The notes under the pieces: model-generated
The model's database searches: none
The model's input: the letters and a program-made list of their open reading frames with translations, nothing else
What the model was told of the DNA's origin: nothing
DNA from: Microbacterium invictum
GTDB lineage: Bacteria > Actinomycetota > Actinomycetes > Actinomycetales > Microbacteriaceae
Assembly (NCBI RefSeq): GCF_034421375.1
Contig: NZ_CP139779.1
Location: 2,170,001-2,234,000 of the forward strand
Direction: 5' to 3'
Length of the DNA: 64,000 nt
Made by a program: the position numbers and the translations under genes
Shown here: in pieces, positions 1 through 64,000 of the stretch
Layout of the letters: the number at the start of each line of letters is the position of its first letter
Position numbering within the stretch: position 1 is the stretch's first letter

Positions 1-296
1 GTTACTCCGTCCACACCGCCGACAACGGAGTCGACGGCGTGGAGGTGGTGCGCCGTGTCGAGCCCGAGGTGGTGACCCTCGACATCAGCATGCCCGGCAT
101 CGACGGGTACGAGACCGCGCGACGCATCCGGACGTTCAGTCGCACCCACATCATCATGATCACGGCGTTCGTGCAGGAGTCCGATGCGCAGCAGGGGCTG
201 GACGCCGGCGCCGACGAGTATCTGCGCAAGCCCTTCCGCCCTCGCGAGCTCCGCGCCCGCATCGAAGCGCTGTCGACGGCGCGTCGACCCGAGTAG
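1..296 (+). CDS. Response regulator receiver domain, 3' part (5' end outside window)
   Basis: The frame is open from base 3 and ends at 296. The product is the C-terminal part of a two-component receiver domain. Visible are the phospho-acceptor Asp in DISMPGIDGYE, the switch Thr in MITAF and the conserved Lys in LRKPF. The protein stops about 20 residues after that Lys, so no output domain follows: it is either a CheY-like single-domain regulator or the end of a longer protein with a C-terminal receiver. It converges tail-to-tail, 3 bp apart, with the histidine kinase operon on the other strand. That kinase is a possible partner by proximity only. Confidence 0.85.
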   Translation, partial: YSVHTADNGVDGVEVVRRVEPEVVTLDISMPGIDGYETARRIRTFSRTHIIMITAFVQESDAQQGLDAGADEYLRKPFRPRELRARIEALSTARRPE

Positions 297-299
297 GCC

Positions 300-1478
300 T
301 CAGGCGTCTGCGCTGCGGGCGACCACGACGGCGGAGTCGGCACTCGAGAAGCCGCTCACCGCGCTGCGTCGCGCGACGCGCAGGAGCGTGCCGGCGTCGT
401 AGCCCACCACGTCGGTCAGCGCCACCCCGACGCCGACGACGGGAAGACCCACCCCGGAGAGCTGGCCGAGCGCGTCGAAACTCCCGCGATACAGGGTCAT
501 GGCCTCTCGCCGCGCGGCGCTGGGCGAGGACGCGGCCGTGACGAGCACGATCCCGCCCTCGCCGTCCTCGCCCATCACCGAGAACAGCGGGGCGTGGGCG
601 CGCACCGCCTCGCGCCACACGGTGATCGCCTCGCGCCGCGCCTCGTCGCCGAAGGCGGTGGCGATGTGGGCGAGATCGTCGAGCCGGACCTCGATGACGG
701 TGAGCGCGACCCCTCGGACGGCGGCGCGGGCGACGACCGAGTCGAGCGTCGCCCCGAACCTGCCCTCCGTGAGGATGCCGGTGACCATGTCGTCCGCGCC
801 CGCGAGCACCCGCTGGTGGCGGAGCTCCGCCCGACCGGCGCGTAGAACCGACGTCACGATGACGGCGACGACGATGAGGATGACGGTGAGTATCCCGACG
901 GCGATGCTTCCGAACCAGGCCTGGAAGAACGGGTCGTCCGGCCCCAGCACCAGGAAGGCCACCAGCCGGGCGAGGAAGAACGCTCCCTCGATCAGGAGCA
1001 CGCCTCCCAGCACCCATGCCGTCCGCGCCGCGCCGAGCACGCCCCGGAAGCACTCGACTCCTGCCGCCGCGGCCAGGACGACGAGCGAACCGAACGTCCA
1101 GGTCGCGCCCGCCCAATCGCCGACGAGGGGAGCCTCGACGACGGTGGCCGCCGCCACGAGGGCGCTGAGACCGAGCACGACGGCCGTCGCCGTGCGATAG
1201 GTCCGCCCGTTGTAGAGGCGGCACGCGATCCACATCGCGCCCGTGCCCGCCACGAAGGCCGCATTCCCGGCGACCACCGCCCAGAACGCCTCGGGATCGG
1301 CCGCCCAGGCGAGATAGAGCAAGGACGTCAGGATTGCGCCCAGGAATCCGAGCGCCCACACCCGGCCCGCGGCTTCGTCCCGGCGCAGAACGGTTTCGAG
1401 CAGGAACACCGTGCCGGCGACGAAGACCACGAGGGCCGTCATCACCGCGGTCGTCACCAGGTCGAGTTCGGCGAGCAT
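300..1478 (-). CDS. Multi-pass membrane protein with degenerate GGDEF-like domain
   Basis: 392 aa. The N-terminal ~210 residues form about seven hydrophobic segments. The C-terminal ~160 residues resemble a diguanylate cyclase domain: a D-x-VTG-L-x-x-x-RF start, a central DDLAHI-x-x-x-FGD region and a VGVGVA end. At the catalytic position the sequence is VMGEDGEGGIV instead of a GGDEF loop, so cyclase activity is unlikely and a sensing or binding role is more plausible. The ATG at 1478 overlaps the kinase stop by 1 bp (TGATG), which indicates translational coupling. It is the last gene of the MFS-kinase operon. The function is inferred from fold resemblance only. Confidence 0.7.
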   Translation of the reverse strand: MLAELDLVTTAVMTALVVFVAGTVFLLETVLRRDEAAGRVWALGFLGAILTSLLYLAWAADPEAFWAVVAGNAAFVAGTGAMWIACRLYNGRTYRTATAVVLGLSALVAAATVVEAPLVGDWAGATWTFGSLVVLAAAAGVECFRGVLGAARTAWVLGGVLLIEGAFFLARLVAFLVLGPDDPFFQAWFGSIAVGILTVILIVVAVIVTSVLRAGRAELRHQRVLAGADDMVTGILTEGRFGATLDSVVARAAVRGVALTVIEVRLDDLAHIATAFGDEARREAITVWREAVRAHAPLFSVMGEDGEGGIVLVTAASSPSAARREAMTLYRGSFDALGQLSGVGLPVVGVGVALTDVVGYDAGTLLRVARRSAVSGFSSADSAVVVARSADA

Positions 1479-3160
1479 CAGACCTCCCCCGCACCGGGCC
1501 GGGTGGCGGGGAGCGTGACGGTGAAGGTCGACCCCACCCCGAGGACGCTCGTCACCGTGATGTCGCCGCCGTGGGCGCGGACGATGTCGCGGCTGATCGC
1601 GAGGCCGAGTCCGGTACCCGAGACGGTCGAGGACCGGACGGCGACTCCTCGGTAGTACCGCTGGAAGAGCGCATCGGTGTCCTCCTCCGTCATCCCCACC
1701 CCCGTGTCCTCCACGACGATCGCCGTCCACCGCCCCGTGGTGGCGGACTGGAGGGAAACCCGTCCGCCCTCGCGGTTGTACTTGACAGCGTTGGACAGCA
1801 GATTGTCGACCACCTGCGCGAGCCGCCGCGGGTCGACATAGGCGTGGGCGGGCCGCAGGCGCGCGGTGTCGATGGTGACCCCGCGCTCCCCGGCGCGCAG
1901 GACGAGCGACTCGACGGCCGCACGGATGACTTCGGAGACCTCGACGACCTCGGGCTGCATGACCAGTTCGACCCGATCGTCCGCCGCCGCCGACGCGGTG
2001 AGCACGTCGGAGACGAGCTCGAGCAGCTGCTCGGCGTTGCGGTCGGCGATCTGGAGGTTGGAGCGGATCCGCGACGGGATATCGGGATCGTCGATGGCGA
2101 GCTCGATGTAGCCGAGGATCGAGGTCAGCGGCGTCCGAAGCTCGTGCGACACCGACGAGATCACCTCGTCGCGCGCCCGCGCCGCCATCATCTCGACGGT
2201 CACGTCGCGCGAGACCACGACCGCCCCGGCATCCCTCCCCTCCACGTCGAGGAGACGGCGAGCGGTGAAGCTCAGCGCCCGCTGCGGACCGCCCGGCGCA
2301 CCGAACCACACGCGCTCGTCCTGAAAGACCGCACCTCGTCGCGCCCGCTCGATCGGCAGCTCCTCGCGCGGCAGCGGCGTCGTGCGGTCGGTGCGATAGG
2401 CCTCCAGCCGATGCTCGCCCTCGACATCGGCCAGCACCTGCTGCAGACGCGCGTGGGCGTCGTTGGTGACGGTGATCGCGCCGGACTCGTCGATGCGGAT
2501 GACCCCGAAGTCGACGGCATCGAGCACCTCCGTGACGAGCTGCTCCTGTCGGCGCGCCCGCTCCGCCGTCTGCTGGAGCAGCGCGGCCTGCTTGTCCAGC
2601 AGCATCCGCTGCGCCGCGGCGCGCCGTGCTGCGACGTAGGACGTCGCGCCCACGGCGATGAGCACGATCGGAAGGAGGATCGTACTGAGGACCGCGGTCG
2701 AGGGCGGCCCCACGGCGACGCTCACCCAGTAGGTGACGATGGCCGTCGTCACCCCCGAGATCAGCCCCACGAGTCCGAAACCGGTGGCGAGCCACATGAC
2801 GGGGAAGATGAACAGCAGACCGGTCCCGAGCGCCGGTGCGGCACCGCGCATCACGCCCACGGCGATGATGTCGGCGAGCGGGATCGCGATCAGCCACCAC
2901 GAAGACATCCGCCCCCACGGCACCACGAGGGCGAGCCCGGTGAGGACGAAGACGCCGATGACCCCGGCGAAGAAGACGGGCATGGTCGAGACGAGGTCGG
3001 TCACGATCACGGCGATCGCCACCGCGAGCACGAGCGCACCGACGAGGAGCTGCGTCAGCGCCGGCGACCTCCCGCGGGTGCGGTCGGCGAGGACGATGTC
3101 GATCCAGCGCGGGGTGTCGGGTGCCGAGCGGGTGGCGGATGCGGCGGGGGTGGCGTCCAT
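1478..3160 (-). CDS. Membrane PAS histidine kinase
   Basis: 560 aa sensor kinase. Residues ~35-180 contain about six membrane segments, followed by a coiled linker (~180-210), a PAS-type domain (~212-320), a HisKA dimerisation domain with phospho-acceptor His339 in SHELRTP, and a HATPase domain with the N box (Asn457 in NLLSNAVKYN), the G1 box DTGVG (485-489) and the G2 box GTGLGL (515-520). All catalytic motifs are present. Its ATG directly abuts the MFS gene stop, and its stop overlaps the next start by 1 bp. The cognate regulator may be the convergent receiver gene at 1-296, by proximity only. Confidence 0.93.
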   Translation of the reverse strand: MDATPAASATRSAPDTPRWIDIVLADRTRGRSPALTQLLVGALVLAVAIAVIVTDLVSTMPVFFAGVIGVFVLTGLALVVPWGRMSSWWLIAIPLADIIAVGVMRGAAPALGTGLLFIFPVMWLATGFGLVGLISGVTTAIVTYWVSVAVGPPSTAVLSTILLPIVLIAVGATSYVAARRAAAQRMLLDKQAALLQQTAERARRQEQLVTEVLDAVDFGVIRIDESGAITVTNDAHARLQQVLADVEGEHRLEAYRTDRTTPLPREELPIERARRGAVFQDERVWFGAPGGPQRALSFTARRLLDVEGRDAGAVVVSRDVTVEMMAARARDEVISSVSHELRTPLTSILGYIELAIDDPDIPSRIRSNLQIADRNAEQLLELVSDVLTASAAADDRVELVMQPEVVEVSEVIRAAVESLVLRAGERGVTIDTARLRPAHAYVDPRRLAQVVDNLLSNAVKYNREGGRVSLQSATTGRWTAIVVEDTGVGMTEEDTDALFQRYYRGVAVRSSTVSGTGLGLAISRDIVRAHGGDITVTSVLGVGSTFTVTLPATRPGAGEV

Positions 3161-4765
3161 CTACGAGGTCCGCCCCGCCGTGGACGCGTCGTCCGCGCGC
3201 GTGTAGCCGGCGACGAGCTCCTGCTCGCGGGCGAATCCGGGCAGGAAGATCGCCACGACCGCTGCACCGATGCTGATCGCGACGGCGCCGATGAGGTATG
3301 CGAAGAACGCGCCGTCGAGGAGGGACTGCGTCGCGCCCTGCGTGATCTGGGTGGCGTACTGCGGGTACTGCTCCGCGACCCGCAGCGCGGAGGCGTACGA
3401 GGCCTGGAGCGCCTGCGTGACCTCGGCGCTGACCGTCTGCGCCTCGGCCGAGGCGGCGATCTGGCGCGCGAACGATGCGGCGAACCCGGCGGCGAGGACC
3501 GCGCCGAGAAGGGCCTGCATGATCGAGCCGCCGAGGTCGCGCTGGAGGTCGGAGGTCGCCGAGGCCATCCCCACCCGCCGGATCGGCGTGCTCTCGGTGA
3601 GCGCGCGCGATGCAGGGGTCATCGCGAAGGCGGCGCCGCTGCCGATGAAGAGGAAGCCGGCGCCGACGAGCACGTACGGCGTGGACTCCCCCCACAGGAG
3701 CGTGGTGAGGAATCCGAGCAGGACGAGCGCGTAGCCCACCAGCATGGTCGCGCGAGACCCGCGGGCGGTGAGCAGGCGGGCCGAGAGCGGCGCGCAGATG
3801 AGCAGACCCACCGCGGCCGGGACGACGGCGAGTCCCGCTTCGAGGGTGGTGTACCCGAGGATGTTCTGCAGGAACTGCTGTCCGACGAACATCGCCCCCA
3901 TGAGCGAGCCGAACACGATCGTGCCCCCGGTGGCCGGCACCCAGAACATGCGACGACCGGCGACCCTCAGTTCGTAGATCGGATGCCGCGCGGCGACCTG
4001 TCGCCAGGCGAAGAGAGCCAGGAGCACCACCGTCGCGCCCAGCAGACTCAGTCCGAGCACGGTCTGGCCGGGCGCGAAGACCAGGCTCACGCCGAGGACG
4101 AGCGCCGCGATCGCCAGGGTCGCGAGGATCCCGCCGAGGTGATCGACGGGGTCGTCCGACTCCTTGACGTGCGAGGGCACGACGATCGCCACGAGCACCA
4201 GAGCCGTCGCCGCGATGGGCGCCGCCAGCAGAAACGCCGAACCCCACCACCAGATGGTCAGCAGCAGGCCCGCCAGCACGGAGCCGATCACGGCCGCCGT
4301 GGCGCTCACGCCCGACCAGAGGGCGATGGCCACCGTGCGCTTCGGGCCCTGCGCCCACAGCGCGGTGATGAGCGACAGAGTGGTGGGGAAGGCCATACCC
4401 GCCGCGATGCCGGTGAAGATCCGCGCGGCGATGAGCATCTCGATCGACGGAGAGAACGCGGACAGGAAGCTCGCCACCACCGTGAGGGCGAGACCGAGCA
4501 GGAGCAGCTGCTTGCGCCCGTAACGGTCGGCGAGCGCTCCGAGGTACAGCACCGACATCGCGAGCCCCAGACCGCAGCCGACGGCCACGAGGTTCAGCGC
4601 GGTCTGCGACGCGCCGAAGGCGTCGCCCACATCGGGGAGGGCGACGTTGGCCGCTGCCAGATTGATGTTGCACACGAGGGCCGCGAGGATCAGCGCGGTC
4701 AGCACGAGGGGCGCTCTGGGCGGCACCGTACCGAGGCCTGCGCCGCCCTCCCGCGTCTGAGTCAC
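3161..4765 (-). CDS. MFS transporter, DHA2-like (14-TM drug exporter type)
   Basis: 534 aa, highly hydrophobic, with a length and segment count fitting the 14-helix DHA2 branch of the major facilitator superfamily. The loop 2-3 motif appears as GALADRYGRK. These proteins usually export drugs or toxic organic cations by proton antiport; the substrate here is unknown. The start is GTG at 4765 (GTG ACT CAG). The gene lies directly before the histidine kinase with no gap, so the kinase operon begins with an exporter, an arrangement often seen in stress or antibiotic sensing. Confidence 0.88.
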   Translation of the reverse strand: MTQTREGGAGLGTVPPRAPLVLTALILAALVCNINLAAANVALPDVGDAFGASQTALNLVAVGCGLGLAMSVLYLGALADRYGRKQLLLLGLALTVVASFLSAFSPSIEMLIAARIFTGIAAGMAFPTTLSLITALWAQGPKRTVAIALWSGVSATAAVIGSVLAGLLLTIWWWGSAFLLAAPIAATALVLVAIVVPSHVKESDDPVDHLGGILATLAIAALVLGVSLVFAPGQTVLGLSLLGATVVLLALFAWRQVAARHPIYELRVAGRRMFWVPATGGTIVFGSLMGAMFVGQQFLQNILGYTTLEAGLAVVPAAVGLLICAPLSARLLTARGSRATMLVGYALVLLGFLTTLLWGESTPYVLVGAGFLFIGSGAAFAMTPASRALTESTPIRRVGMASATSDLQRDLGGSIMQALLGAVLAAGFAASFARQIAASAEAQTVSAEVTQALQASYASALRVAEQYPQYATQITQGATQSLLDGAFFAYLIGAVAISIGAAVVAIFLPGFAREQELVAGYTRADDASTAGRTS

Positions 4766-4774
4766 GCGCTCACT

Positions 4775-5983
4775 TTAGCGATGCCCACGCCCTGCGGTGC
4801 GCAGCACCACGGCGGCGGTCACCGCTGCCGTGGTGCACAGGACCGCGAGCGCGCCGACGAAAGCCGTCCATCCCGGCCCGGCGTAGACGAAGCCGAGGCA
4901 CCAGCCGAAAAGGCTCGATCCTCCGTAGTAGGCGAGGTAGTACAGCGAGGACGCCTGCGCCCGGGTGTCCGCTGAGGCGGCTACAGGCGCCCACCCAGAG
5001 GCCACCGCGTGGGCGGCGAAGAACCCCGCGGTGAAGACGAGGAGGCCGAGCAGCACCACCACCGTCGCGGGGGTCAGCAACGCCGCGAGGCCCGCCAGCA
5101 TCGCCACGATGCCGCCGAGGAGGACGGGCAGTCGGCCGTGACGCACCGCCAGCGCACCCGCCCACGGAGAGGAGACCGTACCGGCGAGGTAGGAGAGGAA
5201 CAGCAGGGTCGCCAGCCACCCGGGCAGCGAGAACGGCGGCTCGGCGAGATGGAACCCGAGGTAGTTGAACACCGCGACGAAGGCGCCCATGAGAAGGAAC
5301 CCCTGCGCGTCGATCGCGAGCTGGGCCGGGGTCCGCACGACGGCGGCGAGACGCTCCCCCAGCCGCCTCGCCGGTCGGTGCCGATGCGCGACGAAGCCCC
5401 GCGCGCGCGGGACGAGGCACAGGAACACGATCGCCGAGGCGGCGCAGAGGATCGCCACGGCCCACATACCGGTGCGCCACTCGGCGAGGTCGGCGACGGG
5501 CCCCGACAGGAGCCGTCCGGAGAGCCCGCCCACGGTGGTGCCGGCGATGTAGCTTCCGGCCGCCGCTGCCGTGTGACGGGCGTCCACCTCCTCACTGAGG
5601 TACGCCAGGGCGATGGCGGGGATCGCACCGAGTGCCACGCCCTCGGTCAGTCGCACGGCGAGGAACACGCCGATACCGCCCGAGAGGGGCGCCAGCAGTC
5701 CGAGCAGCGTTGCGGCGCAGATTCCGATCGTCATGGCCGGCACCCGACCGAAACGGTCGGCGACGATGGACCACGGGATGACGGCGGCGGCCAGGCCGAG
5801 GGTCGTCGCAGACACCGACAGAGACGCGGTCGGCGGCGAGACCTGCAGGTTGGCGGCGATGAGCGGCAGCAGCGCTTGGGGAGAATACAGCTGAGCGAAG
5901 GTGGCGATGCCGGCGAAGAACAGGGCGACGAGCAGGCGCCGGTACGCACGACTTCCCGGCAGGTGCCCGGTCGCGTCGCTCAT
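4775..5983 (-). CDS. MFS transporter, DHA1/YnfM-like
   Basis: 402 aa from the ATG at 5983 (MSDATGHLP); a longer frame reaches 6028 but its extra 15 residues look non-coding. Twelve hydrophobic segments are expected. The A-loop motif reads IVADRFGRVP (about residue 80), typical of proton-driven exporters of the arabinose-efflux/YnfM type. Its stop is 9 bp before the GTG of the next MFS gene, so the two exporters may be co-transcribed with the kinase. The substrate cannot be read from sequence. Confidence 0.85.
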   Translation of the reverse strand: MSDATGHLPGSRAYRRLLVALFFAGIATFAQLYSPQALLPLIAANLQVSPPTASLSVSATTLGLAAAVIPWSIVADRFGRVPAMTIGICAATLLGLLAPLSGGIGVFLAVRLTEGVALGAIPAIALAYLSEEVDARHTAAAAGSYIAGTTVGGLSGRLLSGPVADLAEWRTGMWAVAILCAASAIVFLCLVPRARGFVAHRHRPARRLGERLAAVVRTPAQLAIDAQGFLLMGAFVAVFNYLGFHLAEPPFSLPGWLATLLFLSYLAGTVSSPWAGALAVRHGRLPVLLGGIVAMLAGLAALLTPATVVVLLGLLVFTAGFFAAHAVASGWAPVAASADTRAQASSLYYLAYYGGSSLFGWCLGFVYAGPGWTAFVGALAVLCTTAAVTAAVVLRTAGRGHR

Positions 5984-6029
5984 CGCCTGCACGCTACGCG
6001 ACCCTTCGCGTCTGATCCGCTCACACACG

Positions 6030-6067
6030 GCAGAGGGCCGGAACCCTTGCGGGTTCCGGCCCTCTGC
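6030..6067 (-). terminator. Strong hairpin terminator after rpsA
   Basis: A perfect 17-bp inverted repeat (left arm 6030-6046, TTGC loop, right arm 6051-6067) lies 15 bp beyond the rpsA stop. There is no clear T-run on the minus-strand exit side, common for high-GC terminators. It separates rpsA from the MFS genes. Confidence 0.8.
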
Positions 6068-6082
6068 GCGGGTGGTGCGGGA

Positions 6083-7537
6083 TCAGCGACCCGACAGCTT
6101 CTCACGAAGCGCGGCGAGCGCCTCGTCGTCGGCCAGCGTTCCGCCGGCAGAGGTGTCGGACGAGAACGAGGACGAGCCCGTCGACTCGACCGCGGGCGCG
6201 TTCGCCTCGGCCTCGAGGGCCTTGACGACGGCGGCCTTGTGGGCCTCCCAGCGCGCCTGTGCGGCGGCGTAGTCCTGCTCCCAGGCCTCGCGCTGCTCGT
6301 CGAAGCCTTCCTTCCACTGGTTGGTCTCCGGGTCGAAGCCCTCGGGGTACTTGTACTCCCCGTTCTCGTCGTACTCGGTGACCATGCCGTAGAGGGCCGG
6401 GTCGAACTCGGTGCCGTAGGGGTCGACCGACTCGTTGGCCTGCTTCAGCGACAGCGAGATGCGGCGGCGCTCGAGGTCGATGTCGATGATCTTGACGAAG
6501 ACCTCTTCACCGACCGAGACGACCTGCTCGGCGAGCTCGACGTGCTTGCCCGACAGCTCGGAGATGTGCACGAGGCCCTCGATGCCGTCCGCGACGCGGA
6601 CGAACGCACCGAACGGCACGAGCTTGGTGACCTTGCCCGGTGCGATCTGGCCGATCGCGTGGGTGCGGGCGAAGACCTGCCACGGGTCCTCCTGCGTCGC
6701 CTTCAGCGACAGCGAGACGCGCTCGCGGTCGAGGTCGACCTCGAGGATCTCGACGGTGACCTCCTGGCCCACCTCGACGACCTCGGAGGCGTGCTCGATG
6801 TGCTTCCACGACAGCTCGGACACGTGCACGAGGCCGTCCACGCCGCCGAGGTCGACGAAGGCACCGAAGTTGACGATCGACGACACCGTACCCTTGCGGA
6901 CCTGGCCCTTGTGCAGGTTGTTGAGGAACGTGGTGCGCGACTCGGACTGCGTCTGCTCGAGCAGGGCCCGACGCGAGAGGACGACGTTGTTGCGGTTCTT
7001 GTCCAGCTCGAGGATCTTCGCCTCGATCTCCTGACCCAGGTACGGGGTCAGGTCGCGGACGCGGCGCAGTTCGATGAGCGAGGCGGGAAGGAACCCGCGC
7101 AGGCCGATGTCGACGATGAGGCCGCCCTTGACGACCTCGATCACCTGACCGGTGACCACGCCGTCGGTCTCCTTGATCTTCTCCACGTCGCCCCAGGCGC
7201 GCTCGTACTGCGCACGCTTCTTCGACAGGATGAGGCGGCCTTCCTTGTCCTCCTTCTGGAGGACGAGCGCCTCGACGTGGTCGCCGACGCCCACGACCTC
7301 GTTGGGGTCGACGTCGTGCTTGATCGAAAGCTCGCGCGAGGGGATGACGCCCTCGGTCTTGTAGCCGACGTCGAGGAGCACCTCGTCGCGGTCGATCTTC
7401 ACGACGGTGCCCTCGATGAGGTCTCCGTCGTTGAAGAACTTCAGGGTCTTCTCGACCGCGGCCAGGAAGTCCTCGGCAGATCCGATGTCGTTGATCGCGA
7501 CCTGCTTGGTGGCCGGGGCGGTCGTTGCGGTAGTCAT
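6083..7537 (-). CDS. rpsA: 30S ribosomal protein S1
   Basis: 484 aa with four S1 RNA-binding repeats (~ residues 40-380), the actinobacterial form rather than the six-repeat E. coli form. Recurrent motifs are G-x-V-x-x-I-V-x-FGAFVDLGG and VHVSELSWKH. The C-terminal ~100 residues are acidic and Gln/Trp-rich, probably disordered. The ATG at 7537 (MTTATTAPATKQ) was preferred to the far upstream frame because it matches the conserved N-terminus of actinobacterial S1. S1 helps the 30S subunit capture mRNA; in actinobacteria, where leaderless mRNAs are common, its role is less strict. Monocistronic, with its own terminator. Confidence 0.97.
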   Translation of the reverse strand: MTTATTAPATKQVAINDIGSAEDFLAAVEKTLKFFNDGDLIEGTVVKIDRDEVLLDVGYKTEGVIPSRELSIKHDVDPNEVVGVGDHVEALVLQKEDKEGRLILSKKRAQYERAWGDVEKIKETDGVVTGQVIEVVKGGLIVDIGLRGFLPASLIELRRVRDLTPYLGQEIEAKILELDKNRNNVVLSRRALLEQTQSESRTTFLNNLHKGQVRKGTVSSIVNFGAFVDLGGVDGLVHVSELSWKHIEHASEVVEVGQEVTVEILEVDLDRERVSLSLKATQEDPWQVFARTHAIGQIAPGKVTKLVPFGAFVRVADGIEGLVHISELSGKHVELAEQVVSVGEEVFVKIIDIDLERRRISLSLKQANESVDPYGTEFDPALYGMVTEYDENGEYKYPEGFDPETNQWKEGFDEQREAWEQDYAAAQARWEAHKAAVVKALEAEANAPAVESTGSSSFSSDTSAGGTLADDEALAALREKLSGR

Positions 7538-7742
7538 GTAGTGGGTTGTCCTTGGTGGTGTGGTGTTCGGGCCCTGGCTGCCGGATCCGCACGCGAACGC
7601 GGACGAATCCCGACCCCGAGGCGGAGCGGATTGTGGTCGTACGATGTCAGAGCGGCGCACCGGCCCCGCACGCGGACCTGGATCACAAACCCGGGCACAG
7701 CGGAACCGTCACACGCGTGACACTTCAGGTTATCAGAGTGCG

Positions 7743-8132
7743 TCAGCCCGCGGAGACCTCGACGGTGAACTCCAGGGGCTGGATTCCCCCGTCCTGGTTG
7801 GTCATGGTGACCGTCGTCGTTCCCTCGGCGACCGCCTGGACCCCGGGGTTGAACGTGGCGTCGCCTTCCTCGCGTCCCTGGACGAATTCGGCCACCGCCG
7901 GATCCGCAACCTCCCCCTCGTAGCTGTCGACGGCGAGGTCGCCGGTGTTGATGTTGAGCACCTGGCCGACGACGAGCTCGACCGTCGCGCCCTGCAGGTC
8001 GTTCGCCGACTCGGTGACCGGCGCGATCACGGGGGTGTTCTCCGGACTCGCTCCCCCGGGTGCGCAGGCGCTGAGCGCGATCGCCGCGGTGAGGGTACCG
8101 AGGACGGTGAGGACGAGCTTCGGGCTGCGCAT
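7743..8132 (-). CDS. Small lipoprotein of unknown function
   Basis: 129 aa. The N-terminus MRSPKLVLTVLGTLTAAIAL is followed by the lipobox LSAC, so the mature protein should be lipid-anchored at residue ~22. The mature part, about 105 residues, is acidic, rich in Val/Thr/Gly and likely a single beta-sandwich domain. No catalytic motif is seen. It is transcribed toward rpsA, but a ~200-bp gap with presumably the rpsA promoter separates them. I do not recognise the family. Confidence 0.75.
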   Translation of the reverse strand: MRSPKLVLTVLGTLTAAIALSACAPGGASPENTPVIAPVTESANDLQGATVELVVGQVLNINTGDLAVDSYEGEVADPAVAEFVQGREEGDATFNPGVQAVAEGTTTVTMTNQDGGIQPLEFTVEVSAG

Positions 8133-8159
8133 CCTCTCACCATGGCAGGAACGGTCGCG

Positions 8160-8657
8160 TCAGACCAGAAGGCGCCCGAGGAGTCGGGTGAGGATGCCCT
8201 GCTCCTCCCGGGAGAGACCGGCGAGCTCCTCGGCCTCGCGTCGGACGAGCTCGGTCATCGCGGCGTCGACCCGCTCCGTGCCCTCAGGGCTGAGCCGCAC
8301 CAGCACGCCCCGACCGTCGCGGGGGTTCGGACGCCGTTCGACGAGGCCGCGCGCGGCGAGCTTCTCGAGGCGATTGGTCATGGCCGCGCTCCCGATCATG
8401 GTGGACTCGATCAGCTGAGCGGGGCTCAGTTCGTGCGGTTCATCGGCGCGCCGAAGGGCCGCCAGAACGTCGAACTCCCAGACCGACAGCCCCGCGCTGA
8501 AAAAGGCCTCTGCGCGCAGACGCGCGAGCCGGAGCGCCACGCGGCGCAGCCGCGACATGACATCCAGCGGCGTCAGATCGACGTCGGGGAGCCGACGTGA
8601 CCACGCATCGATCAGCAGATCGACGTCGTCGTCCCTCTCCCGGGCCTCCCCGCTCAT
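8160..8657 (-). CDS. MarR-family transcriptional regulator
   Basis: 165 aa. It has the winged-helix layout of MarR proteins: an N-terminal dimerisation helix, a helix-turn-helix around residues 75-110 (S-x-x-QLIESTMIGSAAMTNRLEKLAARGLVE), and a wing with the RRPNPRDGRGV motif at ~112-122, the classical MarR D-x-R signature. Such proteins usually repress nearby exporters or redox genes. The SDR-like gene just upstream on the same strand and the FUSC membrane protein beyond it are candidate targets by position only. Confidence 0.92.
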   Translation of the reverse strand: MSGEARERDDDVDLLIDAWSRRLPDVDLTPLDVMSRLRRVALRLARLRAEAFFSAGLSVWEFDVLAALRRADEPHELSPAQLIESTMIGSAAMTNRLEKLAARGLVERRPNPRDGRGVLVRLSPEGTERVDAAMTELVRREAEELAGLSREEQGILTRLLGRLLV

Positions 8658-8705
8658 ACTCCGACCGTAGCGGACGCCACGAGGGGTGAGCCCCGTCGGC
8701 GGGTG

Positions 8706-9365
8706 CTATCGCGCGTCGGGTGCGGCCGCGAATGCCTCCGGGATCGGCTGGTCGCCGCCGCCGAAACGCAGAGTGCGCCCGATCGTCGCGGGCTCGACCA
8801 AGGCCGTGGCCACGGCGGCGGCGACGTCCGCGCGGGGCACGGCACCGCGTCCCTGCGGATCGATCTCGATGCGTCCCGTACCCGGATCGTCGAGGAGCGC
8901 CCCTGGACCGAGCACCGTCCACGACAGCTCGGTGCCGCGCAGGTGATCGTCGGCGGCGAGCTTGGCATCGGCGTAAGGGAAGAACGGGTCGTCCTGCGGC
9001 ACTCCGTGGTCGGGCGCGGATCCGAGCCACGACACCATCACGTATCGGGCGACACCGGCCCGGGCGGCCGCGTCCATCGATCGGATCGCCGCGTCGCGGT
9101 CCACCGCGTAGGTGCGCGCGGCGTCGCCGCCTCCGGCGCCGGCCGACCAGACGACGACGTCGTGCCCGGACACCAGATCGGCGAGCGCATCGATATCGAG
9201 CGTCTCGATATCGGCCACGCGCGGGGTCGCCCCGGTGCTCTCCACGTCGCGGACGTGGTCGGGGTTGCGGATGACCGCCGTCACCTCATCGCCCCTCGAG
9301 ACCAGCAGCGGCGCCAGAAGCATCGCGACCTTGCCGTGTCCGCCGAAAACCAGCACCCGAGACAT
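8706..9365 (-). CDS. Atypical SDR / NAD(P)H-binding protein
   Basis: 219 aa from the ATG at 9365, chosen because an AGAAGGAG ribosome-binding site lies 5-6 bp before it. The N-terminus VLVFGGHGKVAM is a GGxGxV dinucleotide-binding turn. The rest matches short NmrA/YwnB-type reductase-like proteins (NAD(P)-binding PF13460 type), including a VMVSWLGSAP segment and a D-x-GTGRIEIDP loop. The Tyr-x-x-x-Lys pair of classical SDR enzymes is not visible, so it may bind a cofactor for sensing or catalyse a different reduction. It is followed by the MarR gene on the same strand. Confidence 0.85.
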   Translation of the reverse strand: MSRVLVFGGHGKVAMLLAPLLVSRGDEVTAVIRNPDHVRDVESTGATPRVADIETLDIDALADLVSGHDVVVWSAGAGGGDAARTYAVDRDAAIRSMDAAARAGVARYVMVSWLGSAPDHGVPQDDPFFPYADAKLAADDHLRGTELSWTVLGPGALLDDPGTGRIEIDPQGRGAVPRADVAAAVATALVEPATIGRTLRFGGGDQPIPEAFAAAPDAR

Positions 9366-9415
9366 CCGCTCTCCTTCTGTTCGTCCGGCTCCCAGCCCAT
9401 CGGCCGGACCCGACG

Positions 9416-9444
9416 CTGTCAACCCCGCCCGACGTGGCTAGCGT
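9416..9444 (+). promoter_or_regulatory. Leaderless promoter of FUSC gene
   Basis: The -35 CTGTCA (9416-9421), a 17-bp spacer and the -10 TAGCGT (9439-9444) are followed 6 nt later by the ATG at 9451. Transcription should begin at or next to the start codon. Confidence 0.55.
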
Positions 9445-9450
9445 TGAGGT

Positions 9451-10494
9451 ATGCGACTGACCTCGGCGATCCGCGCCCCACGTCGCGCCCCCCTGCTTCA
9501 GGTGGCCAAGTCGGCGATCGCGACGGTGGCGGCGTGGCTCGTCGCAGGCTGGCTCATTCAGGGCCCTCCCCCGGTCTTCGCCGCGATCGCCGCGCTCCTG
9601 GTCGTGCAGCCGAGCCTCAACCAGTCGTTCGCCAAGGCGATCGAACGCAGCGTCGGCGTCATCGTGGGCGTCGCCATCGCCTCGGGGCTCGGGATGGTGT
9701 TCGGGGACGCCACGTGGGTGGTGCTGGTGGCCATCATCGTCGCCCTGATCGTGGCGTGGGCGGCCCGGGTGACGGCCGGAACGGCCAACCAGGTCGCGAT
9801 CAGCGCGGTGCTGGTCCTCGCTCTGGGTGCGACGACGCCCGACTACGCCCTCGATCGCATTCTCGAGACGATCATCGGAGCGATCATCGGCATGGTGGTG
9901 CACATCGTGATGGTGCCGCCGGTCGCGGTGACTCCCGCGCACGAGGCTGTTGACCGCGTCGGCGAAGAACTCGCGCGATCGCTCGAGCGCCTCGCCGATG
10001 CGCTGACCGCGCAGCAGACGCGTCCGCAGATCGAGGAGCTCATGCTGACCGCGCGGCTGCTGCGGCCGATGGTCGTCGACGCCGACGAGGCCATCGCGAC
10101 GGCTCGCGACTCGCTCTCGCTGAACCCCCGGGCCCGGCGCTACCGCCGCGAGCTGGACACGGTGGAGAAGCTCCTCGCCGTCTTCAGCCCCGTCGTGACT
10201 CAGACGATCGGCATGACGCGCGCGGTCTACGACCACTACGACGCGAGCCTCGCCACCGAACCCGCCGTCCAGGCGATCGCCGATCAGCTGCGACGAGCGG
10301 CGCACGACATCCGGCTGGATCTGCGGCGCACCCCGCGCGCCGGAGGCGCGGAGCCGACGGTGACGACGACCATTCCGGCGCTGACCGCACCGCTGCAGCT
10401 GACCGCCCCCTCGGCGACGAACTGGATCGTCGTGGGGTCGATGATGGAGGACCTTCGCCGGATCCACGATCAGCTCAGCGAGGAGAATCCGTGA
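9451..10494 (+). CDS. FUSC / aromatic acid exporter-like membrane protein
   Basis: 347 aa. Residues ~20-155 contain four to five membrane helices with an ALLVVQPSLNQSFAKAIER segment, typical of the fusaric-acid-resistance/ArAE superfamily. Residues ~170-347 are a soluble, helical, charged region. It is half the size of the two-repeat FUSC transporters, so it probably works as a dimer or oligomer. The proposed role is efflux of aromatic acids; the substrate is not indicated. It is divergent from the SDR-MarR pair. Confidence 0.83.
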   Translation: MRLTSAIRAPRRAPLLQVAKSAIATVAAWLVAGWLIQGPPPVFAAIAALLVVQPSLNQSFAKAIERSVGVIVGVAIASGLGMVFGDATWVVLVAIIVALIVAWAARVTAGTANQVAISAVLVLALGATTPDYALDRILETIIGAIIGMVVHIVMVPPVAVTPAHEAVDRVGEELARSLERLADALTAQQTRPQIEELMLTARLLRPMVVDADEAIATARDSLSLNPRARRYRRELDTVEKLLAVFSPVVTQTIGMTRAVYDHYDASLATEPAVQAIADQLRRAAHDIRLDLRRTPRAGGAEPTVTTTIPALTAPLQLTAPSATNWIVVGSMMEDLRRIHDQLSEENP

Positions 10495-10534
10495 CGGGCG
10501 GACGATGAGGGATGTCCCCCGTCCCCGGGGCTGA

Positions 10535-10540
10535 TAGCGT
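10535..10540 (+). promoter_or_regulatory. -10 box of NSS transporter promoter
   Basis: TAGCGT at 10535-10540 would place the transcript start near 10547, giving a ~40-nt leader with the GGAGG site at 10576-10580. The -35 is weak. Confidence 0.35.
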
Positions 10541-10586
10541 GCGGGGCACCCGAGGTGACGCACGACAGCCACGACGGAGGACGACA

Positions 10587-12173
10587 GTGACCCAGAACGC
10601 CCCCGCCGCAGCGGCGCGGCCCCGCGAGCAGTGGACCGGTCAGGTCGGCTTCATCCTCTCGGCGATCGGATCGGCCGTCGGCCTCGGCAACATCTGGCGC
10701 TTCCCGGGCGTCGCCTACGAGAACGGCGGCGGGGCGTTCCTCATCCCGTATCTCGTGGCGCTCCTGACCGCGGGCATACCGATCCTGTTCCTCGACTACG
10801 CTCTCGGGCACCGGTTCCGCGGCGCCGCGCCGACCGCGTTCCGCCGCATCGGTCGCTCGCTCGGCCGGTTCACCGAGTCGCTCGGCTGGTTCCAGGTGGC
10901 GATCGCCTTCGTGATCGGGCTCTACTACACCGCGGTGATCGCCTGGGCGCTGAGCTACTTCGTCTTCTCGTTCGACCTGCGGTGGGGCGATGACCCCGCC
11001 ACCTTCTTCCAGGCCGACTTCCTCCAGGTCGGCGACCCCGGGCTGAGCCTGGAGTTCGTGCCCGGGGTGCTCATCCCCCTCGCTCTGGTCTGGATCGCGG
11101 CGATCCTCGTCCTCGCCGCCGGGGTGGCCAAGGGCCTGCAGCGGGCGAATGTCATCTTCCTGCCGGTCCTCATCGTCGCCTTCCTCGTGCTGGTGGTGCG
11201 GGCGCTGTTCCTCGACGGCGCCGCCGAGGGACTGAACGCCCTGTTCACCCCGAACTGGGCGGCGCTGGGCGACCCGAACGTGTGGATCGCGGCGTACAGC
11301 CAGATCTTCTTCTCGCTGTCGATCGCCTTCGGGATCATGATCACCTACGCCTCGTACCGCCGCCGGCGGTCGAACCTCACCGCCCCCGGCCTGGTGGTCG
11401 CGTTCGCGAACTCGTCGTTCGAGATCCTCGCCGGGATCGGAGTCTTCGCGACGCTGGGGTTCTTCGCCTTCCAGCAGGGCATCGAGGTCTCCGAGCTCGA
11501 GGGTCTGACCGGCGTGGGGCTGTCGTTCATCACGTTCCCCGCGATCGTGTCGCAGATGCCCGGTGGCCCGCTGTTCGGCTGCCTCTTCTTCGGCTCGCTC
11601 ACCCTCGCCGGGTTCACGTCGCTGATCTCGGTGCTGCAGGTCGTCTCGGCGGCGTTCCAGGAGAAGTTCCGCCTGACCCCGCGCGCCGCGGCCGCCACGG
11701 TCGGCTCGGTGTCGGCGGTGCTGTCGATTCTGCTCTTCTCGACGACCACGGGGCTCCTCGCCCTCGATGTCACGGACCAGTACGCCAACAACGTCGGGAT
11801 CGTCGCCTCGGCGGTGCTCACCACGATCCTGGTCATCTGGGTGCTGCGGGGCGGCCCCGAACTCCGCTACCACCTCGATGCGGTCTCCACCTTCAAGGTC
11901 GGGCGCGTCTGGGCGCTGCTCGTGGGCGTCCTGGCGCCGATCGTCCTGGCATACATGCTGATCCAGCGCGTCGTCGTGCTGATCGTCGAGGGGTACGGCG
12001 GACTCCCGCCGTGGTACCTGGCGGTGTTCGGCTGGGGGACGATCGCGTTCCTGGTCGTCGCGGCGATCGTGATGTCGGCGCTGAAGTGGCGGGACTCGCC
12101 CGACGACTTCCGGGCGTGGCCGCCGTTCCCCCCCGAGGGTCAGCCTGCGACACGGAAGGAGCGGGTGCGATGA
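10587..12173 (+). CDS. NSS-family sodium-dependent amino acid transporter
   Basis: 528 aa. The GTG start at 10587 is preferred over a frame from 10512 because GGAGG lies 6 bp upstream. The helix-1 sodium and substrate signature GSAVGLGNIWRFPGVAYENG is conserved (~ residues 27-46), identifying the neurotransmitter:sodium symporter family (LeuT/MetP type) with about 12 helices. The next gene is a MetS-like small subunit whose ATG overlaps this stop, the arrangement of MetPS of Corynebacterium glutamicum, which imports methionine and alanine. The family supports amino-acid uptake; methionine/alanine specificity is inferred from the pairing. Confidence 0.94.
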   Translation: MTQNAPAAAARPREQWTGQVGFILSAIGSAVGLGNIWRFPGVAYENGGGAFLIPYLVALLTAGIPILFLDYALGHRFRGAAPTAFRRIGRSLGRFTESLGWFQVAIAFVIGLYYTAVIAWALSYFVFSFDLRWGDDPATFFQADFLQVGDPGLSLEFVPGVLIPLALVWIAAILVLAAGVAKGLQRANVIFLPVLIVAFLVLVVRALFLDGAAEGLNALFTPNWAALGDPNVWIAAYSQIFFSLSIAFGIMITYASYRRRRSNLTAPGLVVAFANSSFEILAGIGVFATLGFFAFQQGIEVSELEGLTGVGLSFITFPAIVSQMPGGPLFGCLFFGSLTLAGFTSLISVLQVVSAAFQEKFRLTPRAAAATVGSVSAVLSILLFSTTTGLLALDVTDQYANNVGIVASAVLTTILVIWVLRGGPELRYHLDAVSTFKVGRVWALLVGVLAPIVLAYMLIQRVVVLIVEGYGGLPPWYLAVFGWGTIAFLVVAAIVMSALKWRDSPDDFRAWPPFPPEGQPATRKERVR

Positions 12174-12337
12174 CCGGCCTCGCCATCGCTTTCCTGATCC
12201 TGTCGATCACGATCGTCTGGGGAGGGCTGGTCGCCAGCATCCTGTTCCTTCGGTCGCGACCGGAACCGGCGGAGTATCCGCCGGGCGGGGTCGACGATCA
12301 CCGCGAAGACATCGGTCCTGCCGAGCGCGACACCTGA
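12170..12337 (+). CDS. MetS-like NSS transporter small subunit
   Basis: 55 aa. One membrane helix (residues ~3-26) is followed by an Arg/Pro-rich charged tail. Its ATG lies within the ATGA that ends the transporter gene, so translation is coupled. The size, position and helix-then-charged-tail layout fit the MetS family of accessory subunits of methionine/alanine NSS importers. Its last 40 bp overlap the 3' end of the convergent gene on the minus strand. Confidence 0.85.
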   Translation: MTGLAIAFLILSITIVWGGLVASILFLRSRPEPAEYPPGGVDDHREDIGPAERDT

Positions 12338-13611
12338 ACCCTGCGTCGTGCGCGCTGCACCGTGCGGACGACGGCCCGTGCGGGGACGCCGACGACCACG
12401 GCCAGCCGTCCCGCCGGGGTGCGGTCCATGGGTCCGAGCACCGTCTTGCGCTCCCACGCCAACCGCAGTCGGCCGCCGCGCCCGGTGTGAAGGACCGGCT
12501 CGGCGAGAAGCCCCTGTCGGCGGAGCCCGACCAGTCGTTCGACGTCCGCGACCCAGTCGTCGTCGGCCCCGTCGTGGAGGTAGTTCTCCCGCGACCACTG
12601 CGGGGTCGGCAGCCGGAATCGCCCGGCGAGGAGGTCATCCTCCCCGCCGAGGACCCCGCTCCCCTCGAAGACCACGTTGATCAAGGCGGGCGACACGCCG
12701 AAGGTGTCGAGGGCGAGCACCGGGATGCCGCGCGCGATGGCTTCGATCGCCGCCGTCGAGCTGATCGTCACCAGCCCCCGGGCGTGATCGAGGGCCGACT
12801 GCATCGGCTCGGTCGACACGACGAGATTCTCCGGCGTCGCGCCCAGCGAACGCAGGAGGTCGGGGAAGGAGTCGCGCTCCACATGGGTCTGGTGCTCCCC
12901 CTCGGCGGCGCGCAGCTTGACGACCACACGGCGCGACGAGTCGGCGAGCGCGAGCCGTCGGAGCATCTCGGCCAGCCGCAGGCGGTCTGGCCGCTCTCGC
13001 GGCACGACCGCCTGCGTGGCGAAGACGACGTCGGTCGCATCCGCGTCGTGCCGGCGGTCTCTCGCCCGTTCGGCGGCTTTGGCGAACGGGAGGGTGGCCA
13101 GAGCGAAGCGGTGCCGGATGCCCGTGCGCACCGACAGGGCAGCGAACTCGGTCCGCTCGCGATGGGAGTGCACCACGAAGAGGTCCGCCCCCCGCCGGTA
13201 GATCAGCGCCTTGCGCGTGGCCGGGATCGAGATGCCGGGGAGGCCGGTCACGATCACCGGACGCGCCGGGAGGTCCGCCAGAAGCCGGGCGAGCACCCGC
13301 ACGAGGGGTCCGCGCGCACCGAGCACCACGACGTCGGGCGGATCGTCGAGGAGGCTCCGTCTGAGGCGATCGAGGCCGACGCGGGCGACGGCACCGCCCG
13401 GCAGGCCGCTCGTCGCGAGGGCCGCCCGCTGCTGGTCGGCCGAGACGGCGAGCGGGGTGTCGAGGATCCTCATGGAGCGATTCCAGTGCTCGGGGGCACT
13501 TCCGACCAGGGCCGCCGTCCACTTCACGTACGAGTCGGTGTCGGCGATGCCGACGATCCGGATCCGCGGGGCAGGCCCCCTTCTCGTCGTTCCCGTCACC
13601 TCGGCTGTCAC
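12298..13611 (-). CDS. DUF6716-like putative glycosyltransferase
   Basis: 437 aa, soluble, with no signal peptide or membrane helix. It looks like a GT-B-type fold: an N-terminal Rossmann-like half starting RIRIVGIADTDSYVKW, and a C-terminal half with VKLRAAEGEHQTH, then LVTISSTAAIEAIARGIPVLALDTFG (~ residues 290-315), the nucleotide-sugar-binding S-S-T-x-x-x-E-A pattern seen in CMP-sialic-acid and CDP-glycerol transferases. I associate it with DUF6716, annotated as putative glycosyltransferase in actinobacteria. The ATG overlaps the neuB-like stop by 4 bp, so it belongs to the nonulosonate operon and may add the sugar or extend the acceptor. Transferase function is inferred. Confidence 0.72.
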   Translation of the reverse strand: MTAEVTGTTRRGPAPRIRIVGIADTDSYVKWTAALVGSAPEHWNRSMRILDTPLAVSADQQRAALATSGLPGGAVARVGLDRLRRSLLDDPPDVVVLGARGPLVRVLARLLADLPARPVIVTGLPGISIPATRKALIYRRGADLFVVHSHRERTEFAALSVRTGIRHRFALATLPFAKAAERARDRRHDADATDVVFATQAVVPRERPDRLRLAEMLRRLALADSSRRVVVKLRAAEGEHQTHVERDSFPDLLRSLGATPENLVVSTEPMQSALDHARGLVTISSTAAIEAIARGIPVLALDTFGVSPALINVVFEGSGVLGGEDDLLAGRFRLPTPQWSRENYLHDGADDDWVADVERLVGLRRQGLLAEPVLHTGRGGRLRLAWERKTVLGPMDRTPAGRLAVVVGVPARAVVRTVQRARRRVQVSRSAGPMSSR

Positions 13612-14480
13612 GTCGCGACGCGGCGGAGCTTGGCCATCGGGCCCTGCTCGCTGTCGTACACGCGCTTGACGCCGTCACCGAGCGCGGCCTCGATGATCCG
13701 GATGTCGCGTACGAGGTGCTGAAGACCGGCCGGTTCGAGCGAGGCGGCGTGGTCCGAACCCCACATCGTGCGGTCGAGCGTGATGTGGCGCTCGACAGCG
13801 ACGGCCCCGAGTGCGACCGCGGCGAGCGAGACCTGCAGTCCGCGCTCGTGGCCCGAATAGCCCACCGGAACACCCGGGAACCGCTCGCGCAGGGCCGGGA
13901 TCATGCGGAGGTTGGCCTCCTCCGGCTCCATCGGGTACGTCGACGTGGCGTGCATCAGCACGAGGTCGTCGGTGCCGAGGACCTCGACCGCCCCGGTGAT
14001 CTGCTCCATCGTCGACATCCCCGTGGAGAGGATGACGGGCTTGCCGGTGTCGCGGAGGGCACTCAGCAGCGCGCGATCGGTGAGGCACGCCGAGGCGACC
14101 TTGTGCGCGACCACGCCGAGGTCCTCGAGGAATTCGACGCTCGGCACATCCCACGGTGACGCGAACCACTCCAGACCCCGCAGGATCGCGTGGTCGGAGA
14201 TCTCGATGTACTGGTCGCGGTCGAACTCGACGCGCCGGCGGTAGTCGAGGTAGCTCATCGTGCCCCAGGGCGTCTCGCGCGGGATGTCTCGCATGTGCTC
14301 GGGAGTGGAGATCTCGGGGGTGCGCTTCTGGAACTTCACCGCGTCCACGCCGGCGTCCGCTGCGACGTCGATGAGGCGCTTGGCGATCTCGACGTCGCCG
14401 TTGTGGTTGAGCCCGATCTCGCCGATGACGTAGGCGGGGTGGCCGCCTCCGATGACGCGGGTGCCGATGGTGACGGTCAT
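13608..14480 (-). CDS. neuB: Nonulosonic acid (NeuB/Kdn-type) synthase without SAF domain
   Basis: 290 aa. It is a TIM-barrel synthase that condenses phosphoenolpyruvate with a hexose to make a nine-carbon sialic-acid-like sugar. Visible family motifs: GEIGLNHNGD (20-29), DAVKFQKR (46-53), ASPWD (107-111), KVASACLTD (127-135), STGMST (152-157), GYSGHE with metal-ligand-type His211, and ERHIT with His232. The protein ends about where the C-terminal antifreeze-like (SAF) domain of NeuB (total ~345 aa) normally starts. The stop overlaps the next gene's start, so this is the natural end and not a frameshift. Flanking genes are coupled by 4-bp overlaps on both sides. Substrate choice (ManNAc, its 6-phosphate or Man-6-P) cannot be read directly. 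Confidence 0.93.
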   Translation of the reverse strand: MTVTIGTRVIGGGHPAYVIGEIGLNHNGDVEIAKRLIDVAADAGVDAVKFQKRTPEISTPEHMRDIPRETPWGTMSYLDYRRRVEFDRDQYIEISDHAILRGLEWFASPWDVPSVEFLEDLGVVAHKVASACLTDRALLSALRDTGKPVILSTGMSTMEQITGAVEVLGTDDLVLMHATSTYPMEPEEANLRMIPALRERFPGVPVGYSGHERGLQVSLAAVALGAVAVERHITLDRTMWGSDHAASLEPAGLQHLVRDIRIIEAALGDGVKRVYDSEQGPMAKLRRVAT

Positions 14481-15676
14481 GGTGTGGTCCGGTTCTCGTG
14501 GAGGAAGGGGACGGACGTCGGTCCGCGACGGGCGCGGAGCACGCGCTCGGCGAGTTCTCTGACGGCGCCGTCGCCGCCGCGACGGTCGAGGACGATCCGC
14601 GCAGCGCTGAGGACGAGGGGATCGGCGTCGCCGACGGCGACCGGCCAGCCCACGATGTCCATCGCGGGGATGTCGTTGACGTCATTGCCGAGGTACGCGA
14701 TGCGCGAGAGCGGGATGCGCGCGGCGTCCGCCCACTCGCGCAGCGCGGCCGCCTTGTCGTCGACGCCCTGGAGCACCTCGACGCGGAGTTTGCGCCCCCG
14801 GGCGCCGACGACGGGGTTCTGCTCCGTCGAGAGGATGAGGAAGGGGATGTGCGCGGCCCGCAGGCGGGCGACGCCCATGCCGTCGGCCCGGCTGACGCGC
14901 ACCGACTCGACCCCGGTCTCGGTGACCGTGACGGTGTCGTCGGTGTGCACACCGTCGAAGTCGGTGACGACGGCGTCGACGTCGAGGGGCTCGGGCACGT
15001 CGACGAGGGGAGACAGAGCCCGCGCGAATTCGAGTTCGGCGAAGGAATCGATCTCGATCGCGGTGCGCTCGGGCACCTCGGCGATCCCGATACTGCCGAA
15101 GAAGCGATGCTGGACGGTTCGGAAGCCCTTGGCGCGCATCACGTAGAACGCACCGGTCTCGAGGTAGTGCGGTTCGCGGTCCTGCCGGCGCGGACGGCGG
15201 TCGGCGCGGTGGTTGATGGCCTCGGCGCAGTCGCCAGTCCCCTTCCGCCACAGGAATCCGTAGGTCTCGATCGCCGAGAACACCGAGTCCCGACGTCGCT
15301 GCTGCACGAGCCGGATGGCGCCGGCGAGCGCCTCGCTGTCGATGAAGGGCGAGGTGGCCTGCAAGAACGCCACGACACCGACGTTGATCTCGCGCGCCTC
15401 GAGGTCGTCGAGGGCGTGGAGGATCGCCGATTCCGAACTCGCCGTGTCTCCGGACAGGTCGGCGGGACGCCGGATGATCTCGGCTCCCCATTCCTCGGCG
15501 ACCGCGGCGATCTCGTCGTCGTCGGTCGACACGCACACGCGATCGACGAGGTCGCATCGCCGCGCGGCCTGGATGGCTCGCCCGATCAGGGGGATCCCGC
15601 CGACACGTCGCAGATTCTTGCGCGGGATGCCCTTCGACCCGCCCCGGGCGGGGATGATCGCGACCACGTCGCTCAT
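14477..15676 (-). CDS. neuA: CMP-nonulosonate synthetase fused to KdsC-like HAD phosphatase
   Basis: 399 aa from the ATG at 15676, which overlaps the upstream stop (ATGA); a longer in-frame extension is out-of-frame shadow. Residues ~1-230 form an acylneuraminate cytidylyltransferase with IPARGGSKGIPRKN (7-20), CVSTDDDEIA and FLQATSPF. Residues ~235-399 form a HAD domain like KdsC, with nucleophile motif VTDFDGVHTDD, the loop ILSTE and a GNDVNDIPAMD metal motif. Both Asp residues of motif I are present, so the phosphatase is probably active. The protein could therefore remove the 9-phosphate made by the synthase and then load CMP. Vertebrate CMAS has the same domain order, but its HAD part is not an active phosphatase. 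Confidence 0.92.
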   Translation of the reverse strand: MSDVVAIIPARGGSKGIPRKNLRRVGGIPLIGRAIQAARRCDLVDRVCVSTDDDEIAAVAEEWGAEIIRRPADLSGDTASSESAILHALDDLEAREINVGVVAFLQATSPFIDSEALAGAIRLVQQRRRDSVFSAIETYGFLWRKGTGDCAEAINHRADRRPRRQDREPHYLETGAFYVMRAKGFRTVQHRFFGSIGIAEVPERTAIEIDSFAELEFARALSPLVDVPEPLDVDAVVTDFDGVHTDDTVTVTETGVESVRVSRADGMGVARLRAAHIPFLILSTEQNPVVGARGRKLRVEVLQGVDDKAAALREWADAARIPLSRIAYLGNDVNDIPAMDIVGWPVAVGDADPLVLSAARIVLDRRGGDGAVRELAERVLRARRGPTSVPFLHENRTTP

Positions 15677-16608
15677 CGCTCGGCTCCCGCTCGGGTGTCC
15701 GCTGTCGGGACCGGCTCGCCGTTGATCGTCGAACCGCTCCCGGCGAGGACGAGGCGGAGGGTGGTCGAGGTCGTCGAGGGGAGGGTGTGCAACTCGAGCG
15801 GCCGGGTCGCGCCGGCGAGGATCAGCTCCACGGGGACCGATGCCGCGGTCACCGCGACACCGGGGATGCGGCGGACGGCGTCGAGCTGTTCGGCGTTCTC
15901 GCGCCGGTGCGGGAGGTAGGTCGCCGGCTCCGCGCCGGCCGGTGCAGCGGCGGCCACCTCGGTGAGCCACGCGAGATAGGCGTCGCGCGACATCCGCCCA
16001 TCGATGGGTCGGGCGCTTCCCAGGATGACGCGGGTGCCGAGATCGGCGGACGCAGAACCCGTCGCGCGCGTCCAGGCGAATCCGTGGCGCTCGACCGCGA
16101 AGCCCCGGTCGCCCATTGCGGTGATGCGGTCGCGGCCGAGGTCGAAGGCCGTGAAGAGGTGCGCGGCCCGGGCACGGGCGCGGCGGGCGATCGTCTCGGC
16201 GGCGAACGGGGCGACGCGCGAGGTCAATCCCCGCTCCGCCACGTGGGGGCGGGCGTACGGGCGGCGCTGCAGCAGGGTGTCGGCGAAGGGCAGAGCGATG
16301 GCGCCGTCGTCGAGGAAGGTGAGGGTGCGCGGACGCAGGATCGACGCGGCGAGGCGGAACTGGCCGGAGAACCCGTCGCCGACGAGCCAGTGCGGATGCT
16401 GCGCGAGCAGCTTCCACGGGATGCCGAGGTAGGGCTCCATCTCGCCGAATCGCGCACCGCGCGACAGCAGGAGGTCGGCGGTCTCGGACATCTGCGGCGT
16501 CAGCCGGCCCGCAACGGGGACGGTGGTGCCGTACGCGGCCGCCCATTCGGCGGCGCCGAGGAGTTGCAGGGGTGATTCCACCCACGCCAGCACGGCGTCT
16601 CGGTTCAT
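15673..16608 (-). CDS. Sialyltransferase/polysialyltransferase-like protein
   Basis: 311 aa from the ATG at 16608, preceded by GGGAGGTGG. The N-terminus LAWVESPLQLLGAAEWA and the FLDDGAIALPFAD motif at ~ residue 100 resemble bacterial sialyltransferase and polysialyltransferase families (GT52 or POLYST type), which use CMP-sialic acid. YLPHRRENAEQL (~ residue 235) and the following VPVELIL are also consistent with that fold. It has no signal peptide or membrane helix, so it acts at the cytoplasmic face. It is first in the four-gene operon and overlaps neuA by 4 bp. The family assignment rests on motif resemblance; the acceptor is unknown. Confidence 0.72.
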   Translation of the reverse strand: MNRDAVLAWVESPLQLLGAAEWAAAYGTTVPVAGRLTPQMSETADLLLSRGARFGEMEPYLGIPWKLLAQHPHWLVGDGFSGQFRLAASILRPRTLTFLDDGAIALPFADTLLQRRPYARPHVAERGLTSRVAPFAAETIARRARARAAHLFTAFDLGRDRITAMGDRGFAVERHGFAWTRATGSASADLGTRVILGSARPIDGRMSRDAYLAWLTEVAAAAPAGAEPATYLPHRRENAEQLDAVRRIPGVAVTAASVPVELILAGATRPLELHTLPSTTSTTLRLVLAGSGSTINGEPVPTADTRAGAER

Positions 16609-16748
16609 GCCACCTCCCAGAAGGTTCAGCGTCGATCGCGAGGATGAACGGCGAGGAGTCCTCCGAGGGTCGGTGGGCGACCGGCAGGTGAACGTCCGGT
16701 GGACGGCGCCGGGTGTGGATAACTCCGAGTCCACCCGCGGGGGCGCAT

Positions 16749-16754
16749 TACGGT
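16749..16754 (+). promoter_or_regulatory. -10 box, probable leaderless start
   Basis: TACGGT at 16749-16754 stands 7 nt before the GTG at 16762. This favours that codon over the GTG codons at 16753 and 16756, which overlap the box. Confidence 0.45.
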
Positions 16755-16761
16755 GGTGTCC

Positions 16762-17319
16762 GTGAAACGTCGGGTCGGATGCGTCGCGCATGGCGCGTGG
16801 GCAGCGGTCGCGGGTCTCGCGCTCAGCGCGATGCTCGTGACCGGGTGCACTCCCCAGCCGGATCCCGAAGAGTCGCGGGAACCGTTCGGAACAGAGGAAG
16901 AGGCTTTCGCCGCCGCGGAGGAGACCTACCGCAACTACGTCGACGCCTTGAACGCCGTCGACCTGAGCGATCCGGCGACGTTCGAGCCCGTCTACGAGTG
17001 GACGACCGGCGACCTCAACGCAAGCGACCGCGAGGGACTTAGCCAATACCACGCAACGGGCGCCCGAGTGAGTGGCGCTTCAGTGCCGAGAGTCATCGAG
17101 CCGGTCATTGTGGATCGACCGGAAGGCCGCATCGATCTTGCGGTCTGCCTAGACGTGTCGAGCGTCACAGTTAGCAACCCCGACGGTTCGTCACTCGTCG
17201 ACCCAAATCGCGTTCCTATTCAGAGCCTCACAGCAACGCTGGTAGAGTCGCCAGACTCTGAGACCGGGTTGAAGTTAGCCTCAATCTCTGGCCGAGAAGG
17301 CGAACCCGTATGCGGTTGA
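16762..17319 (+). CDS. Secreted lipoprotein of unknown function
   Basis: 185 aa from the GTG at 16762 (alternative 16753, +3 residues). A twin-basic N-terminus and a hydrophobic stretch lead to the lipobox VTGC, with the lipidated Cys at ~ residue 29. The mature protein has an EEAFAAAEETYRNYVDALNAVDL helix-like start, resembling small NTF2-like lipoprotein domains of actinobacteria; this is only a resemblance. The 3' half is clearly less GC-rich (about 55-58% in 17161-17280 by hand count) than surrounding genes, hinting at foreign or relaxed sequence. Its end overlaps the next gene by 10 bp. No known function. Confidence 0.8.
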   Translation: MKRRVGCVAHGAWAAVAGLALSAMLVTGCTPQPDPEESREPFGTEEEAFAAAEETYRNYVDALNAVDLSDPATFEPVYEWTTGDLNASDREGLSQYHATGARVSGASVPRVIEPVIVDRPEGRIDLAVCLDVSSVTVSNPDGSSLVDPNRVPIQSLTATLVESPDSETGLKLASISGREGEPVCG

Positions 17320-18077
17320 TTCTCTCTGCCGCGCTCGCCGCTTCAGCGCTCTTTGGTGGCCTGCCGGCTTCGAGTCAGTGCAATGACGTCGGGACGTGGA
17401 CATCCACGTGCGTGGAGAACACGGGAACCGAAGTCAACGTCGGCGCCAGCACGGGCTCCGGCGGAGGCGGATCGCAGAACGGCGGTCCCCCGCGCGGCGG
17501 AGCTTCCGAGGCTGTCGACCCCGCCGCGCCTGCCGAGCCCGCGTGCGTCGTCGAGTTGCGACGATGCGACATCAACTACGAAGTCGAGGCGCCTCCCGAG
17601 GTGACGATCGAGGATCTCGCGTCGTTCCGTCCCGCCCTGCCGCAGCTCGGCGGCGAACCCGCCGGGTTCGGCGTCGTGGGGATGCCGACGAACGTGTTCG
17701 CGTCGGCGAGTGCGCAGGAGATCCCCGGCGAGATCCTCGGCTGGGATGTGATCGTCCGCTTCGAGCCGTCGGCCTACGTGTTCTCCTACGGCGATGGAAC
17801 GACCGTACGGTCATCCTCGGGCGGGTCGTCGTGGTCGACGCTCGGTCAGCCCCAGTTCACTCCGACTCCCACCAGCCACGTCTACACCGACCGCGGTGTC
17901 TACCCGGTGTCGGTCACGGTCGAATACACCGCAGCCGTCACCTTCGGGTCGACGTGGCGCCCCGTCGCCGGAGTCGTCACCGCGTCGGCCGGCGGCTACG
18001 ACGTCGACGTCCGCGAGGTCCGCACCGCGCTCGTCGACCGCACGTGCGTGGAGGATCCGGGCGGCCCGGGCTGCTGA
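17310..18077 (+). CDS. Secreted protein with PKD-like fold
   Basis: 255 aa. The signal peptide (residues ~1-22, cleavage probably after ASS) is followed by a Gly/Ser/Pro-rich low-complexity linker (~45-75) and a C-terminal beta-rich domain. WDVIVRFEPSAYVFSYGDGT and SHVYTDRGVYPVSVTVEY are the YxWDFGDG-like and HxYxxxGxYxVxxTV strands of PKD domains. Four to six Cys residues suggest disulfides outside the cell. It overlaps the lipoprotein gene by 10 bp, so the two are probably one operon and may act together at the cell surface. The 5' end shares the low-GC stretch. No known function. Confidence 0.82.
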   Translation: MRLILSAALAASALFGGLPASSQCNDVGTWTSTCVENTGTEVNVGASTGSGGGGSQNGGPPRGGASEAVDPAAPAEPACVVELRRCDINYEVEAPPEVTIEDLASFRPALPQLGGEPAGFGVVGMPTNVFASASAQEIPGEILGWDVIVRFEPSAYVFSYGDGTTVRSSSGGSSWSTLGQPQFTPTPTSHVYTDRGVYPVSVTVEYTAAVTFGSTWRPVAGVVTASAGGYDVDVREVRTALVDRTCVEDPGGPGC

Positions 18078-18108
18078 TCCCGGGCGAACGGCGTGACAGG
18101 ATGTGCGC

Positions 18109-19038
18109 ATGCCGGATCGCCTGATGCTGCTCGACTCCGCGTCCCTGTACTTCCGCGCGTTCTACGGTGTCCCCGACACGGTCAAGGCGCCCGACGGGAC
18201 ACCGGTCAACGCGGTGCGCGGCTTCCTCGACATCATCGCCAAGCTCGTGACGACGTACAAGCCCACGCGCCTCGTCGCCTGCTGGGACGACGACTGGCGT
18301 CCGCAGTGGCGGGTCGACCTCATCCCCTCCTATAAGGCGCACCGGGTCGCCGAGATCGTGGCCGGCGGTCACGACGTCGAAGAGGTCCCTGATCCGCTCG
18401 AGGCCCAGGTTCCGATGATCCGCGCGACGCTCGACGCCCTGCGGATCCCCATCGTCGGGGCGGCGGACTACGAGGCGGATGATGTCATCGGCACGCTCGC
18501 CACAACGGCGACGGTACCGGTGGACATCGTGACCGGCGATCGGGATCTCTTCCAGCTCGTGAACGACGAGCGCGACGTGCGCGTCGTGTACACCGCCCGC
18601 GGCATGAGCAACCTCGACGTCATCACCGCCGACGTGGTGACGAAGAAGTACGGGGTGCGGCCCGATCAGTACGCGGACTTCGCGACCCTTCGAGGGGATT
18701 CGTCCGACGGGCTGCCCGGCGTCAGCGGCGTCGGCGAGAAGACGGCGGCGAGCCTGCTCTCGCAGCACGACGACCTCGCGGGCATCGTCGCAGCGGCAAA
18801 GGCCGGCGAGGGGATGTCCGCGGGCGTGCGATCGAAGATCCTCGCGGCGCTCCCCTACCTCGACGTCGCTCCGCGTGTCGTCGAGGTGGCGCGCGACCTC
18901 GATCTCACCGTGAACGGCGACGAACTCGCCGCCCTCGATGCCGCCGCGACGCAGGCCGCTCGCGAACTCGCGGAGCGCTGGGCGCTGGGCGGGTCGATGG
19001 ACCGGGTCCTCACGGCGATCGGGGCCGAGAGCGTCTGA
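18109..19038 (+). CDS. Stand-alone 5'-3' exonuclease (FEN/Pol I 5' nuclease family)
   Basis: 309 aa from the ATG at 18109; a GTG 6 bp earlier is in frame, but AGGA at 18098-18101 is spaced for the ATG. The metal-site motifs of the family are all present: LMLLDSASLYFRAFYG, SYKAHR, ADYEADDVIGTLA, IVTGDRDLFQLV and RGDSSDGLPGVSGVGEKTA with its helix-hairpin-helix. It resembles the isolated N-terminal nuclease of DNA polymerase I, with no polymerase part. The likely role is removal of RNA primers or flaps; in actinobacteria it is an extra copy beside polA. It is divergent in function from both neighbours. Confidence 0.92.
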   Translation: MPDRLMLLDSASLYFRAFYGVPDTVKAPDGTPVNAVRGFLDIIAKLVTTYKPTRLVACWDDDWRPQWRVDLIPSYKAHRVAEIVAGGHDVEEVPDPLEAQVPMIRATLDALRIPIVGAADYEADDVIGTLATTATVPVDIVTGDRDLFQLVNDERDVRVVYTARGMSNLDVITADVVTKKYGVRPDQYADFATLRGDSSDGLPGVSGVGEKTAASLLSQHDDLAGIVAAAKAGEGMSAGVRSKILAALPYLDVAPRVVEVARDLDLTVNGDELAALDAAATQAARELAERWALGGSMDRVLTAIGAESV

Positions 19039-19047
19039 CGCCCACGC

Positions 19048-19440
19048 TCAGCTCCCCGATTGACGCTTCCGGATGACGCGAAGGATCTCCTCGGTCAGCG
19101 CGCCGGTCTCCGACGACGCCGGAATCTCGGCCCGACTTCCTCCTGTGAGCGCGGCCGTGACAACCGCCTTCACCTCGGAGCGGTCGACCCCAGGGGGAAC
19201 CCGGAACGCGAGGATGTCGAAGTCTCGCGCGTCGTAGTCCGGAACAGTGGCGCGGACGCGACCCACCTCGGGCTGCTCGCTGGTCAGGTGAAGATGCGTC
19301 CGCAACTCGGGATCGAATCCGGTGACGCCGATGTACACGATCTCGTTCGTTTCGAGATCCATCCAGACGTAGATCCACGAGCCGGACGGCTGCACCCGAC
19401 CCGCGAGGACACGGATCTCACGGTGGACGTCGGCGCTCAT
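19048..19440 (-). CDS. GIY-YIG-like small protein
   Basis: 130 aa. SWIYVWMDLETNEIVYIGVTG (residues ~20-40) looks like the paired GIY and YIG strands of GIY-YIG nucleases; an Arg in ELRTHLH and a Glu in DRSEVKAVV could serve as catalytic residues. No DNA-binding domain is attached. The protein may be a small nuclease or a degenerate relative. It converges with the exonuclease gene (9 bp between stops), a possible but unproven association with DNA repair. The start ATG at 19440 is the only good one. Confidence 0.55.
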   Translation of the reverse strand: MSADVHREIRVLAGRVQPSGSWIYVWMDLETNEIVYIGVTGFDPELRTHLHLTSEQPEVGRVRATVPDYDARDFDILAFRVPPGVDRSEVKAVVTAALTGGSRAEIPASSETGALTEEILRVIRKRQSGS

Positions 19441-19485
19441 CCGTCCACGGTAGCCAGGCGCAGCGGCGCCGCTGACATCCCCCGC

Positions 19486-19953
19486 TTACGACCCCGGAAC
19501 GCAACCGCCGCCTTCGCGGGGGCCTCCGACCTCGACCTGGACCGTCTGCGCCGAGATCTCCCCGTAGAAGCATCCCCCTTCGACGCCCATCGCGCCGAAC
19601 GTCAGACTCCGCGCATCGCTGATCGTCTGCACGTCGGCCAGCCCGATCTCCGAAAGCCTCGCGGCGACCGCGTCCGGCGTGACCTCGCCGTCGCCTCGCA
19701 GCGCATCCAACGCGACGCTCACCTCGGGGACGAGCTCGCGGTTCGCGGCGACCGCGTCGTCCGAGAGCGGCATCCGCTCGCGACGAGCGTCGCCGTCAGC
19801 CGTCGCCTGGCCGGCATCCCGCGTCGGAGCGACCGACGCCGACTCCCCTGACCCGCCCGCGTCGCCACCCGTGCATCCCGACACCGCGGCTCCTGCGATC
19901 GCAAGAACGACCGCCAGGCCGGTCGCGCCGCCCAGACGTCGCCCGCGTGTCAT
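19486..19953 (-). CDS. Lipoprotein of unknown function
   Basis: 155 aa. The signal (RGRRLGGATGLAVVLAIAGA) ends in the lipobox VSGC at ~ residue 27, followed by a Gly/Ser/Ala linker and a ~90-residue domain with two Cys residues near the end (GGCFYGE and GGGCVPG). The domain includes a D-A-V-A-A-R-L-S-E-I-G-L helix. The ATG overlaps the stop of the MFS gene by 4 bp, so it is the last member of the trpD-PHP-MFS operon. No function known. Confidence 0.75.
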   Translation of the reverse strand: MTRGRRLGGATGLAVVLAIAGAAVSGCTGGDAGGSGESASVAPTRDAGQATADGDARRERMPLSDDAVAANRELVPEVSVALDALRGDGEVTPDAVAARLSEIGLADVQTISDARSLTFGAMGVEGGCFYGEISAQTVQVEVGGPREGGGCVPGS

Positions 19954-21251
19954 CCTCGCCCGCCCTTCGCCCCGCCTCGCGATCCTCCGCGCATGGAGGC
20001 GACGCTAGCCCCGATCAGCACCGCCGAGTAGACCCCCACCAGCGCGAGCACGAGGAGGAGCGCCGGGGTCCAGCTGCCGGTGAGGTCGTGCAGCAGACCG
20101 AATACCGGGCCGCCGGTGGCCGCGACGACGTACCCGCCACCCTGTACGAGAGCCGACAGGCCTGCAGCCTCGCTGTCGCTGCGCGCCACGGCCACAAGCA
20201 CCGAGAAGATGACGACGAAGCCGCCCGCATGCCCGATCGCGCCGATCGCGAGCCACAGGCCCAGCAGCTCCGGCGCCGCGAGCAGCCCCGCACCGAGCAC
20301 GACCCACGCCACGCAGATCACCATCGGCGGCACCAGTCGTGGCGTCCACCGGGCGAGGAACGGCACCACGAACGCCCCGGCGATGCCGGCGCCCTGGTAG
20401 ATGGACGCGAGTGCACCGGCGGCGTCGGGCCCGACGCCGAGTTCGTCGGACGCGATGGCCGGCAGCCACGTCGACAGACCGTAGTAGAGGAAGCTCTGCA
20501 TCCCGAACGACGCCACGAGGAGCCACGTGACGGGCCGCCGCATCATCGAGCGCTCTGCGCGGCGCGAGGCGATCACAGGCAGCGGACCCGTGATCGTGGC
20601 GGGATCGATATCGAGACCGGATGCCGCGTCGTGGCCTTCGCGCCGGGGCGCAAACTCTCCGGAGTAGCGCTCCGCGCCCGGCCCCTTACGACGAGATCGC
20701 GTCAGGTGAGCACCCCACAGGACGATGCCCGCGACGGTGATGAAGGACCACGTCAGAAGCGCCAGCGGCCAGCCGATGAGGGAGGCCAGCGGCGCGGTCA
20801 GCGACGAGGTGAGCAGCGACCCCACATTCATGGTCGCCGCGTAGGCGGCGGTGACGAGCCCAACCCGCTCAGGCGCCACGTCGCGCCGGATGATCACCGG
20901 AATCACCACGTTGCCGATGGTGATGGATGCTCCGATGACCATCATTCCGGCGAGCATGAAGCCGAAGTCCGGCACGGTGCGGATGACGGTCCCGAGGAGC
21001 ACGCCAGACAGAGAGACGAGCAGGGCCATCTCCGCACCCGTGCGTCGGACGAAGACCGCCGCGAGCGGGGTCAGCAGCGCGAACATGAGCACCGGCGCGG
21101 TGGTGAGGAGTCCCGCACTCGCGCCGGTGATGCCGAGGTCGGCCTCGATGTCACGAAGCACCGGCGTGGGCGAGACGATCGGCCCGCGCAGGCTCAGCGC
21201 GGCGGTGAGCACGCCGGCGATGACGAACCACGGGAAGGAGGAGCGACTCAC
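19950..21251 (-). CDS. MFS transporter, CynX/NimT-like
   Basis: 433 aa starting at GTG 21251, which overlaps the PHP gene stop (GTGA). About 12 membrane helices with a charged central loop (~ residues 195-250). The N-terminus FPWFVIAGVLTAALSLRGPIVSPTPVL matches the CynX/NimT group (cyanate or 2-nitroimidazole transport in E. coli), in which the residue after helix 1 is R-x-P-x-x-x-x-x-P. The substrate here is unknown. The C-terminus is very basic and Gly-rich. It is coupled on both sides by 4-bp overlaps. Confidence 0.88.
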   Translation of the reverse strand: MSRSSFPWFVIAGVLTAALSLRGPIVSPTPVLRDIEADLGITGASAGLLTTAPVLMFALLTPLAAVFVRRTGAEMALLVSLSGVLLGTVIRTVPDFGFMLAGMMVIGASITIGNVVIPVIIRRDVAPERVGLVTAAYAATMNVGSLLTSSLTAPLASLIGWPLALLTWSFITVAGIVLWGAHLTRSRRKGPGAERYSGEFAPRREGHDAASGLDIDPATITGPLPVIASRRAERSMMRRPVTWLLVASFGMQSFLYYGLSTWLPAIASDELGVGPDAAGALASIYQGAGIAGAFVVPFLARWTPRLVPPMVICVAWVVLGAGLLAAPELLGLWLAIGAIGHAGGFVVIFSVLVAVARSDSEAAGLSALVQGGGYVVAATGGPVFGLLHDLTGSWTPALLLVLALVGVYSAVLIGASVASMRGGSRGGAKGGRG

Positions 21252-22243
21252 CGCCGTGCGCCCGTCCACTTCCGGAGCCTGTCGAGCGGCCAGGTCGTGA
21301 CGATCCGTTCCGCGGGAACGCCGGCTCGCTCGGCGCGCTCGGCGCCGTAGTCCAGCAGCGACAGCTGTCCCGGCGCGTGGGCGTCGGAGTCGATGGAGAA
21401 CAGGCAGCCGGTGTCGAGGGCGATCGCGATGAGGTCGTCGGGCGGGTCCTGTCGTTCGGGGCGGGAGTTGATCTCGACAGCGACCCCGTGCTCGGCGCAC
21501 GCGTCGAACACCGCGCGCGCGTCGAACTCGGAAGGCGGACGCGTCCCGCGCGATCCCTCGACCAACCGCCCGGTGACGTGTCCGAGCACGTCCACGCGGC
21601 CGCTGGAGACCGCGGCGACCATGCGCCGCGTCATCGGCCCGCGCTCCATGCGCAGATGGGAATGCACGGATGCGACGACCACGTCGAGCTCGCGGAGGAG
21701 GTCGGCCTCCTGATCCAGTCCCCCGTCGTCGAGGATGTCGACCTCGATGCCGGTGAGGACGGTCGTGGTCCCGGACGGGAGCGAGCGGACGACTCCCAGC
21801 TGTTCGCGCAGCCGCTCGGCCGAGAGCCCGTTCGCCACGCGCAGGCGCGGGGAGTGGTCGGTCAGGGCGAAGTACTCGTGTCCGAGATCGTTCGCGGCGG
21901 CGACCATGAGGTCGATGGAGGTGAGGCCGTCCGACCATTCGCTGTGGGCGTGCAGGTCTCCTCGCAGAAGGGGGCGCAGGGTCGAGGTCCGCTCCTCGCC
22001 GGCCAGCGCCCGCAGATCCGTCAGATACTGCGGCACCTTTCCCGCGAGGGCTTCCTGGATGACCGCGAAGGTCGAGTCGCCGATGCCTTTCCGCCGCTTC
22101 AGAGAGGCGGTGTCGCGCAGCTGAGCGTCGTCGAGGGCGGCGATCGCATCCGCGGCGGTGCGGAAGGCCTTGGACTTGTACCGCGACGACCGCTCCCGCT
22201 CGAGAAGTCGCGCGATCTCGGTCAGCGCTTCGTGCGGGTTCAT
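21248..22243 (-). CDS. PHP-domain phosphoesterase with helix-hairpin-helix (PolX C-terminal-like)
   Basis: 331 aa from the ATG at 22243, which overlaps the trpD stop by 4 bp. Residues ~1-80 are helical with a LKRRKGIGDSTFAVIQEAL hairpin motif, like the HhH part of family X polymerases. Residues ~90-331 are a PHP metallo-phosphoesterase: DLHAHSEWSDG, LTDHSP, EINSRPERQDPP and DSDAHAPGQL supply the His/Asp metal ligands. It resembles the C-terminal half of bacterial PolX without the polymerase palm, so a nuclease or phosphatase in DNA repair is plausible. In M. tuberculosis a similar protein is a free-standing PHP family member. Confidence 0.87.
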   Translation of the reverse strand: MNPHEALTEIARLLERERSSRYKSKAFRTAADAIAALDDAQLRDTASLKRRKGIGDSTFAVIQEALAGKVPQYLTDLRALAGEERTSTLRPLLRGDLHAHSEWSDGLTSIDLMVAAANDLGHEYFALTDHSPRLRVANGLSAERLREQLGVVRSLPSGTTTVLTGIEVDILDDGGLDQEADLLRELDVVVASVHSHLRMERGPMTRRMVAAVSSGRVDVLGHVTGRLVEGSRGTRPPSEFDARAVFDACAEHGVAVEINSRPERQDPPDDLIAIALDTGCLFSIDSDAHAPGQLSLLDYGAERAERAGVPAERIVTTWPLDRLRKWTGARR

Positions 22244-23304
22244 GCCCCCGCGAGCGCCTGGGAGGTCGTGACCCATTCGTCGAGCTTGCGGGCGGCCGAG
22301 CCGTCGTCGACGGCTGCCGCGGCGACATCCCGGGCTTCTGAAAGCCGCTCGAGGATCGGACGGCCCGCCTGCCCGGGGTCGCGGAAGAGTCGGTAGGCGA
22401 CGATGCCGGCAGCGGCATTGAGCAGCACGATGTCTCGGACCGGACCGCTCTCACCCCCGAGCACGCGGCGCACCACGGCGGCGTTCTCGTCGGGCTGACC
22501 GCCCAGCAGGTCGTCGATGTCGGCGAGGGGGATGCCGAGATCCCGGGGATCGAGGTCGTGCTCGTGCACGTCGCCGAGGCTGATCTCCCACAGGCGGCTG
22601 TGGCCGGTCGTGGTGAGCTCGTCCAATCCGTCGTCACCGCGGAAGACCAGCGCGGTGGCCCCCCGGGTGCGGAAGACGCCCGTGATGAGCGGCACCCGAT
22701 CGAGGCTCGCCACACCCACGGCGTTCGCCTCTGCGCGTGCCGGGTTGCACAGCGGGCCGAGGAAGTTGAACACCGTCGGGACGCCCAGCTCCCGCCGCAC
22801 GGGGCCGGCGTGCCGGAATCCCGGGTGGAAGGCCGTTGCGAAGGCGAAGGTGATCCCCGCGCGGGAAAGACTCTCGGCCACCGCGGCCGGGTCGAGGGTC
22901 AGATCGATGCCGAGGGCCGCGAGCACGTCCGACGACCCCGACGAGGAGCTCGCGGCCTTGTTTCCGTGCTTGACGACGGGAATTCCGGATGCGGCGGCGA
23001 CGACGGCGGCCATCGTCGAGACGTTCACCGTGCCGAACCTGTCACCGCCGGTCCCGACGATGTCGAGGACGTCGGCGGGCACGTCGAGCGGCACGGCGGC
23101 CTCGAGGATCGCGTCGCGGAAACCGACGATCTCGTCGACGGTCTCGCCCTTGGCCCGCAGGGCGGTGAGGAAGCCGCCGATCTGCGCGGGCGTCGCCTCG
23201 CCGTTCATGATCTGACGCATCGCCCATGTCGATTCGGACACGCTGAGGTCGCGCCGATCCAACAGGCTCGTCAGCACACCCGGCCATGAAGAGAGCTCCG
23301 CCAT
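22240..23304 (-). CDS. trpD: Anthranilate phosphoribosyltransferase
   Basis: 354 aa. It transfers phosphoribose from PRPP to anthranilate in tryptophan synthesis. Seen: the GTGGDRFGTVNVSTMAA glycine-rich loop (~ residues 81-97), KHGNKAASSSSGSSD (~109-123), HPGFRHAGPVRRELGVPTVFNFLGPLCNPA and the family-typical length. The start at 23304 is favoured because TAGGCT lies 7 nt upstream; an ATG at 23310 is also in frame. The other trp genes are not in the window. trpD heads an overlapping set with PHP, MFS and lipoprotein genes, which are functionally unrelated. Confidence 0.96.
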   Translation of the reverse strand: MAELSSWPGVLTSLLDRRDLSVSESTWAMRQIMNGEATPAQIGGFLTALRAKGETVDEIVGFRDAILEAAVPLDVPADVLDIVGTGGDRFGTVNVSTMAAVVAAASGIPVVKHGNKAASSSSGSSDVLAALGIDLTLDPAAVAESLSRAGITFAFATAFHPGFRHAGPVRRELGVPTVFNFLGPLCNPARAEANAVGVASLDRVPLITGVFRTRGATALVFRGDDGLDELTTTGHSRLWEISLGDVHEHDLDPRDLGIPLADIDDLLGGQPDENAAVVRRVLGGESGPVRDIVLLNAAAGIVAYRLFRDPGQAGRPILERLSEARDVAAAAVDDGSAARKLDEWVTTSQALAGA

Positions 23305-23311
23305 GGGCATC

Positions 23312-23317
23312 AGCCTA
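23312..23317 (-). promoter_or_regulatory. -10 box of leaderless trpD promoter
   Basis: Minus-strand TAGGCT is followed by 7 nt and the ATG at 23304. No clear -35 was seen. Confidence 0.45.
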
Positions 23318-23446
23318 CTGTCGAGCACCGTCGAGACATTTCGTGGGCTTTTGCGAGCGGAAGCCCAGGGATCATCCAGCCGGGGGATTGGTTCGACGGT
23401 GAGAGATCGACCCTATGCGATGGGCGATCGACGGCCTGATCTCAGA

Positions 23447-23452
23447 CATAAT
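23447..23452 (+). promoter_or_regulatory. -10 box for ctaE-qcrCAB
   Basis: CATAAT at 23447-23452 is 7 nt before the GTG at 23460, fitting a leaderless transcript for the respiratory operon. The -35 region is unclear. Confidence 0.4.
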
Positions 23453-23459
23453 GGGGAGC

Positions 23460-24095
23460 GTGACGACCACCCCTGCCACCTACTCCCAGGCCATGCGGTC
23501 CGTCAAGCGACCCGATCCGGTCGCCGTCGGAACGATCGTATGGCTCGGTTCGGAGGTGATGTTCTTCGCGGGTCTCTTCGCGATCTACTTCACCCTCCGC
23601 AGCACCTCTCCCGAGCTCTGGGCCGAGCGCACCGAGCTCCTGAACGTGCCGTACGCGACCGTCAACACGATCATCCTGGTGCTGTCGTCGGTGACCTGCC
23701 AGATGGGTGTGTTCGCCGCCGAGCGCGCTCAGCCCTACACGGTGAAGTCGAACCGGTTCTGGAACCGCTGGGGAATGGTCGAGTGGTTCTGGCTGACGTT
23801 CGCGCTCGGCGCGATCTTCGTCTCGGGTCAGGTGTGGGAGTACGCCCAGCTCGTGTACGAAGGTATGTCGATCGACGCAGACTCGTACGCCTCGGCCTTC
23901 TACCTCACGACCGGGTTCCACGCCCTCCACGTGACTGGCGGCCTCATCGCCTTCCTGCTCGTCATCGGACGCGCCTACGCCGTCCGCAACTTCGGGCGGA
24001 AGGAAGAGACCTCGGCGATCGTGGTGTCCTACTACTGGCACTTCGTCGACGTCGTGTGGATCGCCCTCTTCCTCGTCATCTACTTCCTCAAGTGA
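23460..24095 (+). CDS. ctaE: Cytochrome c oxidase subunit III (aa3)
   Basis: 211 aa with five membrane helices, the short actinobacterial form. [22 protein letters not shown] (~ residues 23-44), the conserved Glu in that first helix, and the [11 protein letters not shown] helix near residue 155 identify subunit III, which stabilises the oxidase core. The GTG at 23460 ([10 protein letters not shown]) was chosen; an ATG at 23451 would overlap the -10 box. It begins the ctaE-qcrC-qcrA-qcrB operon, the usual order in actinobacteria, where bc1 and aa3 form a supercomplex. Confidence 0.95.
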
Positions 24096-24115
24096 GAGCG
24101 GAGCTGAATCCGGAT

Positions 24116-24916
24116 ATGCCACGCAAGAAACCGCACCGCTCGACCGGCCGCCGCAGCCCCTGGGCCGCCGCAGCGCTCATCGGTATCGGCCTCCTCATCA
24201 CGGGGGGCGTCTACGCCGGAGCCTCCGCAGCGGTCGCCGCCACCGACGACGGTGGCTCGACACAGGAGCTGACCGTCGAGGACGGCGAACTGCTGTTCCA
24301 GGCCAACTGCGCCACGTGCCACGGTCTGGACCTCCAGGGTTCCGAGGCCGGCCCGTCGCTCTACGGCGTCGGTGAGCTGTCGGTCCACTTCCAGGTCAGC
24401 ACCGGGCGCATGCCGCTGCAGGCGCAGGGTCCGCAGGCTCCGCAGAAGCCCGTGCAGTTCACCGACGCACAGACGCAGGCCCTCGCCGAGTACGTGCAGT
24501 CGGTGGCCCCAGGTCCGGAGTTCCCGGCCGACGAGGTTCTGGACGGTGAAGGAGACGCCTCGCACGGTGGCGAGCTGTTCCGCATCAACTGCGCGATGTG
24601 CCACAACGTCGCCGGTGCCGGTGGCGCCCTGACCGAGGGCAAGTACGCCCCGGCTCTGGACGGCACGTCGCCGCTGAACATCTACGCCGCGATGGTGACC
24701 GGCCCGCAGAACATGCCGGTGTTCAACAACATGAACCTCTCCCTCGAGGAGAAGCGGGACATCATCACCTACCTGCTCTACATACAGGAAAACCGGTCCC
24801 CCGGTGGGTTCGAGCTCGGTTCGCTGGGCCCGGTCTCCGAGGGTCTGTTCATCTGGATCTTCGGCATCGGTTCGCTGATCGCCATCACCGTGTGGGTCAC
24901 GGCGAAATCCAACTGA
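24116..24916 (+). CDS. qcrC: Diheme cytochrome c subunit of bc1 complex
   Basis: 266 aa. The N-terminal helix (~20-42) anchors it, followed by two periplasmic-side cytochrome c domains with heme motifs CATCH (~66) and CAMCH (~160), and a C-terminal helix (~240-262). In actinobacteria this diheme protein (cytochrome cc) replaces soluble cytochrome c and carries electrons directly from bc1 to the aa3 oxidase. The ATG at 24116 fits the conserved basic N-terminus MPRKKPHRS. It sits 20 bp after ctaE and 29 bp before qcrA. Confidence 0.96.
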   Translation: MPRKKPHRSTGRRSPWAAAALIGIGLLITGGVYAGASAAVAATDDGGSTQELTVEDGELLFQANCATCHGLDLQGSEAGPSLYGVGELSVHFQVSTGRMPLQAQGPQAPQKPVQFTDAQTQALAEYVQSVAPGPEFPADEVLDGEGDASHGGELFRINCAMCHNVAGAGGALTEGKYAPALDGTSPLNIYAAMVTGPQNMPVFNNMNLSLEEKRDIITYLLYIQENRSPGGFELGSLGPVSEGLFIWIFGIGSLIAITVWVTAKSN

Positions 24917-24945
24917 CCCGACACGACACAGCAACGAGGAGCACC

Positions 24946-26025
24946 ATGGCACACGAGGACGACGCGCTCGCCCACGAGAGGGATTCCTGGAAGCCCTCGA
25001 GCGGTCTTGCCGTGGCCGTCAAGGAGCCGGTCCAGACGCCGGCTCTGCCGCCCCACCGTGAGCGGATGACGGACAAGGACCCCGCCGCGATGAAGCGGGC
25101 GGTCCGCACGGTCTACACCCTGTTCTACCTGTCGGTCGCCGGCAGCATCGCCGCGATGGTGGCGTACTTCGCGTTCCCGATCGAGAGCGGTCGGCTCACC
25201 GACATCCGGTACAACAACCTCTTCATCGGTCTGGGCATCGCCCTGGCCCTGCTGGCCATCGGCATCGCCGCGATCCACTGGTCGAAGGCGATCATGGCCG
25301 ACAAGGAGCACATCGAGCCCCGGCACGCCACGCGCGGCAAGGACACGACCCGCGCCGCGGTCGTGGAGTCGTTCCGCACGGCCAACGAGGAGTCCGGTTT
25401 CGGTCGCCGCGCACTGATCCGCAACGGACTGTTCGCCGCGCTGGCCGCCTCGATCCTGCCCGGCATCACGCTGTTCCGCGGTCTCGCTCCTTTCGACTCG
25501 ACGGAGAACCCGATCGCGGGCAACCCGGTCGCGCTCCTGGAGCACACGATGTGGGGCGAGGGCATGCGCCTCGCGCTCGACCCCACGGGCGAGCCCATCC
25601 GCGCCGCGGACGTCACCCTCGGATCGGCGTTCCACGTCATCCCCGAACCCCTCGCCGAGCTCTCCCACGAGGAGGGCTACCTCGAGGAGAAGGCCAAGGC
25701 GATCGTCCTCCTCATGCGTCTGCGTCCGGAGGATCTGCCCGCCGAGACCAACCGCCTGGACTGGACCTACGACGGGATCGTGGCCTACTCCAAGGTCTGC
25801 ACGCACGTCGGCTGCCCCGTGGCTCTCTACGAGCAGCTGACCCACCACCTGCTGTGCCCCTGCCACCAGTCGCAGTTCGACGTGGCCAACGGCGCACGGG
25901 TGATCTTCGGCCCGGCCGCCCGGCCGCTGCCGCAGTTGCCGATCACCGTCGACGACGAGGGCTACCTCGTCGCCCAGAGTGACTTCACCGAACCCGTTGG
26001 GCCGAGCTTCTGGGAGCGTCGATGA
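24946..26025 (+). CDS. qcrA: Rieske iron-sulfur subunit of bc1 complex
   Basis: 359 aa. GAGGAGCACC precedes the ATG. Three membrane helices lie at about 55-75, 85-107 and 160-178, typical of the actinobacterial Rieske protein, which has extra helices. The 2Fe-2S site is CTHVGCPV (~285-292) and CPCHQSQFD (~305-313), each giving one Cys and one His. It passes electrons from menaquinol to qcrC. The stop overlaps the qcrB start by 4 bp. Confidence 0.97.
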   Translation: MAHEDDALAHERDSWKPSSGLAVAVKEPVQTPALPPHRERMTDKDPAAMKRAVRTVYTLFYLSVAGSIAAMVAYFAFPIESGRLTDIRYNNLFIGLGIALALLAIGIAAIHWSKAIMADKEHIEPRHATRGKDTTRAAVVESFRTANEESGFGRRALIRNGLFAALAASILPGITLFRGLAPFDSTENPIAGNPVALLEHTMWGEGMRLALDPTGEPIRAADVTLGSAFHVIPEPLAELSHEEGYLEEKAKAIVLLMRLRPEDLPAETNRLDWTYDGIVAYSKVCTHVGCPVALYEQLTHHLLCPCHQSQFDVANGARVIFGPAARPLPQLPITVDDEGYLVAQSDFTEPVGPSFWERR

Positions 26026-27866
26026 GCACCGGGACCCACCCCACAGACAACATCAGCCGCGAGCCGGCCATGACGGATGGCACCGGCGTGGCGACGGACG
26101 GCAAGCCGCTCGGAGGCCGCTTCGTCGGCTGGGCGGCCAACTACGTCGACGAGCGCACCAGCGTCTCCGGCCTGGTCAAGGAACTCGGTCGCAAGATCTT
26201 CCCCGACCACTGGTCGTTCATGCTCGGCGAGATCGCGCTCTGGAGCTTCGTCGTCGTCCTCATCTCGGGGACGTTCCTGACGTTCTTCTTCGACGCGTCC
26301 ATGGTCGAGACCCACTACACCGGGTCGTGGCTTCCGATGCGGGGAATCGAGATGTCCGCGGCGATGGCCTCGACCCTCGAGATCTCGTTCGACATCCGCG
26401 GCGGCCTTCTCGTCCGACAGATCCACCACTGGGCGGCGCTGGTCTTCATCGCCGGCATCGGCGTGCACATGCTCCGCGTGTTCTTCACCGGCGCGTTCCG
26501 CAAGCCCCGCGAGCTCAACTGGGTGATCGGTTTCGTCCTGTTCGTCCTGGCCATGGGTGAGGGCTTCACCGGCTACTCGCTCCCCGACGACGTCCTCTCG
26601 GGCAACGGCCTGCGCATCATCGACGGAATGATCAAGGGCATCCCCCTGATCGGCACGTGGACCTCGTTCCTGCTCTTCGGCGGCGAGTTCCCCGGCACCG
26701 CGATCGTCGGCCGCCTGTACGCCCTGCACATCCTGCTGCTGCCCGCGATCCTCGTGGCGCTGCTCGTGGCGCACCTGATGCTGATGATCATCAACAAGCA
26801 CACGCAGTTCGCCGGCCCGGGCCGCACGAACGACAACGTCGTGGGCTACCCGATGATGCCGGTGTACATGTCCAAGATGGGCGGCTTCTTCTTCATCACC
26901 TTTGGCGTGATCGTGCTCGTCGCGTCGCTGTTCACGATCAACCCGATCTGGAACTACGGCCCCTACGACCCGTCGCCGGTCTCGGCTGGTACGCAGCCGG
27001 ACTGGTACATCGGCTTCGCCGACGGGATGCTGCGTCTGATCCCGCCACACCTGGAGACGGTCTTCCTCGACCGCACGTGGTCGTGGAACATCATCATCCC
27101 GATCACGGTCCTCGGTCTCTTCCTCGTCGTCGTGGCTCTCTACCCCTTCATCGAGGCGTGGATCACGGGCGACAAGCGCGAGCACCACATCGCCCAGCGT
27201 CCCCGCAACGCCGCGACCCGCACCGCCATCGGCGCGGCCGGTGTCACGTTCTACGCGGTGATGTGGGCGGCGGCGTCGTCCGACCTGATCGCGACGCACT
27301 TCTGGCTCACGATGGAGGGCGTCATCCACACCCTCCAGGTGGCGCTCATCCTCGGTCCGATCATCGCCTACTTCGTCACCAAGCGCATCTGCATCGCGCT
27401 GCAGAAGAAGGATCGCGAGATCCTGCTGCACGGCTACGAGTCGGGCCGCATCGTCCGCCTCCCGGGCGGCGAGTACATCGAGGTCCACCAGCCGGTCGAC
27501 GAGTACGAGCGCTGGAAGCTCATCGAGACCGACGTCTACGAGCCCCTCGTCGTGCGCCCGAATGCGAAGGGCCGCATCCCGTGGCACCAGAACGTGCGTG
27601 CGTCGATCTCACGGTGGTTCTTCGAAGACCGACTGACCCCTCTCACGCAGACGGAGCTCGACGCGGCATTGGAGCACCAGCACCACACGCTCGACCACGT
27701 CGCCAGCGAGAAGCAAGCCGAGCTCCAGGGTGCGCACGAGCGCGCCGGGGTCCCGGATGCTCCGCACGTTCCGATCGACGACGGCAGCCGCTCCGAGACG
27801 GCCGTCCGCCCCTCGAACGTGATCGTCGCCGAAGAGACACGTCCGTCCTCGCGCGATAAGGACTGA
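26022..27866 (+). CDS. qcrB: Cytochrome b subunit of bc1 complex
   Basis: 614 aa. Eight to nine helices; the first heme helix carries GGLLVRQIHHWAALVFIAGI (about residues 127-146), with heme-ligand His pairs there and in the RLYALHILLLPAILVALLVAHLM helix. The Qo-site motif appears as DPSPV instead of the mitochondrial PEWY region. The C-terminus extends ~130 residues beyond the core, ending in a charged tail, usual for actinobacteria. The ATG overlaps qcrA. It is the target subunit of imidazopyridine-type inhibitors in mycobacteria (known for the family). Confidence 0.96.
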   Translation: MSTGTHPTDNISREPAMTDGTGVATDGKPLGGRFVGWAANYVDERTSVSGLVKELGRKIFPDHWSFMLGEIALWSFVVVLISGTFLTFFFDASMVETHYTGSWLPMRGIEMSAAMASTLEISFDIRGGLLVRQIHHWAALVFIAGIGVHMLRVFFTGAFRKPRELNWVIGFVLFVLAMGEGFTGYSLPDDVLSGNGLRIIDGMIKGIPLIGTWTSFLLFGGEFPGTAIVGRLYALHILLLPAILVALLVAHLMLMIINKHTQFAGPGRTNDNVVGYPMMPVYMSKMGGFFFITFGVIVLVASLFTINPIWNYGPYDPSPVSAGTQPDWYIGFADGMLRLIPPHLETVFLDRTWSWNIIIPITVLGLFLVVVALYPFIEAWITGDKREHHIAQRPRNAATRTAIGAAGVTFYAVMWAAASSDLIATHFWLTMEGVIHTLQVALILGPIIAYFVTKRICIALQKKDREILLHGYESGRIVRLPGGEYIEVHQPVDEYERWKLIETDVYEPLVVRPNAKGRIPWHQNVRASISRWFFEDRLTPLTQTELDAALEHQHHTLDHVASEKQAELQGAHERAGVPDAPHVPIDDGSRSETAVRPSNVIVAEETRPSSRDKD

Positions 27867-27880
27867 TCCGCTCCGATCTA

Positions 27881-27914
27881 CGGGCCCTGCTCTCCCCCGG
27901 GAGGGCAGGGCCCG
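27881..27914 (+). terminator. Hairpin terminator after qcrB
   Basis: GGGCCCTGC-TCTCCC and GGGAGG-GCAGGGCCC form a ~15-bp GC-rich stem with a tiny loop and one imperfect position, 15 bp after the qcrB stop. No T-run follows. Confidence 0.7.
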
Positions 27915-28014
27915 TCGTCGTACGACGTGCGGACGAATCCGGCGCGGGAATGAACGGCAGGAAAGCGCCGGTCGCCGACCGTCACCCGCATCGAGAAGCC
28001 GCACGAGCATCCTC

Positions 28015-28020
28015 TACGGT
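28015..28020 (+). promoter_or_regulatory. -10 box, leaderless rhodanese promoter
   Basis: TACGGT followed by exactly 6 nt and the ATG at 28027. No convincing -35. Confidence 0.45.
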
Positions 28021-28026
28021 GAACCC

Positions 28027-28452
28027 ATGATCGACGCCGCCTCCTTCTTCGCCGCAAAGCTCGCCTACGAGACCGACGCCTCCGACGTCTACGCCGCTCA
28101 GCGTGCGGGTCAGGATCTGGTCCTCCTCGACGTCCGCAGTCACGAAGCCTGGCGGCAGGGCCGCATCACCGGCGCGCGACACCTCCCCTACCGGGAGATC
28201 CCCTCGCGGGCGCCCGAAGAGCTCGCGGGCGTGACGGAGGTCGTCGTCTACTGCTGGAGCCCCGGCTGCAACGCCGGCACGAAGGCGGCGGCCATCCTCG
28301 CCGGTCTCGGCATCGGTGTGCGGGAGATGATCGGGGGGTACGAGTACTGGGTGAGGGAGGGCCAGCCCACCGAGAACGACGAGGGCCCGCTCCCCCGCAC
28401 GTTCGACCCTCAGGTGATGGTCGTGACGTCGGACACCTCCCCGGTCTCCTGA
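28027..28452 (+). CDS. Rhodanese-like sulfurtransferase
   Basis: 141 aa, one rhodanese domain: LLDVRSHEAWRQGRITGARHLPYREIP (the substrate-site D-V-R and CH2A-type motifs) and the active-site loop YCWSPGCNAGTKAA with catalytic Cys at ~78. The loop begins with C-W-S-P-G-C, a variant with a second Cys that could allow redox chemistry. The role is sulfur transfer or thiosulfate/cyanide handling; the partner is not known. It is monocistronic and converges with the PP2C gene. Confidence 0.9.
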   Translation: MIDAASFFAAKLAYETDASDVYAAQRAGQDLVLLDVRSHEAWRQGRITGARHLPYREIPSRAPEELAGVTEVVVYCWSPGCNAGTKAAAILAGLGIGVREMIGGYEYWVREGQPTENDEGPLPRTFDPQVMVVTSDTSPVS

Positions 28453-28477
28453 CCAGCGCTGACCGCGCAAGAGCCCG

Positions 28478-29281
28478 TCAGACGGCGGTGAGGTGACGGA
28501 ACGGGTCGTCGTCGGTGAAGCGTCGCGCCGCCGCGCCGACGAAGACGGGAGTCCCCCGCGCCGGCACATCGTCGGAGGCGCGTACATCGGTCACGACGAC
28601 GGTGACGTTGTCGGCTGCACCGGCCTCGAGCGCAAGGTCGATGAGCGCAGACGCCGCCTCTTCGCGGTCATCCCGTCCCAAGGCCTCGCTCACCGCGACG
28701 TCGCCGACGTAGTCGGTGAGGCCGTCGCTGCACAGCAGCCAGCGATCGTCCACGCGCGGATCGACCCACGTCACGAGCGGGAGGTCGTCAGGGCCTCCCG
28801 ACAGGGAGGCGGTGATGAGGTTCCGGTGGGGGTGGGTCGAGGCGTCCTCGGCGCGCACGTGGCCGCCGTCGACGAGAGCCTGGACGAAGGAGTCGTCCCT
28901 CGTCATCCGCGTCATCGTTCCCGACCGCAGCGAGTAGGCGCGGGAATCACCGATGTGCGCGAGGAGCAACCGGCCCCGGTGCCCGACGAAGAGACCGGTG
29001 AAGGTCGTCGCCATGCCCGCCAGCCGGGGATCTCGGTGCGCGTGGGCGGCGAGGTCCCAGTTCGCCAGAACCGTCCGCTCGGTCAGCATCTCGGCGTCGG
29101 GCGCCTGGTGCCATCCCGCGACGAGACGATGGACGAACGCTGCGGACGCGAGATCTCCCGCGGGACCGCCGCCGACGCCGTCAGCGACACCTGCTCCCCA
29201 GGGCGCGGCGAACGCCGAATCCTGGTTGCTTGGTCGCGGGCCGGAGGCGGATGCCGCGGCCGACTCCAGCCGGAGCGTCAC
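28478..29281 (-). CDS. PP2C-family Ser/Thr protein phosphatase
   Basis: 267 aa from the GTG at 29281, two bases after the ctaF stop. Metal-binding motifs of the PPM family are seen: NQDSAF, GVADGVGGG, AHIGDSRAY, SDGLTDYV and ADNVTVVV with the final Asp-Asn pair. It should dephosphorylate Ser/Thr on protein targets of eukaryotic-type kinases. It carries no membrane helix or other domain. Its position at the end of the ctaCDF genes suggests shared transcription, though a functional link to the oxidase is not established. Confidence 0.93.
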   Translation of the reverse strand: MTLRLESAAASASGPRPSNQDSAFAAPWGAGVADGVGGGPAGDLASAAFVHRLVAGWHQAPDAEMLTERTVLANWDLAAHAHRDPRLAGMATTFTGLFVGHRGRLLLAHIGDSRAYSLRSGTMTRMTRDDSFVQALVDGGHVRAEDASTHPHRNLITASLSGGPDDLPLVTWVDPRVDDRWLLCSDGLTDYVGDVAVSEALGRDDREEAASALIDLALEAGAADNVTVVVTDVRASDDVPARGTPVFVGAAARRFTDDDPFRHLTAV

Positions 29282-29283
29282 CG

Positions 29284-29724
29284 TCAGCGGGCGAAGTATC
29301 CGCGGTAGTACTCGTAGACCCAGCCGACGATCGCGACGGCGAAGACTCCGAGGCCGATGGGGACCATCCACGCCCCGACCGCGAGCCCGACGAAGGCCAG
29401 ACCCGCGGAGGAGGCCAGCACGATGGGCCACCACGACCACGGGCTGAACTCGCCCATCTCGGGGTCGCCGTCATCGATGTCGGCGGTCAGCACGTCCTCC
29501 GGGAGCTCTCCACCCTGAGCGACATGCACCCGCTGGATGTAGAACGCGATGAGTGCGGCCATGAAGGCCGTGAACAGCAGGGCAACCGATCCGACCCACT
29601 CGACGGCCGAGAACCACGGGACCTCGGACGTCGTGTAGGCGATGATGTTCCACACCGTGTAGAACGCGAAGACCAGCAGGAAGAAGCCGCTGAGCAGCCA
29701 CCACAGTCCGACGTTGGTACGCAC
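29284..29724 (-). CDS. ctaF: Cytochrome c oxidase subunit IV (actinobacterial type)
   Basis: 146 aa with about four hydrophobic segments (7-29, 33-58, ~95-115, ~117-134) and the conserved WSWWPIV and YEYYRGYFAR ends. It is the small fourth subunit of actinobacterial aa3 oxidase, needed for assembly or stability of the supercomplex. The ATG at 29724 is directly adjacent to the ctaD stop, so the genes are coupled. Confidence 0.94.
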   Translation of the reverse strand: MRTNVGLWWLLSGFFLLVFAFYTVWNIIAYTTSEVPWFSAVEWVGSVALLFTAFMAALIAFYIQRVHVAQGGELPEDVLTADIDDGDPEMGEFSPWSWWPIVLASSAGLAFVGLAVGAWMVPIGLGVFAVAIVGWVYEYYRGYFAR

Positions 29725-31488
29725 TTACTTGACCTCTCCCTGTGCCAGGTCGACCACGGGGGTGTCGGGCGCGTCCTTCGCGGGACCCACGCCGACGGGC
29801 AGGCCCGCCTCGGGGTGGTTGAGGTCGAACGCCGGGCGCTCGCTGCGGATGCGCGGAATCGAGGTGAAGTTGTGCCGCGGCGGCGGGCAGGATGTCGCCC
29901 ACTCGAGCGAGGCGCCGTAGCCCCAGGGGTCGTTCACGGTGACCTTGGGGGCCTTCCGCGCGGTGATCCAGACGTTGAACAGGAACGGGATCATCGATGC
30001 GCCGAGGATCATCGCACCGATCGTCGAGACCTGGTTCTGCCAGGTCCACCCGTCGGCGGCGGCATAGTCCGCATACCGTCTGACCATGCCGTCCACGCCC
30101 AGCCAGTGCTGGATGAGGAAGGTCATGTGGAAGCCGATGAACAGCAGCCAGAAGTGGATGATGCCGAGGCGCTCGTTCAGCATCCGCCCCGTCCACTTCG
30201 GCCACCAGAAGTAGAAGCCGGCGAACATCGCGAAGACCACGGTGCCGAAGACGACGTAGTGGAAGTGCGCCACGACGAAGTACGAGTCGGACAGGTGGAA
30301 GTCCAGCGGCGGGGACGACAGGATGACGCCGGTCAGGCCACCGAAGACGAACGAGACGAGGAAGCCCAGCGCGAACACCATCGGTGTCTCGAAGGTCACC
30401 GATCCGCGCCACATCGTGCCGATCCAGTTGAAGATCTTCACGCCGGTCGGAACCGCGATGAGCATCGTCATGAGCGCGAAGAACGGCAGCAGAACGCCGC
30501 CGGTGACGTACATGTGGTGCGCCCACACCGCCACCGAGAGCGCGGCGATCGCGATGGTCGCGTAGACGAGCGTCTTGTACCCGAAGATCGGCTTGCGGCT
30601 GAACACCGGGAAGACCTCCGACACGATGCCGAAGAAGGGCAGCGCGATGATGTAGACCTCGGGGTGGCCGAAGAACCAGAACAGGTGCTGCCAGAGCAGG
30701 ACGCCGCCGTTCTCGGGGTCGTAGATGTGCGACCCGAAGATGCGGTCGGATCCCGCCGCCAGGATGGCCGCGGCGAGGACCGGGAAGGCCATCAGGACCA
30801 GGATGCTGGTGACCAGCGTGTTCCAGGTGAAGATCGGCATGCGCCACATCGTCATGCCCGGCGCACGCATCGTGATGATCGTGGTGATGAAGTTCACCGC
30901 GCCGAGGATGGTGCCGAAACCGCTCATGCCGAGGCCGAGCATCCAGAGATTGCCGCCGACGCCTGGGGAGAAGGTCGCACTCGCGAGCGGTTGATACGCG
31001 AACCAGCCGAACGACGCCGCCCCGGCAGGAGTGAGGAAGCCCGAGACGGCGATCATCGAGCCGAAGAGGAACAGCCAGAAGGCGAAGGCGTTCAGGCGCG
31101 GGAAGGCCACGTCCGGAGCGCCGATCTGCAATGGCAGGATCGCGTTGGCGAAGCCCGCGAACAGGGGCGTCGCGAACATCAGGAGCATCACGGTGCCGTG
31201 CATCGTGAACAGCTGGTTGTACTGCTCCTTGGTCGGTACGACCTGCATACCGGGTTCGAAGAGCTCGGCCCGGATGATGAGGGCCATCACGCCGGCGAAC
31301 ATGAAGAAGATCACCGACGCGATCAGGTACATGTACCCGATCGTCTTGTGGTCCGTGGAGGTGATCCACTTGACGACGATGTTGCCCTTCTGCTCGACGC
31401 GCGACGAGCTGAGCAGGGCTGCCTGACGCGGCGGCAGCGTCGTGGAGCGTCCGGGGGTGGATTCTTGCAGTGGCAGTGTCGTCGCCAT
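29725..31488 (-). CDS. ctaD: Cytochrome c oxidase subunit I (aa3)
   Basis: 587 aa with 12 helices. The heme a and CuB ligands lie in recognisable segments: [14 protein letters not shown] (low-spin heme His), [13 protein letters not shown] (CuB His and cross-linked Tyr), [11 protein letters not shown] (CuB His pair) and HFHYVVFG (heme a3 and heme a His). It reduces O2 and pumps protons. The C-terminal tail ends in an acidic stretch. It lies between ctaC (2-bp gap) and ctaF. Confidence 0.98.
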
Positions 31489-31490
31489 GA

Positions 31491-32420
31491 TCAGCCCTGA
31501 TCCTCTGTGCTCGTTTCCCCGCTGGAGCTGGTCTCCGTCTCGGAGGCGCCCCCGGTGCCGGGAAGGTTCTGCAGCCGGTCGTACGCATCGGTGATGTCAC
31601 CGGTCTGGCCGCGGTCGCGGAGCGAGTCGAGGTACTGCTCGTACTCCGCCTCGCTGACCACCTCGACGTTGAAGAGCATCGCCGAGTGGTACTCGCCGCA
31701 GAGCTCGGCGCACTTGCCGGCGTACGTGCCCTCGCGGGTCGGCGTGAAGGACCATTCGTTGTCCTTGCCGATGTACATGTCCTTCTTGTAGAGGAAGTCG
31801 ATGATCCAGAAGCTGTGGATGACGTCGCGAGCCTCGAGATCGATCTTCACCGTCTGGTCGACGGGGAGGTACAGCGTCGGCAGCGCAGCCTGGTCGTAGT
31901 CCCCCTGCGCATCCGGCTGTGCCTGCACGCCCATGCTCCACACGGCGTCGGCGTTGTCCTCGTCCTCGCCGTTGTACTGGAAGTCCCACGCCCACTGCTT
32001 GCCGATGGCCGTGATGGAGACATCGGGGTCTTCGTACTGCGTCTCGATGATGGCCTGGTCGCGCGCGGTGAAGGCGAAGAACCCCACCACGAGGATCAGG
32101 GGCACGATCGTGTAGAAGATCTCGATCGGCATGTTGTAGCGCAGCTGCACGGGAAGGCCGGTCTGGCCCTTGCGCCGCCGGTAGGCGATCGCCGCCCAGC
32201 CCATGAGCCCCCACGTCACCACGCCGACGGCGAGGAGGACGATCCAGGAGTTGACCCACAGACCCGAGACGAGTTCGGTCCGGTTGGTCGCCGGCGTACC
32301 CTCCTCGACGAAGCCGGGCAGGTACCCGTTCAGCTCGGTCGGCGTGCATCCCGCGAGCACAAGGGCCGCGGCGATCCCGACCGGGACGAACGCCCAGCGG
32401 AGACGGCGTTTCGAGGGCAC
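31491..32420 (-). CDS. ctaC: Cytochrome c oxidase subunit II (CuA)
   Basis: 309 aa from the GTG at 32420, with AAAGG 7 bp before it. The signal ends in a lipobox (LVLAGC, Cys ~25), so the subunit is lipid-anchored. Two helices at ~60-85 and ~105-130 precede the periplasmic CuA domain. CuA ligands: the His in DVIHSFWI and [12 protein letters not shown] with two Cys, Glu, His and Met. It receives electrons from qcrC. A Ser/Thr/Glu-rich tail ends the protein. Confidence 0.97.
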
Positions 32421-32576
32421 GTGCGCACCTTTCCGTTCAGTGTGTTTCCGTGGCCAGTCTAGGGCAACCTCTGGGCGCGTTCTGGCCTGACGCCCAGGTT
32501 GTCCGACCCTTCGAGACACGCCCATCGTCGCCCTCGGCGACGCGTCGCCGAGGATCGAGTGGCGGTCACGACCGGG
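32421..32576. promoter_or_regulatory. Intergenic region with palindromes between ctaC and Fe-S carrier gene
   Basis: Both flanking genes are on the minus strand. The region holds a perfect 20-bp palindrome at 32533-32552 (CTCGGCGACG and its complement), located 25 bp after the Fe-S gene's stop, plausibly its terminator. A second inverted pair, CTGGGCG (32471-32477) and CGCCCAG (32491-32497), is upstream of ctaC. Their function is not clear. Confidence 0.35.
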
Positions 32577-32939
32577 TCAGTGGAAGCTGTCGCCGCAGGC
32601 GCAGCTACCGGCGGCGTTCGGGTTGTCGATCGTGAAGCCCTGCTCGGAGATGGTGTCCTTGAAGTCGATCGTGGCACCGTCGAGATAGGGGACGCTCATG
32701 TCGTCGACGATGACCTCGACGCCTTCGAAGTCCACGGTCTTGTCACCCTCGAGAAGACGCTCGTCGAAGTAGAGCTGGTAGATCAGTCCGCTGCACCCGC
32801 CGGGCTGCACGGCCACGCGCAGACGCAGGTCGTCGCGACCCTCCTGGTCGAGCAGATTCTTCACCTTCAGCGCGGCGGCGTCGGTGAGAAGCACGCCGTG
32901 TGCGCGCGCGGTGTCGGTGGACAGAGCGGTGTCGGTCAT
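32577..32939 (-). CDS. erpA: A-type iron-sulfur carrier (IscA/ErpA-like)
   Basis: 120 aa HesB/IscA-fold protein. The three conserved Cys residues that bind Fe-S are visible: one in GGCSGLIYQLYF (~ residue 52) and two in CACGDSF at the C-terminus. It delivers Fe-S clusters to target enzymes. A GGAGGA site precedes the ATG at 32939. It lies next to the respiratory genes, which need Fe-S clusters, though that link is only positional. Confidence 0.93.
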   Translation of the reverse strand: MTDTALSTDTARAHGVLLTDAAALKVKNLLDQEGRDDLRLRVAVQPGGCSGLIYQLYFDERLLEGDKTVDFEGVEVIVDDMSVPYLDGATIDFKDTISEQGFTIDNPNAAGSCACGDSFH

Positions 32940-33030
32940 GAAGATCCTCCGGGTGCAGTGCGCGAGACAGGGGCTCGGTGGAACCGATTCTACGCCCCGA
33001 CCCCTCGGTCGGGACGGGATAGCACGCCCA

Positions 33031-34425
33031 TCAAGACACTCTGCGGTCCAGCTCCTCGAGGAGCAGCGCCTCCGAGACGACGGCGTTGCGGAACGTGTCC
33101 AGATGCAGCGATTCGTTCGGGGCGTGGGCGCGCGCGTGCGGATCCTCGACGCCGGTCACCAGGATCTGCGCGCTCGGGAACTCGCGGACGAGGTCGGCGA
33201 TGAACGGGATCGACCCTCCGACGCCGAGGTCCACCGGGTCGACGCCGTAGCCCTCGGCGAAGGCCGCGCGGACCGATTCCACCGCCCAGCCGCTGGTGTC
33301 CACGAGGAAGCCGTCGCCGAGGTCGACGTCGTCGAAGGTGAGTCGGGCACCGAACGGCGCGTGGCGCTCGAGGTGGGTCCGGACGGCCTCGTACGCCTCC
33401 GCGGCGGGCTGCCCCGGGGCGATGCGCGCGCTGATGACGACCGACACGGTGGGACTCAGTGTGTTGGAGGCGTTCTTCACGCTCGGCGCGTCGATCCCCG
33501 TCACCGTCACCGACGGCTGGTTCCAGATCCGGCCGAGGATCGACCCCGTTCCGATCGGGCTGACCCCGTCGAGGAGCCCCGCCTCGTCGCGCAGCGTCTC
33601 TTCGCTGTACTCCGGTGTGGCGGCCTCCCGGCGTGCGAGGCCGTCGACCGCGACGGCGCCGTCGGCGTCCCAGAGGGTGGACAGCAGGCGGATGGTGGCG
33701 AGCATCGCGTCGGGCACGGCTCCGCCGAACATGCCCGAGTGCGAGGCGTGATCAAGGGTGCGCACCGTGAGGGTGAAGCGCACATTCCCCCGCAACGACA
33801 CGGTCAGCGCCGGCGTCCGGGCATCCCAGTTGCCCGAGTCGGCCACCACGATGACGTCTGCCCGCAGGGTCTGGGCGTTGTCGGAGAGGAACTGCGCGAA
33901 CGATCGCGAGCCCGCCTCCTCCTCGCCCTCGATGAAGAGGGCGATACCGAGTCCGAGGTCATCGCCGACGGCGTCGCGGAGGGCGCGGACTGCGGCGATG
34001 TGCGCCATCACGCCGGCCTTGTCGTCGGCCGCACCCCGACCATAGAGCCGTCCGTCGCGCACGGTGGGTTCGAAGGGCGGTGAATCCCACAGCGCCTCGT
34101 CGCCGACGGGCTGGACGTCGTGGTGCGCGTAGAGCAGGATGGTCGGCCTGCCCGGCGCCGCGGCCCGCGAGGCGAGCACGGCCGGCATCCCCCGCTCCTC
34201 GGTGCCGGGGACGGCGGCGTCGACGATCCGGACGTCGTCGAAGACGCCGGTCTCGCGGGCGAGCGTCGCGACAGCCTCGGCGGACCGCCGCACCTCGGAG
34301 TGGTCGAAGCCGGGGAAGGCAACCGACGGGATGCGCACAAGGGCGCCGAGATCGGCCAGAGCGGTGGGGATGCCGGAGAGCGCAGCGTCGCGGACGGCAT
34401 CGCGCCGGGTGGGGGTGGAGGTCAT
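33031..34425 (-). CDS. M20-family dipeptidase
   Basis: 464 aa from the ATG at 34425. Metal ligands are in YAHHDVQPVGD (~ residues 96-106), GRGAADDKAG, EGEEEAGS, and a His near the C-terminus in NESLHLD; the HSGMFGG loop closes the active site. It belongs to the dipeptidase/carboxypeptidase branch (ArgE/DapE/CPG2-like), with the lid domain in the middle. It should hydrolyse dipeptides or N-terminal residues from small peptides. Minus-strand TAAGAT 7 nt upstream suggests leaderless transcription. Confidence 0.93.
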   Translation of the reverse strand: MTSTPTRRDAVRDAALSGIPTALADLGALVRIPSVAFPGFDHSEVRRSAEAVATLARETGVFDDVRIVDAAVPGTEERGMPAVLASRAAAPGRPTILLYAHHDVQPVGDEALWDSPPFEPTVRDGRLYGRGAADDKAGVMAHIAAVRALRDAVGDDLGLGIALFIEGEEEAGSRSFAQFLSDNAQTLRADVIVVADSGNWDARTPALTVSLRGNVRFTLTVRTLDHASHSGMFGGAVPDAMLATIRLLSTLWDADGAVAVDGLARREAATPEYSEETLRDEAGLLDGVSPIGTGSILGRIWNQPSVTVTGIDAPSVKNASNTLSPTVSVVISARIAPGQPAAEAYEAVRTHLERHAPFGARLTFDDVDLGDGFLVDTSGWAVESVRAAFAEGYGVDPVDLGVGGSIPFIADLVREFPSAQILVTGVEDPHARAHAPNESLHLDTFRNAVVSEALLLEELDRRVS

Positions 34426-34432
34426 GCGGGTA

Positions 34433-34438
34433 ATCTTA
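34433..34438 (-). promoter_or_regulatory. -10 box of leaderless dipeptidase promoter
   Basis: Minus-strand TAAGAT is followed by 7 nt and the ATG at 34425. The DUF3043 promoter must lie in the same short divergent gap. Confidence 0.45.
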
Positions 34439-34473
34439 AGCGGACACCCGTTCTCCGCTTCCAAGGATCTCCC

Positions 34474-35073
34474 GTGGCCAACACTCCCGGCGCACCCACT
34501 CCCGCAGCACCCGCCCCCAAGGACGCACCCGAGGGCGCCGCGTCCGTGACGGGGAAGGGCCGCGCGACGCCGACCCGTGCCGAGCGCGAGGCCGCGCGCA
34601 AACGCCCCCTGGTGCCCGACACCAAGGAGGCCAAGGCACGCGCCCGCGCCGACCTCGCCGCGCAGCGCGAGAAGGCCCGCGCCGGCATGGCGGCGGGAGA
34701 CGAGCGCTACCTCCCGGTGCGCGACAAGGGCCCGCAGCGTCGCTGGGTGCGCGATTTCGTCGACTCGGGCTTCCACCTCGGCGAGGCGGTCATGCCGGCG
34801 ATGGTCCTGGTGATCGTGGCGACCTTCGTGCCCGTGCTCGCCGTCCAGTACTGGTCGTTCGTGGTGCTGTGGATCTTCATCCTCTTCGTCATCGGCGACA
34901 TGATCATCACCTCCATCCGCGTCAAGCGGGGCGCGCGGGAGAAGTTCGGCGCCGACAAGATGGAGAAGGGCCTCGGATGGTACGCCGCGATGCGCAGCAT
35001 CCAGATGCGGTTCCTCCGCCTGCCCAAGCCGCAGGTCAAGCGCCGCGGGTTCCGCGGCGGCCGCACCGCCTGA
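34474..35073 (+). CDS. DUF3043 membrane protein
   Basis: 199 aa from the GTG at 34474 with AAGGA 6 bp before it. Residues ~1-85 are Ala/Pro-rich and then strongly basic (TRAEREAARKRPLVPDTKEAKARARA), a hallmark of DUF3043. Two close membrane helices (~ residues 108-130 and 130-150) are followed by a basic tail ending RRGFRGGRTA. This actinobacterial membrane family has no known function. It is divergent from the dipeptidase and convergent with pyrD. Confidence 0.88.
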   Translation: MANTPGAPTPAAPAPKDAPEGAASVTGKGRATPTRAEREAARKRPLVPDTKEAKARARADLAAQREKARAGMAAGDERYLPVRDKGPQRRWVRDFVDSGFHLGEAVMPAMVLVIVATFVPVLAVQYWSFVVLWIFILFVIGDMIITSIRVKRGAREKFGADKMEKGLGWYAAMRSIQMRFLRLPKPQVKRRGFRGGRTA

Positions 35074-35074
35074 C

Positions 35075-36115
35075 TCAGGCCGTCGGACGCCGTGCCGAAC
35101 GGGTGAGCGACCGGTTGATCTGACGAGCCCAGAGCGGCCCGCGGTAGAGGAACGCGGTGTAGCCCTGCACGAGCGTGGCGCCGGCATCCAAGCGCTCGCG
35201 GACGTCCTCGCCCGTCTCCACTCCGCCGACCGAGATCACGGCGAAGAATGCGGGGACGTTGCGCCGCAGCAGTCGCAGCACCTCGAGGGACCTCTCGCGC
35301 AGTGGCGCCCCCGACAGCCCCCCCGCTCCGGCGGCCGCGACGATCGCCGGCGAGGTCTTCAGGCCGTCCCGGCCGATGGTGGTGTTCGTCGCGATGATGC
35401 CCGCAAGGCCCCCGTCGACGGCGAGACGGGCGACGGCGACGATGTCGTCGTCCGCGAGGTCGGGGGCGATCTTCACCAGCAACGGCGTGTCGCCGGCAGC
35501 ATCCTTCACCGCCGTCAGCAGCGGCCCGAGGCTCGCCACGGCCTGCAGGTCGCGGAGGCCCGGAGTGTTGGGTGAGGACACGTTGACCACGAGGTAGTCC
35601 GCGAGCGGGGCGAGCAGGCGGGTGCTGCGGACGTAGTCGTCGGTGGCCTCGTCGACCTCGACGACGCGGCTCTTGCCGATGTTGACGCCGATGAGCGGTC
35701 GCCGCCGACGCCGACGGAGGGCGGCCAGCCGCGCGGCCGCGGCCTCGGCGCCGGCGTTGTTGAAACCCATGCGGTTGATCACGGCGCGATCCGGGATGAG
35801 GCGGAACAGCCGCGGGCGGGGGTTGCCCGGCTGCGGGTGTGCGGTGATCGTTCCCACCTCGATGTGGCCGAATCCCAGCGCGAAGAGCCCCCGCGCGGCT
35901 CGGACGTCCTTGTCGAACCCCGCCGCCACGCCGAACGGGGTCGGGAAGGTCAGCCCGAGCGCCGAGGTCTCCAGCGCAGGAGCCGGCCGGGTGAGGCGCG
36001 CCGCCAGTGCCGACAGCGGCGGCACCCCCAGCGCACGGATCACCACCAGGGCGGCGTGGTGAGCGGACTCAGGGTCCATGCGCGCGAGAACCGTGCGGAA
36101 GAGAAGGGGGTACAT
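35075..36115 (-). CDS. pyrD: Dihydroorotate dehydrogenase (quinone), class 2
   Basis: 346 aa from the ATG at 36115. It oxidises dihydroorotate to orotate in pyrimidine synthesis and passes electrons to the quinone pool at the membrane. Class 2 features: an N-terminal amphipathic helix region (YPLLFRTVLARMDPESAHH), AAGFDKD, NRMGFNNAGA, VNVSSPNTPGLRDLQ with the catalytic Ser, TNTTIG, and GGVETGEDVRERLDAGA for the FMN phosphate site. The stop is one base beyond the DUF3043 stop (tail-to-tail). nrdR lies 10 bp upstream. Confidence 0.96.
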   Translation of the reverse strand: MYPLLFRTVLARMDPESAHHAALVVIRALGVPPLSALAARLTRPAPALETSALGLTFPTPFGVAAGFDKDVRAARGLFALGFGHIEVGTITAHPQPGNPRPRLFRLIPDRAVINRMGFNNAGAEAAAARLAALRRRRRRPLIGVNIGKSRVVEVDEATDDYVRSTRLLAPLADYLVVNVSSPNTPGLRDLQAVASLGPLLTAVKDAAGDTPLLVKIAPDLADDDIVAVARLAVDGGLAGIIATNTTIGRDGLKTSPAIVAAAGAGGLSGAPLRERSLEVLRLLRRNVPAFFAVISVGGVETGEDVRERLDAGATLVQGYTAFLYRGPLWARQINRSLTRSARRPTA

Positions 36116-36125
36116 CCCCTCCAGG

Positions 36126-36620
36126 CTAGCGAGTCGGCTCGGCCTCACCCGCACGCAGCCGGTCGGGCTGGTCGGCGTGATCGGCACGGAGACCGGCGAT
36201 CGCCGACTCGAAGTCCTCGAGGGAATCGAAGGCCTGGTAGACGCTGGCGAAACGCAGGAAGGCCACTTCGTCGAGCGCGCGGAGCGGGCCGAGGATCGCC
36301 AGGCCGATCTCGTTCGTGTCGATCTGCGACGCGCCGGTCTGACGCACCGCCTCCTCGACCGTCTGCGCCAGGACGGCGAGGTCCCCCTCGGTGACGGGTC
36401 GGCCCTGACACGCTTTGCGCACCCCCGACATCACCTTCTCGCGGCTGAACGGCTCGATCACGCCGGATCGCTTGATCACGTTCAGGCTCGCCGTCTCGAT
36501 GGTCGAGAACCGGCCACCGCATTCGGGGCACTGCCGGCGGCGTCGGATGCTCAATCCGTCGTCGCTCGTGCGTGAGTCGATGACACGGGAGTCGGAATGC
36601 CGACAGAAGGGACAATGCAT
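36126..36620 (-). CDS. nrdR: Transcriptional repressor NrdR
   Basis: 164 aa. An N-terminal zinc ribbon (CPFC and CPEC pairs, residues 3-6 and 31-34), [22 protein letters not shown] as the DNA-binding part, then an ATP-cone domain (~ residues 46-135: [24 protein letters not shown]). It represses ribonucleotide reductase genes at NrdR boxes when dATP/ATP status allows. The length is typical. Located between hisD and pyrD on the minus strand, probably one transcript. Confidence 0.97.
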
Positions 36621-36632
36621 GGCGAGAACAGG

Positions 36633-37931
36633 TTACGCCGTGAAGCGCGCAGTGACGGCCTCACCGTGTGCAGGCAGATCCTCGGCCTCGGCGAGCGTCA
36701 CGATCGCGTCGCGCACCTCGGTCAGCGCCCGCTCGTCGTAGGTCACCACCTGCTGCGGCCGCAGGAACGTCGACGCCGAGAGGCCTGCGGCGTAGCGGGC
36801 CTGTCCCCCGGTGGGGAGGACGTGGTTGCTCCCCGCGAGGTAGTCACCGAGGCTCACCGGCGTATGGCGACCGACGAAGACCGCACCGGCGTGGACGAAG
36901 TCCTCGGGGCGGGGGTCGGCGAGGTGGAGCTCGAGGTGCTCGGGGGCGTAGGCGTTGCTGAACGCGGTGGCGGCGGCCTGGTCGTCGAGCAGGACGATGG
37001 CCGACTGGTCGCCCGCCAGGGCGGTCTGCACCCGCGCCGCGTGCCGGGTGCCCGCCGCCCGTTCGGCGACTTTCGCGGCGACGGCGTCGGCGAGTGCCGG
37101 CGAGGTCGTCACCAGGACCGCCGAGGCCTGCTCGTCGTGCTCGGCCTGACTGATGAGATCGGCCGCGACGATGTCGGCGTCGGCGGAGTCGTCCGCGACG
37201 ATGAGGATCTCGGTCGCCCCGGCCTCGGAGTCGGTGCCGACGAGGCCCGCGACAGCACGCTTGGCGGCGGCGACGAAGTTGTTGCCCGGCCCGGTCACGA
37301 CGTCCACCCGGGCGAGCCCGATCGCGGGCACACCGTGGGCGAATGCGCCGATCGCGCCGGCACCGCCCATCGCGTAGACCTCGTCGACCCCGAGCAACCG
37401 CGCGGCGGCGAGGATGACCGGGTGCACCCGGCCCCCGTGCTCGCGCTGCGGGGGCGAGGCGAGGGCGACCTCGGCGACCCCGGCGATCTGGGCGGGGACG
37501 ACGTTCATCACGACGCTCGACGGGTAGACCGCCTTGCCGCCGGGAACGTAGAGACCGACGCGTCTCACCGGCTGCCAGCGCTGCAGGATGCGCGCTCCGG
37601 GACGGATCTCCGTCACGATCTCGGCCGGCACCTGCGCCGCCGAGCCGAGACGCACGCGATCGATCGCCTCCTCGAGCGCGGCGCGGATGTCGGGGGCGAG
37701 AGCGGCCAGCGCCTCATCGAGGTGCGCTGCCGGCACGCGGATGTCGTGCCCTGCGACCCCGTCGAACCGCTCGGCCTGAGCGCGCAACGACGCCTCGCCG
37801 CGCGCGGCGACATCGGCGACGATGTCGGTGGCCGCGGAGAACGCCGCCTCGCGGGTTCCTGCCGCGCGCGGGACGGCCGCCAGCATGTCAGCGGGCGTGA
37901 GGGCGTGGCCACGCAGATCGATGGTGCGCAT
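36633..37931 (-). CDS. hisD: Histidinol dehydrogenase
   Basis: 432 aa. It performs the last two steps of histidine synthesis (histidinol to histidine). Seen: VGLYVPGGKAVYPSSVVMNVVPA, PGNNFVAAAKRAV and EGATEILIVADD-like (EAGATEIL) segments, and the zinc and substrate site near HADQ-type QAEHDEQA and the catalytic His region EHLELH. The length agrees with the family. Unusually, no other his gene follows in the window; nrdR is directly downstream. Confidence 0.97.
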   Translation of the reverse strand: MRTIDLRGHALTPADMLAAVPRAAGTREAAFSAATDIVADVAARGEASLRAQAERFDGVAGHDIRVPAAHLDEALAALAPDIRAALEEAIDRVRLGSAAQVPAEIVTEIRPGARILQRWQPVRRVGLYVPGGKAVYPSSVVMNVVPAQIAGVAEVALASPPQREHGGRVHPVILAAARLLGVDEVYAMGGAGAIGAFAHGVPAIGLARVDVVTGPGNNFVAAAKRAVAGLVGTDSEAGATEILIVADDSADADIVAADLISQAEHDEQASAVLVTTSPALADAVAAKVAERAAGTRHAARVQTALAGDQSAIVLLDDQAAATAFSNAYAPEHLELHLADPRPEDFVHAGAVFVGRHTPVSLGDYLAGSNHVLPTGGQARYAAGLSASTFLRPQQVVTYDERALTEVRDAIVTLAEAEDLPAHGEAVTARFTA

Positions 37932-37947
37932 CTCGAAAGCGGCCGTC

Positions 37948-39165
37948 TCAGCCCCGCGTCACGCCGGAGACGTCGTGCAGGTAGCCGGTGCGACCGTCCT
38001 CGTGACGGACGACGAAGTGGGTCTGACGATCCTCGATCACGAGTGCCCACGCCGTCGGGCCGATGCGGAACAGCGTGCCGCCGTTCTCGTCGACGATGTC
38101 GCGCTCCTCGGGCACGAGGGCCCAGAACGCCTGGTACCGGGTCACGGGCTCGATCACCGTCGTCGCGGTGTGGTCGTCGCCGCCGGCAGCGGTGGCGTCC
38201 GCCGCCGTGTCGTGAGCCACCGTGTCCGCCGCCACAGTGTCGTCATCCGAAGTGTCGTCATCCGCGGGTGCGAAGTCGGCGACGGCCGTGTTCGGCTGCG
38301 CGCCAGAAGGCTCCGGACGCTCGGTGCGCGTGGGCCCGAACATCGCCTCGAGGTCGCCCGTCTCGTCGGTGCGGCTGCGATCGACGTCCGTTCCGCCCAT
38401 GGCGTCGGGGCCGACGGGAACGCCGGCCGACGCGTGGGCGCCGGCGGAAGCGGGAGCGTAGGGGTTCACGCCGAGTGCATCGGTCCCGTAGGAGCCGGTG
38501 TCCGACGCGCGGGCGTCCGGTGCGGCCGCCGACGCGGGCGCCGCTGCCGGCTTCTCCGGACGCGGGGTGCGCGGGCGCGGGGTGACCGGGCGGGCTGGGC
38601 GGGCGAAGCGGTGTGCCACGATCTCGCGGCGATCCTCGAAGTCCTCGGCCAGGGCGGGGACCAGCGGCGCGAACACCGTGAGCACGACGCCGGCGAGCAT
38701 GAGGAAGAACTCCACCCAGATCACCCACCCGCGCAGCCACGGGCCGCCGGCGACCACGATGGCGACGGTCTCCCAGATCAGGTGCAGCCAGATGACCGCC
38801 GAGACGGTGAAGGCCACCGAGGCGAACTGGTCGATCCCGAGCGAGCCGACACGTCGGATCCCCTCGGGCGAGAGGCGGCGCAACGCCAGCAGGAAGACGG
38901 CGGCGGTGGGCGCACCGATGGTGAGGATCCACCACAGACCCGTCGTCCACACCGAGCTGAACTGCACGGTGCTGAACGAGAAGAAGGACACGACGAAGGC
39001 CACGAGCCAGACGCCGCCGAGGATCACCTCACGCAGCGAGAACGGGCCCACTCCGTACTGCACGCCGGCATCGGCACGGTCGTCGGTCCGGGGACCACTC
39101 TCCTCTGCGGCGGTCGTCGCGGGGGTGTCCACGGTCGGTTCGTCGTTGCTGATTCCGTCGGTCAC
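37948..39165 (-). CDS. Multi-pass membrane protein with long disordered region
   Basis: 405 aa. The GTG at 39165 is preferred because GGAAGG stands 6 bp before it; the ATG at 39171 would sit directly on that site. Residues ~45-170 form four membrane helices (VILGGVWLVAFVVSFFSFS begins the first). Residues ~190-340 are a Pro/Ala/Asp/Thr-rich low-complexity region, and the last ~75 residues form a compact soluble domain (TRYQAFWALVPEERDIVDENG, VIEDRQTHFVVRHEDGRTGYLHD). I do not recognise a family. It lies between dnaE and hisD on the same strand. Confidence 0.8.
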   Translation of the reverse strand: MTDGISNDEPTVDTPATTAAEESGPRTDDRADAGVQYGVGPFSLREVILGGVWLVAFVVSFFSFSTVQFSSVWTTGLWWILTIGAPTAAVFLLALRRLSPEGIRRVGSLGIDQFASVAFTVSAVIWLHLIWETVAIVVAGGPWLRGWVIWVEFFLMLAGVVLTVFAPLVPALAEDFEDRREIVAHRFARPARPVTPRPRTPRPEKPAAAPASAAAPDARASDTGSYGTDALGVNPYAPASAGAHASAGVPVGPDAMGGTDVDRSRTDETGDLEAMFGPTRTERPEPSGAQPNTAVADFAPADDDTSDDDTVAADTVAHDTAADATAAGGDDHTATTVIEPVTRYQAFWALVPEERDIVDENGGTLFRIGPTAWALVIEDRQTHFVVRHEDGRTGYLHDVSGVTRG

Positions 39166-39264
39166 AGTCATCCTTCCCGGGAGCCGCGCGGTCCGCACGG
39201 CGACTCCCGATCTTACCCGCGCCGCCTCTGCCCATCGTGGCCTTCGCGTGTCGAGATCGATCGC

Positions 39265-42200
39265 TCAGCCGAGGCACTGCGGGCCGAGAAGGCCCTTCAA
39301 CTCGCCGTAGAGATCGGCTGTCACCGTCACCGGCAGCGGCACCTCGAAGACCTTCGCCACGCCGCTCTTGTGCAGGCGCAGGGTGACTTCGGTGTCGCCC
39401 CGGTGACGGGTCAGCACCTGCGCGAGCTCGGTCACGACGGTCTCGGTCGCTCGGTGCTCGGGGACGAGCAGCACGAGTGGGCCCGAGGCGTCCACCGACC
39501 CGAGATCCGGCACGAAGGCCGACACCGCATGCAGGTTCATGCCGTCGTCCCGTCGGGACACGCGCCCGCGGACGACCAGGATCGAGTCCGCCTGCAGCAG
39601 GGTCTGGAACTCGGTGTAGGTCTTCCCCATGAACATCACGGTGACCTCGCCATCGAAGTCCTCGACGGTGATCATGCCGTAGGGGTTCCCGCTGGATTTG
39701 GCGACCCGGTGCTGCACGCTGGTGACGAGCCCCGCGACGGTCACCTGCTCGCCGTCGGCGATGTCTTCCGACGCCAGCAGGTCGTGGATCGACAGCGAGG
39801 CGTGCTTGGCCAGCGGGATCTCCAGCCCCGCGAGCGGGTGGTCCGAGACGTACAGTCCGAGCATCTCGCGTTCGAACGCGAGCTTGTCCTTCTTCGTCCA
39901 CTCGGGCCGGTCGGGCACCTTCTGGACCTGCTGCGGCTCGTCCCACAGCGAATCGAAGTCGAACCCCACCTCGCCGTTGGCCTCACGGCGCTTGTCGAGG
40001 ACGGCCTGCTCGGTGGCATCCTCGTGGATCTCCATCAGCGCGCGACGGGTCGATCCCAGCGAGTCGAAGGCGCCGGCCTTGACGAGCGACTCCACCGTCC
40101 GCTTGTTGGCCACGTGCACCGGGACCTTGCCGAGGAAGTCGTGGAAGGAGGTAAAGGGGGCGTCCTGGCGGGCCGCGACGATCGCGTCGACGACGTTCGC
40201 GCCGACGTTGCGCACCGCGCCGAGACCGAAGCGGATGTCTTCGCCGACGGCGGCGAAGTAGCGGATGGATTCGCCGACGTCCGGCGGCAGCACCTTGATG
40301 CCCATGCGACGGCACTCGTTGAGATAGACCGCCATCTTGTCCTTCGAGTCGCCGACGCTGGTCAGGAGCGCCGCCATGTACTCGGCCGGATAGTGGGCCT
40401 TCAGGTACGCCGTCCAGTAGGAGACCAATCCGTACGCCGCCGAGTGCGCTTTGTTGAACGCGTAGTCCGAGAAGGGCAGCAGGATGTCCCATAGCGCCTT
40501 GATCGCCGCCTCGCCGTAGCCGCGCTCCTTCATCCCGCCCGAGAAGCCCTCGTACTGCTTGTCGAGCTCGGACTTCTTCTTCTTGCCCATCGCACGGCGG
40601 AGGATGTCGGCCTGCCCGAGCGAGAAGCCCGCCACCTTCTGTGCGATCGCCATGACCTGCTCCTGATAGATGATCAGGCCGTAGCTGATGTCGAGGATGT
40701 CCTTGAGCGGCTCTTCGAGCTCGGGGTGGATCGGCGTGACCTCCTGCTGACCGTTCTTGCGGAGGGCGTAGTTGATGTGCGAGTTCGCGCCCATGGGGCC
40801 GGGACGGTAGAGCGCGATGACGGCCGACACGTCCTCGAAGTTGTCGGGCTTGAGAAGTCGCAGCAGCGAGCGCATCGGTCCGCCGTCGAGCTGGAACACA
40901 CCGAGGGTGTCGCCGCGCGTGAGCAACTCGTAGGCCGCTGTGTCGTCGAGCGCGAGGTGTTCGAGGTCGAGCTCCTCGCCCCGGTTCATCCGGATGTTGT
41001 CGAGCGCGTCCGAGATGATCGTGAGGTTGCGCAGCCCGAGGAAGTCCATCTTGATCAGACCCAGGGCTTCACACGACGGATAGTCGAACTGCGTGACGAT
41101 CTGCCCGTCCTGCTCGCGGCGCATGATCGGGATGATGTCCAGCAGCGGTTCCGAGGACATGATGACGCCTGCGGCGTGGACGCCCCACTGACGCTTCAGC
41201 CCCTCGAGTCCGAGAGCCCGGTCGAAGACGGTCTTCGCGTCGGGATCGGTGTCGATGAGGGTGCGGAACTCGCTGGCCTCTTTGAAGCGCGGATGCTGGG
41301 CGTCGTACATCCCGCTCAGCGGCATGTCTTTCCCCATGACCGCGGGCGGCATGGCCTTGGTCAGCCGCTCCCCCATGCTGAACGGGAAGCCCAGTACCCG
41401 GCCCGCGTCCTTCAGAGCCTGCTTGGACTTGATGGTGCCGTACGTCACGATCTGCGCGACCCGCTCGGAGCCGTACTTCTCGGTGACGTAGTCGATCACC
41501 TCACCGCGGCGCCGGTCGTCGAAGTCGACATCGAAGTCGGGCATCGAGACACGGTCGGGGTTGAGGAAGCGCTCGAAGATCAGGCCGTGCTCGAGCGGGT
41601 CGAGGTCGGTGATGCGCATGGCGTAGGCGACCATCGACCCCGCACCGGAACCGCGGCCGGGACCCACGCGGATGCCGTTGTCCTTGGCCCAGTTGATGAA
41701 GTCCGCCACGACGAGGAAGTAGCCGGGGAACCCCATCTGCAGGATGATTCCGGTCTCGTACTCGGCCTGCTTGCGGACGTTGTCCGGGATGCCGTTCGGG
41801 TACCGGTAATGGAGGCCCTTCTCGACCTCCTTGACGAGCCAGCTGTCCTCGGTCTCACCGTCCGGGACGGGGAAGCGCGGCATGTAGTTCGCGCTGGTGT
41901 TGAAATCGACCTCGCACCGCTCGGCGATGAGCAGCGTGTTGTCGCACGCCTCAGGATGCTCGCGGAAGATCTGCCGCATCTCCTGCGCGGTCTTCACGTA
42001 GTAGCCGTCGCCGTCGAACTTGAAGCGGTTGGGGTCGTCCAGAGTCGATCCCGACTGCACGCACAGCAGCGCCGCGTGCGCATCGGCCTCGTGCTGGTGG
42101 GTGTAGTGGGAGTCGTTGGTCGCGACGAGCGGGATGCCGAGATCCTTCGAGATCCGGATCAGATCCGTCATGACCCGGCGCTCGATGGACAGCCCGTGAT

Positions 42201-42777
42201 CCATGATCTCGGCGAAGTAGTTCTCTTTGCCGAAGATGTCCTGGAACTCCGCGGCCGCCGCCCGGGCCGCGTCGTACTGACCGAGGCGCAGTCGCGTCTG
42301 CACCTCGCCCGACGGACACCCCGTCGTCGCGATGAGCCCGCGGCCGTAGGTCTCGAGCAGCTCGCGGTCCATGCGCGGCTTGAAGTAGTAGCCCTCCATG
42401 CTCGACAGCGAGCTGAGACGGAAGAGGTTGTGCATGCCCTCGGTGCTCTGGCTCCACATCGTCATGTGGGTGTAGGCGCCGGAGCCCGAGACATCGTCGC
42501 TGCGCTGTTCGGGCGTGCCCCACTGCACCCGCGACTTGTCGCTGCGGTGCGTGCCGGGGGTGACGTAGGCCTCGAGCCCGATGATCGGCTTGATGCCCGC
42601 CGCCTTCGCGGCGTTGTAGAACTCGAAAGCCGCGAAGGTGTTGCCGTGGTCGGTGACGGCGATGGCCGGCATGCCGTAGTCGGCCGCGGCCTGGGTCATG
42701 GCGCCGATCTTGGCCGCACCGTCGAGCATCGAGTACTCACTGTGGACGTGCAGGTGAACGAAGGAGTCGGATGCCAC
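39265..42777 (-). CDS. dnaE: DNA polymerase III alpha subunit
   Basis: 1170 aa from the GTG at 42777. It has a PHP domain at the N-terminus with HLHVHSEYSMLDGAAKI (metal-site His residues intact, so proofreading by the PHP site as in mycobacterial DnaE1 is plausible), and the polymerase core with the catalytic Asp motif PDFDVDFDDRRRGEVIDYV (~ residue 400). Helix-hairpin-helix and OB-fold parts follow (~ residues 800-1100). The length fits DnaE1, the main replicase. TACGCT ends 6 nt before the GTG, so the mRNA is probably leaderless. Confidence 0.97.
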   Translation of the reverse strand: MASDSFVHLHVHSEYSMLDGAAKIGAMTQAAADYGMPAIAVTDHGNTFAAFEFYNAAKAAGIKPIIGLEAYVTPGTHRSDKSRVQWGTPEQRSDDVSGSGAYTHMTMWSQSTEGMHNLFRLSSLSSMEGYYFKPRMDRELLETYGRGLIATTGCPSGEVQTRLRLGQYDAARAAAAEFQDIFGKENYFAEIMDHGLSIERRVMTDLIRISKDLGIPLVATNDSHYTHQHEADAHAALLCVQSGSTLDDPNRFKFDGDGYYVKTAQEMRQIFREHPEACDNTLLIAERCEVDFNTSANYMPRFPVPDGETEDSWLVKEVEKGLHYRYPNGIPDNVRKQAEYETGIILQMGFPGYFLVVADFINWAKDNGIRVGPGRGSGAGSMVAYAMRITDLDPLEHGLIFERFLNPDRVSMPDFDVDFDDRRRGEVIDYVTEKYGSERVAQIVTYGTIKSKQALKDAGRVLGFPFSMGERLTKAMPPAVMGKDMPLSGMYDAQHPRFKEASEFRTLIDTDPDAKTVFDRALGLEGLKRQWGVHAAGVIMSSEPLLDIIPIMRREQDGQIVTQFDYPSCEALGLIKMDFLGLRNLTIISDALDNIRMNRGEELDLEHLALDDTAAYELLTRGDTLGVFQLDGGPMRSLLRLLKPDNFEDVSAVIALYRPGPMGANSHINYALRKNGQQEVTPIHPELEEPLKDILDISYGLIIYQEQVMAIAQKVAGFSLGQADILRRAMGKKKKSELDKQYEGFSGGMKERGYGEAAIKALWDILLPFSDYAFNKAHSAAYGLVSYWTAYLKAHYPAEYMAALLTSVGDSKDKMAVYLNECRRMGIKVLPPDVGESIRYFAAVGEDIRFGLGAVRNVGANVVDAIVAARQDAPFTSFHDFLGKVPVHVANKRTVESLVKAGAFDSLGSTRRALMEIHEDATEQAVLDKRREANGEVGFDFDSLWDEPQQVQKVPDRPEWTKKDKLAFEREMLGLYVSDHPLAGLEIPLAKHASLSIHDLLASEDIADGEQVTVAGLVTSVQHRVAKSSGNPYGMITVEDFDGEVTVMFMGKTYTEFQTLLQADSILVVRGRVSRRDDGMNLHAVSAFVPDLGSVDASGPLVLLVPEHRATETVVTELAQVLTRHRGDTEVTLRLHKSGVAKVFEVPLPVTVTADLYGELKGLLGPQCLG

Positions 42778-42783
42778 GGACCC

Positions 42784-42789
42784 AGCGTA
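42784..42789 (-). promoter_or_regulatory. -10 box of leaderless dnaE promoter
   Basis: Minus-strand TACGCT is followed by 6 nt and the GTG at 42777; no Shine-Dalgarno sequence lies before the GTG. Confidence 0.5.
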
Positions 42790-42799
42790 CGCGGCGGCT

Positions 42800-42827
42800 C
42801 CGACACCGACGGCGTGTCGGCTAGCGT
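42800..42827 (+). promoter_or_regulatory. NUDIX gene promoter with overlapping inverted repeat
   Basis: The -35-like CCGACA (42800-42805), a 16-bp spacer and the -10 TAGCGT (42822-42827) would start transcription near 42834, ahead of the GGAGG site at 42843-42847. The -35 lies in the perfect 7-bp inverted repeat CCGACAC/GTGTCGG (42800-42806 and 42814-42820). Confidence 0.45.
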
Positions 42828-42852
42828 GGCAGTCGAAGAGACGGAGGACCCG

Positions 42853-43326
42853 GTGCCCACACCCGATTTCATCCTCGAGCTGCGCCGGTACGTGGGGACC
42901 CGTCCCCTGCCGCTCGTCGGGGTGACGGCCGTGATCGAACGCAACGGCGAGGTGCTGCTCGGCCGTCGCAGCGACAACGGCCGACTCACCCCGATCACCG
43001 GCATCGTCGACCCCGGCGAGGAGCCCGCCGACGCCGCCTGCCGCGAAGCGGAGGAGGAGGCGGGGGTCGTCGTCCGCGCCGTCCGGCTCGCGTTCGTGCA
43101 CCAGATCCCGCGGATCACCTACGACAACGGTGACCAGAGCGACTACCTCGACCTCACGTTCCGCTGCGAGTGGCTCTCGGGCTCACCCCGACCGGTCGAC
43201 GGCGAGATGACCGACGTCGGTTGGTACCCCCTGACCGCGGTCGAGACGATCCTCGACGAGGACATGGCAGAGCGCGTCCGTCGCGCCCTCGACGACGGCC
43301 CCGCGGTCTTCCGCCAGGCGCCCTGA
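42853..43326 (+). CDS. NUDIX hydrolase
   Basis: 157 aa from the GTG at 42853, with GGAGG 5 bp upstream. The NUDIX box is complete: GIVDPGEEPADAACREAEEEAGV (~ residues 53-75), matching Gx5Ex7REUxEExGU. The N-terminus LPLVGVTAVIERNGEVLLGRRSDNGRLTPITG is typical of small NUDIX enzymes that hydrolyse nucleoside diphosphates linked to another group, such as 8-oxo-dGTP or NDP-sugars. The substrate cannot be assigned. It is divergent from dnaE. Confidence 0.92.
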   Translation: MPTPDFILELRRYVGTRPLPLVGVTAVIERNGEVLLGRRSDNGRLTPITGIVDPGEEPADAACREAEEEAGVVVRAVRLAFVHQIPRITYDNGDQSDYLDLTFRCEWLSGSPRPVDGEMTDVGWYPLTAVETILDEDMAERVRRALDDGPAVFRQAP

Positions 43327-43338
43327 ACGGCCGCGCGC

Positions 43339-43908
43339 TCAGGAGAGGTCGCGCCTCATCAGCACGCGTGGGAATCCGTTCAGCACCGACGTGGTGTCGG
43401 CTGCGTGGACGAACTCGGCTCTTTCGAACAGGGCACGGGTGCCGACGTACGCCATCGTGAGGTCGACCTTCGCTCCCTGATTGTCGACCGGATAGCCCTC
43501 GATCGCCGGCGCGCCGCTGGCGCGAGCGAAATCCACCGCGCCACTCAGGAGAGCGTGGGAGATCCCGCGCCCGCGATGGCCGGGGCGCACGCGGATGCAC
43601 CATACGCTCCAGACATCCTGATCATCCACGTGCGGGATCTTGCGGTTCGTGGCGAACGACGTATCCGCGCGGGGATGCACGGCCGCCCAGCCGACGACGT
43701 CGTCGCCGTCGTAGGCGAGGACGCCCGGCGGCCCGTCGGCGAGCAGTTCTCGCACCTTCTCACCGCGCGCGGGCCCGTGCAGGGCACGATTCTCGGCCCC
43801 GGGCACGCGGTAGCTCAGACACCAGCAGACGTTCGACGTCGGCTTCTTCGGGCCGACCATCGTGCGGATGTCGTCGAACGCCGTGGCCGGTCTCACCTGG
43901 ATACCCAT
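43339..43908 (-). CDS. GNAT-family N-acetyltransferase
   Basis: 189 aa from the ATG at 43908. The acetyl-CoA loop is VRPGHRGRGISHALL (~ residues 108-122), preceded by the WSVWCIRV strand. The N-terminal part has a CWCLSYRVP segment typical of a subgroup of actinobacterial GNAT proteins. The substrate is unknown. It lies 38 bp from the pseudouridine synthase gene on the same strand. Confidence 0.9.
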   Translation of the reverse strand: MGIQVRPATAFDDIRTMVGPKKPTSNVCWCLSYRVPGAENRALHGPARGEKVRELLADGPPGVLAYDGDDVVGWAAVHPRADTSFATNRKIPHVDDQDVWSVWCIRVRPGHRGRGISHALLSGAVDFARASGAPAIEGYPVDNQGAKVDLTMAYVGTRALFERAEFVHAADTTSVLNGFPRVLMRRDLS

Positions 43909-43946
43909 GGGCTCACCCTCCCTCAGGCCACCGACACCGGGCCGCG

Positions 43947-44867
43947 TCACTCGCCGCGAAGCGTCTCCAGCGCCGCGGCCAGATCGGCCGGATACTCCGA
44001 CACGAACTCGTTCCACTCCCCCGTGGCGGGGTGGGTGAAGCCGAGCCGGTGCGCGTGCAGCCACTGCCGGGACAGTCCCAGCCGCGCGCTCATCGTCGGG
44101 TCGGCCCCGTAGAGCGGGTCGCCGACGCACGGATGCCGGTGGGCGGCCATGTGCACGCGGATCTGGTGGGTTCGGCCGGTTTCGAGGTGGATCTCCAGCA
44201 GCGACGCGCCCCGGAAGGCCTCGAGGGTCTCGTAGTGGGTGACCGAATCCTTGCCGGAGGATATGACCGCGAACTTCCAGGAGTGCGTGGGGTGGCGCCC
44301 GATGGGAGCATCGATCGTTCCCGCCAGCGGATCGGGATGCCCCTGCACGACCGCGTGATAGACCTTCTCCACCTCGCGCTCCTTGAAGGCGCGTTTGAGC
44401 GCGGTGTAGGCCGCCTCGCCCTTGGCAACCACCATGAGGCCGCTCGTTCCGACATCCAGCCGGTGGACGACGCCCTGTCTCTCGGCCGCGCCGGTCGTCG
44501 CGACGCGCACGCCCGCGGCCGCCAGCGCCCCGAGGACCGTCGGACCCTCCCACCCGACGGACGGATGCGCCGCCACCCCCGCCGGCTTGTCGATGACGAT
44601 GAGGTCGTCGTCCTCGTGAATCACGGCGAGGTCGGGGACGGCCACCGGAACGACGCGGGGCTCCTCCCTTGCGGCCCATTCGACCTCGAGCCACGCGCCG
44701 CCGCGCAGGCGGTCGGATTTGGTCAGGGCGCGCCCGTCCATCCGCGCACCGCCCGCGTCGAGCACGTCAACGGCGAAGGTACGCGAGAAGCCCAGCATCT
44801 TCGCGAGCGCCGCATCGGCGCGGGTGCCGTCGAGCCCGTCGGGGACGGGGAGGTGTCGCGACTCCAC
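43947..44867 (-). CDS. 23S rRNA pseudouridine synthase, RluA family
   Basis: 306 aa. It has an S4 RNA-binding domain (residues ~14-75: [22 protein letters not shown]) followed by the RluA catalytic domain with [18 protein letters not shown], whose Asp is the nucleophile, and [21 protein letters not shown]. This matches RluD-type enzymes that modify helix 69 of 23S rRNA; RluC-like specificity cannot be ruled out. It is one base from lspA, the classical lspA-rluD pairing. Confidence 0.95.
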
Positions 44868-44868
44868 C

Positions 44869-45450
44869 TCAGTCGACCGCGCGCTCGGAGCGCGACGGCG
44901 AGTCGGCGGCCACCGGTTCGGCCCTGCGGGACGAGCGCTCCTGACGGGTGCCGTCCAGGTGCGGACCGAAGAGCACCAGGGCGGCGACGGAGATCATCAT
45001 CGTCACGATGAAGATGTCGGCGACGTTGTAGATCGCGGGCATCATCCACGGGGTGTTGATGAAGTCCACGACGTGACCGACGGGGAAGCCGGGCTCGCGC
45101 AGCAGGCGGTCGGTGAGGTTGCCCAGCACGCCGCCGAGCAGAAGGCCCAGCACGACCGCCCAGAGCCGGGAGCGCAGCCTCGTGATGGCGAGGACCACGA
45201 TGACGACCGCCACCACCGCGAGCGCGATCGTGAAGATCCACGTGACGTCCTCGCCGAGCGAGAATGCGGCACCCGGATTGCGCGTCAGGTAGAAGATCAG
45301 GAAATCGCCGAGGATCCGGACCGGCTCCTGGTAGGGCAGGTTCTCGATGGCGAGGTACTTCGTGAACTGGTCGGCGGCCAGCACGATCGCCGCGAGGATC
45401 ACGACGATGATGCTGGCCGCCGCCCGGTGAAGCGGGGTTCGACCGGTCAA
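44869..45450 (-). CDS. lspA: Lipoprotein signal peptidase (signal peptidase II)
   Basis: 193 aa with four membrane helices. Conserved regions: [37 protein letters not shown], and [22 protein letters not shown] containing the catalytic Asp pair (one in each of the last two). It cleaves signal peptides of lipoproteins such as ctaC and the several small lipoproteins in this window. The N-terminus and C-terminal tail (basic and acidic) are slightly longer than the E. coli enzyme. Confidence 0.96.
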
Positions 45451-45453
45451 GGA

Positions 45454-46053
45454 CTACAGGCCGACGGCCGGCACGGGCGCGGACCCCGTCGAGGTCGACG
45501 ACGCGTCCAGGTCGCGCAGGTGCCCTTCGATGTAGCTGCGGAGCTGCGTGCGGTAGTCGCGCTCGAACTGGCGCAGCTCGCTGATGCGGCCCTCGAGGAC
45601 GCCGCGCTCCTTTTCGAGGCGGGCGATCTCGTCGCGTCCGCGGGCCTCGGCCTCCGAGACGATCGAGGCGGCCTGAGCCTGTGCGTCGGAGATGAGCTGG
45701 TCGCGCTTCGCGCGGCCCTCGGCGACGTGCTCGTCGTGCAGGCGCTGAGCGAGCTCGATGATGCCCGCGCTGGCGGCGCTGGGCGAGCCGCCGTCCGCAG
45801 CGGGCTGGGGGGTCGGCTCGGACGCGGGCGCGGGGACCTCGGCGACCGGAGCGGCAGCCGTGGCGGCACTGGTGGACTCGCCGGACTCGAGGGCGGCGAC
45901 CTTGGCCTTCAGCTCCTCGTTCTCGGCGATCGTCTTACGCCACTCGACGACGATCTCGTCGAGGAAGTCATCGACCTCGTCCGGGTCGAACCCCTCCTTG
46001 AAGCGGACGTGCTGGAACTGCTTGGTGACGACGTCATCGGGGGTCAATGCCAT
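45454..46053 (-). CDS. wag31: DivIVA/Wag31 cell pole protein
   Basis: 199 aa from the ATG at 46053 (MALTPDDV). The conserved N-terminal DivIVA lipid-binding domain is LTPDDVVTKQFQHVRFKEGFDPDEVDDFLDEI, followed by a coiled coil, an Ala/Pro/Glu linker (~70-105) and a long C-terminal coiled coil (~105-180). It is shorter than mycobacterial Wag31 (about 260 aa). It recruits the peptidoglycan machinery to the poles. A good -10/-35 promoter is seen upstream. The coiled-coil region is Glu/Arg/Ala-rich. Confidence 0.95.
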   Translation of the reverse strand: MALTPDDVVTKQFQHVRFKEGFDPDEVDDFLDEIVVEWRKTIAENEELKAKVAALESGESTSAATAAAPVAEVPAPASEPTPQPAADGGSPSAASAGIIELAQRLHDEHVAEGRAKRDQLISDAQAQAASIVSEAEARGRDEIARLEKERGVLEGRISELRQFERDYRTQLRSYIEGHLRDLDASSTSTGSAPVPAVGL

Positions 46054-46129
46054 GGTGATTCCTCTTTCGAGCTGGTCGTTGGCCGACGTCGCGGCCCTCC
46101 CACCGTCCTGCGGCGGTCGTATCCAGCCA

Positions 46130-46158
46130 AGCATAGCCCCGGCTCCAGGGCGTGTCGA
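46130..46158 (-). promoter_or_regulatory. Promoter of wag31
   Basis: On the minus strand TCGACA (46158-46153), a 17-bp spacer and TATGCT (46135-46130) form a good sigma-A-like promoter about 77 bp before the wag31 ATG. Confidence 0.5.
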
Positions 46159-46173
46159 AGGCGCCGGGCAGGG

Positions 46174-46476
46174 TCAGACCATCGTGAGCGAGCGGGTGAC
46201 GGCGAGCAGGATGAAGCAGAGCAGCATCGTCAACGCGAAACCGAAATCCAGCGCGACGGGGCCCACCCGGAGGGGCGGAATGAAGCGCCGGAACATCTTG
46301 ATCGGCGGATCGGTGACGGTGTAGACGACCTCAGCGAGTACCAGGCCTACGCCCTTCGGCCGCCACTCGCGGTTGAAGAAGGGGATCCACTCGAGCACCA
46401 GTCTCCCGAGCAGGACGAAGACGTAGATGAAGAGGATCGCGTTGAGGATGGAAGCGATGAACGCGATGACGGGCAC
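46174..46476 (-). CDS. yggT: YggT-family membrane protein
   Basis: 100 aa with two membrane segments (residues ~6-27 and ~75-95) flanking the central motif RLVLEWIPFFNREWRPKGVG and YTVTDPPIKMFRRFIPPLRVGPVALD, the YggT-family signature. It is encoded between sepF and wag31, as in most actinobacteria and Gram-positives. The function is not settled; it is suspected to assist membrane or division assembly. Confidence 0.93.
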   Translation of the reverse strand: MPVIAFIASILNAILFIYVFVLLGRLVLEWIPFFNREWRPKGVGLVLAEVVYTVTDPPIKMFRRFIPPLRVGPVALDFGFALTMLLCFILLAVTRSLTMV

Positions 46477-46485
46477 CTACTAAGG

Positions 46486-46941
46486 CTACGAGAAGGGCAC
46501 GGCTTCCGGGTCCGCGTGCGCGATGGCACCGTCGCCGGACACCGCGACGTTCTCGGGCGAGAGCAGGAACACCTTGCTGGTGACGCGCTCGATACGTCCG
46601 TAGAGACCGAGGGAGAGGCCGCTCGCGAAGTCGATCAGTCGACGCGCATCGGCGTCGGACATCTGCGACAGGTTGATGATCACCGGGATCCCGTCGCGGA
46701 AGTTCTCCGCGATCACCTGGGCGTCGCGGTACTGCTTGGGGTGAACGGTGAGGATCTCGCTGACCGCGGTCGGCGCGGGCTGACGGACAACGGCCGGACG
46801 GTGGATCGGAGTGATGGGGGCTGCCTTCTCGACCGCCTGGGGCTTCTGACGAGCAGCCGGCTGCGACGCGGGCTCCTCGTAGACCTCTTCCTCGTCGGCG
46901 AGGCCCAGGTACACCATGGTCTTCTTGAGCGGGTTCGACAT
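46486..46941 (-). CDS. sepF: Cell division protein SepF
   Basis: 151 aa. An N-terminal membrane-binding amphipathic stretch ([18 protein letters not shown]), a Pro/Gln-rich linker and a C-terminal SepF domain (~ residues 63-143: [44 protein letters not shown]). It anchors FtsZ to the membrane in bacteria lacking FtsA. In this window no ftsA is present, consistent with the actinobacterial reliance on SepF. It is located between the PLP protein and yggT. Confidence 0.96.
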
Positions 46942-46974
46942 CGGATCCTCCGTTTGCTCGTGTCGTTTCCGAGG

Positions 46975-47697
46975 TTAACCGCGCTCGGGCCGCGGGCCGG
47001 TGATTGCCGTACCGATGCGAAGGTGTGTCGCGCCGACGGCGATCGCCTCGGCGAAGTCTCCGGTCATCCCCGCCGACATCCAGGTCGCCTCGGGGACGAC
47101 CGTGCGCACCGCGTCCGCGCAGCGCGCGAGTCGGGCGAAGGCCGCGGCGGGTGCTTCGTCGAGCGGCGCGACCGCCATGACGCCGCGGACCCGCAGGGTG
47201 CCGCAGCCCGCGGTGTGCTCGGCGAGAGCCACCAATTCTGCGGGCGCGACGCCGCCGCGGCCGGGGTCGTCGGTGAGGTTCACCTGCAGGAAGACGTCCA
47301 GGATCGGATGGCCCTCATCGGCCGCGCGGTCGAGAGCATCGGCGATCTTGGGGCGATCGACCGAGTGGACGACGGCGGCTGCCGCACGGATCGCCCGCGC
47401 CTTGTTCGTCTGCGCCTGGCCGATGAAGTGCCAGTGGAGGTCGGGTAGCGGGCCTACGGCCTCGTGCTTGGCCGACAGCTCCTGCTGCCGGTTCTCCCCC
47501 ACATCGCGCACACCGAGCGCGTAGAGCCGCTCGACGAGCTTCTCGGGGTGGAACTTCGTCACGACGATGCGGGTGATCTCCTCGGGCTGCCGGCGCGCGG
47601 CGCGCACCGCCTCGTCGATGCGCGCATCGACGTCGGCGAGCCGCCGGGCGAGGTCGTCCTCGTCCGGCGGCTCGTCGGGTGTCGCAGATGCGGTCAT
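46975..47697 (-). CDS. yggS: Pyridoxal phosphate-binding protein, YggS/PLPBP family
   Basis: 240 aa TIM-barrel-type protein. RIVVTKFHPEKL (~44-55) includes the PLP Lys, GENRQQELSAK follows at ~75, FIGQAQTNKARAI (the H-F-I-G-x-x-Q-x-N-K motif) at ~98, and WMSAGMTGDFAEAI (the S-M-G-M-S-x-D counterpart) near ~205. It maintains PLP homeostasis and has no proven enzymatic activity. The usual gene between ftsZ and this one, pgeF (YfiH, multicopper polyphenol oxidase type), is absent here; the gap to ftsZ is 16 bp. Confidence 0.94.
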   Translation of the reverse strand: MTASATPDEPPDEDDLARRLADVDARIDEAVRAARRQPEEITRIVVTKFHPEKLVERLYALGVRDVGENRQQELSAKHEAVGPLPDLHWHFIGQAQTNKARAIRAAAAVVHSVDRPKIADALDRAADEGHPILDVFLQVNLTDDPGRGGVAPAELVALAEHTAGCGTLRVRGVMAVAPLDEAPAAAFARLARCADAVRTVVPEATWMSAGMTGDFAEAIAVGATHLRIGTAITGPRPERG

Positions 47698-47713
47698 CGC
47701 GGAGCGATGCGGA

Positions 47714-48874
47714 TCACTTCAGGAAGTCGGGGATGTCGAGGTCGTCGTCGCCGAACGCCGAGTCGTACCCGGTGTCGGGGAGTGTCGCTCCCACCGAGAC
47801 CGACTCCTTCTTCGGCTCGACGCGCTCGTGCTCGGCATCCCTCGCCGCATCGACAGCGGGCATCGCCGGCACGACGGGAACGCTGGCCGGCCGCGCCGCG
47901 GCAACCGGGTCGATCCGCAGCGACGGCTCGCCGCCGTCGAATCCCGCCGCGATGACGGTCACGCGCACCTCGTCCCCGAGGGTGTCGTCGATCACCGTTC
48001 CGAAGATGATGTTGGCCTCGGGGTGGGCGGCCTCCTTCACCAGCTGAGCGGCGTCGTTGATCTCGAAGATGCCGAGGTTCGACCCGCCCTGGATCGACAG
48101 CAGCACGCCGTGCGCGCCTTCGATCGACGCCTCGAGCAGGGGCGACTCCACGGCGAGCTCGGCGGCCTTGATGGCTCGGTCGGCCCCGCGGGCGGAGCCG
48201 ATGCCCATGAGCGCGGAACCCGCGCCCTGCATGACCGACTTGACGTCGGCGAAGTCGAGGTTGATCAGACCGGGGGTCGTGATCAGGTCGGTGATTCCCT
48301 GCACACCGGCAAGGAGCACCTGGTCGGCGGTCGCGAAGGCCTCCACCATGGAGATCCCTCGGTCGCTGATCTCGAGCAGACGGTCGTTCGGGACGACGAT
48401 GAGGGTGTCGACCTCTTCCTTCAGGCGCGCGACACCGGCCTCGGCCTGGCTCTGCCGACGACGACCTTCGAACGAGAAGGGCTTGGTGACCACACCGATG
48501 GTGAGGGCTCCGATGGACTTCGCGATCTTGGCGACGACCGGCGCACCGCCGGTACCCGTCCCGCCGCCTTCGCCGGCGGTCACGAAGACCATGTCGGCAC
48601 CGCGCAGGGCCTCTTCGATCTCCTCCGCGTGGTCTTCCGCCGCCCGACGACCCACCTCGGGGTCGGCACCTGCGCCGAGACCCCGCGTGAGCTCGCGTCC
48701 GACGTCGAGCTTGACGTCGGCGTCGCTCATGAGCAGCGCCTGGGCGTCGGTGTTGATCGCGATGAACTCCACGCCGCGCAACCCGAGGTCGATCATGCGG
48801 TTGACGGCGTTCACGCCGCCGCCACCCACACCGACCACCTTGATCACGGCGAGGTAGTTCTGGTTCTGGCTCAT
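47714..48874 (-). CDS. ftsZ: Cell division GTPase FtsZ
   Basis: 386 aa. The tubulin-type GTP-binding site is intact: [15 protein letters not shown] (~15-29), [13 protein letters not shown], the signature [12 protein letters not shown] (~105-116), and [16 protein letters not shown] with the synergy-loop Asp. Residues ~315-375 are a variable linker and the end DLDIPDFLK is the conserved C-terminal peptide that binds SepF and other partners. An ACGGAGG site precedes the ATG at 48874. The promoter region is unusual (nested inverted repeats, then a tandem repeat array). Confidence 0.98.
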
Positions 48875-48894
48875 GCCGGCCTCCGTCTTCCCGA

Positions 48895-48956
48895 ACCTTC
48901 AACCTCTACTAGAGGTATAAAGAATTGCTCGGTATGCAATTCCTGTTCTTGAAGGT
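48895..48956. promoter_or_regulatory. Nested inverted repeats at the ftsZ promoter
   Basis: The outer pair ACCTTCAA (48895-48902) and TTGAAGGT (48949-48956) encloses CCTCTA-C-TAGAGG (48903-48915) and the perfect GAATTGC-N7-GCAATTC (48922-48942). On the minus strand GAATTG, 17 bp, TATACC could be -35 and -10 of ftsZ, so the 7-bp dyad would lie over the promoter like an operator. Confidence 0.5.
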
Positions 48957-49077
48957 AAGCGGCCTGCACCCCGAGGCGCGGAGGGACGCGGCGTGTCGCG
49001 ACATCCCGATCTCGCGCGGGATCGGCAGACCTCCGTCGCCGCGCGGGATCGCCCGTGAGCGGACCCCCGGATGACAT

Positions 49078-49390
49078 GTGGCACAAGAGGTCGCCCACCC
49101 GCCCGATCGACGACCACCTGCGCCACCCCGATTCGCCCACGCTCGCCCACCCGATTCGCCCGCGCCCGCCCAGGTGGCAAAAAGGGTCGCCCAACCGCCC
49201 GACGGACGACCACGTGCGCCACCCCGATTCGCCCGCGCCCGCCCAGGTGGCAAAAAGGGTCGCCCAGCCGCCCGATCGACGACCACGTGCGCCACCCCGA
49301 TTCGCCCACGCGCGCCCTGGTGGCAAAAAGGGTCGCCCACCCGCCCGACCGACGACCACCTGCGCCACCCCGATTCCGCCGGCCGGGACC
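49078..49390. repeat. Four-unit tandem repeat array, 73-bp period
   Basis: Units begin with GTGGCAMAAR at 49078, 49174, 49247 and 49320. Units 2-4 are exactly 73 bp apart; unit 1 is 96 bp because its end (CCGATTCGCCC-type segment) is duplicated. Units share GGTCGCCCA, CCGCCCGA-CGACGACCAC and TGCGCCACCCCGATTC, with scattered changes. Seen from the minus strand, units 2-4 each show GACCC followed by TTTTT, and unit 4 has GGGT-N5-ACCC-TTTTT, a short terminator-like hairpin. Confidence 0.9.
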
Positions 49391-49395
49391 GCCCG

Positions 49396-50361
49396 TCAGC
49401 GGATGACCGCGGCGTCGGGCGAAGACACGTCGTACTTGGTGACCGTGTCGGCCGGACGGGCGGCCATGATCCTCTCCAGCACGCGAGCCTTCAGCGCCGA
49501 CTCCTCCGCGCTCCCCCACACCACTCGGGCGGACGAGGTCAGCGTCAGGGTGACATCGAAGGCGGAGGTCGCGCTCACCGCCGTCACCTGGTCACCGATC
49601 GAGGCCGGAAGCGCGCGCATCACCCTGCCGACCGCGGCGAAGGCGTCCCCGTCGACGCCGCCGCGCACGTCGAGGATCGGCTCCGCCGCGGGCGGCTCGG
49701 TGCTGGCGGCGAGCACGACTCCCGCGGCATCGACCACGGAGTATCCCGACGCCGCCGCGATCGCACCGATCGGGGTGCGCTCGACGATGCGCACCACGAG
49801 CTCGTGCGGCGGCCGCGCCTCGAGGGTGTAGCTCTGCACGAACGGGAAGTCCGACAGCGTGTCCTGGATGGCGGCGTCGTCCACGAGCGGCAGCGGCGTG
49901 CCGAGCTGCGACGCCAGCGCCGCCTCGACAGTCCCCGCATCGAGCTGCGCGGTCCCGACCACGCGGACCCGTTCGACGGCGAACAGCGGGCTGTAGGCCA
50001 CCGCGGCCGTCACGCCGGCGACGACGAGGACCGCACCGATCGCCGACACCCACAGCGCGCGCCGTCGACGCTGTCGGACGGTGAAGCGCCGCACCTCCGC
50101 CCGGAGCGCCTTCCGCCGGGCCCGCGACGCGCGCCACACCGCCAGCAGGCCGACCGGCGGCTCCGGCCGCGCCGGCTGCTCGGCACCCTCCGCAGAGAGG
50201 TCGTCCGAGACCGTTCCCGGGCCGCCGCCGGCGTCGCGCAGCGGCAGGACCACCCCCGAGCCGTCTTGCTCGTCCCGAGCGTCGACGCCCGCCTGCTCCA
50301 CGGCAGCGGTGCGTCGCGGCGGAGCGGCCGGCGGCGGGAGCGGGGACGGCCGTCGCACCAC
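49396..50361 (-). CDS. ftsQ: Cell division protein FtsQ
   Basis: 321 aa. A Pro/Arg-rich cytoplasmic region (1-105), a single membrane helix (~106-126), the POTRA domain with FAVERVRVVGTAQLDAGTVEAAL (~128-150) and the FtsQ beta domain (~200-310: VERTPIGAIAAASGYSVVDAAGVVL). It links FtsZ-associated machinery to the septal synthase. It lies 3 bp from murC and is the last gene before the repeat array. Confidence 0.95.
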   Translation of the reverse strand: MVRRPSPLPPPAAPPRRTAAVEQAGVDARDEQDGSGVVLPLRDAGGGPGTVSDDLSAEGAEQPARPEPPVGLLAVWRASRARRKALRAEVRRFTVRQRRRRALWVSAIGAVLVVAGVTAAVAYSPLFAVERVRVVGTAQLDAGTVEAALASQLGTPLPLVDDAAIQDTLSDFPFVQSYTLEARPPHELVVRIVERTPIGAIAAASGYSVVDAAGVVLAASTEPPAAEPILDVRGGVDGDAFAAVGRVMRALPASIGDQVTAVSATSAFDVTLTLTSSARVVWGSAEESALKARVLERIMAARPADTVTKYDVSSPDAAVIR

Positions 50362-50364
50362 GGG

Positions 50365-51780
50365 TCAGCCTTCGACGACAGCGGCGGGACGGACGCGGGT
50401 CAAAGCCTCGAGGATCTGCGGAACGATGAGGTTGACGTTCCCGCAGCCGAGGGTGATGACGTAGTCGCCGGGACGCGCGACCGAGGCGGTGTGGTCGGCC
50501 GCTCGCTGCCAGTCCGCGACGAAGCGCACGCGATCGGGGTCGGCGAAGGCATGGGCGACGAGCTCCCCGGTGACACCGGGGACCGGGTCCTCGCGCGCGC
50601 CGTAGACGTCCAGCACCACGGTGTGATCGGCGTTTCGCTCGAGCACCTCGGCGAACTCGCGGTACATGTGCTGCGTGCGCGAGTAGGTGTGGGGCTGGTG
50701 GACGGCGATGATCCTGCCGTCGCCGATGACGCTCCGGGCGCCGGCGAGGGCGGCGGCGACCTCGGTCGGATGGTGGGCGTAGTCGTCATAGACGCTCACG
50801 CCCCGCTCGATGCCGTGCAGCTCGAACCGGCGGTCGGTGCCCGCGAAGCCGGCGACCGCCTCGGCCGCGGCATCGAGGGGGAAGCCGAGGGCGATGAGCA
50901 CCGCGACCGCGCCGGCGGCGTTGACGGCATTGTGCGCACCGGGGATCCGCAGCCGCACCGCGACCGTCTCGCCCCCGTGGGTCAGCCGGAATCCGACGGG
51001 CCCGTGCGTGTCGACCTCGCTCAGGCGGACATCGGCGGCGCCGTCCAGGCCGAAGGTGACCACCCGGGGGTGGTCGAGAAGGGCCGCCACCTCCTTCGCG
51101 CCGGGGTCGTCGGCGGAGATCACCACCGCTTCCCGGGCCTCGCGTCCGAAGCGGGCGAAGGCCTCGACGAAGGCCTCGGGCGAGCCGTAGTGGTCGAGGT
51201 GATCGGGATCGACGTTGGTGATGAGGGCGACCGAGGTGTCGTAGAGAAGGAACGTGCCGTCGGACTCATCCGCCTCGATCACGAAGAGATCGTCCGCTCC
51301 CGTGCCGCTCGAGACGCCGAGCTGGGCGATCACACCGCCGTTGACGAAGGTGGGATCCGTGCCGAGGGCCTGCAGCGAGGTGACGATCATCCCGGTCGAG
51401 GTGGTCTTCCCGTGCGCCCCCGCGACGGCGACCAGTCGTCGCCCGCCGATGAGCCAGAACAGCGCCTGCGAACGGTGGATGACGGCGAGGCCTCGCTCCT
51501 TGGCCGTGACGTACTCGGGGTTCTCGGGCCAGATCGCACCCGTGTGCACGACGGTGTCGGCGTCGCCGAGGTGCGCGGCGTCGTGCCCGACGTGCACGGT
51601 GGCGCCGAGCGCGGCCAGTGCGCGCAGCGACGGACTGTCGGCGCGATCGGAGCCGGAGACCCGGATGCCGCGGGCGAGGAACATGCGGGCGAGCCCCGAC
51701 ATCCCCGATCCCCCGATGCCGATGAAGTGGGCGGCGCGGATGTCATCCGGGATCGGCAAGGAGAGGTCAGGTCTGATCAT
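50365..51780 (-). CDS. murC: UDP-N-acetylmuramate--L-alanine ligase
   Basis: 471 aa. Rossmann start [16 protein letters not shown] (~19-34), ATP P-loop [14 protein letters not shown] (~115-128), [12 protein letters not shown] and central [11 protein letters not shown], and the C-terminal [11 protein letters not shown] (~335) characteristic of MurC. It adds L-Ala to UDP-MurNAc, the first amino acid step in the cytoplasm. 53 bp separate it from murG. Confidence 0.98.
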
Positions 51781-51833
51781 GGCGCGTCAATCCTAGATCG
51801 GCGTCCTGCACGCCTCCTCCCGGCGCGCGGAGG

Positions 51834-52925
51834 TCACCGTCCGAGCGCGAGCGCCTCATCGATGAGAGTGAGGACCGCCTCGCTGCCCGAGCGGGTGCCG
51901 ACGGTTGCCGCGGCGCGGTGCATCGCGTCCAGGCGCGCCGGGTCCGCGAGGAGCGGAACGACCTCTCGGCGCACCCGCTCGGCGGTGAAGTCGGCGTCGA
52001 GGATCAGCGCAGCCGCCCCCGCCGCGACGGCGGACGCGGCGTTCAAGGCCTGTTCGCCGTTGCCGACGGCGTAGGGCACGTACACCGCGGGGATGCCGAG
52101 GGCGCTGATCTCGCTGACGGTCGCCGCGCCCGCGCGCGAGACCACGGCGTCGGCCACCGCGAAGGCGAGATCCATCCGATCGACGTAGCGACGCACCGCG
52201 TACCCCGGGACGCCGGGATCAGGGGTGGTGCTCCGCTCCCCCGTGACGTGCAGCAGCTGCCAGCCGGCGGCGAGCACGTCCCGCCAGGCGGCGCCGCCGT
52301 CCTCGCCGAAGGCCTCGTTCAGCCGCTGCGCGCCGAGCGATCCGCCGAAGACCAGCAGGACGGGGCGCGACGGGTCGAGACCGAACGCCTCAGCCGCCTC
52401 CCCCCGGCGCGCGGCGGCGTCGAGATCGACGATCTCGCGGCGCAGCGGCATGCCGACCACCCGCGCCCCGCGCAGCCGCGTGCCGGCGAAGGCGACTCCC
52501 ACCGCCGCCGCCCGCCGTGCGCCGAGCACATTGGCCAGGCCCGGGCGGGCATTGGCCTCGTGGACGACAGTCGGGATGCGTTCCCGGCGGGCCGCGACGT
52601 AGGCCGGCGCGGCGGCGTACCCGCCGAAGCCGACCACCACCTCGACGCTGCGGTCACGGAGGTGGCGACGCACCTGGGCGACCGCCCGCCCGAACCGCTG
52701 CGGGAACACCGCCGCGGCACGATCGGGGCGGCGCGGGAAGGGCACCTTGTCGACGAACAGCAGCTCGTAGCCGCGTTGCGGGACGAGCCGTGCCTCCAGT
52801 CCCTCCCGGGTTCCGAGGACCAGCACCTCGGCGTCCGGCTCGCGCGCGCGGAGGGCGTCGGCAACCGCCAGCAGCGGATTGACGTGCCCAGCGGTGCCGC
52901 CGCCGGCAAGGAGGTAGGTCGTCAC
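51834..52925 (-). CDS. murG: UDP-GlcNAc--lipid I GlcNAc transferase
   Basis: 363 aa GT-B glycosyltransferase. LAGGGTAGHVNPLLAVADAL (~5-24) is the lipid-side GGxxGH loop, VVGFGGYAAAPAYVAA follows at ~85, VFGGSLGAQRLNEAF at ~190 and SRAGAATVSEISALGIPAVYVPY near ~270 (nucleotide-sugar site). It converts lipid I to lipid II on the inner membrane face. The ATG overlaps the ftsW stop by 4 bp. Confidence 0.98.
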   Translation of the reverse strand: MTTYLLAGGGTAGHVNPLLAVADALRAREPDAEVLVLGTREGLEARLVPQRGYELLFVDKVPFPRRPDRAAAVFPQRFGRAVAQVRRHLRDRSVEVVVGFGGYAAAPAYVAARRERIPTVVHEANARPGLANVLGARRAAAVGVAFAGTRLRGARVVGMPLRREIVDLDAAARRGEAAEAFGLDPSRPVLLVFGGSLGAQRLNEAFGEDGGAAWRDVLAAGWQLLHVTGERSTTPDPGVPGYAVRRYVDRMDLAFAVADAVVSRAGAATVSEISALGIPAVYVPYAVGNGEQALNAASAVAAGAAALILDADFTAERVRREVVPLLADPARLDAMHRAAATVGTRSGSEAVLTLIDEALALGR

Positions 52926-54145
52926 CCGACGACACTAACCGCCCGTCTGGGTGGGAGCGAACGCGCGAACGACAGCAGCACCCCCGACGCGACGAGCACC
53001 GAGACCAGCGACGTCCCGCCCTGCGACATGAACGGCAGCGGAACCCCGAGAACGGGGAAGACGCGGAGGACGACACCGATGTTGATCAGCGCCTGACCGA
53101 CCACCCAGACGGTGATCCCGCCGGCGACGATGCGGACGAACGGGTCGTCGGTGCGGCGGATCACATGGAAGGCCCCCACCGCGTAGAGCGCGACGAGACC
53201 CAGCACGACGGCGCAGCCGATGAGGCCGAGTTCCTCGCCGACGATGGCGAAGATGTAGTCGTTGGCGGCGGCGGGGAGCCAGTCGTACTTCTCCTTGGAG
53301 TTGCCGAGCCCGAGTCCGAACACACCGCCGCCGGCGAGGCCCCACATGCCGTGCAGGGGCTGGTAGCAGTCGTTGAAGTAGTCGTCGAGGCAGTTCGGGT
53401 TCAGGAAGCTGAGGAAGCGGCGCATGCGGTCGGGGCTCGTGACCGCGAGCACGGCGACCGCCGCCGCCGCCGCCAGGGCGGGGAGGATGAAGATGCGCAG
53501 TCGCACTCCGGAGAAGAAGAGCGCGCCGAGCACGAGGAGCACCAGGATCATCGCGGTGCCCAGATCGCGGCCGGCGAGGACGGTGGCGATCGCGAGGCCG
53601 GCGACCGGGACGAGCGGGATGTAGACGTGCCGCCACATCGCCAGCAGGGTGCGCTTGCGGTAGAGGACGTACCCCACCCACAGGGCCAGCGCGAGCTTGA
53701 GGAACTCCGAGGGCTGCGCCTGGAACCCGGCGATGGTGATCCAGTTGCGGTTTCCGTCCGCGCCGTGTCCGAGGGGTGTGAAGACCAACAGCTGGAAGGC
53801 GACCGCTCCGATGAGCGCCGGCCACGCGATCCGTTTCCAGAACGTGATCGGCAGACGGCTGGCGATGAACATCAGGGGGACGCCGATGACCGCGAAGACC
53901 GCCTGCTTCATCGCCGCATCCCAGGGGGCCTGGCCTGCCGCGGTCGACGTGGCGGAGGTGGCGGAGAGCACCATCACCAGGCCGAAGATGGTCAGCAGCA
54001 GCGCCGTCGAGGCGATGAGGAGGAATTCGCTCGGCACCGGCGCGAGCACCCGTCCGAGCGAGACCCGGGCCGCCAGCCCGCGCCGCGCGTCGACGTCAGG
54101 CGGGCTCGCGGGGGTTCGGGGGGTGCGGGTCTGTGTCGTCGTCAC
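52922..54145 (-). CDS. ftsW: FtsW, SEDS-family peptidoglycan glycosyltransferase
   Basis: 407 aa from the GTG at 54145. About ten membrane helices; SEDS landmarks are LGHGADGNRNWITIAGFQAQPSEFLKLAL (conserved region with the catalytic-area Asp), GRDLGTAMIL and PFMSQGGTSLVSVLVASGVLLS. It polymerises septal peptidoglycan with FtsI. The start lies 50 bp inside murD, a large overlap; GACGAGG stands in a plausible position. Internal starts further on would cut conserved sequence only slightly, so the exact start is uncertain. Confidence 0.94.
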   Translation of the reverse strand: MTTTQTRTPRTPASPPDVDARRGLAARVSLGRVLAPVPSEFLLIASTALLLTIFGLVMVLSATSATSTAAGQAPWDAAMKQAVFAVIGVPLMFIASRLPITFWKRIAWPALIGAVAFQLLVFTPLGHGADGNRNWITIAGFQAQPSEFLKLALALWVGYVLYRKRTLLAMWRHVYIPLVPVAGLAIATVLAGRDLGTAMILVLLVLGALFFSGVRLRIFILPALAAAAAVAVLAVTSPDRMRRFLSFLNPNCLDDYFNDCYQPLHGMWGLAGGGVFGLGLGNSKEKYDWLPAAANDYIFAIVGEELGLIGCAVVLGLVALYAVGAFHVIRRTDDPFVRIVAGGITVWVVGQALINIGVVLRVFPVLGVPLPFMSQGGTSLVSVLVASGVLLSFARSLPPRRAVSVVG

Positions 54146-55643
54146 CCTCGTCCCCCCTCTCGATCCATCGCTGCACGGCGGCGGCGAACTTCCTGCCGCG
54201 GTCGGCGTAGGAGGAGAACTGATCGAATGATGCCGCGGCGGGGGCGAGGAGGACCACATCCCCGTCACGGGCGACCTGCGCGGCCAGTTCGACCGCCTGC
54301 GCCATGACGTCCTCAGTCTCGCCGGGTGTCACCTCGTACACCGGGACGTCCGGCGCGTGTCGCGAGAACGCCGTCACGACCGCCGCGCGGTCCGCGCCGA
54401 TGACGACGGCTGCGCGCACCTTCGCGGCGACCTGCGAGACCAGCGGGCCGATCTCCACGCCCTTCAGCAGTCCGCCGACGATCCAGACGGCTCCGGGGAA
54501 GGCCGAAAGCGACGACGCCGCCGCATGGGGGTTGGTGGCCTTGGAGTCATCCACCCACACGACTCCCCGGTGGGTGGCCACGACCTCGATGCGGTGGGGG
54601 TCGAGCCGGAAGGTGCGGAGGGCGTCGCGGATCGCCGCCGGGGGGACATCGAGTGCCCGTGCGAGCGCCGCGGCGGCGAGGATGTTCGCGACCATGTGCG
54701 GGGCGGCAAGCCCGCGTTCGGCGAGCTCGGCGACGGTGGTCAGCTCCAGTGCGCTGGTGCGCCGGTCGTCGAGGAAGGCGCGGTCCACGAGGATGCCGTC
54801 CACCACCCCGAGGTCGCTCGGCCCCGGGACTCCGAGGTCGAACCCGATCGCGCGCGCGCCTTCGACGACCTCCGCCTCCTCCACCATGGTTCGCGTCGCG
54901 ACATCGGACTTGTTGTACACGCACGCGACGCGCGTGTTGTCGTACACGTGCGCCTTCGCATCGCGGTAGGCCTCGAAGGATCCGTGCCACTCGAGGTGGT
55001 CCTCGGCGAGATTCAGGCACACGCTTCCGTGCGGTGAGACCCGCGACGGTCCGGCCTGGCGTCCGAGGTACCAGAGCTGATGGCTGGAGAGCTCGACGAC
55101 GAGCACGTCGAAGCCGCCGGGGTCGCGCACGGCGTCGAGCACGGGGGTGCCGATGTTGCCGACCGGGGCGGCGCGCAGCCCGCCGGCGACGAGCATCTCG
55201 GCGACGAGCCGGGTCGTCGTCGTCTTGCCGTTCGTCCCCGTCACCAGAACCCAGTCGGCGGGGCTGCCGTCGGAGCGGACCACTTTGTCCCGGACGCGCC
55301 ACGCAAGCTCCACGTCGCCCCACAGGGGGATTCCGTCCTCGACGCACCACGCGATGATCGGGTGATCCGGAGAAAACCCCGGCGACGCGATGACGACCTC
55401 GGGTGCGAAGGCGCGCAGGTCTTCGGGAACCGTGGTGAGGGAGCCGATCACCGCGTCGACGCCGATCACGGGGAGGAGCTTCTCGTACTCGGGCTCGGCC
55501 GCCTCGGAGAACACCCGCACGCGGGCGCCGAGTTCGGCGAGCGTGTCGGCCGCGGCGAAGCCCGTCAACGACAGGCCCAGGACCGCGACCCGCAGTCCCG
55601 ACCAGTCGGCATGCCAGCTCGTGAGGCCGTCCAGGCGGGTCAT
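54096..55643 (-). CDS. murD: UDP-N-acetylmuramoylalanine--D-glutamate ligase
   Basis: 515 aa, somewhat longer than the E. coli enzyme (438 aa) because of loops and a hydrophilic C-terminal tail (DDDTDPHPPNPREPA). VLGLSLTGFAAADTLAELG is the N-terminal motif, VTGTNGKTTTTRLV the P-loop (~ residues 135-148), CLNLAEDHLEWHG the central ATP-site motif, and DDSKATNPHAA the C-terminal MurD signature. It adds D-Glu. The ATG overlaps the mraY stop (ATGA). The last 50 bp overlap ftsW. Confidence 0.97.
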   Translation of the reverse strand: MTRLDGLTSWHADWSGLRVAVLGLSLTGFAAADTLAELGARVRVFSEAAEPEYEKLLPVIGVDAVIGSLTTVPEDLRAFAPEVVIASPGFSPDHPIIAWCVEDGIPLWGDVELAWRVRDKVVRSDGSPADWVLVTGTNGKTTTTRLVAEMLVAGGLRAAPVGNIGTPVLDAVRDPGGFDVLVVELSSHQLWYLGRQAGPSRVSPHGSVCLNLAEDHLEWHGSFEAYRDAKAHVYDNTRVACVYNKSDVATRTMVEEAEVVEGARAIGFDLGVPGPSDLGVVDGILVDRAFLDDRRTSALELTTVAELAERGLAAPHMVANILAAAALARALDVPPAAIRDALRTFRLDPHRIEVVATHRGVVWVDDSKATNPHAAASSLSAFPGAVWIVGGLLKGVEIGPLVSQVAAKVRAAVVIGADRAAVVTAFSRHAPDVPVYEVTPGETEDVMAQAVELAAQVARDGDVVLLAPAAASFDQFSSYADRGRKFAAAVQRWIERGDEGDDDTDPHPPNPREPA

Positions 55644-56752
55644 GTCTGCGAGAGCCATTCGACGTAGAAGAAGCCGACGCCCGAGACGGCGAGGAGCCCG
55701 GCGATGATCCACATCCGTACGACGATGGTGATCTCCGACCAGCCGCGCATCTCGAGGTGGTGGTGCAGAGGACTCATGAGGAACAGCCGCTTGCCGCGCG
55801 TGATCTTGAAGTAGACCCGCTGCAGGATGACCGACCCCGACGCGATGACGTAGACGCCGGCGACCAGCACCATCAGCAGCTCGGTGCGGGTGAGGATCGC
55901 CATGGCGGCGAGCACGCCGCCGATCGCCATCGACCCGACATCCCCCATGAACACCTTCGCCTTCGGGGCGTTCCACCAGAGGAATCCGACGAGGGCACCG
56001 ACGAACGCGGCCGAGACGATGGCGAGGTCGAAGGGGTCTCGCGTTGCGTAGCAGGCGGAGAGCCCCCCGGGACTCAACTCCCCGCCGCCGAAGCATGCCT
56101 GGTTGAACTGCCAGAACGCGATGAGGCTGTAGGCGCCGACGACGAAGATCCCGGCGCCCGCGGCCAGCCCGTCGAGCCCGTCGCTGACGTTCACCGAGTT
56201 GGAGGCGGCCACGCCGATGAACGAGATCCAGGCCAGGTACAGCAGCCAGCCGAGGATGGGCCCGAGGGCGAAGAACCACAGCAGCTGCACGTCGCGGAAC
56301 ACCGAGATGTAGGGCGACGCCGGCGTCTCGTTGTAGATGTTGGGGAAGTTCAGCGCGACGATGCCGAACGGCACGGCGACGATGATCTGCCCGACGATCT
56401 TGCGCCAGCCGCTCAGGCCGAGACTTCGCTGACTGCGGACCTTCATGAAGTCGTCGATGAAGCCGACGGTGCCGAATCCGACCATCATCCACAGCACCAG
56501 CAGGCCCGACACGGTGGGCGGGTTGTTCCCCGCCACCCCGCCGACGAGATAGCCGATGATCGTGCCCGCGATGAAGATCGTGCCGCCCATCGTGGGCGTG
56601 CCGCGCTTCTCGCCGTGGCTGGGATTGCGGATGTCATCGGGGGTGCGGATCACCTGACCCCAGCCCCACCTGCGGAACAGGCGCAGGAACACCGGGGTGA
56701 GGAAGAGCGTGAAGGCCAGCGAGATCGCCGCGGCGGTCAGGAGGGATCTCAC
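55640..56752 (-). CDS. mraY: Phospho-N-acetylmuramoyl-pentapeptide-transferase
   Basis: 370 aa, ten membrane helices. Motifs: KRGTPTMGGTIFI (~49-61), GFIDDFMKV (the Asp pair at ~101), NSVNVSDGLDGLAAG, FLWWNAPKAKVFMGDVGS and the C-terminal LMSPLHHHLEMRGW. It makes lipid I from UDP-MurNAc-pentapeptide and undecaprenyl phosphate. Overlaps murF by 4 bp. Confidence 0.98.
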   Translation of the reverse strand: MRSLLTAAAISLAFTLFLTPVFLRLFRRWGWGQVIRTPDDIRNPSHGEKRGTPTMGGTIFIAGTIIGYLVGGVAGNNPPTVSGLLVLWMMVGFGTVGFIDDFMKVRSQRSLGLSGWRKIVGQIIVAVPFGIVALNFPNIYNETPASPYISVFRDVQLLWFFALGPILGWLLYLAWISFIGVAASNSVNVSDGLDGLAAGAGIFVVGAYSLIAFWQFNQACFGGGELSPGGLSACYATRDPFDLAIVSAAFVGALVGFLWWNAPKAKVFMGDVGSMAIGGVLAAMAILTRTELLMVLVAGVYVIASGSVILQRVYFKITRGKRLFLMSPLHHHLEMRGWSEITIVVRMWIIAGLLAVSGVGFFYVEWLSQT

Positions 56753-58161
56753 GAGAAGAATTCTCCCAGTCGGTCGCCGAGGAACCTCAGGCCCGCGGAG
56801 TTGGATGATTTCACCAGGACGCGGTCGCCGTCGCGCAGCTCGCCGGTGAGGTAGTCGTAGGCCTCGTCGGCCGTGGCGAAGAACACCGCCTCACCGTCCC
56901 ACGACCCCTCGCCGACGGCGGCGAGGAAGAGGCGGCGGGCCTCGGGGCCGATCACGACGATGCGCTGGATGCCCAGGCGCACGGCCTGCAGTCCGATGCG
57001 GTCGTGCTCCTCGCCGGCGTACTCCCCCAGCTCGCTCATCGCCCCGAGGACGGCGACGGTGCGCTCGCCGGGGCCGGTGATCTGCGCGAGGGTCCGCAGC
57101 GCCGCCGACATCGAATCGGGGCTGGCGTTGTAGGCGTCGTTGATGATCCGCACGCGCTGCGAGCCGAGGGGCTGCATGCGCCAGCGCTCGGCGAGCTCGA
57201 CCGTCTCCAGGCGCGCGACCGCGTCGGCCAGCGACACGCCGAGGGCGGTCGCCGCGGCGATCGCGGCGAGGGCGTTCATCACATGATGCTCGCCGAGCAC
57301 CCGCAGCCGCAGCGGTGCCGACGCGCCGTCGGCGAAGACCGTGCACGACGTGCCGTCGGCTGTCACCTCGACGTCCTCCGCCCGCACGTCCGCTGCTCCC
57401 CCGCGGCCGAACCAGCGCACCGAGGCGGGCCTGTCCGCCGCGATCGGCGCCATCTGGGCGACCCGGGGATCGTCGGCGTTGAGCACCGCCACGCCGCCGG
57501 GGCGCAGCGCATGGACGAGCTCGGACTTGGCCCGGAAGGTGCCCTCGATCCCGCCGAATCCGCCGGCGTGGGCCATCCCGACCATGAGCACGACGGAGAT
57601 GTCGGGGTGGACGAGCCCGGCCAGGGCCGCGATCGCACCGGGACCGCTGGCTCCGAACTCGCTCACCAGGAACCGGGTGCCCTCGGTCACCCGCAGCATC
57701 GTCAGCGGCGCCCCGACCTCGTTGTTGTACGAGGCGCGGGGGGCGACGGTCTCGCCCTCGTCCTGCAGGATGCGCGCCAGGAGGTTCTTCGTCGTGGTCT
57801 TGCCGTTGGAGCCGGTGATCCCGACGACCTTCAGCGCGCCCCGGGCGCGCACGCGCGCGACCACCTCGCGGGCGAGGTCGGCGAGGGCGGCGACCGCGTC
57901 GGGCACGACGATCTGGGTGATCGGCTCGTCGACCGGGTGCTCGACGATGGCGAGCACGGCTCCGGCCGTGCGGGCCGCGGGGACGAACAGGTGGCCGTCA
58001 GTGGTCTCGCCGGGTTTGGCGACGAAGATGTCGCCGGGTCCGACCACACGCGAGTCGGTGTCGACACGGCCCGACACCTCGGTGTCGAGGGTGTCGTCGC
58101 CGACGAGCAGGAGGTCTCCGCCGAGCGTCTGGGCGATGTGGTGCAGGGAGAGGGAGATCAT
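56749..58161 (-). CDS. murF: UDP-MurNAc-tripeptide--D-alanyl-D-alanine ligase
   Basis: 470 aa. GITGSNGKTTTKNLLARIL is the P-loop (~ residues 113-131), EFGASGPGAIAAL and VLMVGMAHAGGFGG (MurF version) follow, and NDAYNASPDSMSAALRTL (~340-357) is the distinctive MurF C-terminal motif. It adds D-Ala-D-Ala. It is next to ftsI with only 18 bp between; murE, normally found between ftsI and murF, is not there. Confidence 0.97.
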   Translation of the reverse strand: MISLSLHHIAQTLGGDLLLVGDDTLDTEVSGRVDTDSRVVGPGDIFVAKPGETTDGHLFVPAARTAGAVLAIVEHPVDEPITQIVVPDAVAALADLAREVVARVRARGALKVVGITGSNGKTTTKNLLARILQDEGETVAPRASYNNEVGAPLTMLRVTEGTRFLVSEFGASGPGAIAALAGLVHPDISVVLMVGMAHAGGFGGIEGTFRAKSELVHALRPGGVAVLNADDPRVAQMAPIAADRPASVRWFGRGGAADVRAEDVEVTADGTSCTVFADGASAPLRLRVLGEHHVMNALAAIAAATALGVSLADAVARLETVELAERWRMQPLGSQRVRIINDAYNASPDSMSAALRTLAQITGPGERTVAVLGAMSELGEYAGEEHDRIGLQAVRLGIQRIVVIGPEARRLFLAAVGEGSWDGEAVFFATADEAYDYLTGELRDGDRVLVKSSNSAGLRFLGDRLGEFFS

Positions 58162-58179
58162 GTGTCAGAGGGGAGGTCG

Positions 58180-59967
58180 TCAGCCGAATTTCGGCAGGAC
58201 AGGCGGTTCCGTCGTGGACGGCATGACCCGGTAGGTCTTGAGCACCTGCGTCATCGCCTGCTGGAATGCCGCGGCGTTGGCCACAGACGACTTTACCTTG
58301 GTGGGCTCATCCAGCGTCACGGCGACGACGTACTGCGGATCGTCGGCGGGCGCGAACCCGATCATGGTCGTGAAGTAGGCCCCGCTCTTGTAGCCCCCCG
58401 TGACCGGGTCGGACTTCTCGCCCGTGCCGGTCTTCACCGCGATGCGATAGCCCGGCACGGCGATCTCGTCGGCGTAGTTGGCCTGCAGTGCGACGTTCTC
58501 GAGGATCTGCTGCACCTGGGTCGCGGTGTCCTCGCTCACCACGCGGACCGGCTCGGGGGCGTCGGCGGTGGTCACGGTGCCGTCGGCTGCGGTGCAGCCC
58601 TCCACGAGCGTCAGCGGGACACGCTCGCCGTCGTTGGCGATCGCCCCGTAGGCGCCGACGAGTTCGGGGAGGGTCGTGGTGAGGCCCTGGCCGTACGTGG
58701 TGTTGTACACGGTCTGGTTGTCCCACTCGGCGGCGGGCCGCAAGAGACCCGTCTGCTCGCCGGGGAACTCCACCGCGCTTCCGGCCCCCACGCCGAAGCG
58801 CTGCAGATAGTCGTACCGCGTCTGCGGGTCCACGCTCTCGCTGATGCGCGAGATCGCCGCATTGGAGGAGTCGATGAGGACGCCGGTGAGGGTGTAGTTG
58901 TAGGCGGGGTGGACGAACGAGTCGCGCACGCGCGCGCCGTTGGCGAAGGTCTCGGTGCTGGCGGCGACCACGGTCGACTGGGCGTTCTGTCCCCCGGCGT
59001 CGATCACCGTGGCGGCCGTCAGCGCCTTGAAGGTCGAGCCGGGTTCGAACCAGTCCGTGAAGATCCGGCTCCTGCGGTCGTCGTCGGGCGAGGCGGCGAC
59101 GTTGTTCGGGTCGACCGCCGGGAATTCCGCCGCCGCCCGGATCTTGCCCGTGCCGACCTCGGTGACCATGATCGACCCGCTCAGCGCCCCCATGTCCTGC
59201 ACCTGCTCGGCGATCAGCTGCATGAGATACCACTGCAGATCCCGGTCGATCGTCAGCTGCAGCGTCCCGCCGTCCACCGCGGGATCCTCGACCTCGGTAC
59301 CGGGGATGATCACGCCGTCCTTGCCACGCTGGAATCGGAGCTGTCCGTCGGTGGCGGTGAGGCAGTCGTCCTCGCTGAGTTCGAGCCCCGCGAGGGGCAC
59401 CTCGTCGGTGCCCATGAACCCGATCAGGTTCCCCGCGACCGCGCCGTCGGGGTAGGTCCGCGCGGGATGCTGCTCGAAGGTCAGGTAGGGCAGTTCCAGG
59501 TCGGCCAAGGCCCGGTACTGCTCCGTGGAGATCCCGCGCTGGACGAACTCGTACTGGTCTGCCGGATCGGCGGCCAGGGCCGACGCGACGATCCGCTGGA
59601 TCTCGTCGGCCTCCTGACCGGTGACCGAGCCGATCAGTCCCGACGCCTCGGGCCAGGTCAGGGTGCTCTCGACGTCGTCCTCGCCCGCACGGGTGATGTC
59701 GCCGGTGTTCTTCGGGTCGATCACCACGTCGTAGCGCAGGATGCTTCCGGCGAGGGTGTTGCCCGAAGCATCCGTGATGGCCCCCCGCGAGCCGTGCAGG
59801 TCGCGGGATCCGCTGAACGCCCACTCGAGGGAGTCCTCGATGTGCTCGTCGGCATTGACGACCTGGATGTCGACGAGACGGACGATGAAGCCGACGAGGA
59901 CCGCCAGCACGACGGCCAGCGCGACCACCGTGCGGCGGCGAGGACTGCGGCTTGCTCGGGTGGTCAT
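58180..59967 (-). CDS. ftsI: Penicillin-binding protein, FtsI/PBP3 type
   Basis: 595 aa, class B PBP. A single membrane helix (~12-35), a dimerisation domain (~40-280), then the transpeptidase with the catalytic Ser in FEPGSTFK (SxxK, ~ residue 315), SSN in IDSSNAAIS (~ 370) and KTGTGEK (~ 508). It cross-links septal peptidoglycan and is the target of beta-lactams. No PASTA repeats are present. The ATG at 59967 is chosen because the preceding reading frame is only shadow sequence. Five bp separate it from the ftsL stop. Confidence 0.97.
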   Translation of the reverse strand: MTTRASRSPRRRTVVALAVVLAVLVGFIVRLVDIQVVNADEHIEDSLEWAFSGSRDLHGSRGAITDASGNTLAGSILRYDVVIDPKNTGDITRAGEDDVESTLTWPEASGLIGSVTGQEADEIQRIVASALAADPADQYEFVQRGISTEQYRALADLELPYLTFEQHPARTYPDGAVAGNLIGFMGTDEVPLAGLELSEDDCLTATDGQLRFQRGKDGVIIPGTEVEDPAVDGGTLQLTIDRDLQWYLMQLIAEQVQDMGALSGSIMVTEVGTGKIRAAAEFPAVDPNNVAASPDDDRRSRIFTDWFEPGSTFKALTAATVIDAGGQNAQSTVVAASTETFANGARVRDSFVHPAYNYTLTGVLIDSSNAAISRISESVDPQTRYDYLQRFGVGAGSAVEFPGEQTGLLRPAAEWDNQTVYNTTYGQGLTTTLPELVGAYGAIANDGERVPLTLVEGCTAADGTVTTADAPEPVRVVSEDTATQVQQILENVALQANYADEIAVPGYRIAVKTGTGEKSDPVTGGYKSGAYFTTMIGFAPADDPQYVVAVTLDEPTKVKSSVANAAAFQQAMTQVLKTYRVMPSTTEPPVLPKFG

Positions 59968-59972
59968 TGCTC

Positions 59973-60581
59973 TCAGTGTGTGGCGGGGGTCGGCAGAGTG
60001 TCGGCTACCGGCGGCGGCGTGTCGGAGAGCCCGGCGCCGGTCGTGGCCACCGGGGCTCCCTGGATCGTGGCGTCGGGCTCGGTCACGAGTGGTCGGTCGG
60101 CGATGAGGTCGTTGGCGACCGATCCGCGACCGAGCGCATCGATCGAGGCCCCGCCCTCCGCGGCGATCCCCGCACCCAGCACCGCGCCGTCGCTGAGCCG
60201 GAGGTAGTTCGGCGATTCCTCGATGACCATGCCGAGTGCGGCCGCGTTCGCAGCGAGGTACTGGGGGGAGCTGAGCCCGGCGACATCGTCGGAGAGCATC
60301 TGCCGCTCCCACTGCAACTCGCTCTGCTGCTGGGTCAGGGACGAGATCTCGTAGGAGCCCTGCGTGGTGAGGATCGACAGCATCATCTGCGCGCTGGCGA
60401 TCGCGAGGGAGGCGACGACGGCGACCACGCCGTAGGCGAGCCGGGGCCTGCGGCGCGACCGCGGGACGGCCTGCTCGACCGGGCGGAGCCGGCGCTCGGG
60501 GGTGCCCCCCGGGGAGCCGGGGCGCGCGATGCGCCGTCCGGCGGGTGAGTTCACAGGGGCAGCGATCAGGGGGGCGCTCAT
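59973..60581 (-). CDS. ftsL: FtsL-like division protein
   Basis: 202 aa. A Pro/Arg-rich cytoplasmic N-terminus (1-47), one membrane helix (~48-70, [19 protein letters not shown]) and a coiled-coil region ([31 protein letters not shown], heptad-like) before a low-complexity Ala/Pro/Gly-rich tail. The position between rsmH and ftsI identifies FtsL. It stabilises FtsI-FtsW. The tail of ~100 residues beyond the coiled coil is longer than in most FtsL proteins. The start overlaps the rsmH stop by 4 bp. Confidence 0.85.
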
Positions 60582-61534
60582 GCCGCGGCCTCTCTCACTC
60601 GTTCGACGGCACGCAGCCGCACAGGGGTGGCGCGAGGGTTCCGCGCCTTCTCGTCGGCATCCGCCTGCTCGGCTCCCCGCACCAGGAGCCGGAAGCGGGC
60701 GGCGTGGTCGGGAAGCTCGACCGGGAGCCCCGGCGGGGAGGTGGATGCCACGGCGTCGGCGAAGACGCGCTTGACCAGGCGGTCCTCGAGCGACTGGTAC
60801 GACAGCACGACCATCCGGCCGCCGACCCGCAGCTGATCGAGGGCCGCGGGGATCGCCGCGTCCAGCGCGGCGAGTTCGGCATTGACCTCGATCCGCAGGG
60901 CCTGGAACACGCGCTTCGCCGGGTGCCCGGTCCGCTGCGCGGCGTAGGGCGTGGCGCGCGTGAGGATGTCCACGAGCTGACCGGAGCGCTCGATGGGGCC
61001 CTCGGCGCGCGCGGCCACGATGGCCCGCGCGTAGCGACCGGCCAGCTTCTCTTCGCCGTAGCGCTCAAAGATCCGCCGCAGCTGACCCTCGCTGAACGTC
61101 GCGACCACGTCGGCGGCGGTGACCCCGGTGGACTGGTCCATCCGCATGTCGAGGGGCGAATCACGCGAGTAGGCGAATCCCCGATCGACCTCGTCCAGCT
61201 GAAGGGAGGAGACCCCGAGGTCGAAGAGGATGCCGTGCACCGCGTCGACCCCGACGCTCTCGAGGGCGGCCTCGATCCCGTCGTAGACGGTGTGGACCAG
61301 CTCGACCCGGTCGCCGAACGGTGCCAGACGCTCACCCGCGATCCGCAGGGCGTCGAGGTCGCGATCGAGCCCGACCAGGCGGAGGCCCGGGAAGCGCTCC
61401 AGGAACGCCTCGCTGTGGCCGCCCATCCCGAGGGTCGCGTCGACGAAGACGGCACCCGGCACCTCGAGGGCGGGGGCGAGCAGCTCGAGGCAGCGCTCGA
61501 GAAGGACGGGGGTGTGGATGTCGCGGAGATCCAT
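60578..61534 (-). CDS. rsmH: 16S rRNA (cytosine1402-N4)-methyltransferase
   Basis: 318 aa. [17 protein letters not shown] (7-23), [19 protein letters not shown] (~34-52) and [15 protein letters not shown] (~255-270) are RsmH signatures; the SAM site is in the second of these. It methylates 16S rRNA at C1402 with SAM. Second gene of the dcw cluster, 100 bp after mraZ. Confidence 0.97.
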
Positions 61535-61634
61535 GATCGTGGGCCGGTCCCCCGGCTCTGATCCCCATCCGCTTCGACCTGGCGCCGGGGAAGTGCGACA
61601 GGGCGGCAGCGGCTGGGAGTCACAGCCGGGGGCA

Positions 61635-62066
61635 TCAGAAGAGGCCGGGGATCACCTCCTGCTCCATCTCGGAGTAGCTGTCCTCATTCGCCAGGGCGTA
61701 CGCGTTCCACGCCTCGGCGTCCCAGATCTCGGCGTGCGCACCGACACCGGTGACGACGAGGTCCTTCTCGAGTCCGGCATAGGCGCGCAACGGAGGCGGG
61801 ATGGTGATGCGGTTCTGACCGTCCGGCTTCTCCGCACTCGCTCCCGACAGGAACATCCGCAGGAAGTCCCGCGCCTGCTTGTTGCTCAGCGGCGCCTCGC
61901 GGATGCGGTCGTGCACCCGCTCGAACTCGCTCTCGCTGAAAACGTAGAGGCACCGCTCCTGACCGCGGGTGATGACGATGCCGGCGCCGAGGTCATCCCG
62001 GAACTTCGCCGGCAGGATCACCCGGCCCTTGTCGTCGAGCTTGGGAGTGTGCGTGCCCAGCAGCAT
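61635..62066 (-). CDS. mraZ: Transcriptional regulator MraZ
   Basis: 143 aa with two SpoVT/AbrB-like repeats ([21 protein letters not shown] at the start; the second repeat carries the conserved [18 protein letters not shown]). It oligomerises in a ring and represses its own cluster. Three AAAGTGG boxes are located 45-71 bp upstream. It is the first gene of the dcw cluster. Length typical. Confidence 0.97.
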
Positions 62067-62110
62067 CGGCGCACCACCCCCTTCTTCGTCCGGCCCTCGA
62101 AGATGCTCGC

Positions 62111-62137
62111 CACTTTACTCCACTTTCCTCCACTTTG
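62111..62137 (-). promoter_or_regulatory. MraZ-binding boxes
   Basis: On the minus strand AAAGTGG occurs three times at 10-bp spacing (plus-strand CCACTTT at 62111-62117, 62121-62127 and 62131-62137). This matches the AAAGTG[T/G]-N3 repeat described for MraZ in Mollicutes, so MraZ probably autoregulates the division cluster here. Confidence 0.75.
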
Positions 62138-62291
62138 ATACCCCTAGGCCTCGACAACCCGCGATTTTCTGCGGTTGATGGGCGCATGTTCACCCCTCCG
62201 CCCACCGGAGCGATCGTGCGCTGTCCGCGGGGAGGAGAGGTGGCGGGGAGGGAAGTGGAGGGGAGGACGCGGAGGGCGCCGGGCACGAAAA

Positions 62292-62319
62292 AGAGCACCG
62301 ACCCGAAGGTCGGTGCTCT
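62292..62319 (-). terminator. Rho-independent terminator after DUF3040 gene
   Basis: A perfect 12-bp stem (AGAGCACCGACC and its complement) with a 4-nt TTCG loop (minus-strand sense) is followed on the minus strand by TTTTTC. It lies about 30 bp after the DUF3040 stop and insulates it from mraZ. Confidence 0.92.
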
Positions 62320-62348
62320 GAAAGCGGATGCCGGCGGTCAGCCGGTGA

Positions 62349-62717
62349 TCATCGTTCGCCCTGTCGGCGGTCCCAGCGATCGTTCATGCGATCCATGAAC
62401 GATCCACCGGCGGCGGGGCGCCCGGAGGCGGTCTTCACGGGGCGCGGTGCGGTCTTCGGTGCACCCCGAGCGGGGGTCACGGCGAGGATGACGCCACCCA
62501 GCATCACCACGAACGCAATCACTCCGACGACGATGAGCTTCAGCGCGACACCGGCGATGAGGCCACCGAGGCCCAGCAGCACGAGGATCGTGCCGTAGAC
62601 GATGTTGCGATAGCTGAGGGCGCGCCCTTCGCGCGCGCTGACCACGTCGGCGTCGTTTCGCATGAGATGGCGTTCCATCTCATCGAGCAGACGCTGCTCC
62701 TGTTCGGAGAGTGGCAT
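62349..62717 (-). CDS. DUF3040 membrane protein
   Basis: 122 aa. The N-terminal MPLSEQEQRLLDEMERHL (the DUF3040 signature) is followed by two adjacent membrane helices (~38-60 and ~60-82) and a basic tail. The family is actinobacterial with no known function, commonly located between mraZ and the idsA-type gene. AGGGGG stands before the ATG at 62717, with minus-strand TAGAAT 26 bp upstream (62744-62749) as a probable -10. Confidence 0.93.
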   Translation of the reverse strand: MPLSEQEQRLLDEMERHLMRNDADVVSAREGRALSYRNIVYGTILVLLGLGGLIAGVALKLIVVGVIAFVVMLGGVILAVTPARGAPKTAPRPVKTASGRPAAGGSFMDRMNDRWDRRQGER

Positions 62718-62767
62718 GGGTCCCCCTCTGGATCCGGTTGGACGATTCTACGCGTCCCGCTGATTAC

Positions 62768-62773
62768 TAGGCT
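62768..62773 (+). promoter_or_regulatory. -10 box of leaderless idsA promoter
   Basis: TAGGCT followed by 6 nt and the GTG at 62780; no Shine-Dalgarno is present. The divergent DUF3040 -10 (62744-62749) is nearby. Confidence 0.5.
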
Positions 62774-62779
62774 AGGGCC

Positions 62780-63883
62780 GTGTCATCTTCCGCGGGCGCC
62801 GTAGAGGCTGTTTCTCAGCGACTGAACAACTTCCTTGCACGTCAGCGTGCCCAGGCGAAGGAGCTCGGCGACGAGGCGGCGATCATCATCGACGCCGCGG
62901 ACGATGCGCTGACCGGCGGCAAGCGCTTGCGGGGCCGTTTCCTCATCGCGGGATGGCGCGCGGTCAACGAGGCGCAGTCACGTGCGAGCGAGCCGCCCTC
63001 GCCGGTGATCGGAGCGGCGGCGGCGCTCGAGGTCTTCCACGCCGCGGCTCTCGTCCACGACGACGTCATCGACAACTCCGACACCCGCCGCGGCCGCCCC
63101 TCCGCCCATCGCGCGCTCGAGACGAGGCATCGCTCTCTGGGATGGCGCGGCGACGCCGCCGCCTTCGGCCGGTCGGGCGCCATCCTGCTCGGCGATCTGC
63201 TGGTCGCCTGGAGCGACGACCTCTTCGAGGAATCCCTCGCCGAGTTGGACCGCGCGGAGGATGCCGCGGCCGCGACCGCGCGCGAGGAGTACGCGCGCAT
63301 GCGTCGCGAGGTCACGGTCGGCCAGTTCCTCGACATCGCCGAGGAGTCTGCCTTCCGGGTCGCGCCGGACGAGGAGCACGCCGATCGGGCGCTGCGGGTG
63401 GCGTCGTTCAAATCCGCGCGCTACAGCATCCAGCAGCCCCTCGTCATCGGCGCCGCCCTCGCCGGTGGTGCCGATGATCAGCGCGCCGCCCTCGCCGCGT
63501 TCGGCCACCCCCTGGGCATGGCCTTCCAGCTCCGCGACGACGTGCTCGGGGTCTTCGGGGATTCCGCCGAGACCGGCAAGCCCGCCGGTGACGACCTGCG
63601 CGAGGGCAAACGGACCGTCCTGATCGCCTACGCCCGCGAGGCCATCGGTGCGTCGGCGCGGCGGATCGTCGACGAGCTGATCGGCGACCCCGACCTGGAC
63701 GACGAGCAGATCGGCTCGCTCCAGCGCACGATCATCGACAGCGGAGCGCTGGCTCGCGTCGAAACGCTGATCGAGGAGTACTCGCGGGAAGCCGCCCGCG
63801 CACTGTCGGGGGCCGATCTCGGGCACGGCGCCGTCAACGACCTGCGCGAACTGGCCCGGGCGGCGACCGTTCGCGTCGCCTGA
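62780..63883 (+). CDS. idsA: Polyprenyl diphosphate synthase (IdsA-type)
   Basis: 367 aa. It elongates allylic diphosphates with isopentenyl diphosphate. First Asp-rich motif VHDDVIDNSDTRRG (~ residues 93-106), second LRDDVLGVFGD (~ 250-260), and TGGKRLRGRF near the N-terminus for substrate binding. The second motif reads DDVLG, common in this actinobacterial group. Chain length is uncertain (geranylgeranyl or farnesyl type). The GTG start follows a TAGGCT box by 6 nt, so the transcript is likely leaderless. Confidence 0.95.
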   Translation: MSSSAGAVEAVSQRLNNFLARQRAQAKELGDEAAIIIDAADDALTGGKRLRGRFLIAGWRAVNEAQSRASEPPSPVIGAAAALEVFHAAALVHDDVIDNSDTRRGRPSAHRALETRHRSLGWRGDAAAFGRSGAILLGDLLVAWSDDLFEESLAELDRAEDAAAATAREEYARMRREVTVGQFLDIAEESAFRVAPDEEHADRALRVASFKSARYSIQQPLVIGAALAGGADDQRAALAAFGHPLGMAFQLRDDVLGVFGDSAETGKPAGDDLREGKRTVLIAYAREAIGASARRIVDELIGDPDLDDEQIGSLQRTIIDSGALARVETLIEEYSREAARALSGADLGHGAVNDLRELARAATVRVA

Positions 63884-63895
63884 TCGAGCGCACAC

Positions 63896-64000
63896 TCAGG
63901 CGAGGGTCTGCGCGACCCGCCGCACCTCGCTCTTCCGGCCGGCGCGAAGCGCCTCGATGGGTGCGACGCCGATGGACTCCTCGGGGCTCAGCAACCAGTC
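63896..64000 (-). CDS. Rv2175c-like DNA-binding protein, C-terminal end (truncated by window)
   Basis: The minus-strand frame ends at 63896 and is open to the window edge, giving 34 residues: DWLLSPEESIGVAPIEALRAG, then RKSEVRRVAQTLA. This matches the C-terminal end of Rv2175c-family DNA-binding proteins as I know them, and in M. tuberculosis Rv2175c neighbours idsA2 and the kinase PknL. The N-terminal helix-turn-helix lies outside the window, so the assignment rests on the C-terminus and position. Confidence 0.65.
   Translation of the reverse strand, partial: DWLLSPEESIGVAPIEALRAGRKSEVRRVAQTLA

Follow-up and report, generated by a model that had tools for sequence, protein, structure and literature searches.

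The closest described system is the teichulosonic-acid locus of Streptomyces coelicolor, SCO4873-4882 (Ostash 2014 and Shashkov 2012, as related by the papers that cite them), and in these citing accounts the polymer consists of Gal and Kdn and the genes are PhoP dependent. Published work has mapped genes of Planobispora rosea to SCO4877, SCO4878, SCO4879, SCO4880, and SCO4882. PMC6200933 names BT1714 and the Kdn-9-phosphate phosphatase of the Bacteroides thetaiotaomicron Kdn pathway, and, within the Microbacteriaceae, one sentence of PMC6106888 mentions sialic acid addition for Pontimonas salivibrio. A search of titles and the beginnings of abstracts, with subscription papers largely outside it, found no description of the operon in Microbacterium among the 25 of 709 papers listed, and no mention of DUF6716 by name was found in the literature search.

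The window, by which we mean the whole 64-kb stretch of Microbacterium invictum DNA analysed, carries an operon whose four genes all match SCO4879-4882. The sequence-only reading had put it forward as an undescribed system, which it is not, since these genes are already known as part of the published Streptomyces locus. Its features are as follows.

15673 to 16608, minus strand: GT1, a GT-B sialyltransferase-like protein of the SCO4882 type, 311 aa, with DDG 100-102, H234, and S278-T279
14477 to 15676, minus strand: NeuA-HAD fusion, 399 aa, made up of the next two domains
15002 to 15676, minus strand: CMP-nonulosonate synthetase (NeuA-type) domain, fusion residues 1-225 (CTP_transf_3, PF02348, 101 bits; 9t4z, 1qwj)
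14477 to 15001, minus strand: KdsC/Kdn-9-phosphate-phosphatase-type HAD domain, fusion residues 226-399, with intact HAD motifs, E285, and K296
13608 to 14480, minus strand: NeuB-type PEP-condensing synthase, 290 aa, without a C-terminal SAF/antifreeze domain (PF03102, 269 bits)
12298 to 13611, minus strand: DUF6716 putative GT-B glycosyltransferase of the SCO4879 type, 437 aa (Pfam DUF6716, 428 bits)
16672 to 16704, minus strand: PHO-box-like array of three 11-nt direct-repeat units, GTCCACCGGAC GTTCACCTGCC GGTCGCCCACC, lying 63 nt upstream of the GT1 start codon (ATG)

The four genes proposed earlier are real ORFs and their families were borne out, by Pfam for all but GT1. Overlaps of 4 nt occur at all three junctions, as had been stated; the ATGA claimed for each is found at two only, the NeuB/DUF6716 junction being GTGA, and the DUF6716 ORF starts with GTG. 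The array, the existence of two alternative transferase modules, and the absent SAF domain had all been missed.

The comparison of neighbourhoods suggested by that reading found NeuA-HAD, NeuB, and DUF6716 grouped in 29/29 of the nearest other Microbacterium loci, with the GT1 piece in 28/29. In a family-wide search, DUF6716 was matched in 79/299 genomes and 29/85 of the Microbacteriaceae genera sampled, and NeuB and the NeuA/HAD piece adjoined it in 29/29 other loci read; the same genes being together both in the genus and across the family, the grouping is not due to chance. DUF6716 (SCO4879), NeuA-HAD (SCO4880), NeuB (SCO4881), and GT1 (SCO4882) are orthologous and adjoining in the Streptomyces locus and the window, the equivalence of SCO4880 and SCO4881 being assigned by gene order, and NeuB is 64 to 68% identical to its Streptomyces counterpart. 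Five parts are contiguous in 3/3 Streptomyces-like loci read and in 6/7 named Streptomyces loci, the seventh (L202) ending at a contig edge, and the gene order of one locus, L149, fits the published Planobispora rosea mapping. This orthology supports the wall-glycan target proposed earlier. Unlike the Streptomyces locus, the window has its four genes overlapping in one operon and lacks counterparts of the SCO4877 polysialyltransferase and the SCO4878 GT2, and hence its glycan should differ from the Streptomyces one.

The assignment of NeuB as a NeuB-type synthase stands. Residues E21, K49, K127, Y182, H211, H232, and D243, which we take to have catalytic roles, are kept in 81/81 rows (its own and 80 loci). 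No SAF family is among the Pfam matches of the window NeuB, and the protein is at most 317 aa long in all 80 loci measured, one locus being broken. The NeuA-type domain of the fusion has matches to 9t4z (PpNeuA) and to 1qwj, a CMP-Neu5Ac synthetase. In its HAD domain the catalytic Asp pair is present, with a gap there in one of 69 rows, and E285 and K296 correspond to Glu56 and Lys67 of the Bacteroides Kdn-9-phosphate phosphatase and are kept in 69/69 rows (its own and 68 loci). We take Glu56/Lys67 to be the specificity residues of that enzyme. In the KdsC row 1j8d the pair reads R/D, and in the HAD III-A row 3n1u it reads A/Q. PDB entries 4hgq and 4hgr depart from 3e81 at precisely these two positions. 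The phosphatase domain is missing from 8/80 named loci (six Curtobacterium, one Glaciihabitans, and one MAG), which counts against the Kdn reading, and CMP synthetase, phosphatase, and synthase form a single ORF in 15/67 actinobacterial loci, which counts for it; one locus, L205, is in none of the feature lists of the 80 loci, its synthetase match having fallen under the identity filter. The Bacteroides pathway, whose genes we presume to be BT1713-1715, shares with the window a synthase, a 9-phosphatase, a CMP synthetase, the Glu56/Lys67 pair, and the mannose-6-phosphate substrate predicted here, whereas the window differs in the fusion of phosphatase to CMP synthetase, the transferases in the operon, and the PHO-box-like array.

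We propose that NeuB would condense PEP with mannose-6-phosphate to Kdn-9-phosphate, that the HAD domain would remove the phosphate to give Kdn, and that the cytidylyltransferase domain of the same fusion would yield CMP-Kdn. This route, already outlined from the sequence alone, gains support from the genome, which has no PF02350 and no PF07221 and only a sub-cut-off NanE (22.5 versus 27 bits), as the earlier claim of a missing epimerase had it, and which encodes two catalytic domains of type I mannose-6-phosphate isomerase (PF20511). PF01238 was rejected as a test for this isomerase, with 2/14 controls matched and none in the genome itself; since it covers the C-terminal piece only, PF20511 was used instead. 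A co-conserved epimerase elsewhere in the genome, named earlier as the finding that would speak against the route, was sought across 198 genomes of the genus, 119 of which carry the cassette NeuB (at least 77% identity; three by fragments). Neither family is associated with the cassette: PF02350 occurs in 46/119 carriers versus 29/79 non-carriers (Fisher p 0.88) and NanE in 29/119 versus 13/79 (Fisher p 0.22). Given the absence from the genome and the genus-wide counts, we rejected an epimerase of the searched families, whether concealed or conserved along with the cassette. Kdn is accordingly kept here as a well-supported prediction for the product, with mannose-6-phosphate as the predicted substrate.

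The cassette could instead make Neu5Ac. The substrate of NeuB would then be ManNAc-6-phosphate, supplied by an epimerase that is unlinked or has escaped recognition, or else by amino-sugar scavenging, and dephosphorylation and activation with CMP would follow, as they do in animals. The best-scoring NCBIfam model for NeuB is indeed N-acetylneuraminate synthase, TIGR03569, although at 259.6 bits it lies below the cut-off of 399.65, and 55/119 carriers have PF02350 or NanE, so that ManNAc-6-phosphate may be at hand in some, 64/119 having neither. We nevertheless regard Neu5Ac as unlikely, given the genome's lack of PF02350, PF07221, and above-cut-off NanE, the lack of co-occurrence of PF02350 or NanE with the cassette in the genus, the conserved Glu56/Lys67 signature, and the Kdn polymer made by the orthologous Streptomyces locus. 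Moreover, second-type NeuBs of the genus offer a contrast, a PF02350 protein lying within ~400 bases of them (coordinates compared in four genomes, G017, G022, G087, and G089). Similarly improbable is that the product is a different nonulosonate or ulosonate (an unknown NulO, for example, or a C8 acid resembling Kdo) or that it is added to a protein or lipid and not to the wall. For the HAD domain the best NCBIfam model, Kdn-9-phosphate phosphatase NF058599, gives 94.4 bits where 180 is the cut-off, with the KdsC model close behind at 89.2 bits, and no gene for polymer export, and no flippase, polymerase, or LCP ligase, is among the four. Against this, the synthase belongs to the NeuB family, the phosphatase bears the Kdn-9-phosphate residue signature, and both the orthology to a wall-polymer locus and the PHO-box-like array argue for the wall.

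In the Kdn route, GT1 (GT-B sialyltransferase) and DUF6716 (GT-B glycosyltransferase) would build Kdn into, or cap with it, a wall glycopolymer, the acceptor, the linkage, and the transferase using CMP-Kdn being presumed. GT1 has no Pfam family above cut-off, and its sequence profile gave 0 matches against the PDB. It has the GT-B fold and what we take to be the D/E-D/E-G, H, and S-S/T motifs of bacterial sialyltransferases, a likeness established without residue-level superposition. Fold and motifs are shared with 2yk4-7, 5wc6, and 2ex1, which we assign to GT52, GT38, and GT80, at ~10% identity in the alignments, whereas GT1 differs in lacking a Pfam family and in its donor, which would be CMP-Kdn. 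The alignments covered 45/45 GT1 ORFs (A2) and 51/66 DUF6716 ORFs (A3). Among 56 Microbacterium loci, counted without L272 (from the genome of L118) and L117 (a second copy), 19 have GT1, 34 have a polysialyltransferase plus GT2, three have neither, and none has both; no PF07388 polysialyltransferase plus GT2 was found in 20 kb around the window operon or in the 18 other GT1-type loci. Since one switch suffices on the NeuB tree, on which the three loci lacking a module are unlabelled, this 0/56 co-occurrence amounts to one event; for this reason, and with both present in 28/80 named loci, functional exclusion was rejected as the explanation.

The fold of DUF6716 resembles UDP-GlcNAc 2-epimerases, and this raises the possibility that it is the missing sugar-nucleotide epimerase, the cassette supplying its own ManNAc. 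We consider this very improbable and rejected it: the profile match is confined to a portion of the C-terminal half, and no column in residues 94-142, which correspond by eye and not by superposition to the epimerase GD and EAG/PEE segments, has at least 60% D/E/H (52 rows). ManNAc supply would also leave the conserved phosphatase domain pointless. Against the PDB, the DUF6716 sequence profile gave only 12 weak, unrelated matches (E 0.25 to 0.9).

The array before the operon consists of GTTCACC units at 11-nt spacing, and the same motif precedes pstS and phoX in the genome, two genes that served as positive controls. Two-unit matches in the 64-kb window number two, overlapping and both in the array, against 0.30 expected, with at least two in 5/100 shuffles. 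The motif is kept upstream of the operon in other Microbacterium. An inner control upstream of NeuB was also raised at 15/21 for three units (23/53 rows), with only 2/53 rows at 12/14 for two units. Outside the genus the signal is weak: 9/60 loci reach 12/14, versus 3 for the opposite strand, and the Streptomyces operon upstreams examined all fall short of that score. Genome-wide, 10 other PHO-like sites were found, and the six that lie inside predicted ORFs are probably due to chance. The motif points to control of the operon through a PHO box that PhoP would bind; phosphate-starvation control would then be common to the Streptomyces locus and the window operon, on the window side by motif.

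Altogether, we computed the gene families, catalytic-residue conservation, orthology with adjacency, absence of the searched epimerase families, and the array, and we consider it quite probable that the operon, as an orthologue of SCO4879-4882, serves the cell envelope as a compact Kdn-glycan cassette that PhoP turns on under phosphate scarcity. A phosphate-free Kdn wall glycopolymer would spare phosphate. What is new here is the array, the alternation of GT1 with polysialyltransferase plus GT2, the three-function single ORF, and the DUF6716 fold without epimerase acids. Taken jointly, and with somewhat less than an even chance in our view, these may mean that Microbacterium uses Kdn to swap or cap its wall polymer under phosphate starvation, with two heritable chemotypes (a single sialyltransferase, as in this window, or a polysialyltransferase plus GT2), that the ~680-residue Streptosporangiaceae enzyme converts mannose-6-phosphate, PEP, and CTP to CMP-Kdn, and that DUF6716 founds a glycosyltransferase family using CMP-Kdn or a UDP-sugar on a 2-epimerase fold.

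The array, a natural fusion for CMP-Kdn synthesis, and DUF6716 as a putative glycosyltransferase family are testable objects. If our reading is true, a sialic-acid-like sugar would be made without any epimerase, and Kdn would be tied to phosphate saving, comparable to the change from teichoic to teichuronic acids in some Gram-positive bacteria. Teichulosonic-acid-type wall polymers would, in that case, reach the Microbacteriaceae, beyond Streptomyces (with Kdn) and Kribbella.

The window operon consists of four minus-strand ORFs, recovered at the same coordinates at which the sequence-only reading had placed them:

15673-16608, minus strand: GT1, GT-B sialyltransferase-like protein of the SCO4882 type
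14477-15676, minus strand: NeuA-HAD, CMP-nonulosonate synthetase fused to a KdsC-type phosphatase
13608-14480, minus strand: NeuB, PEP-condensing synthase without SAF domain
12298-13611, minus strand: DUF6716, putative GT-B glycosyltransferase of the SCO4879 type

The gene junctions overlap by ATGA, ATGA and GTGA, in order, and GGGAGG is a likely Shine-Dalgarno sequence 5' of the GT1 ATG. The Pfam search matched CTP_transf_3, HAD hydrolase, NeuB and DUF6716 in the operon proteins and no family over cut-off in GT1, while no NCBIfam model reached cut-off for any of them. A small plus-strand ORF (12170-12337), which we take to resemble a MetS-type small subunit, lies 3' of an SNF-type symporter gene and converges tail to tail with DUF6716, their ends overlapping by ~40 bases.

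We propose that this is most likely a teichulosonic-acid-type operon for a Kdn glycan, cut down to four genes. Named loci were collected by one scan with a NeuB alignment, as the best 80 of 585 confirmed matches; all five parts (tblastn) lie inside the fetched stretch in 42 of these 80, including 6 of the 7 Streptomyces loci. L090-L092, three loci from one genus with large genomes, have DUF6716, CMP synthetase, HAD, NeuB and GT1 consecutively, and Streptomyces locus L208, with NeuA-HAD as one ORF, reads acyltransferase, PF07388 polysialyltransferase, GT2, DUF6716, NeuA-HAD, NeuB, GT1, M20 peptidase and Bmp lipoprotein. According to passages of the literature, SCO4873-81 includes neuAB and depends on PhoP (PMC2267785), SCO4873-4882 are the teichulosonic-acid genes (PMC13011467, citing Ostash 2014), SLI_5146-5156 is the S. 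lividans counterpart (PMC8003754, citing Ostash 2014), and the Streptomyces polymer is composed of galactose and Kdn (PMC11481543, PMC7831098). An excerpt of PMC8269224 maps Planobispora rosea RS15220, 15225, 15230 and 15235 to SCO4882, 4879, 4877 and 4878, respectively, and pairs a sialic acid synthase with SCO4880. Locus L149 of P. rosea (GT1, DUF6716, polysialyltransferase, GT2, plus a synthetase-phosphatase-synthase fusion) matches this mapping, as far as that excerpt gives it, one to one. Because the loci are alike and the published mapping agrees with L149, the window genes are the SCO4879-4882 set of a known locus, so the operon cannot be called undescribed, as had been suggested; from gene order and annotation it follows that SCO4880 is NeuA-HAD and SCO4881 is NeuB.

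The residues speak to the sugar. In the HAD domain the Asp pair, the Lys and the GNDxxD motif are retained; 69 of 69 HAD rows have E and K at the positions of Glu56/Lys67 of the Bacteroides Kdn-9-P phosphatase, which presumably set specificity. The PDB entries 4hgq and 4hgr differ from 3e81 exactly there, and these positions are R/D in KdsC 1j8d and A/Q in the HAD III-A protein 3n1u. PDB 3mmz, deposited as a "putative HAD family hydrolase" and presumably from S. avermitilis, is all but identical to the L090 phosphatase (8155-8616); a structure for a Kdn-9-P phosphatase of this family may therefore exist without bearing that name. NeuB residues that we take to serve PEP and metal binding are kept in 81 of 81 rows. 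NeuB ends at ≤317 aa in all 80 loci measured (best 80 of 585; one is broken at 125), and the SAF domain is therefore missing throughout this set. In the Neisseria enzyme this domain holds an arginine near the N-acetyl group; by analogy, loss of the domain would fit a sugar that lacks this group.

The own genome has no PF02350 or PF07221 match, a single NanE match under cut-off, and two PMI catalytic domains. Across 198 Microbacterium genomes, PF02350 occurs in 46/119 cassette carriers versus 29/79 non-carriers (p 0.88) and NanE in 29/119 versus 13/79 (p 0.22), both independent of the cassette, and 64 of the 119 carriers have neither. No co-conserved epimerase of these two families was thus seen, and the epimerase-free Kdn route proposed from sequence is likely right. 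In contrast, a PF02350 protein lies within ~400 bases of a second-type NeuB in G017, G022, G087 and G089. At least 27 Microbacterium genomes, these four included, hold this distant type (about 31-44% identical), which in several of them adjoins a NeuC-like epimerase and probably belongs to a sialic- or legionaminic-type locus of its own.

All 66 of 66 loci tested encode CMP synthetase and HAD in a single ORF, with NeuB joining them in 15 of the 67 loci where the three occur: 13 from Streptosporangiaceae (Nonomuraea, Planobispora, Streptosporangium and Herbidospora among them), one Isoptericola and one Arthrobacter.

L144, L147, L149, L151, L155, L157, L162, L164, NeuB match and the sequence upstream of it: CMP synthetase-phosphatase-NeuB ORFs
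L165, L168, L170, L172, L177, L195, L197, NeuB match and the sequence upstream of it: CMP synthetase-phosphatase-NeuB ORFs

Such an ORF could possibly be a one-enzyme route from Man-6-P to CMP-Kdn, and the joining of just these activities in one chain argues against any further step between the synthase and CMP activation. In 8 of the best 80 of 585 loci (L132, L134-L139, L141; six Curtobacterium, one Glaciihabitans, one MAG) no HAD domain was recognised, CMP synthetase and NeuB being retained.

NeuB at ≥77% identity occurs in 119/198 Microbacterium genomes (3 as fragments), and a ~40% identical second type stands alone in six further ones. NeuA-HAD, NeuB and DUF6716 are together in 29/29 nearest other loci, GT1 in 28. 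DUF6716 reaches 79/299 genomes and 29/85 genera of the family, with NeuB and a NeuA/HAD piece adjoining it in 29/29 other family loci examined, and 84/394 genomes of the class (81 over cut-off); an Escherichia coli control genome, outside actinobacteria, also matched over cut-off. No cassette gene was found in any of 12 stretches from cassette-free Microbacterium genomes, in 7 of which an exonuclease gene adjoins a PKD-like gene; carriers hold the cassette among these neighbours. Besides the full cassette, one genome (G043) carries a second NeuA-HAD copy whose accompanying NeuB is 72% identical and oppositely oriented (L117, G043:C3). Of 56 Microbacterium loci, own included, every one has DUF6716; 19 carry GT1 alone, 34 carry the polysialyltransferase and GT2 instead, 3 have neither module and no locus has both; the NeuB tree requires a single change (SH-aLRT 81, quick tree), hence one evolutionary switch between transferase types.

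Upstream lies one further feature:

16672-16704, operon strand: PHO-box-like array, units GTCCACCGGAC GTTCACCTGCC GGTCGCCCACC

PHO boxes are described, in passages of PMC4415409 and PMC7244524, as 11-nt units in direct repeat, the S. coelicolor core being GTTCACC. The only two two-unit matches in the window overlap at this array (0.30 expected; ≥2 in 5/100 shuffles). The best two-unit score averages 11.3 of 14 over the regions before 53 Microbacterium operons, versus 8.7 shuffled, and 27 of these regions score ≥12, versus 1 on the other strand, 0 with the reversed motif and 0-2 with other spacings. A three-unit control upstream of NeuB is less clean (23/53 at 15 of 21), and the signal is weak outside Microbacterium (9/60 at ≥12 versus 3 on the other strand). 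The own genome has 11 PHO-like sites versus 1 in the control, including ~90 bp 5' of PstS-PstC and ~60 bp 5' of PhoX; 6 of the 10 other than the operon's are inside predicted ORFs. Sites at L292 2627-2644, L300 2613-2630 and L297 2518-2535 stand before pstS-pstC, phoX and a PhoB-like response regulator, the last 91 bp upstream and within an overlapping predicted ORF. Judging from these motifs, the operon is probably under PhoP control. What stays bold is the link to phosphate, the pair of transferase modules, the putative one-polypeptide CMP-Kdn synthase and the unassigned DUF6716.
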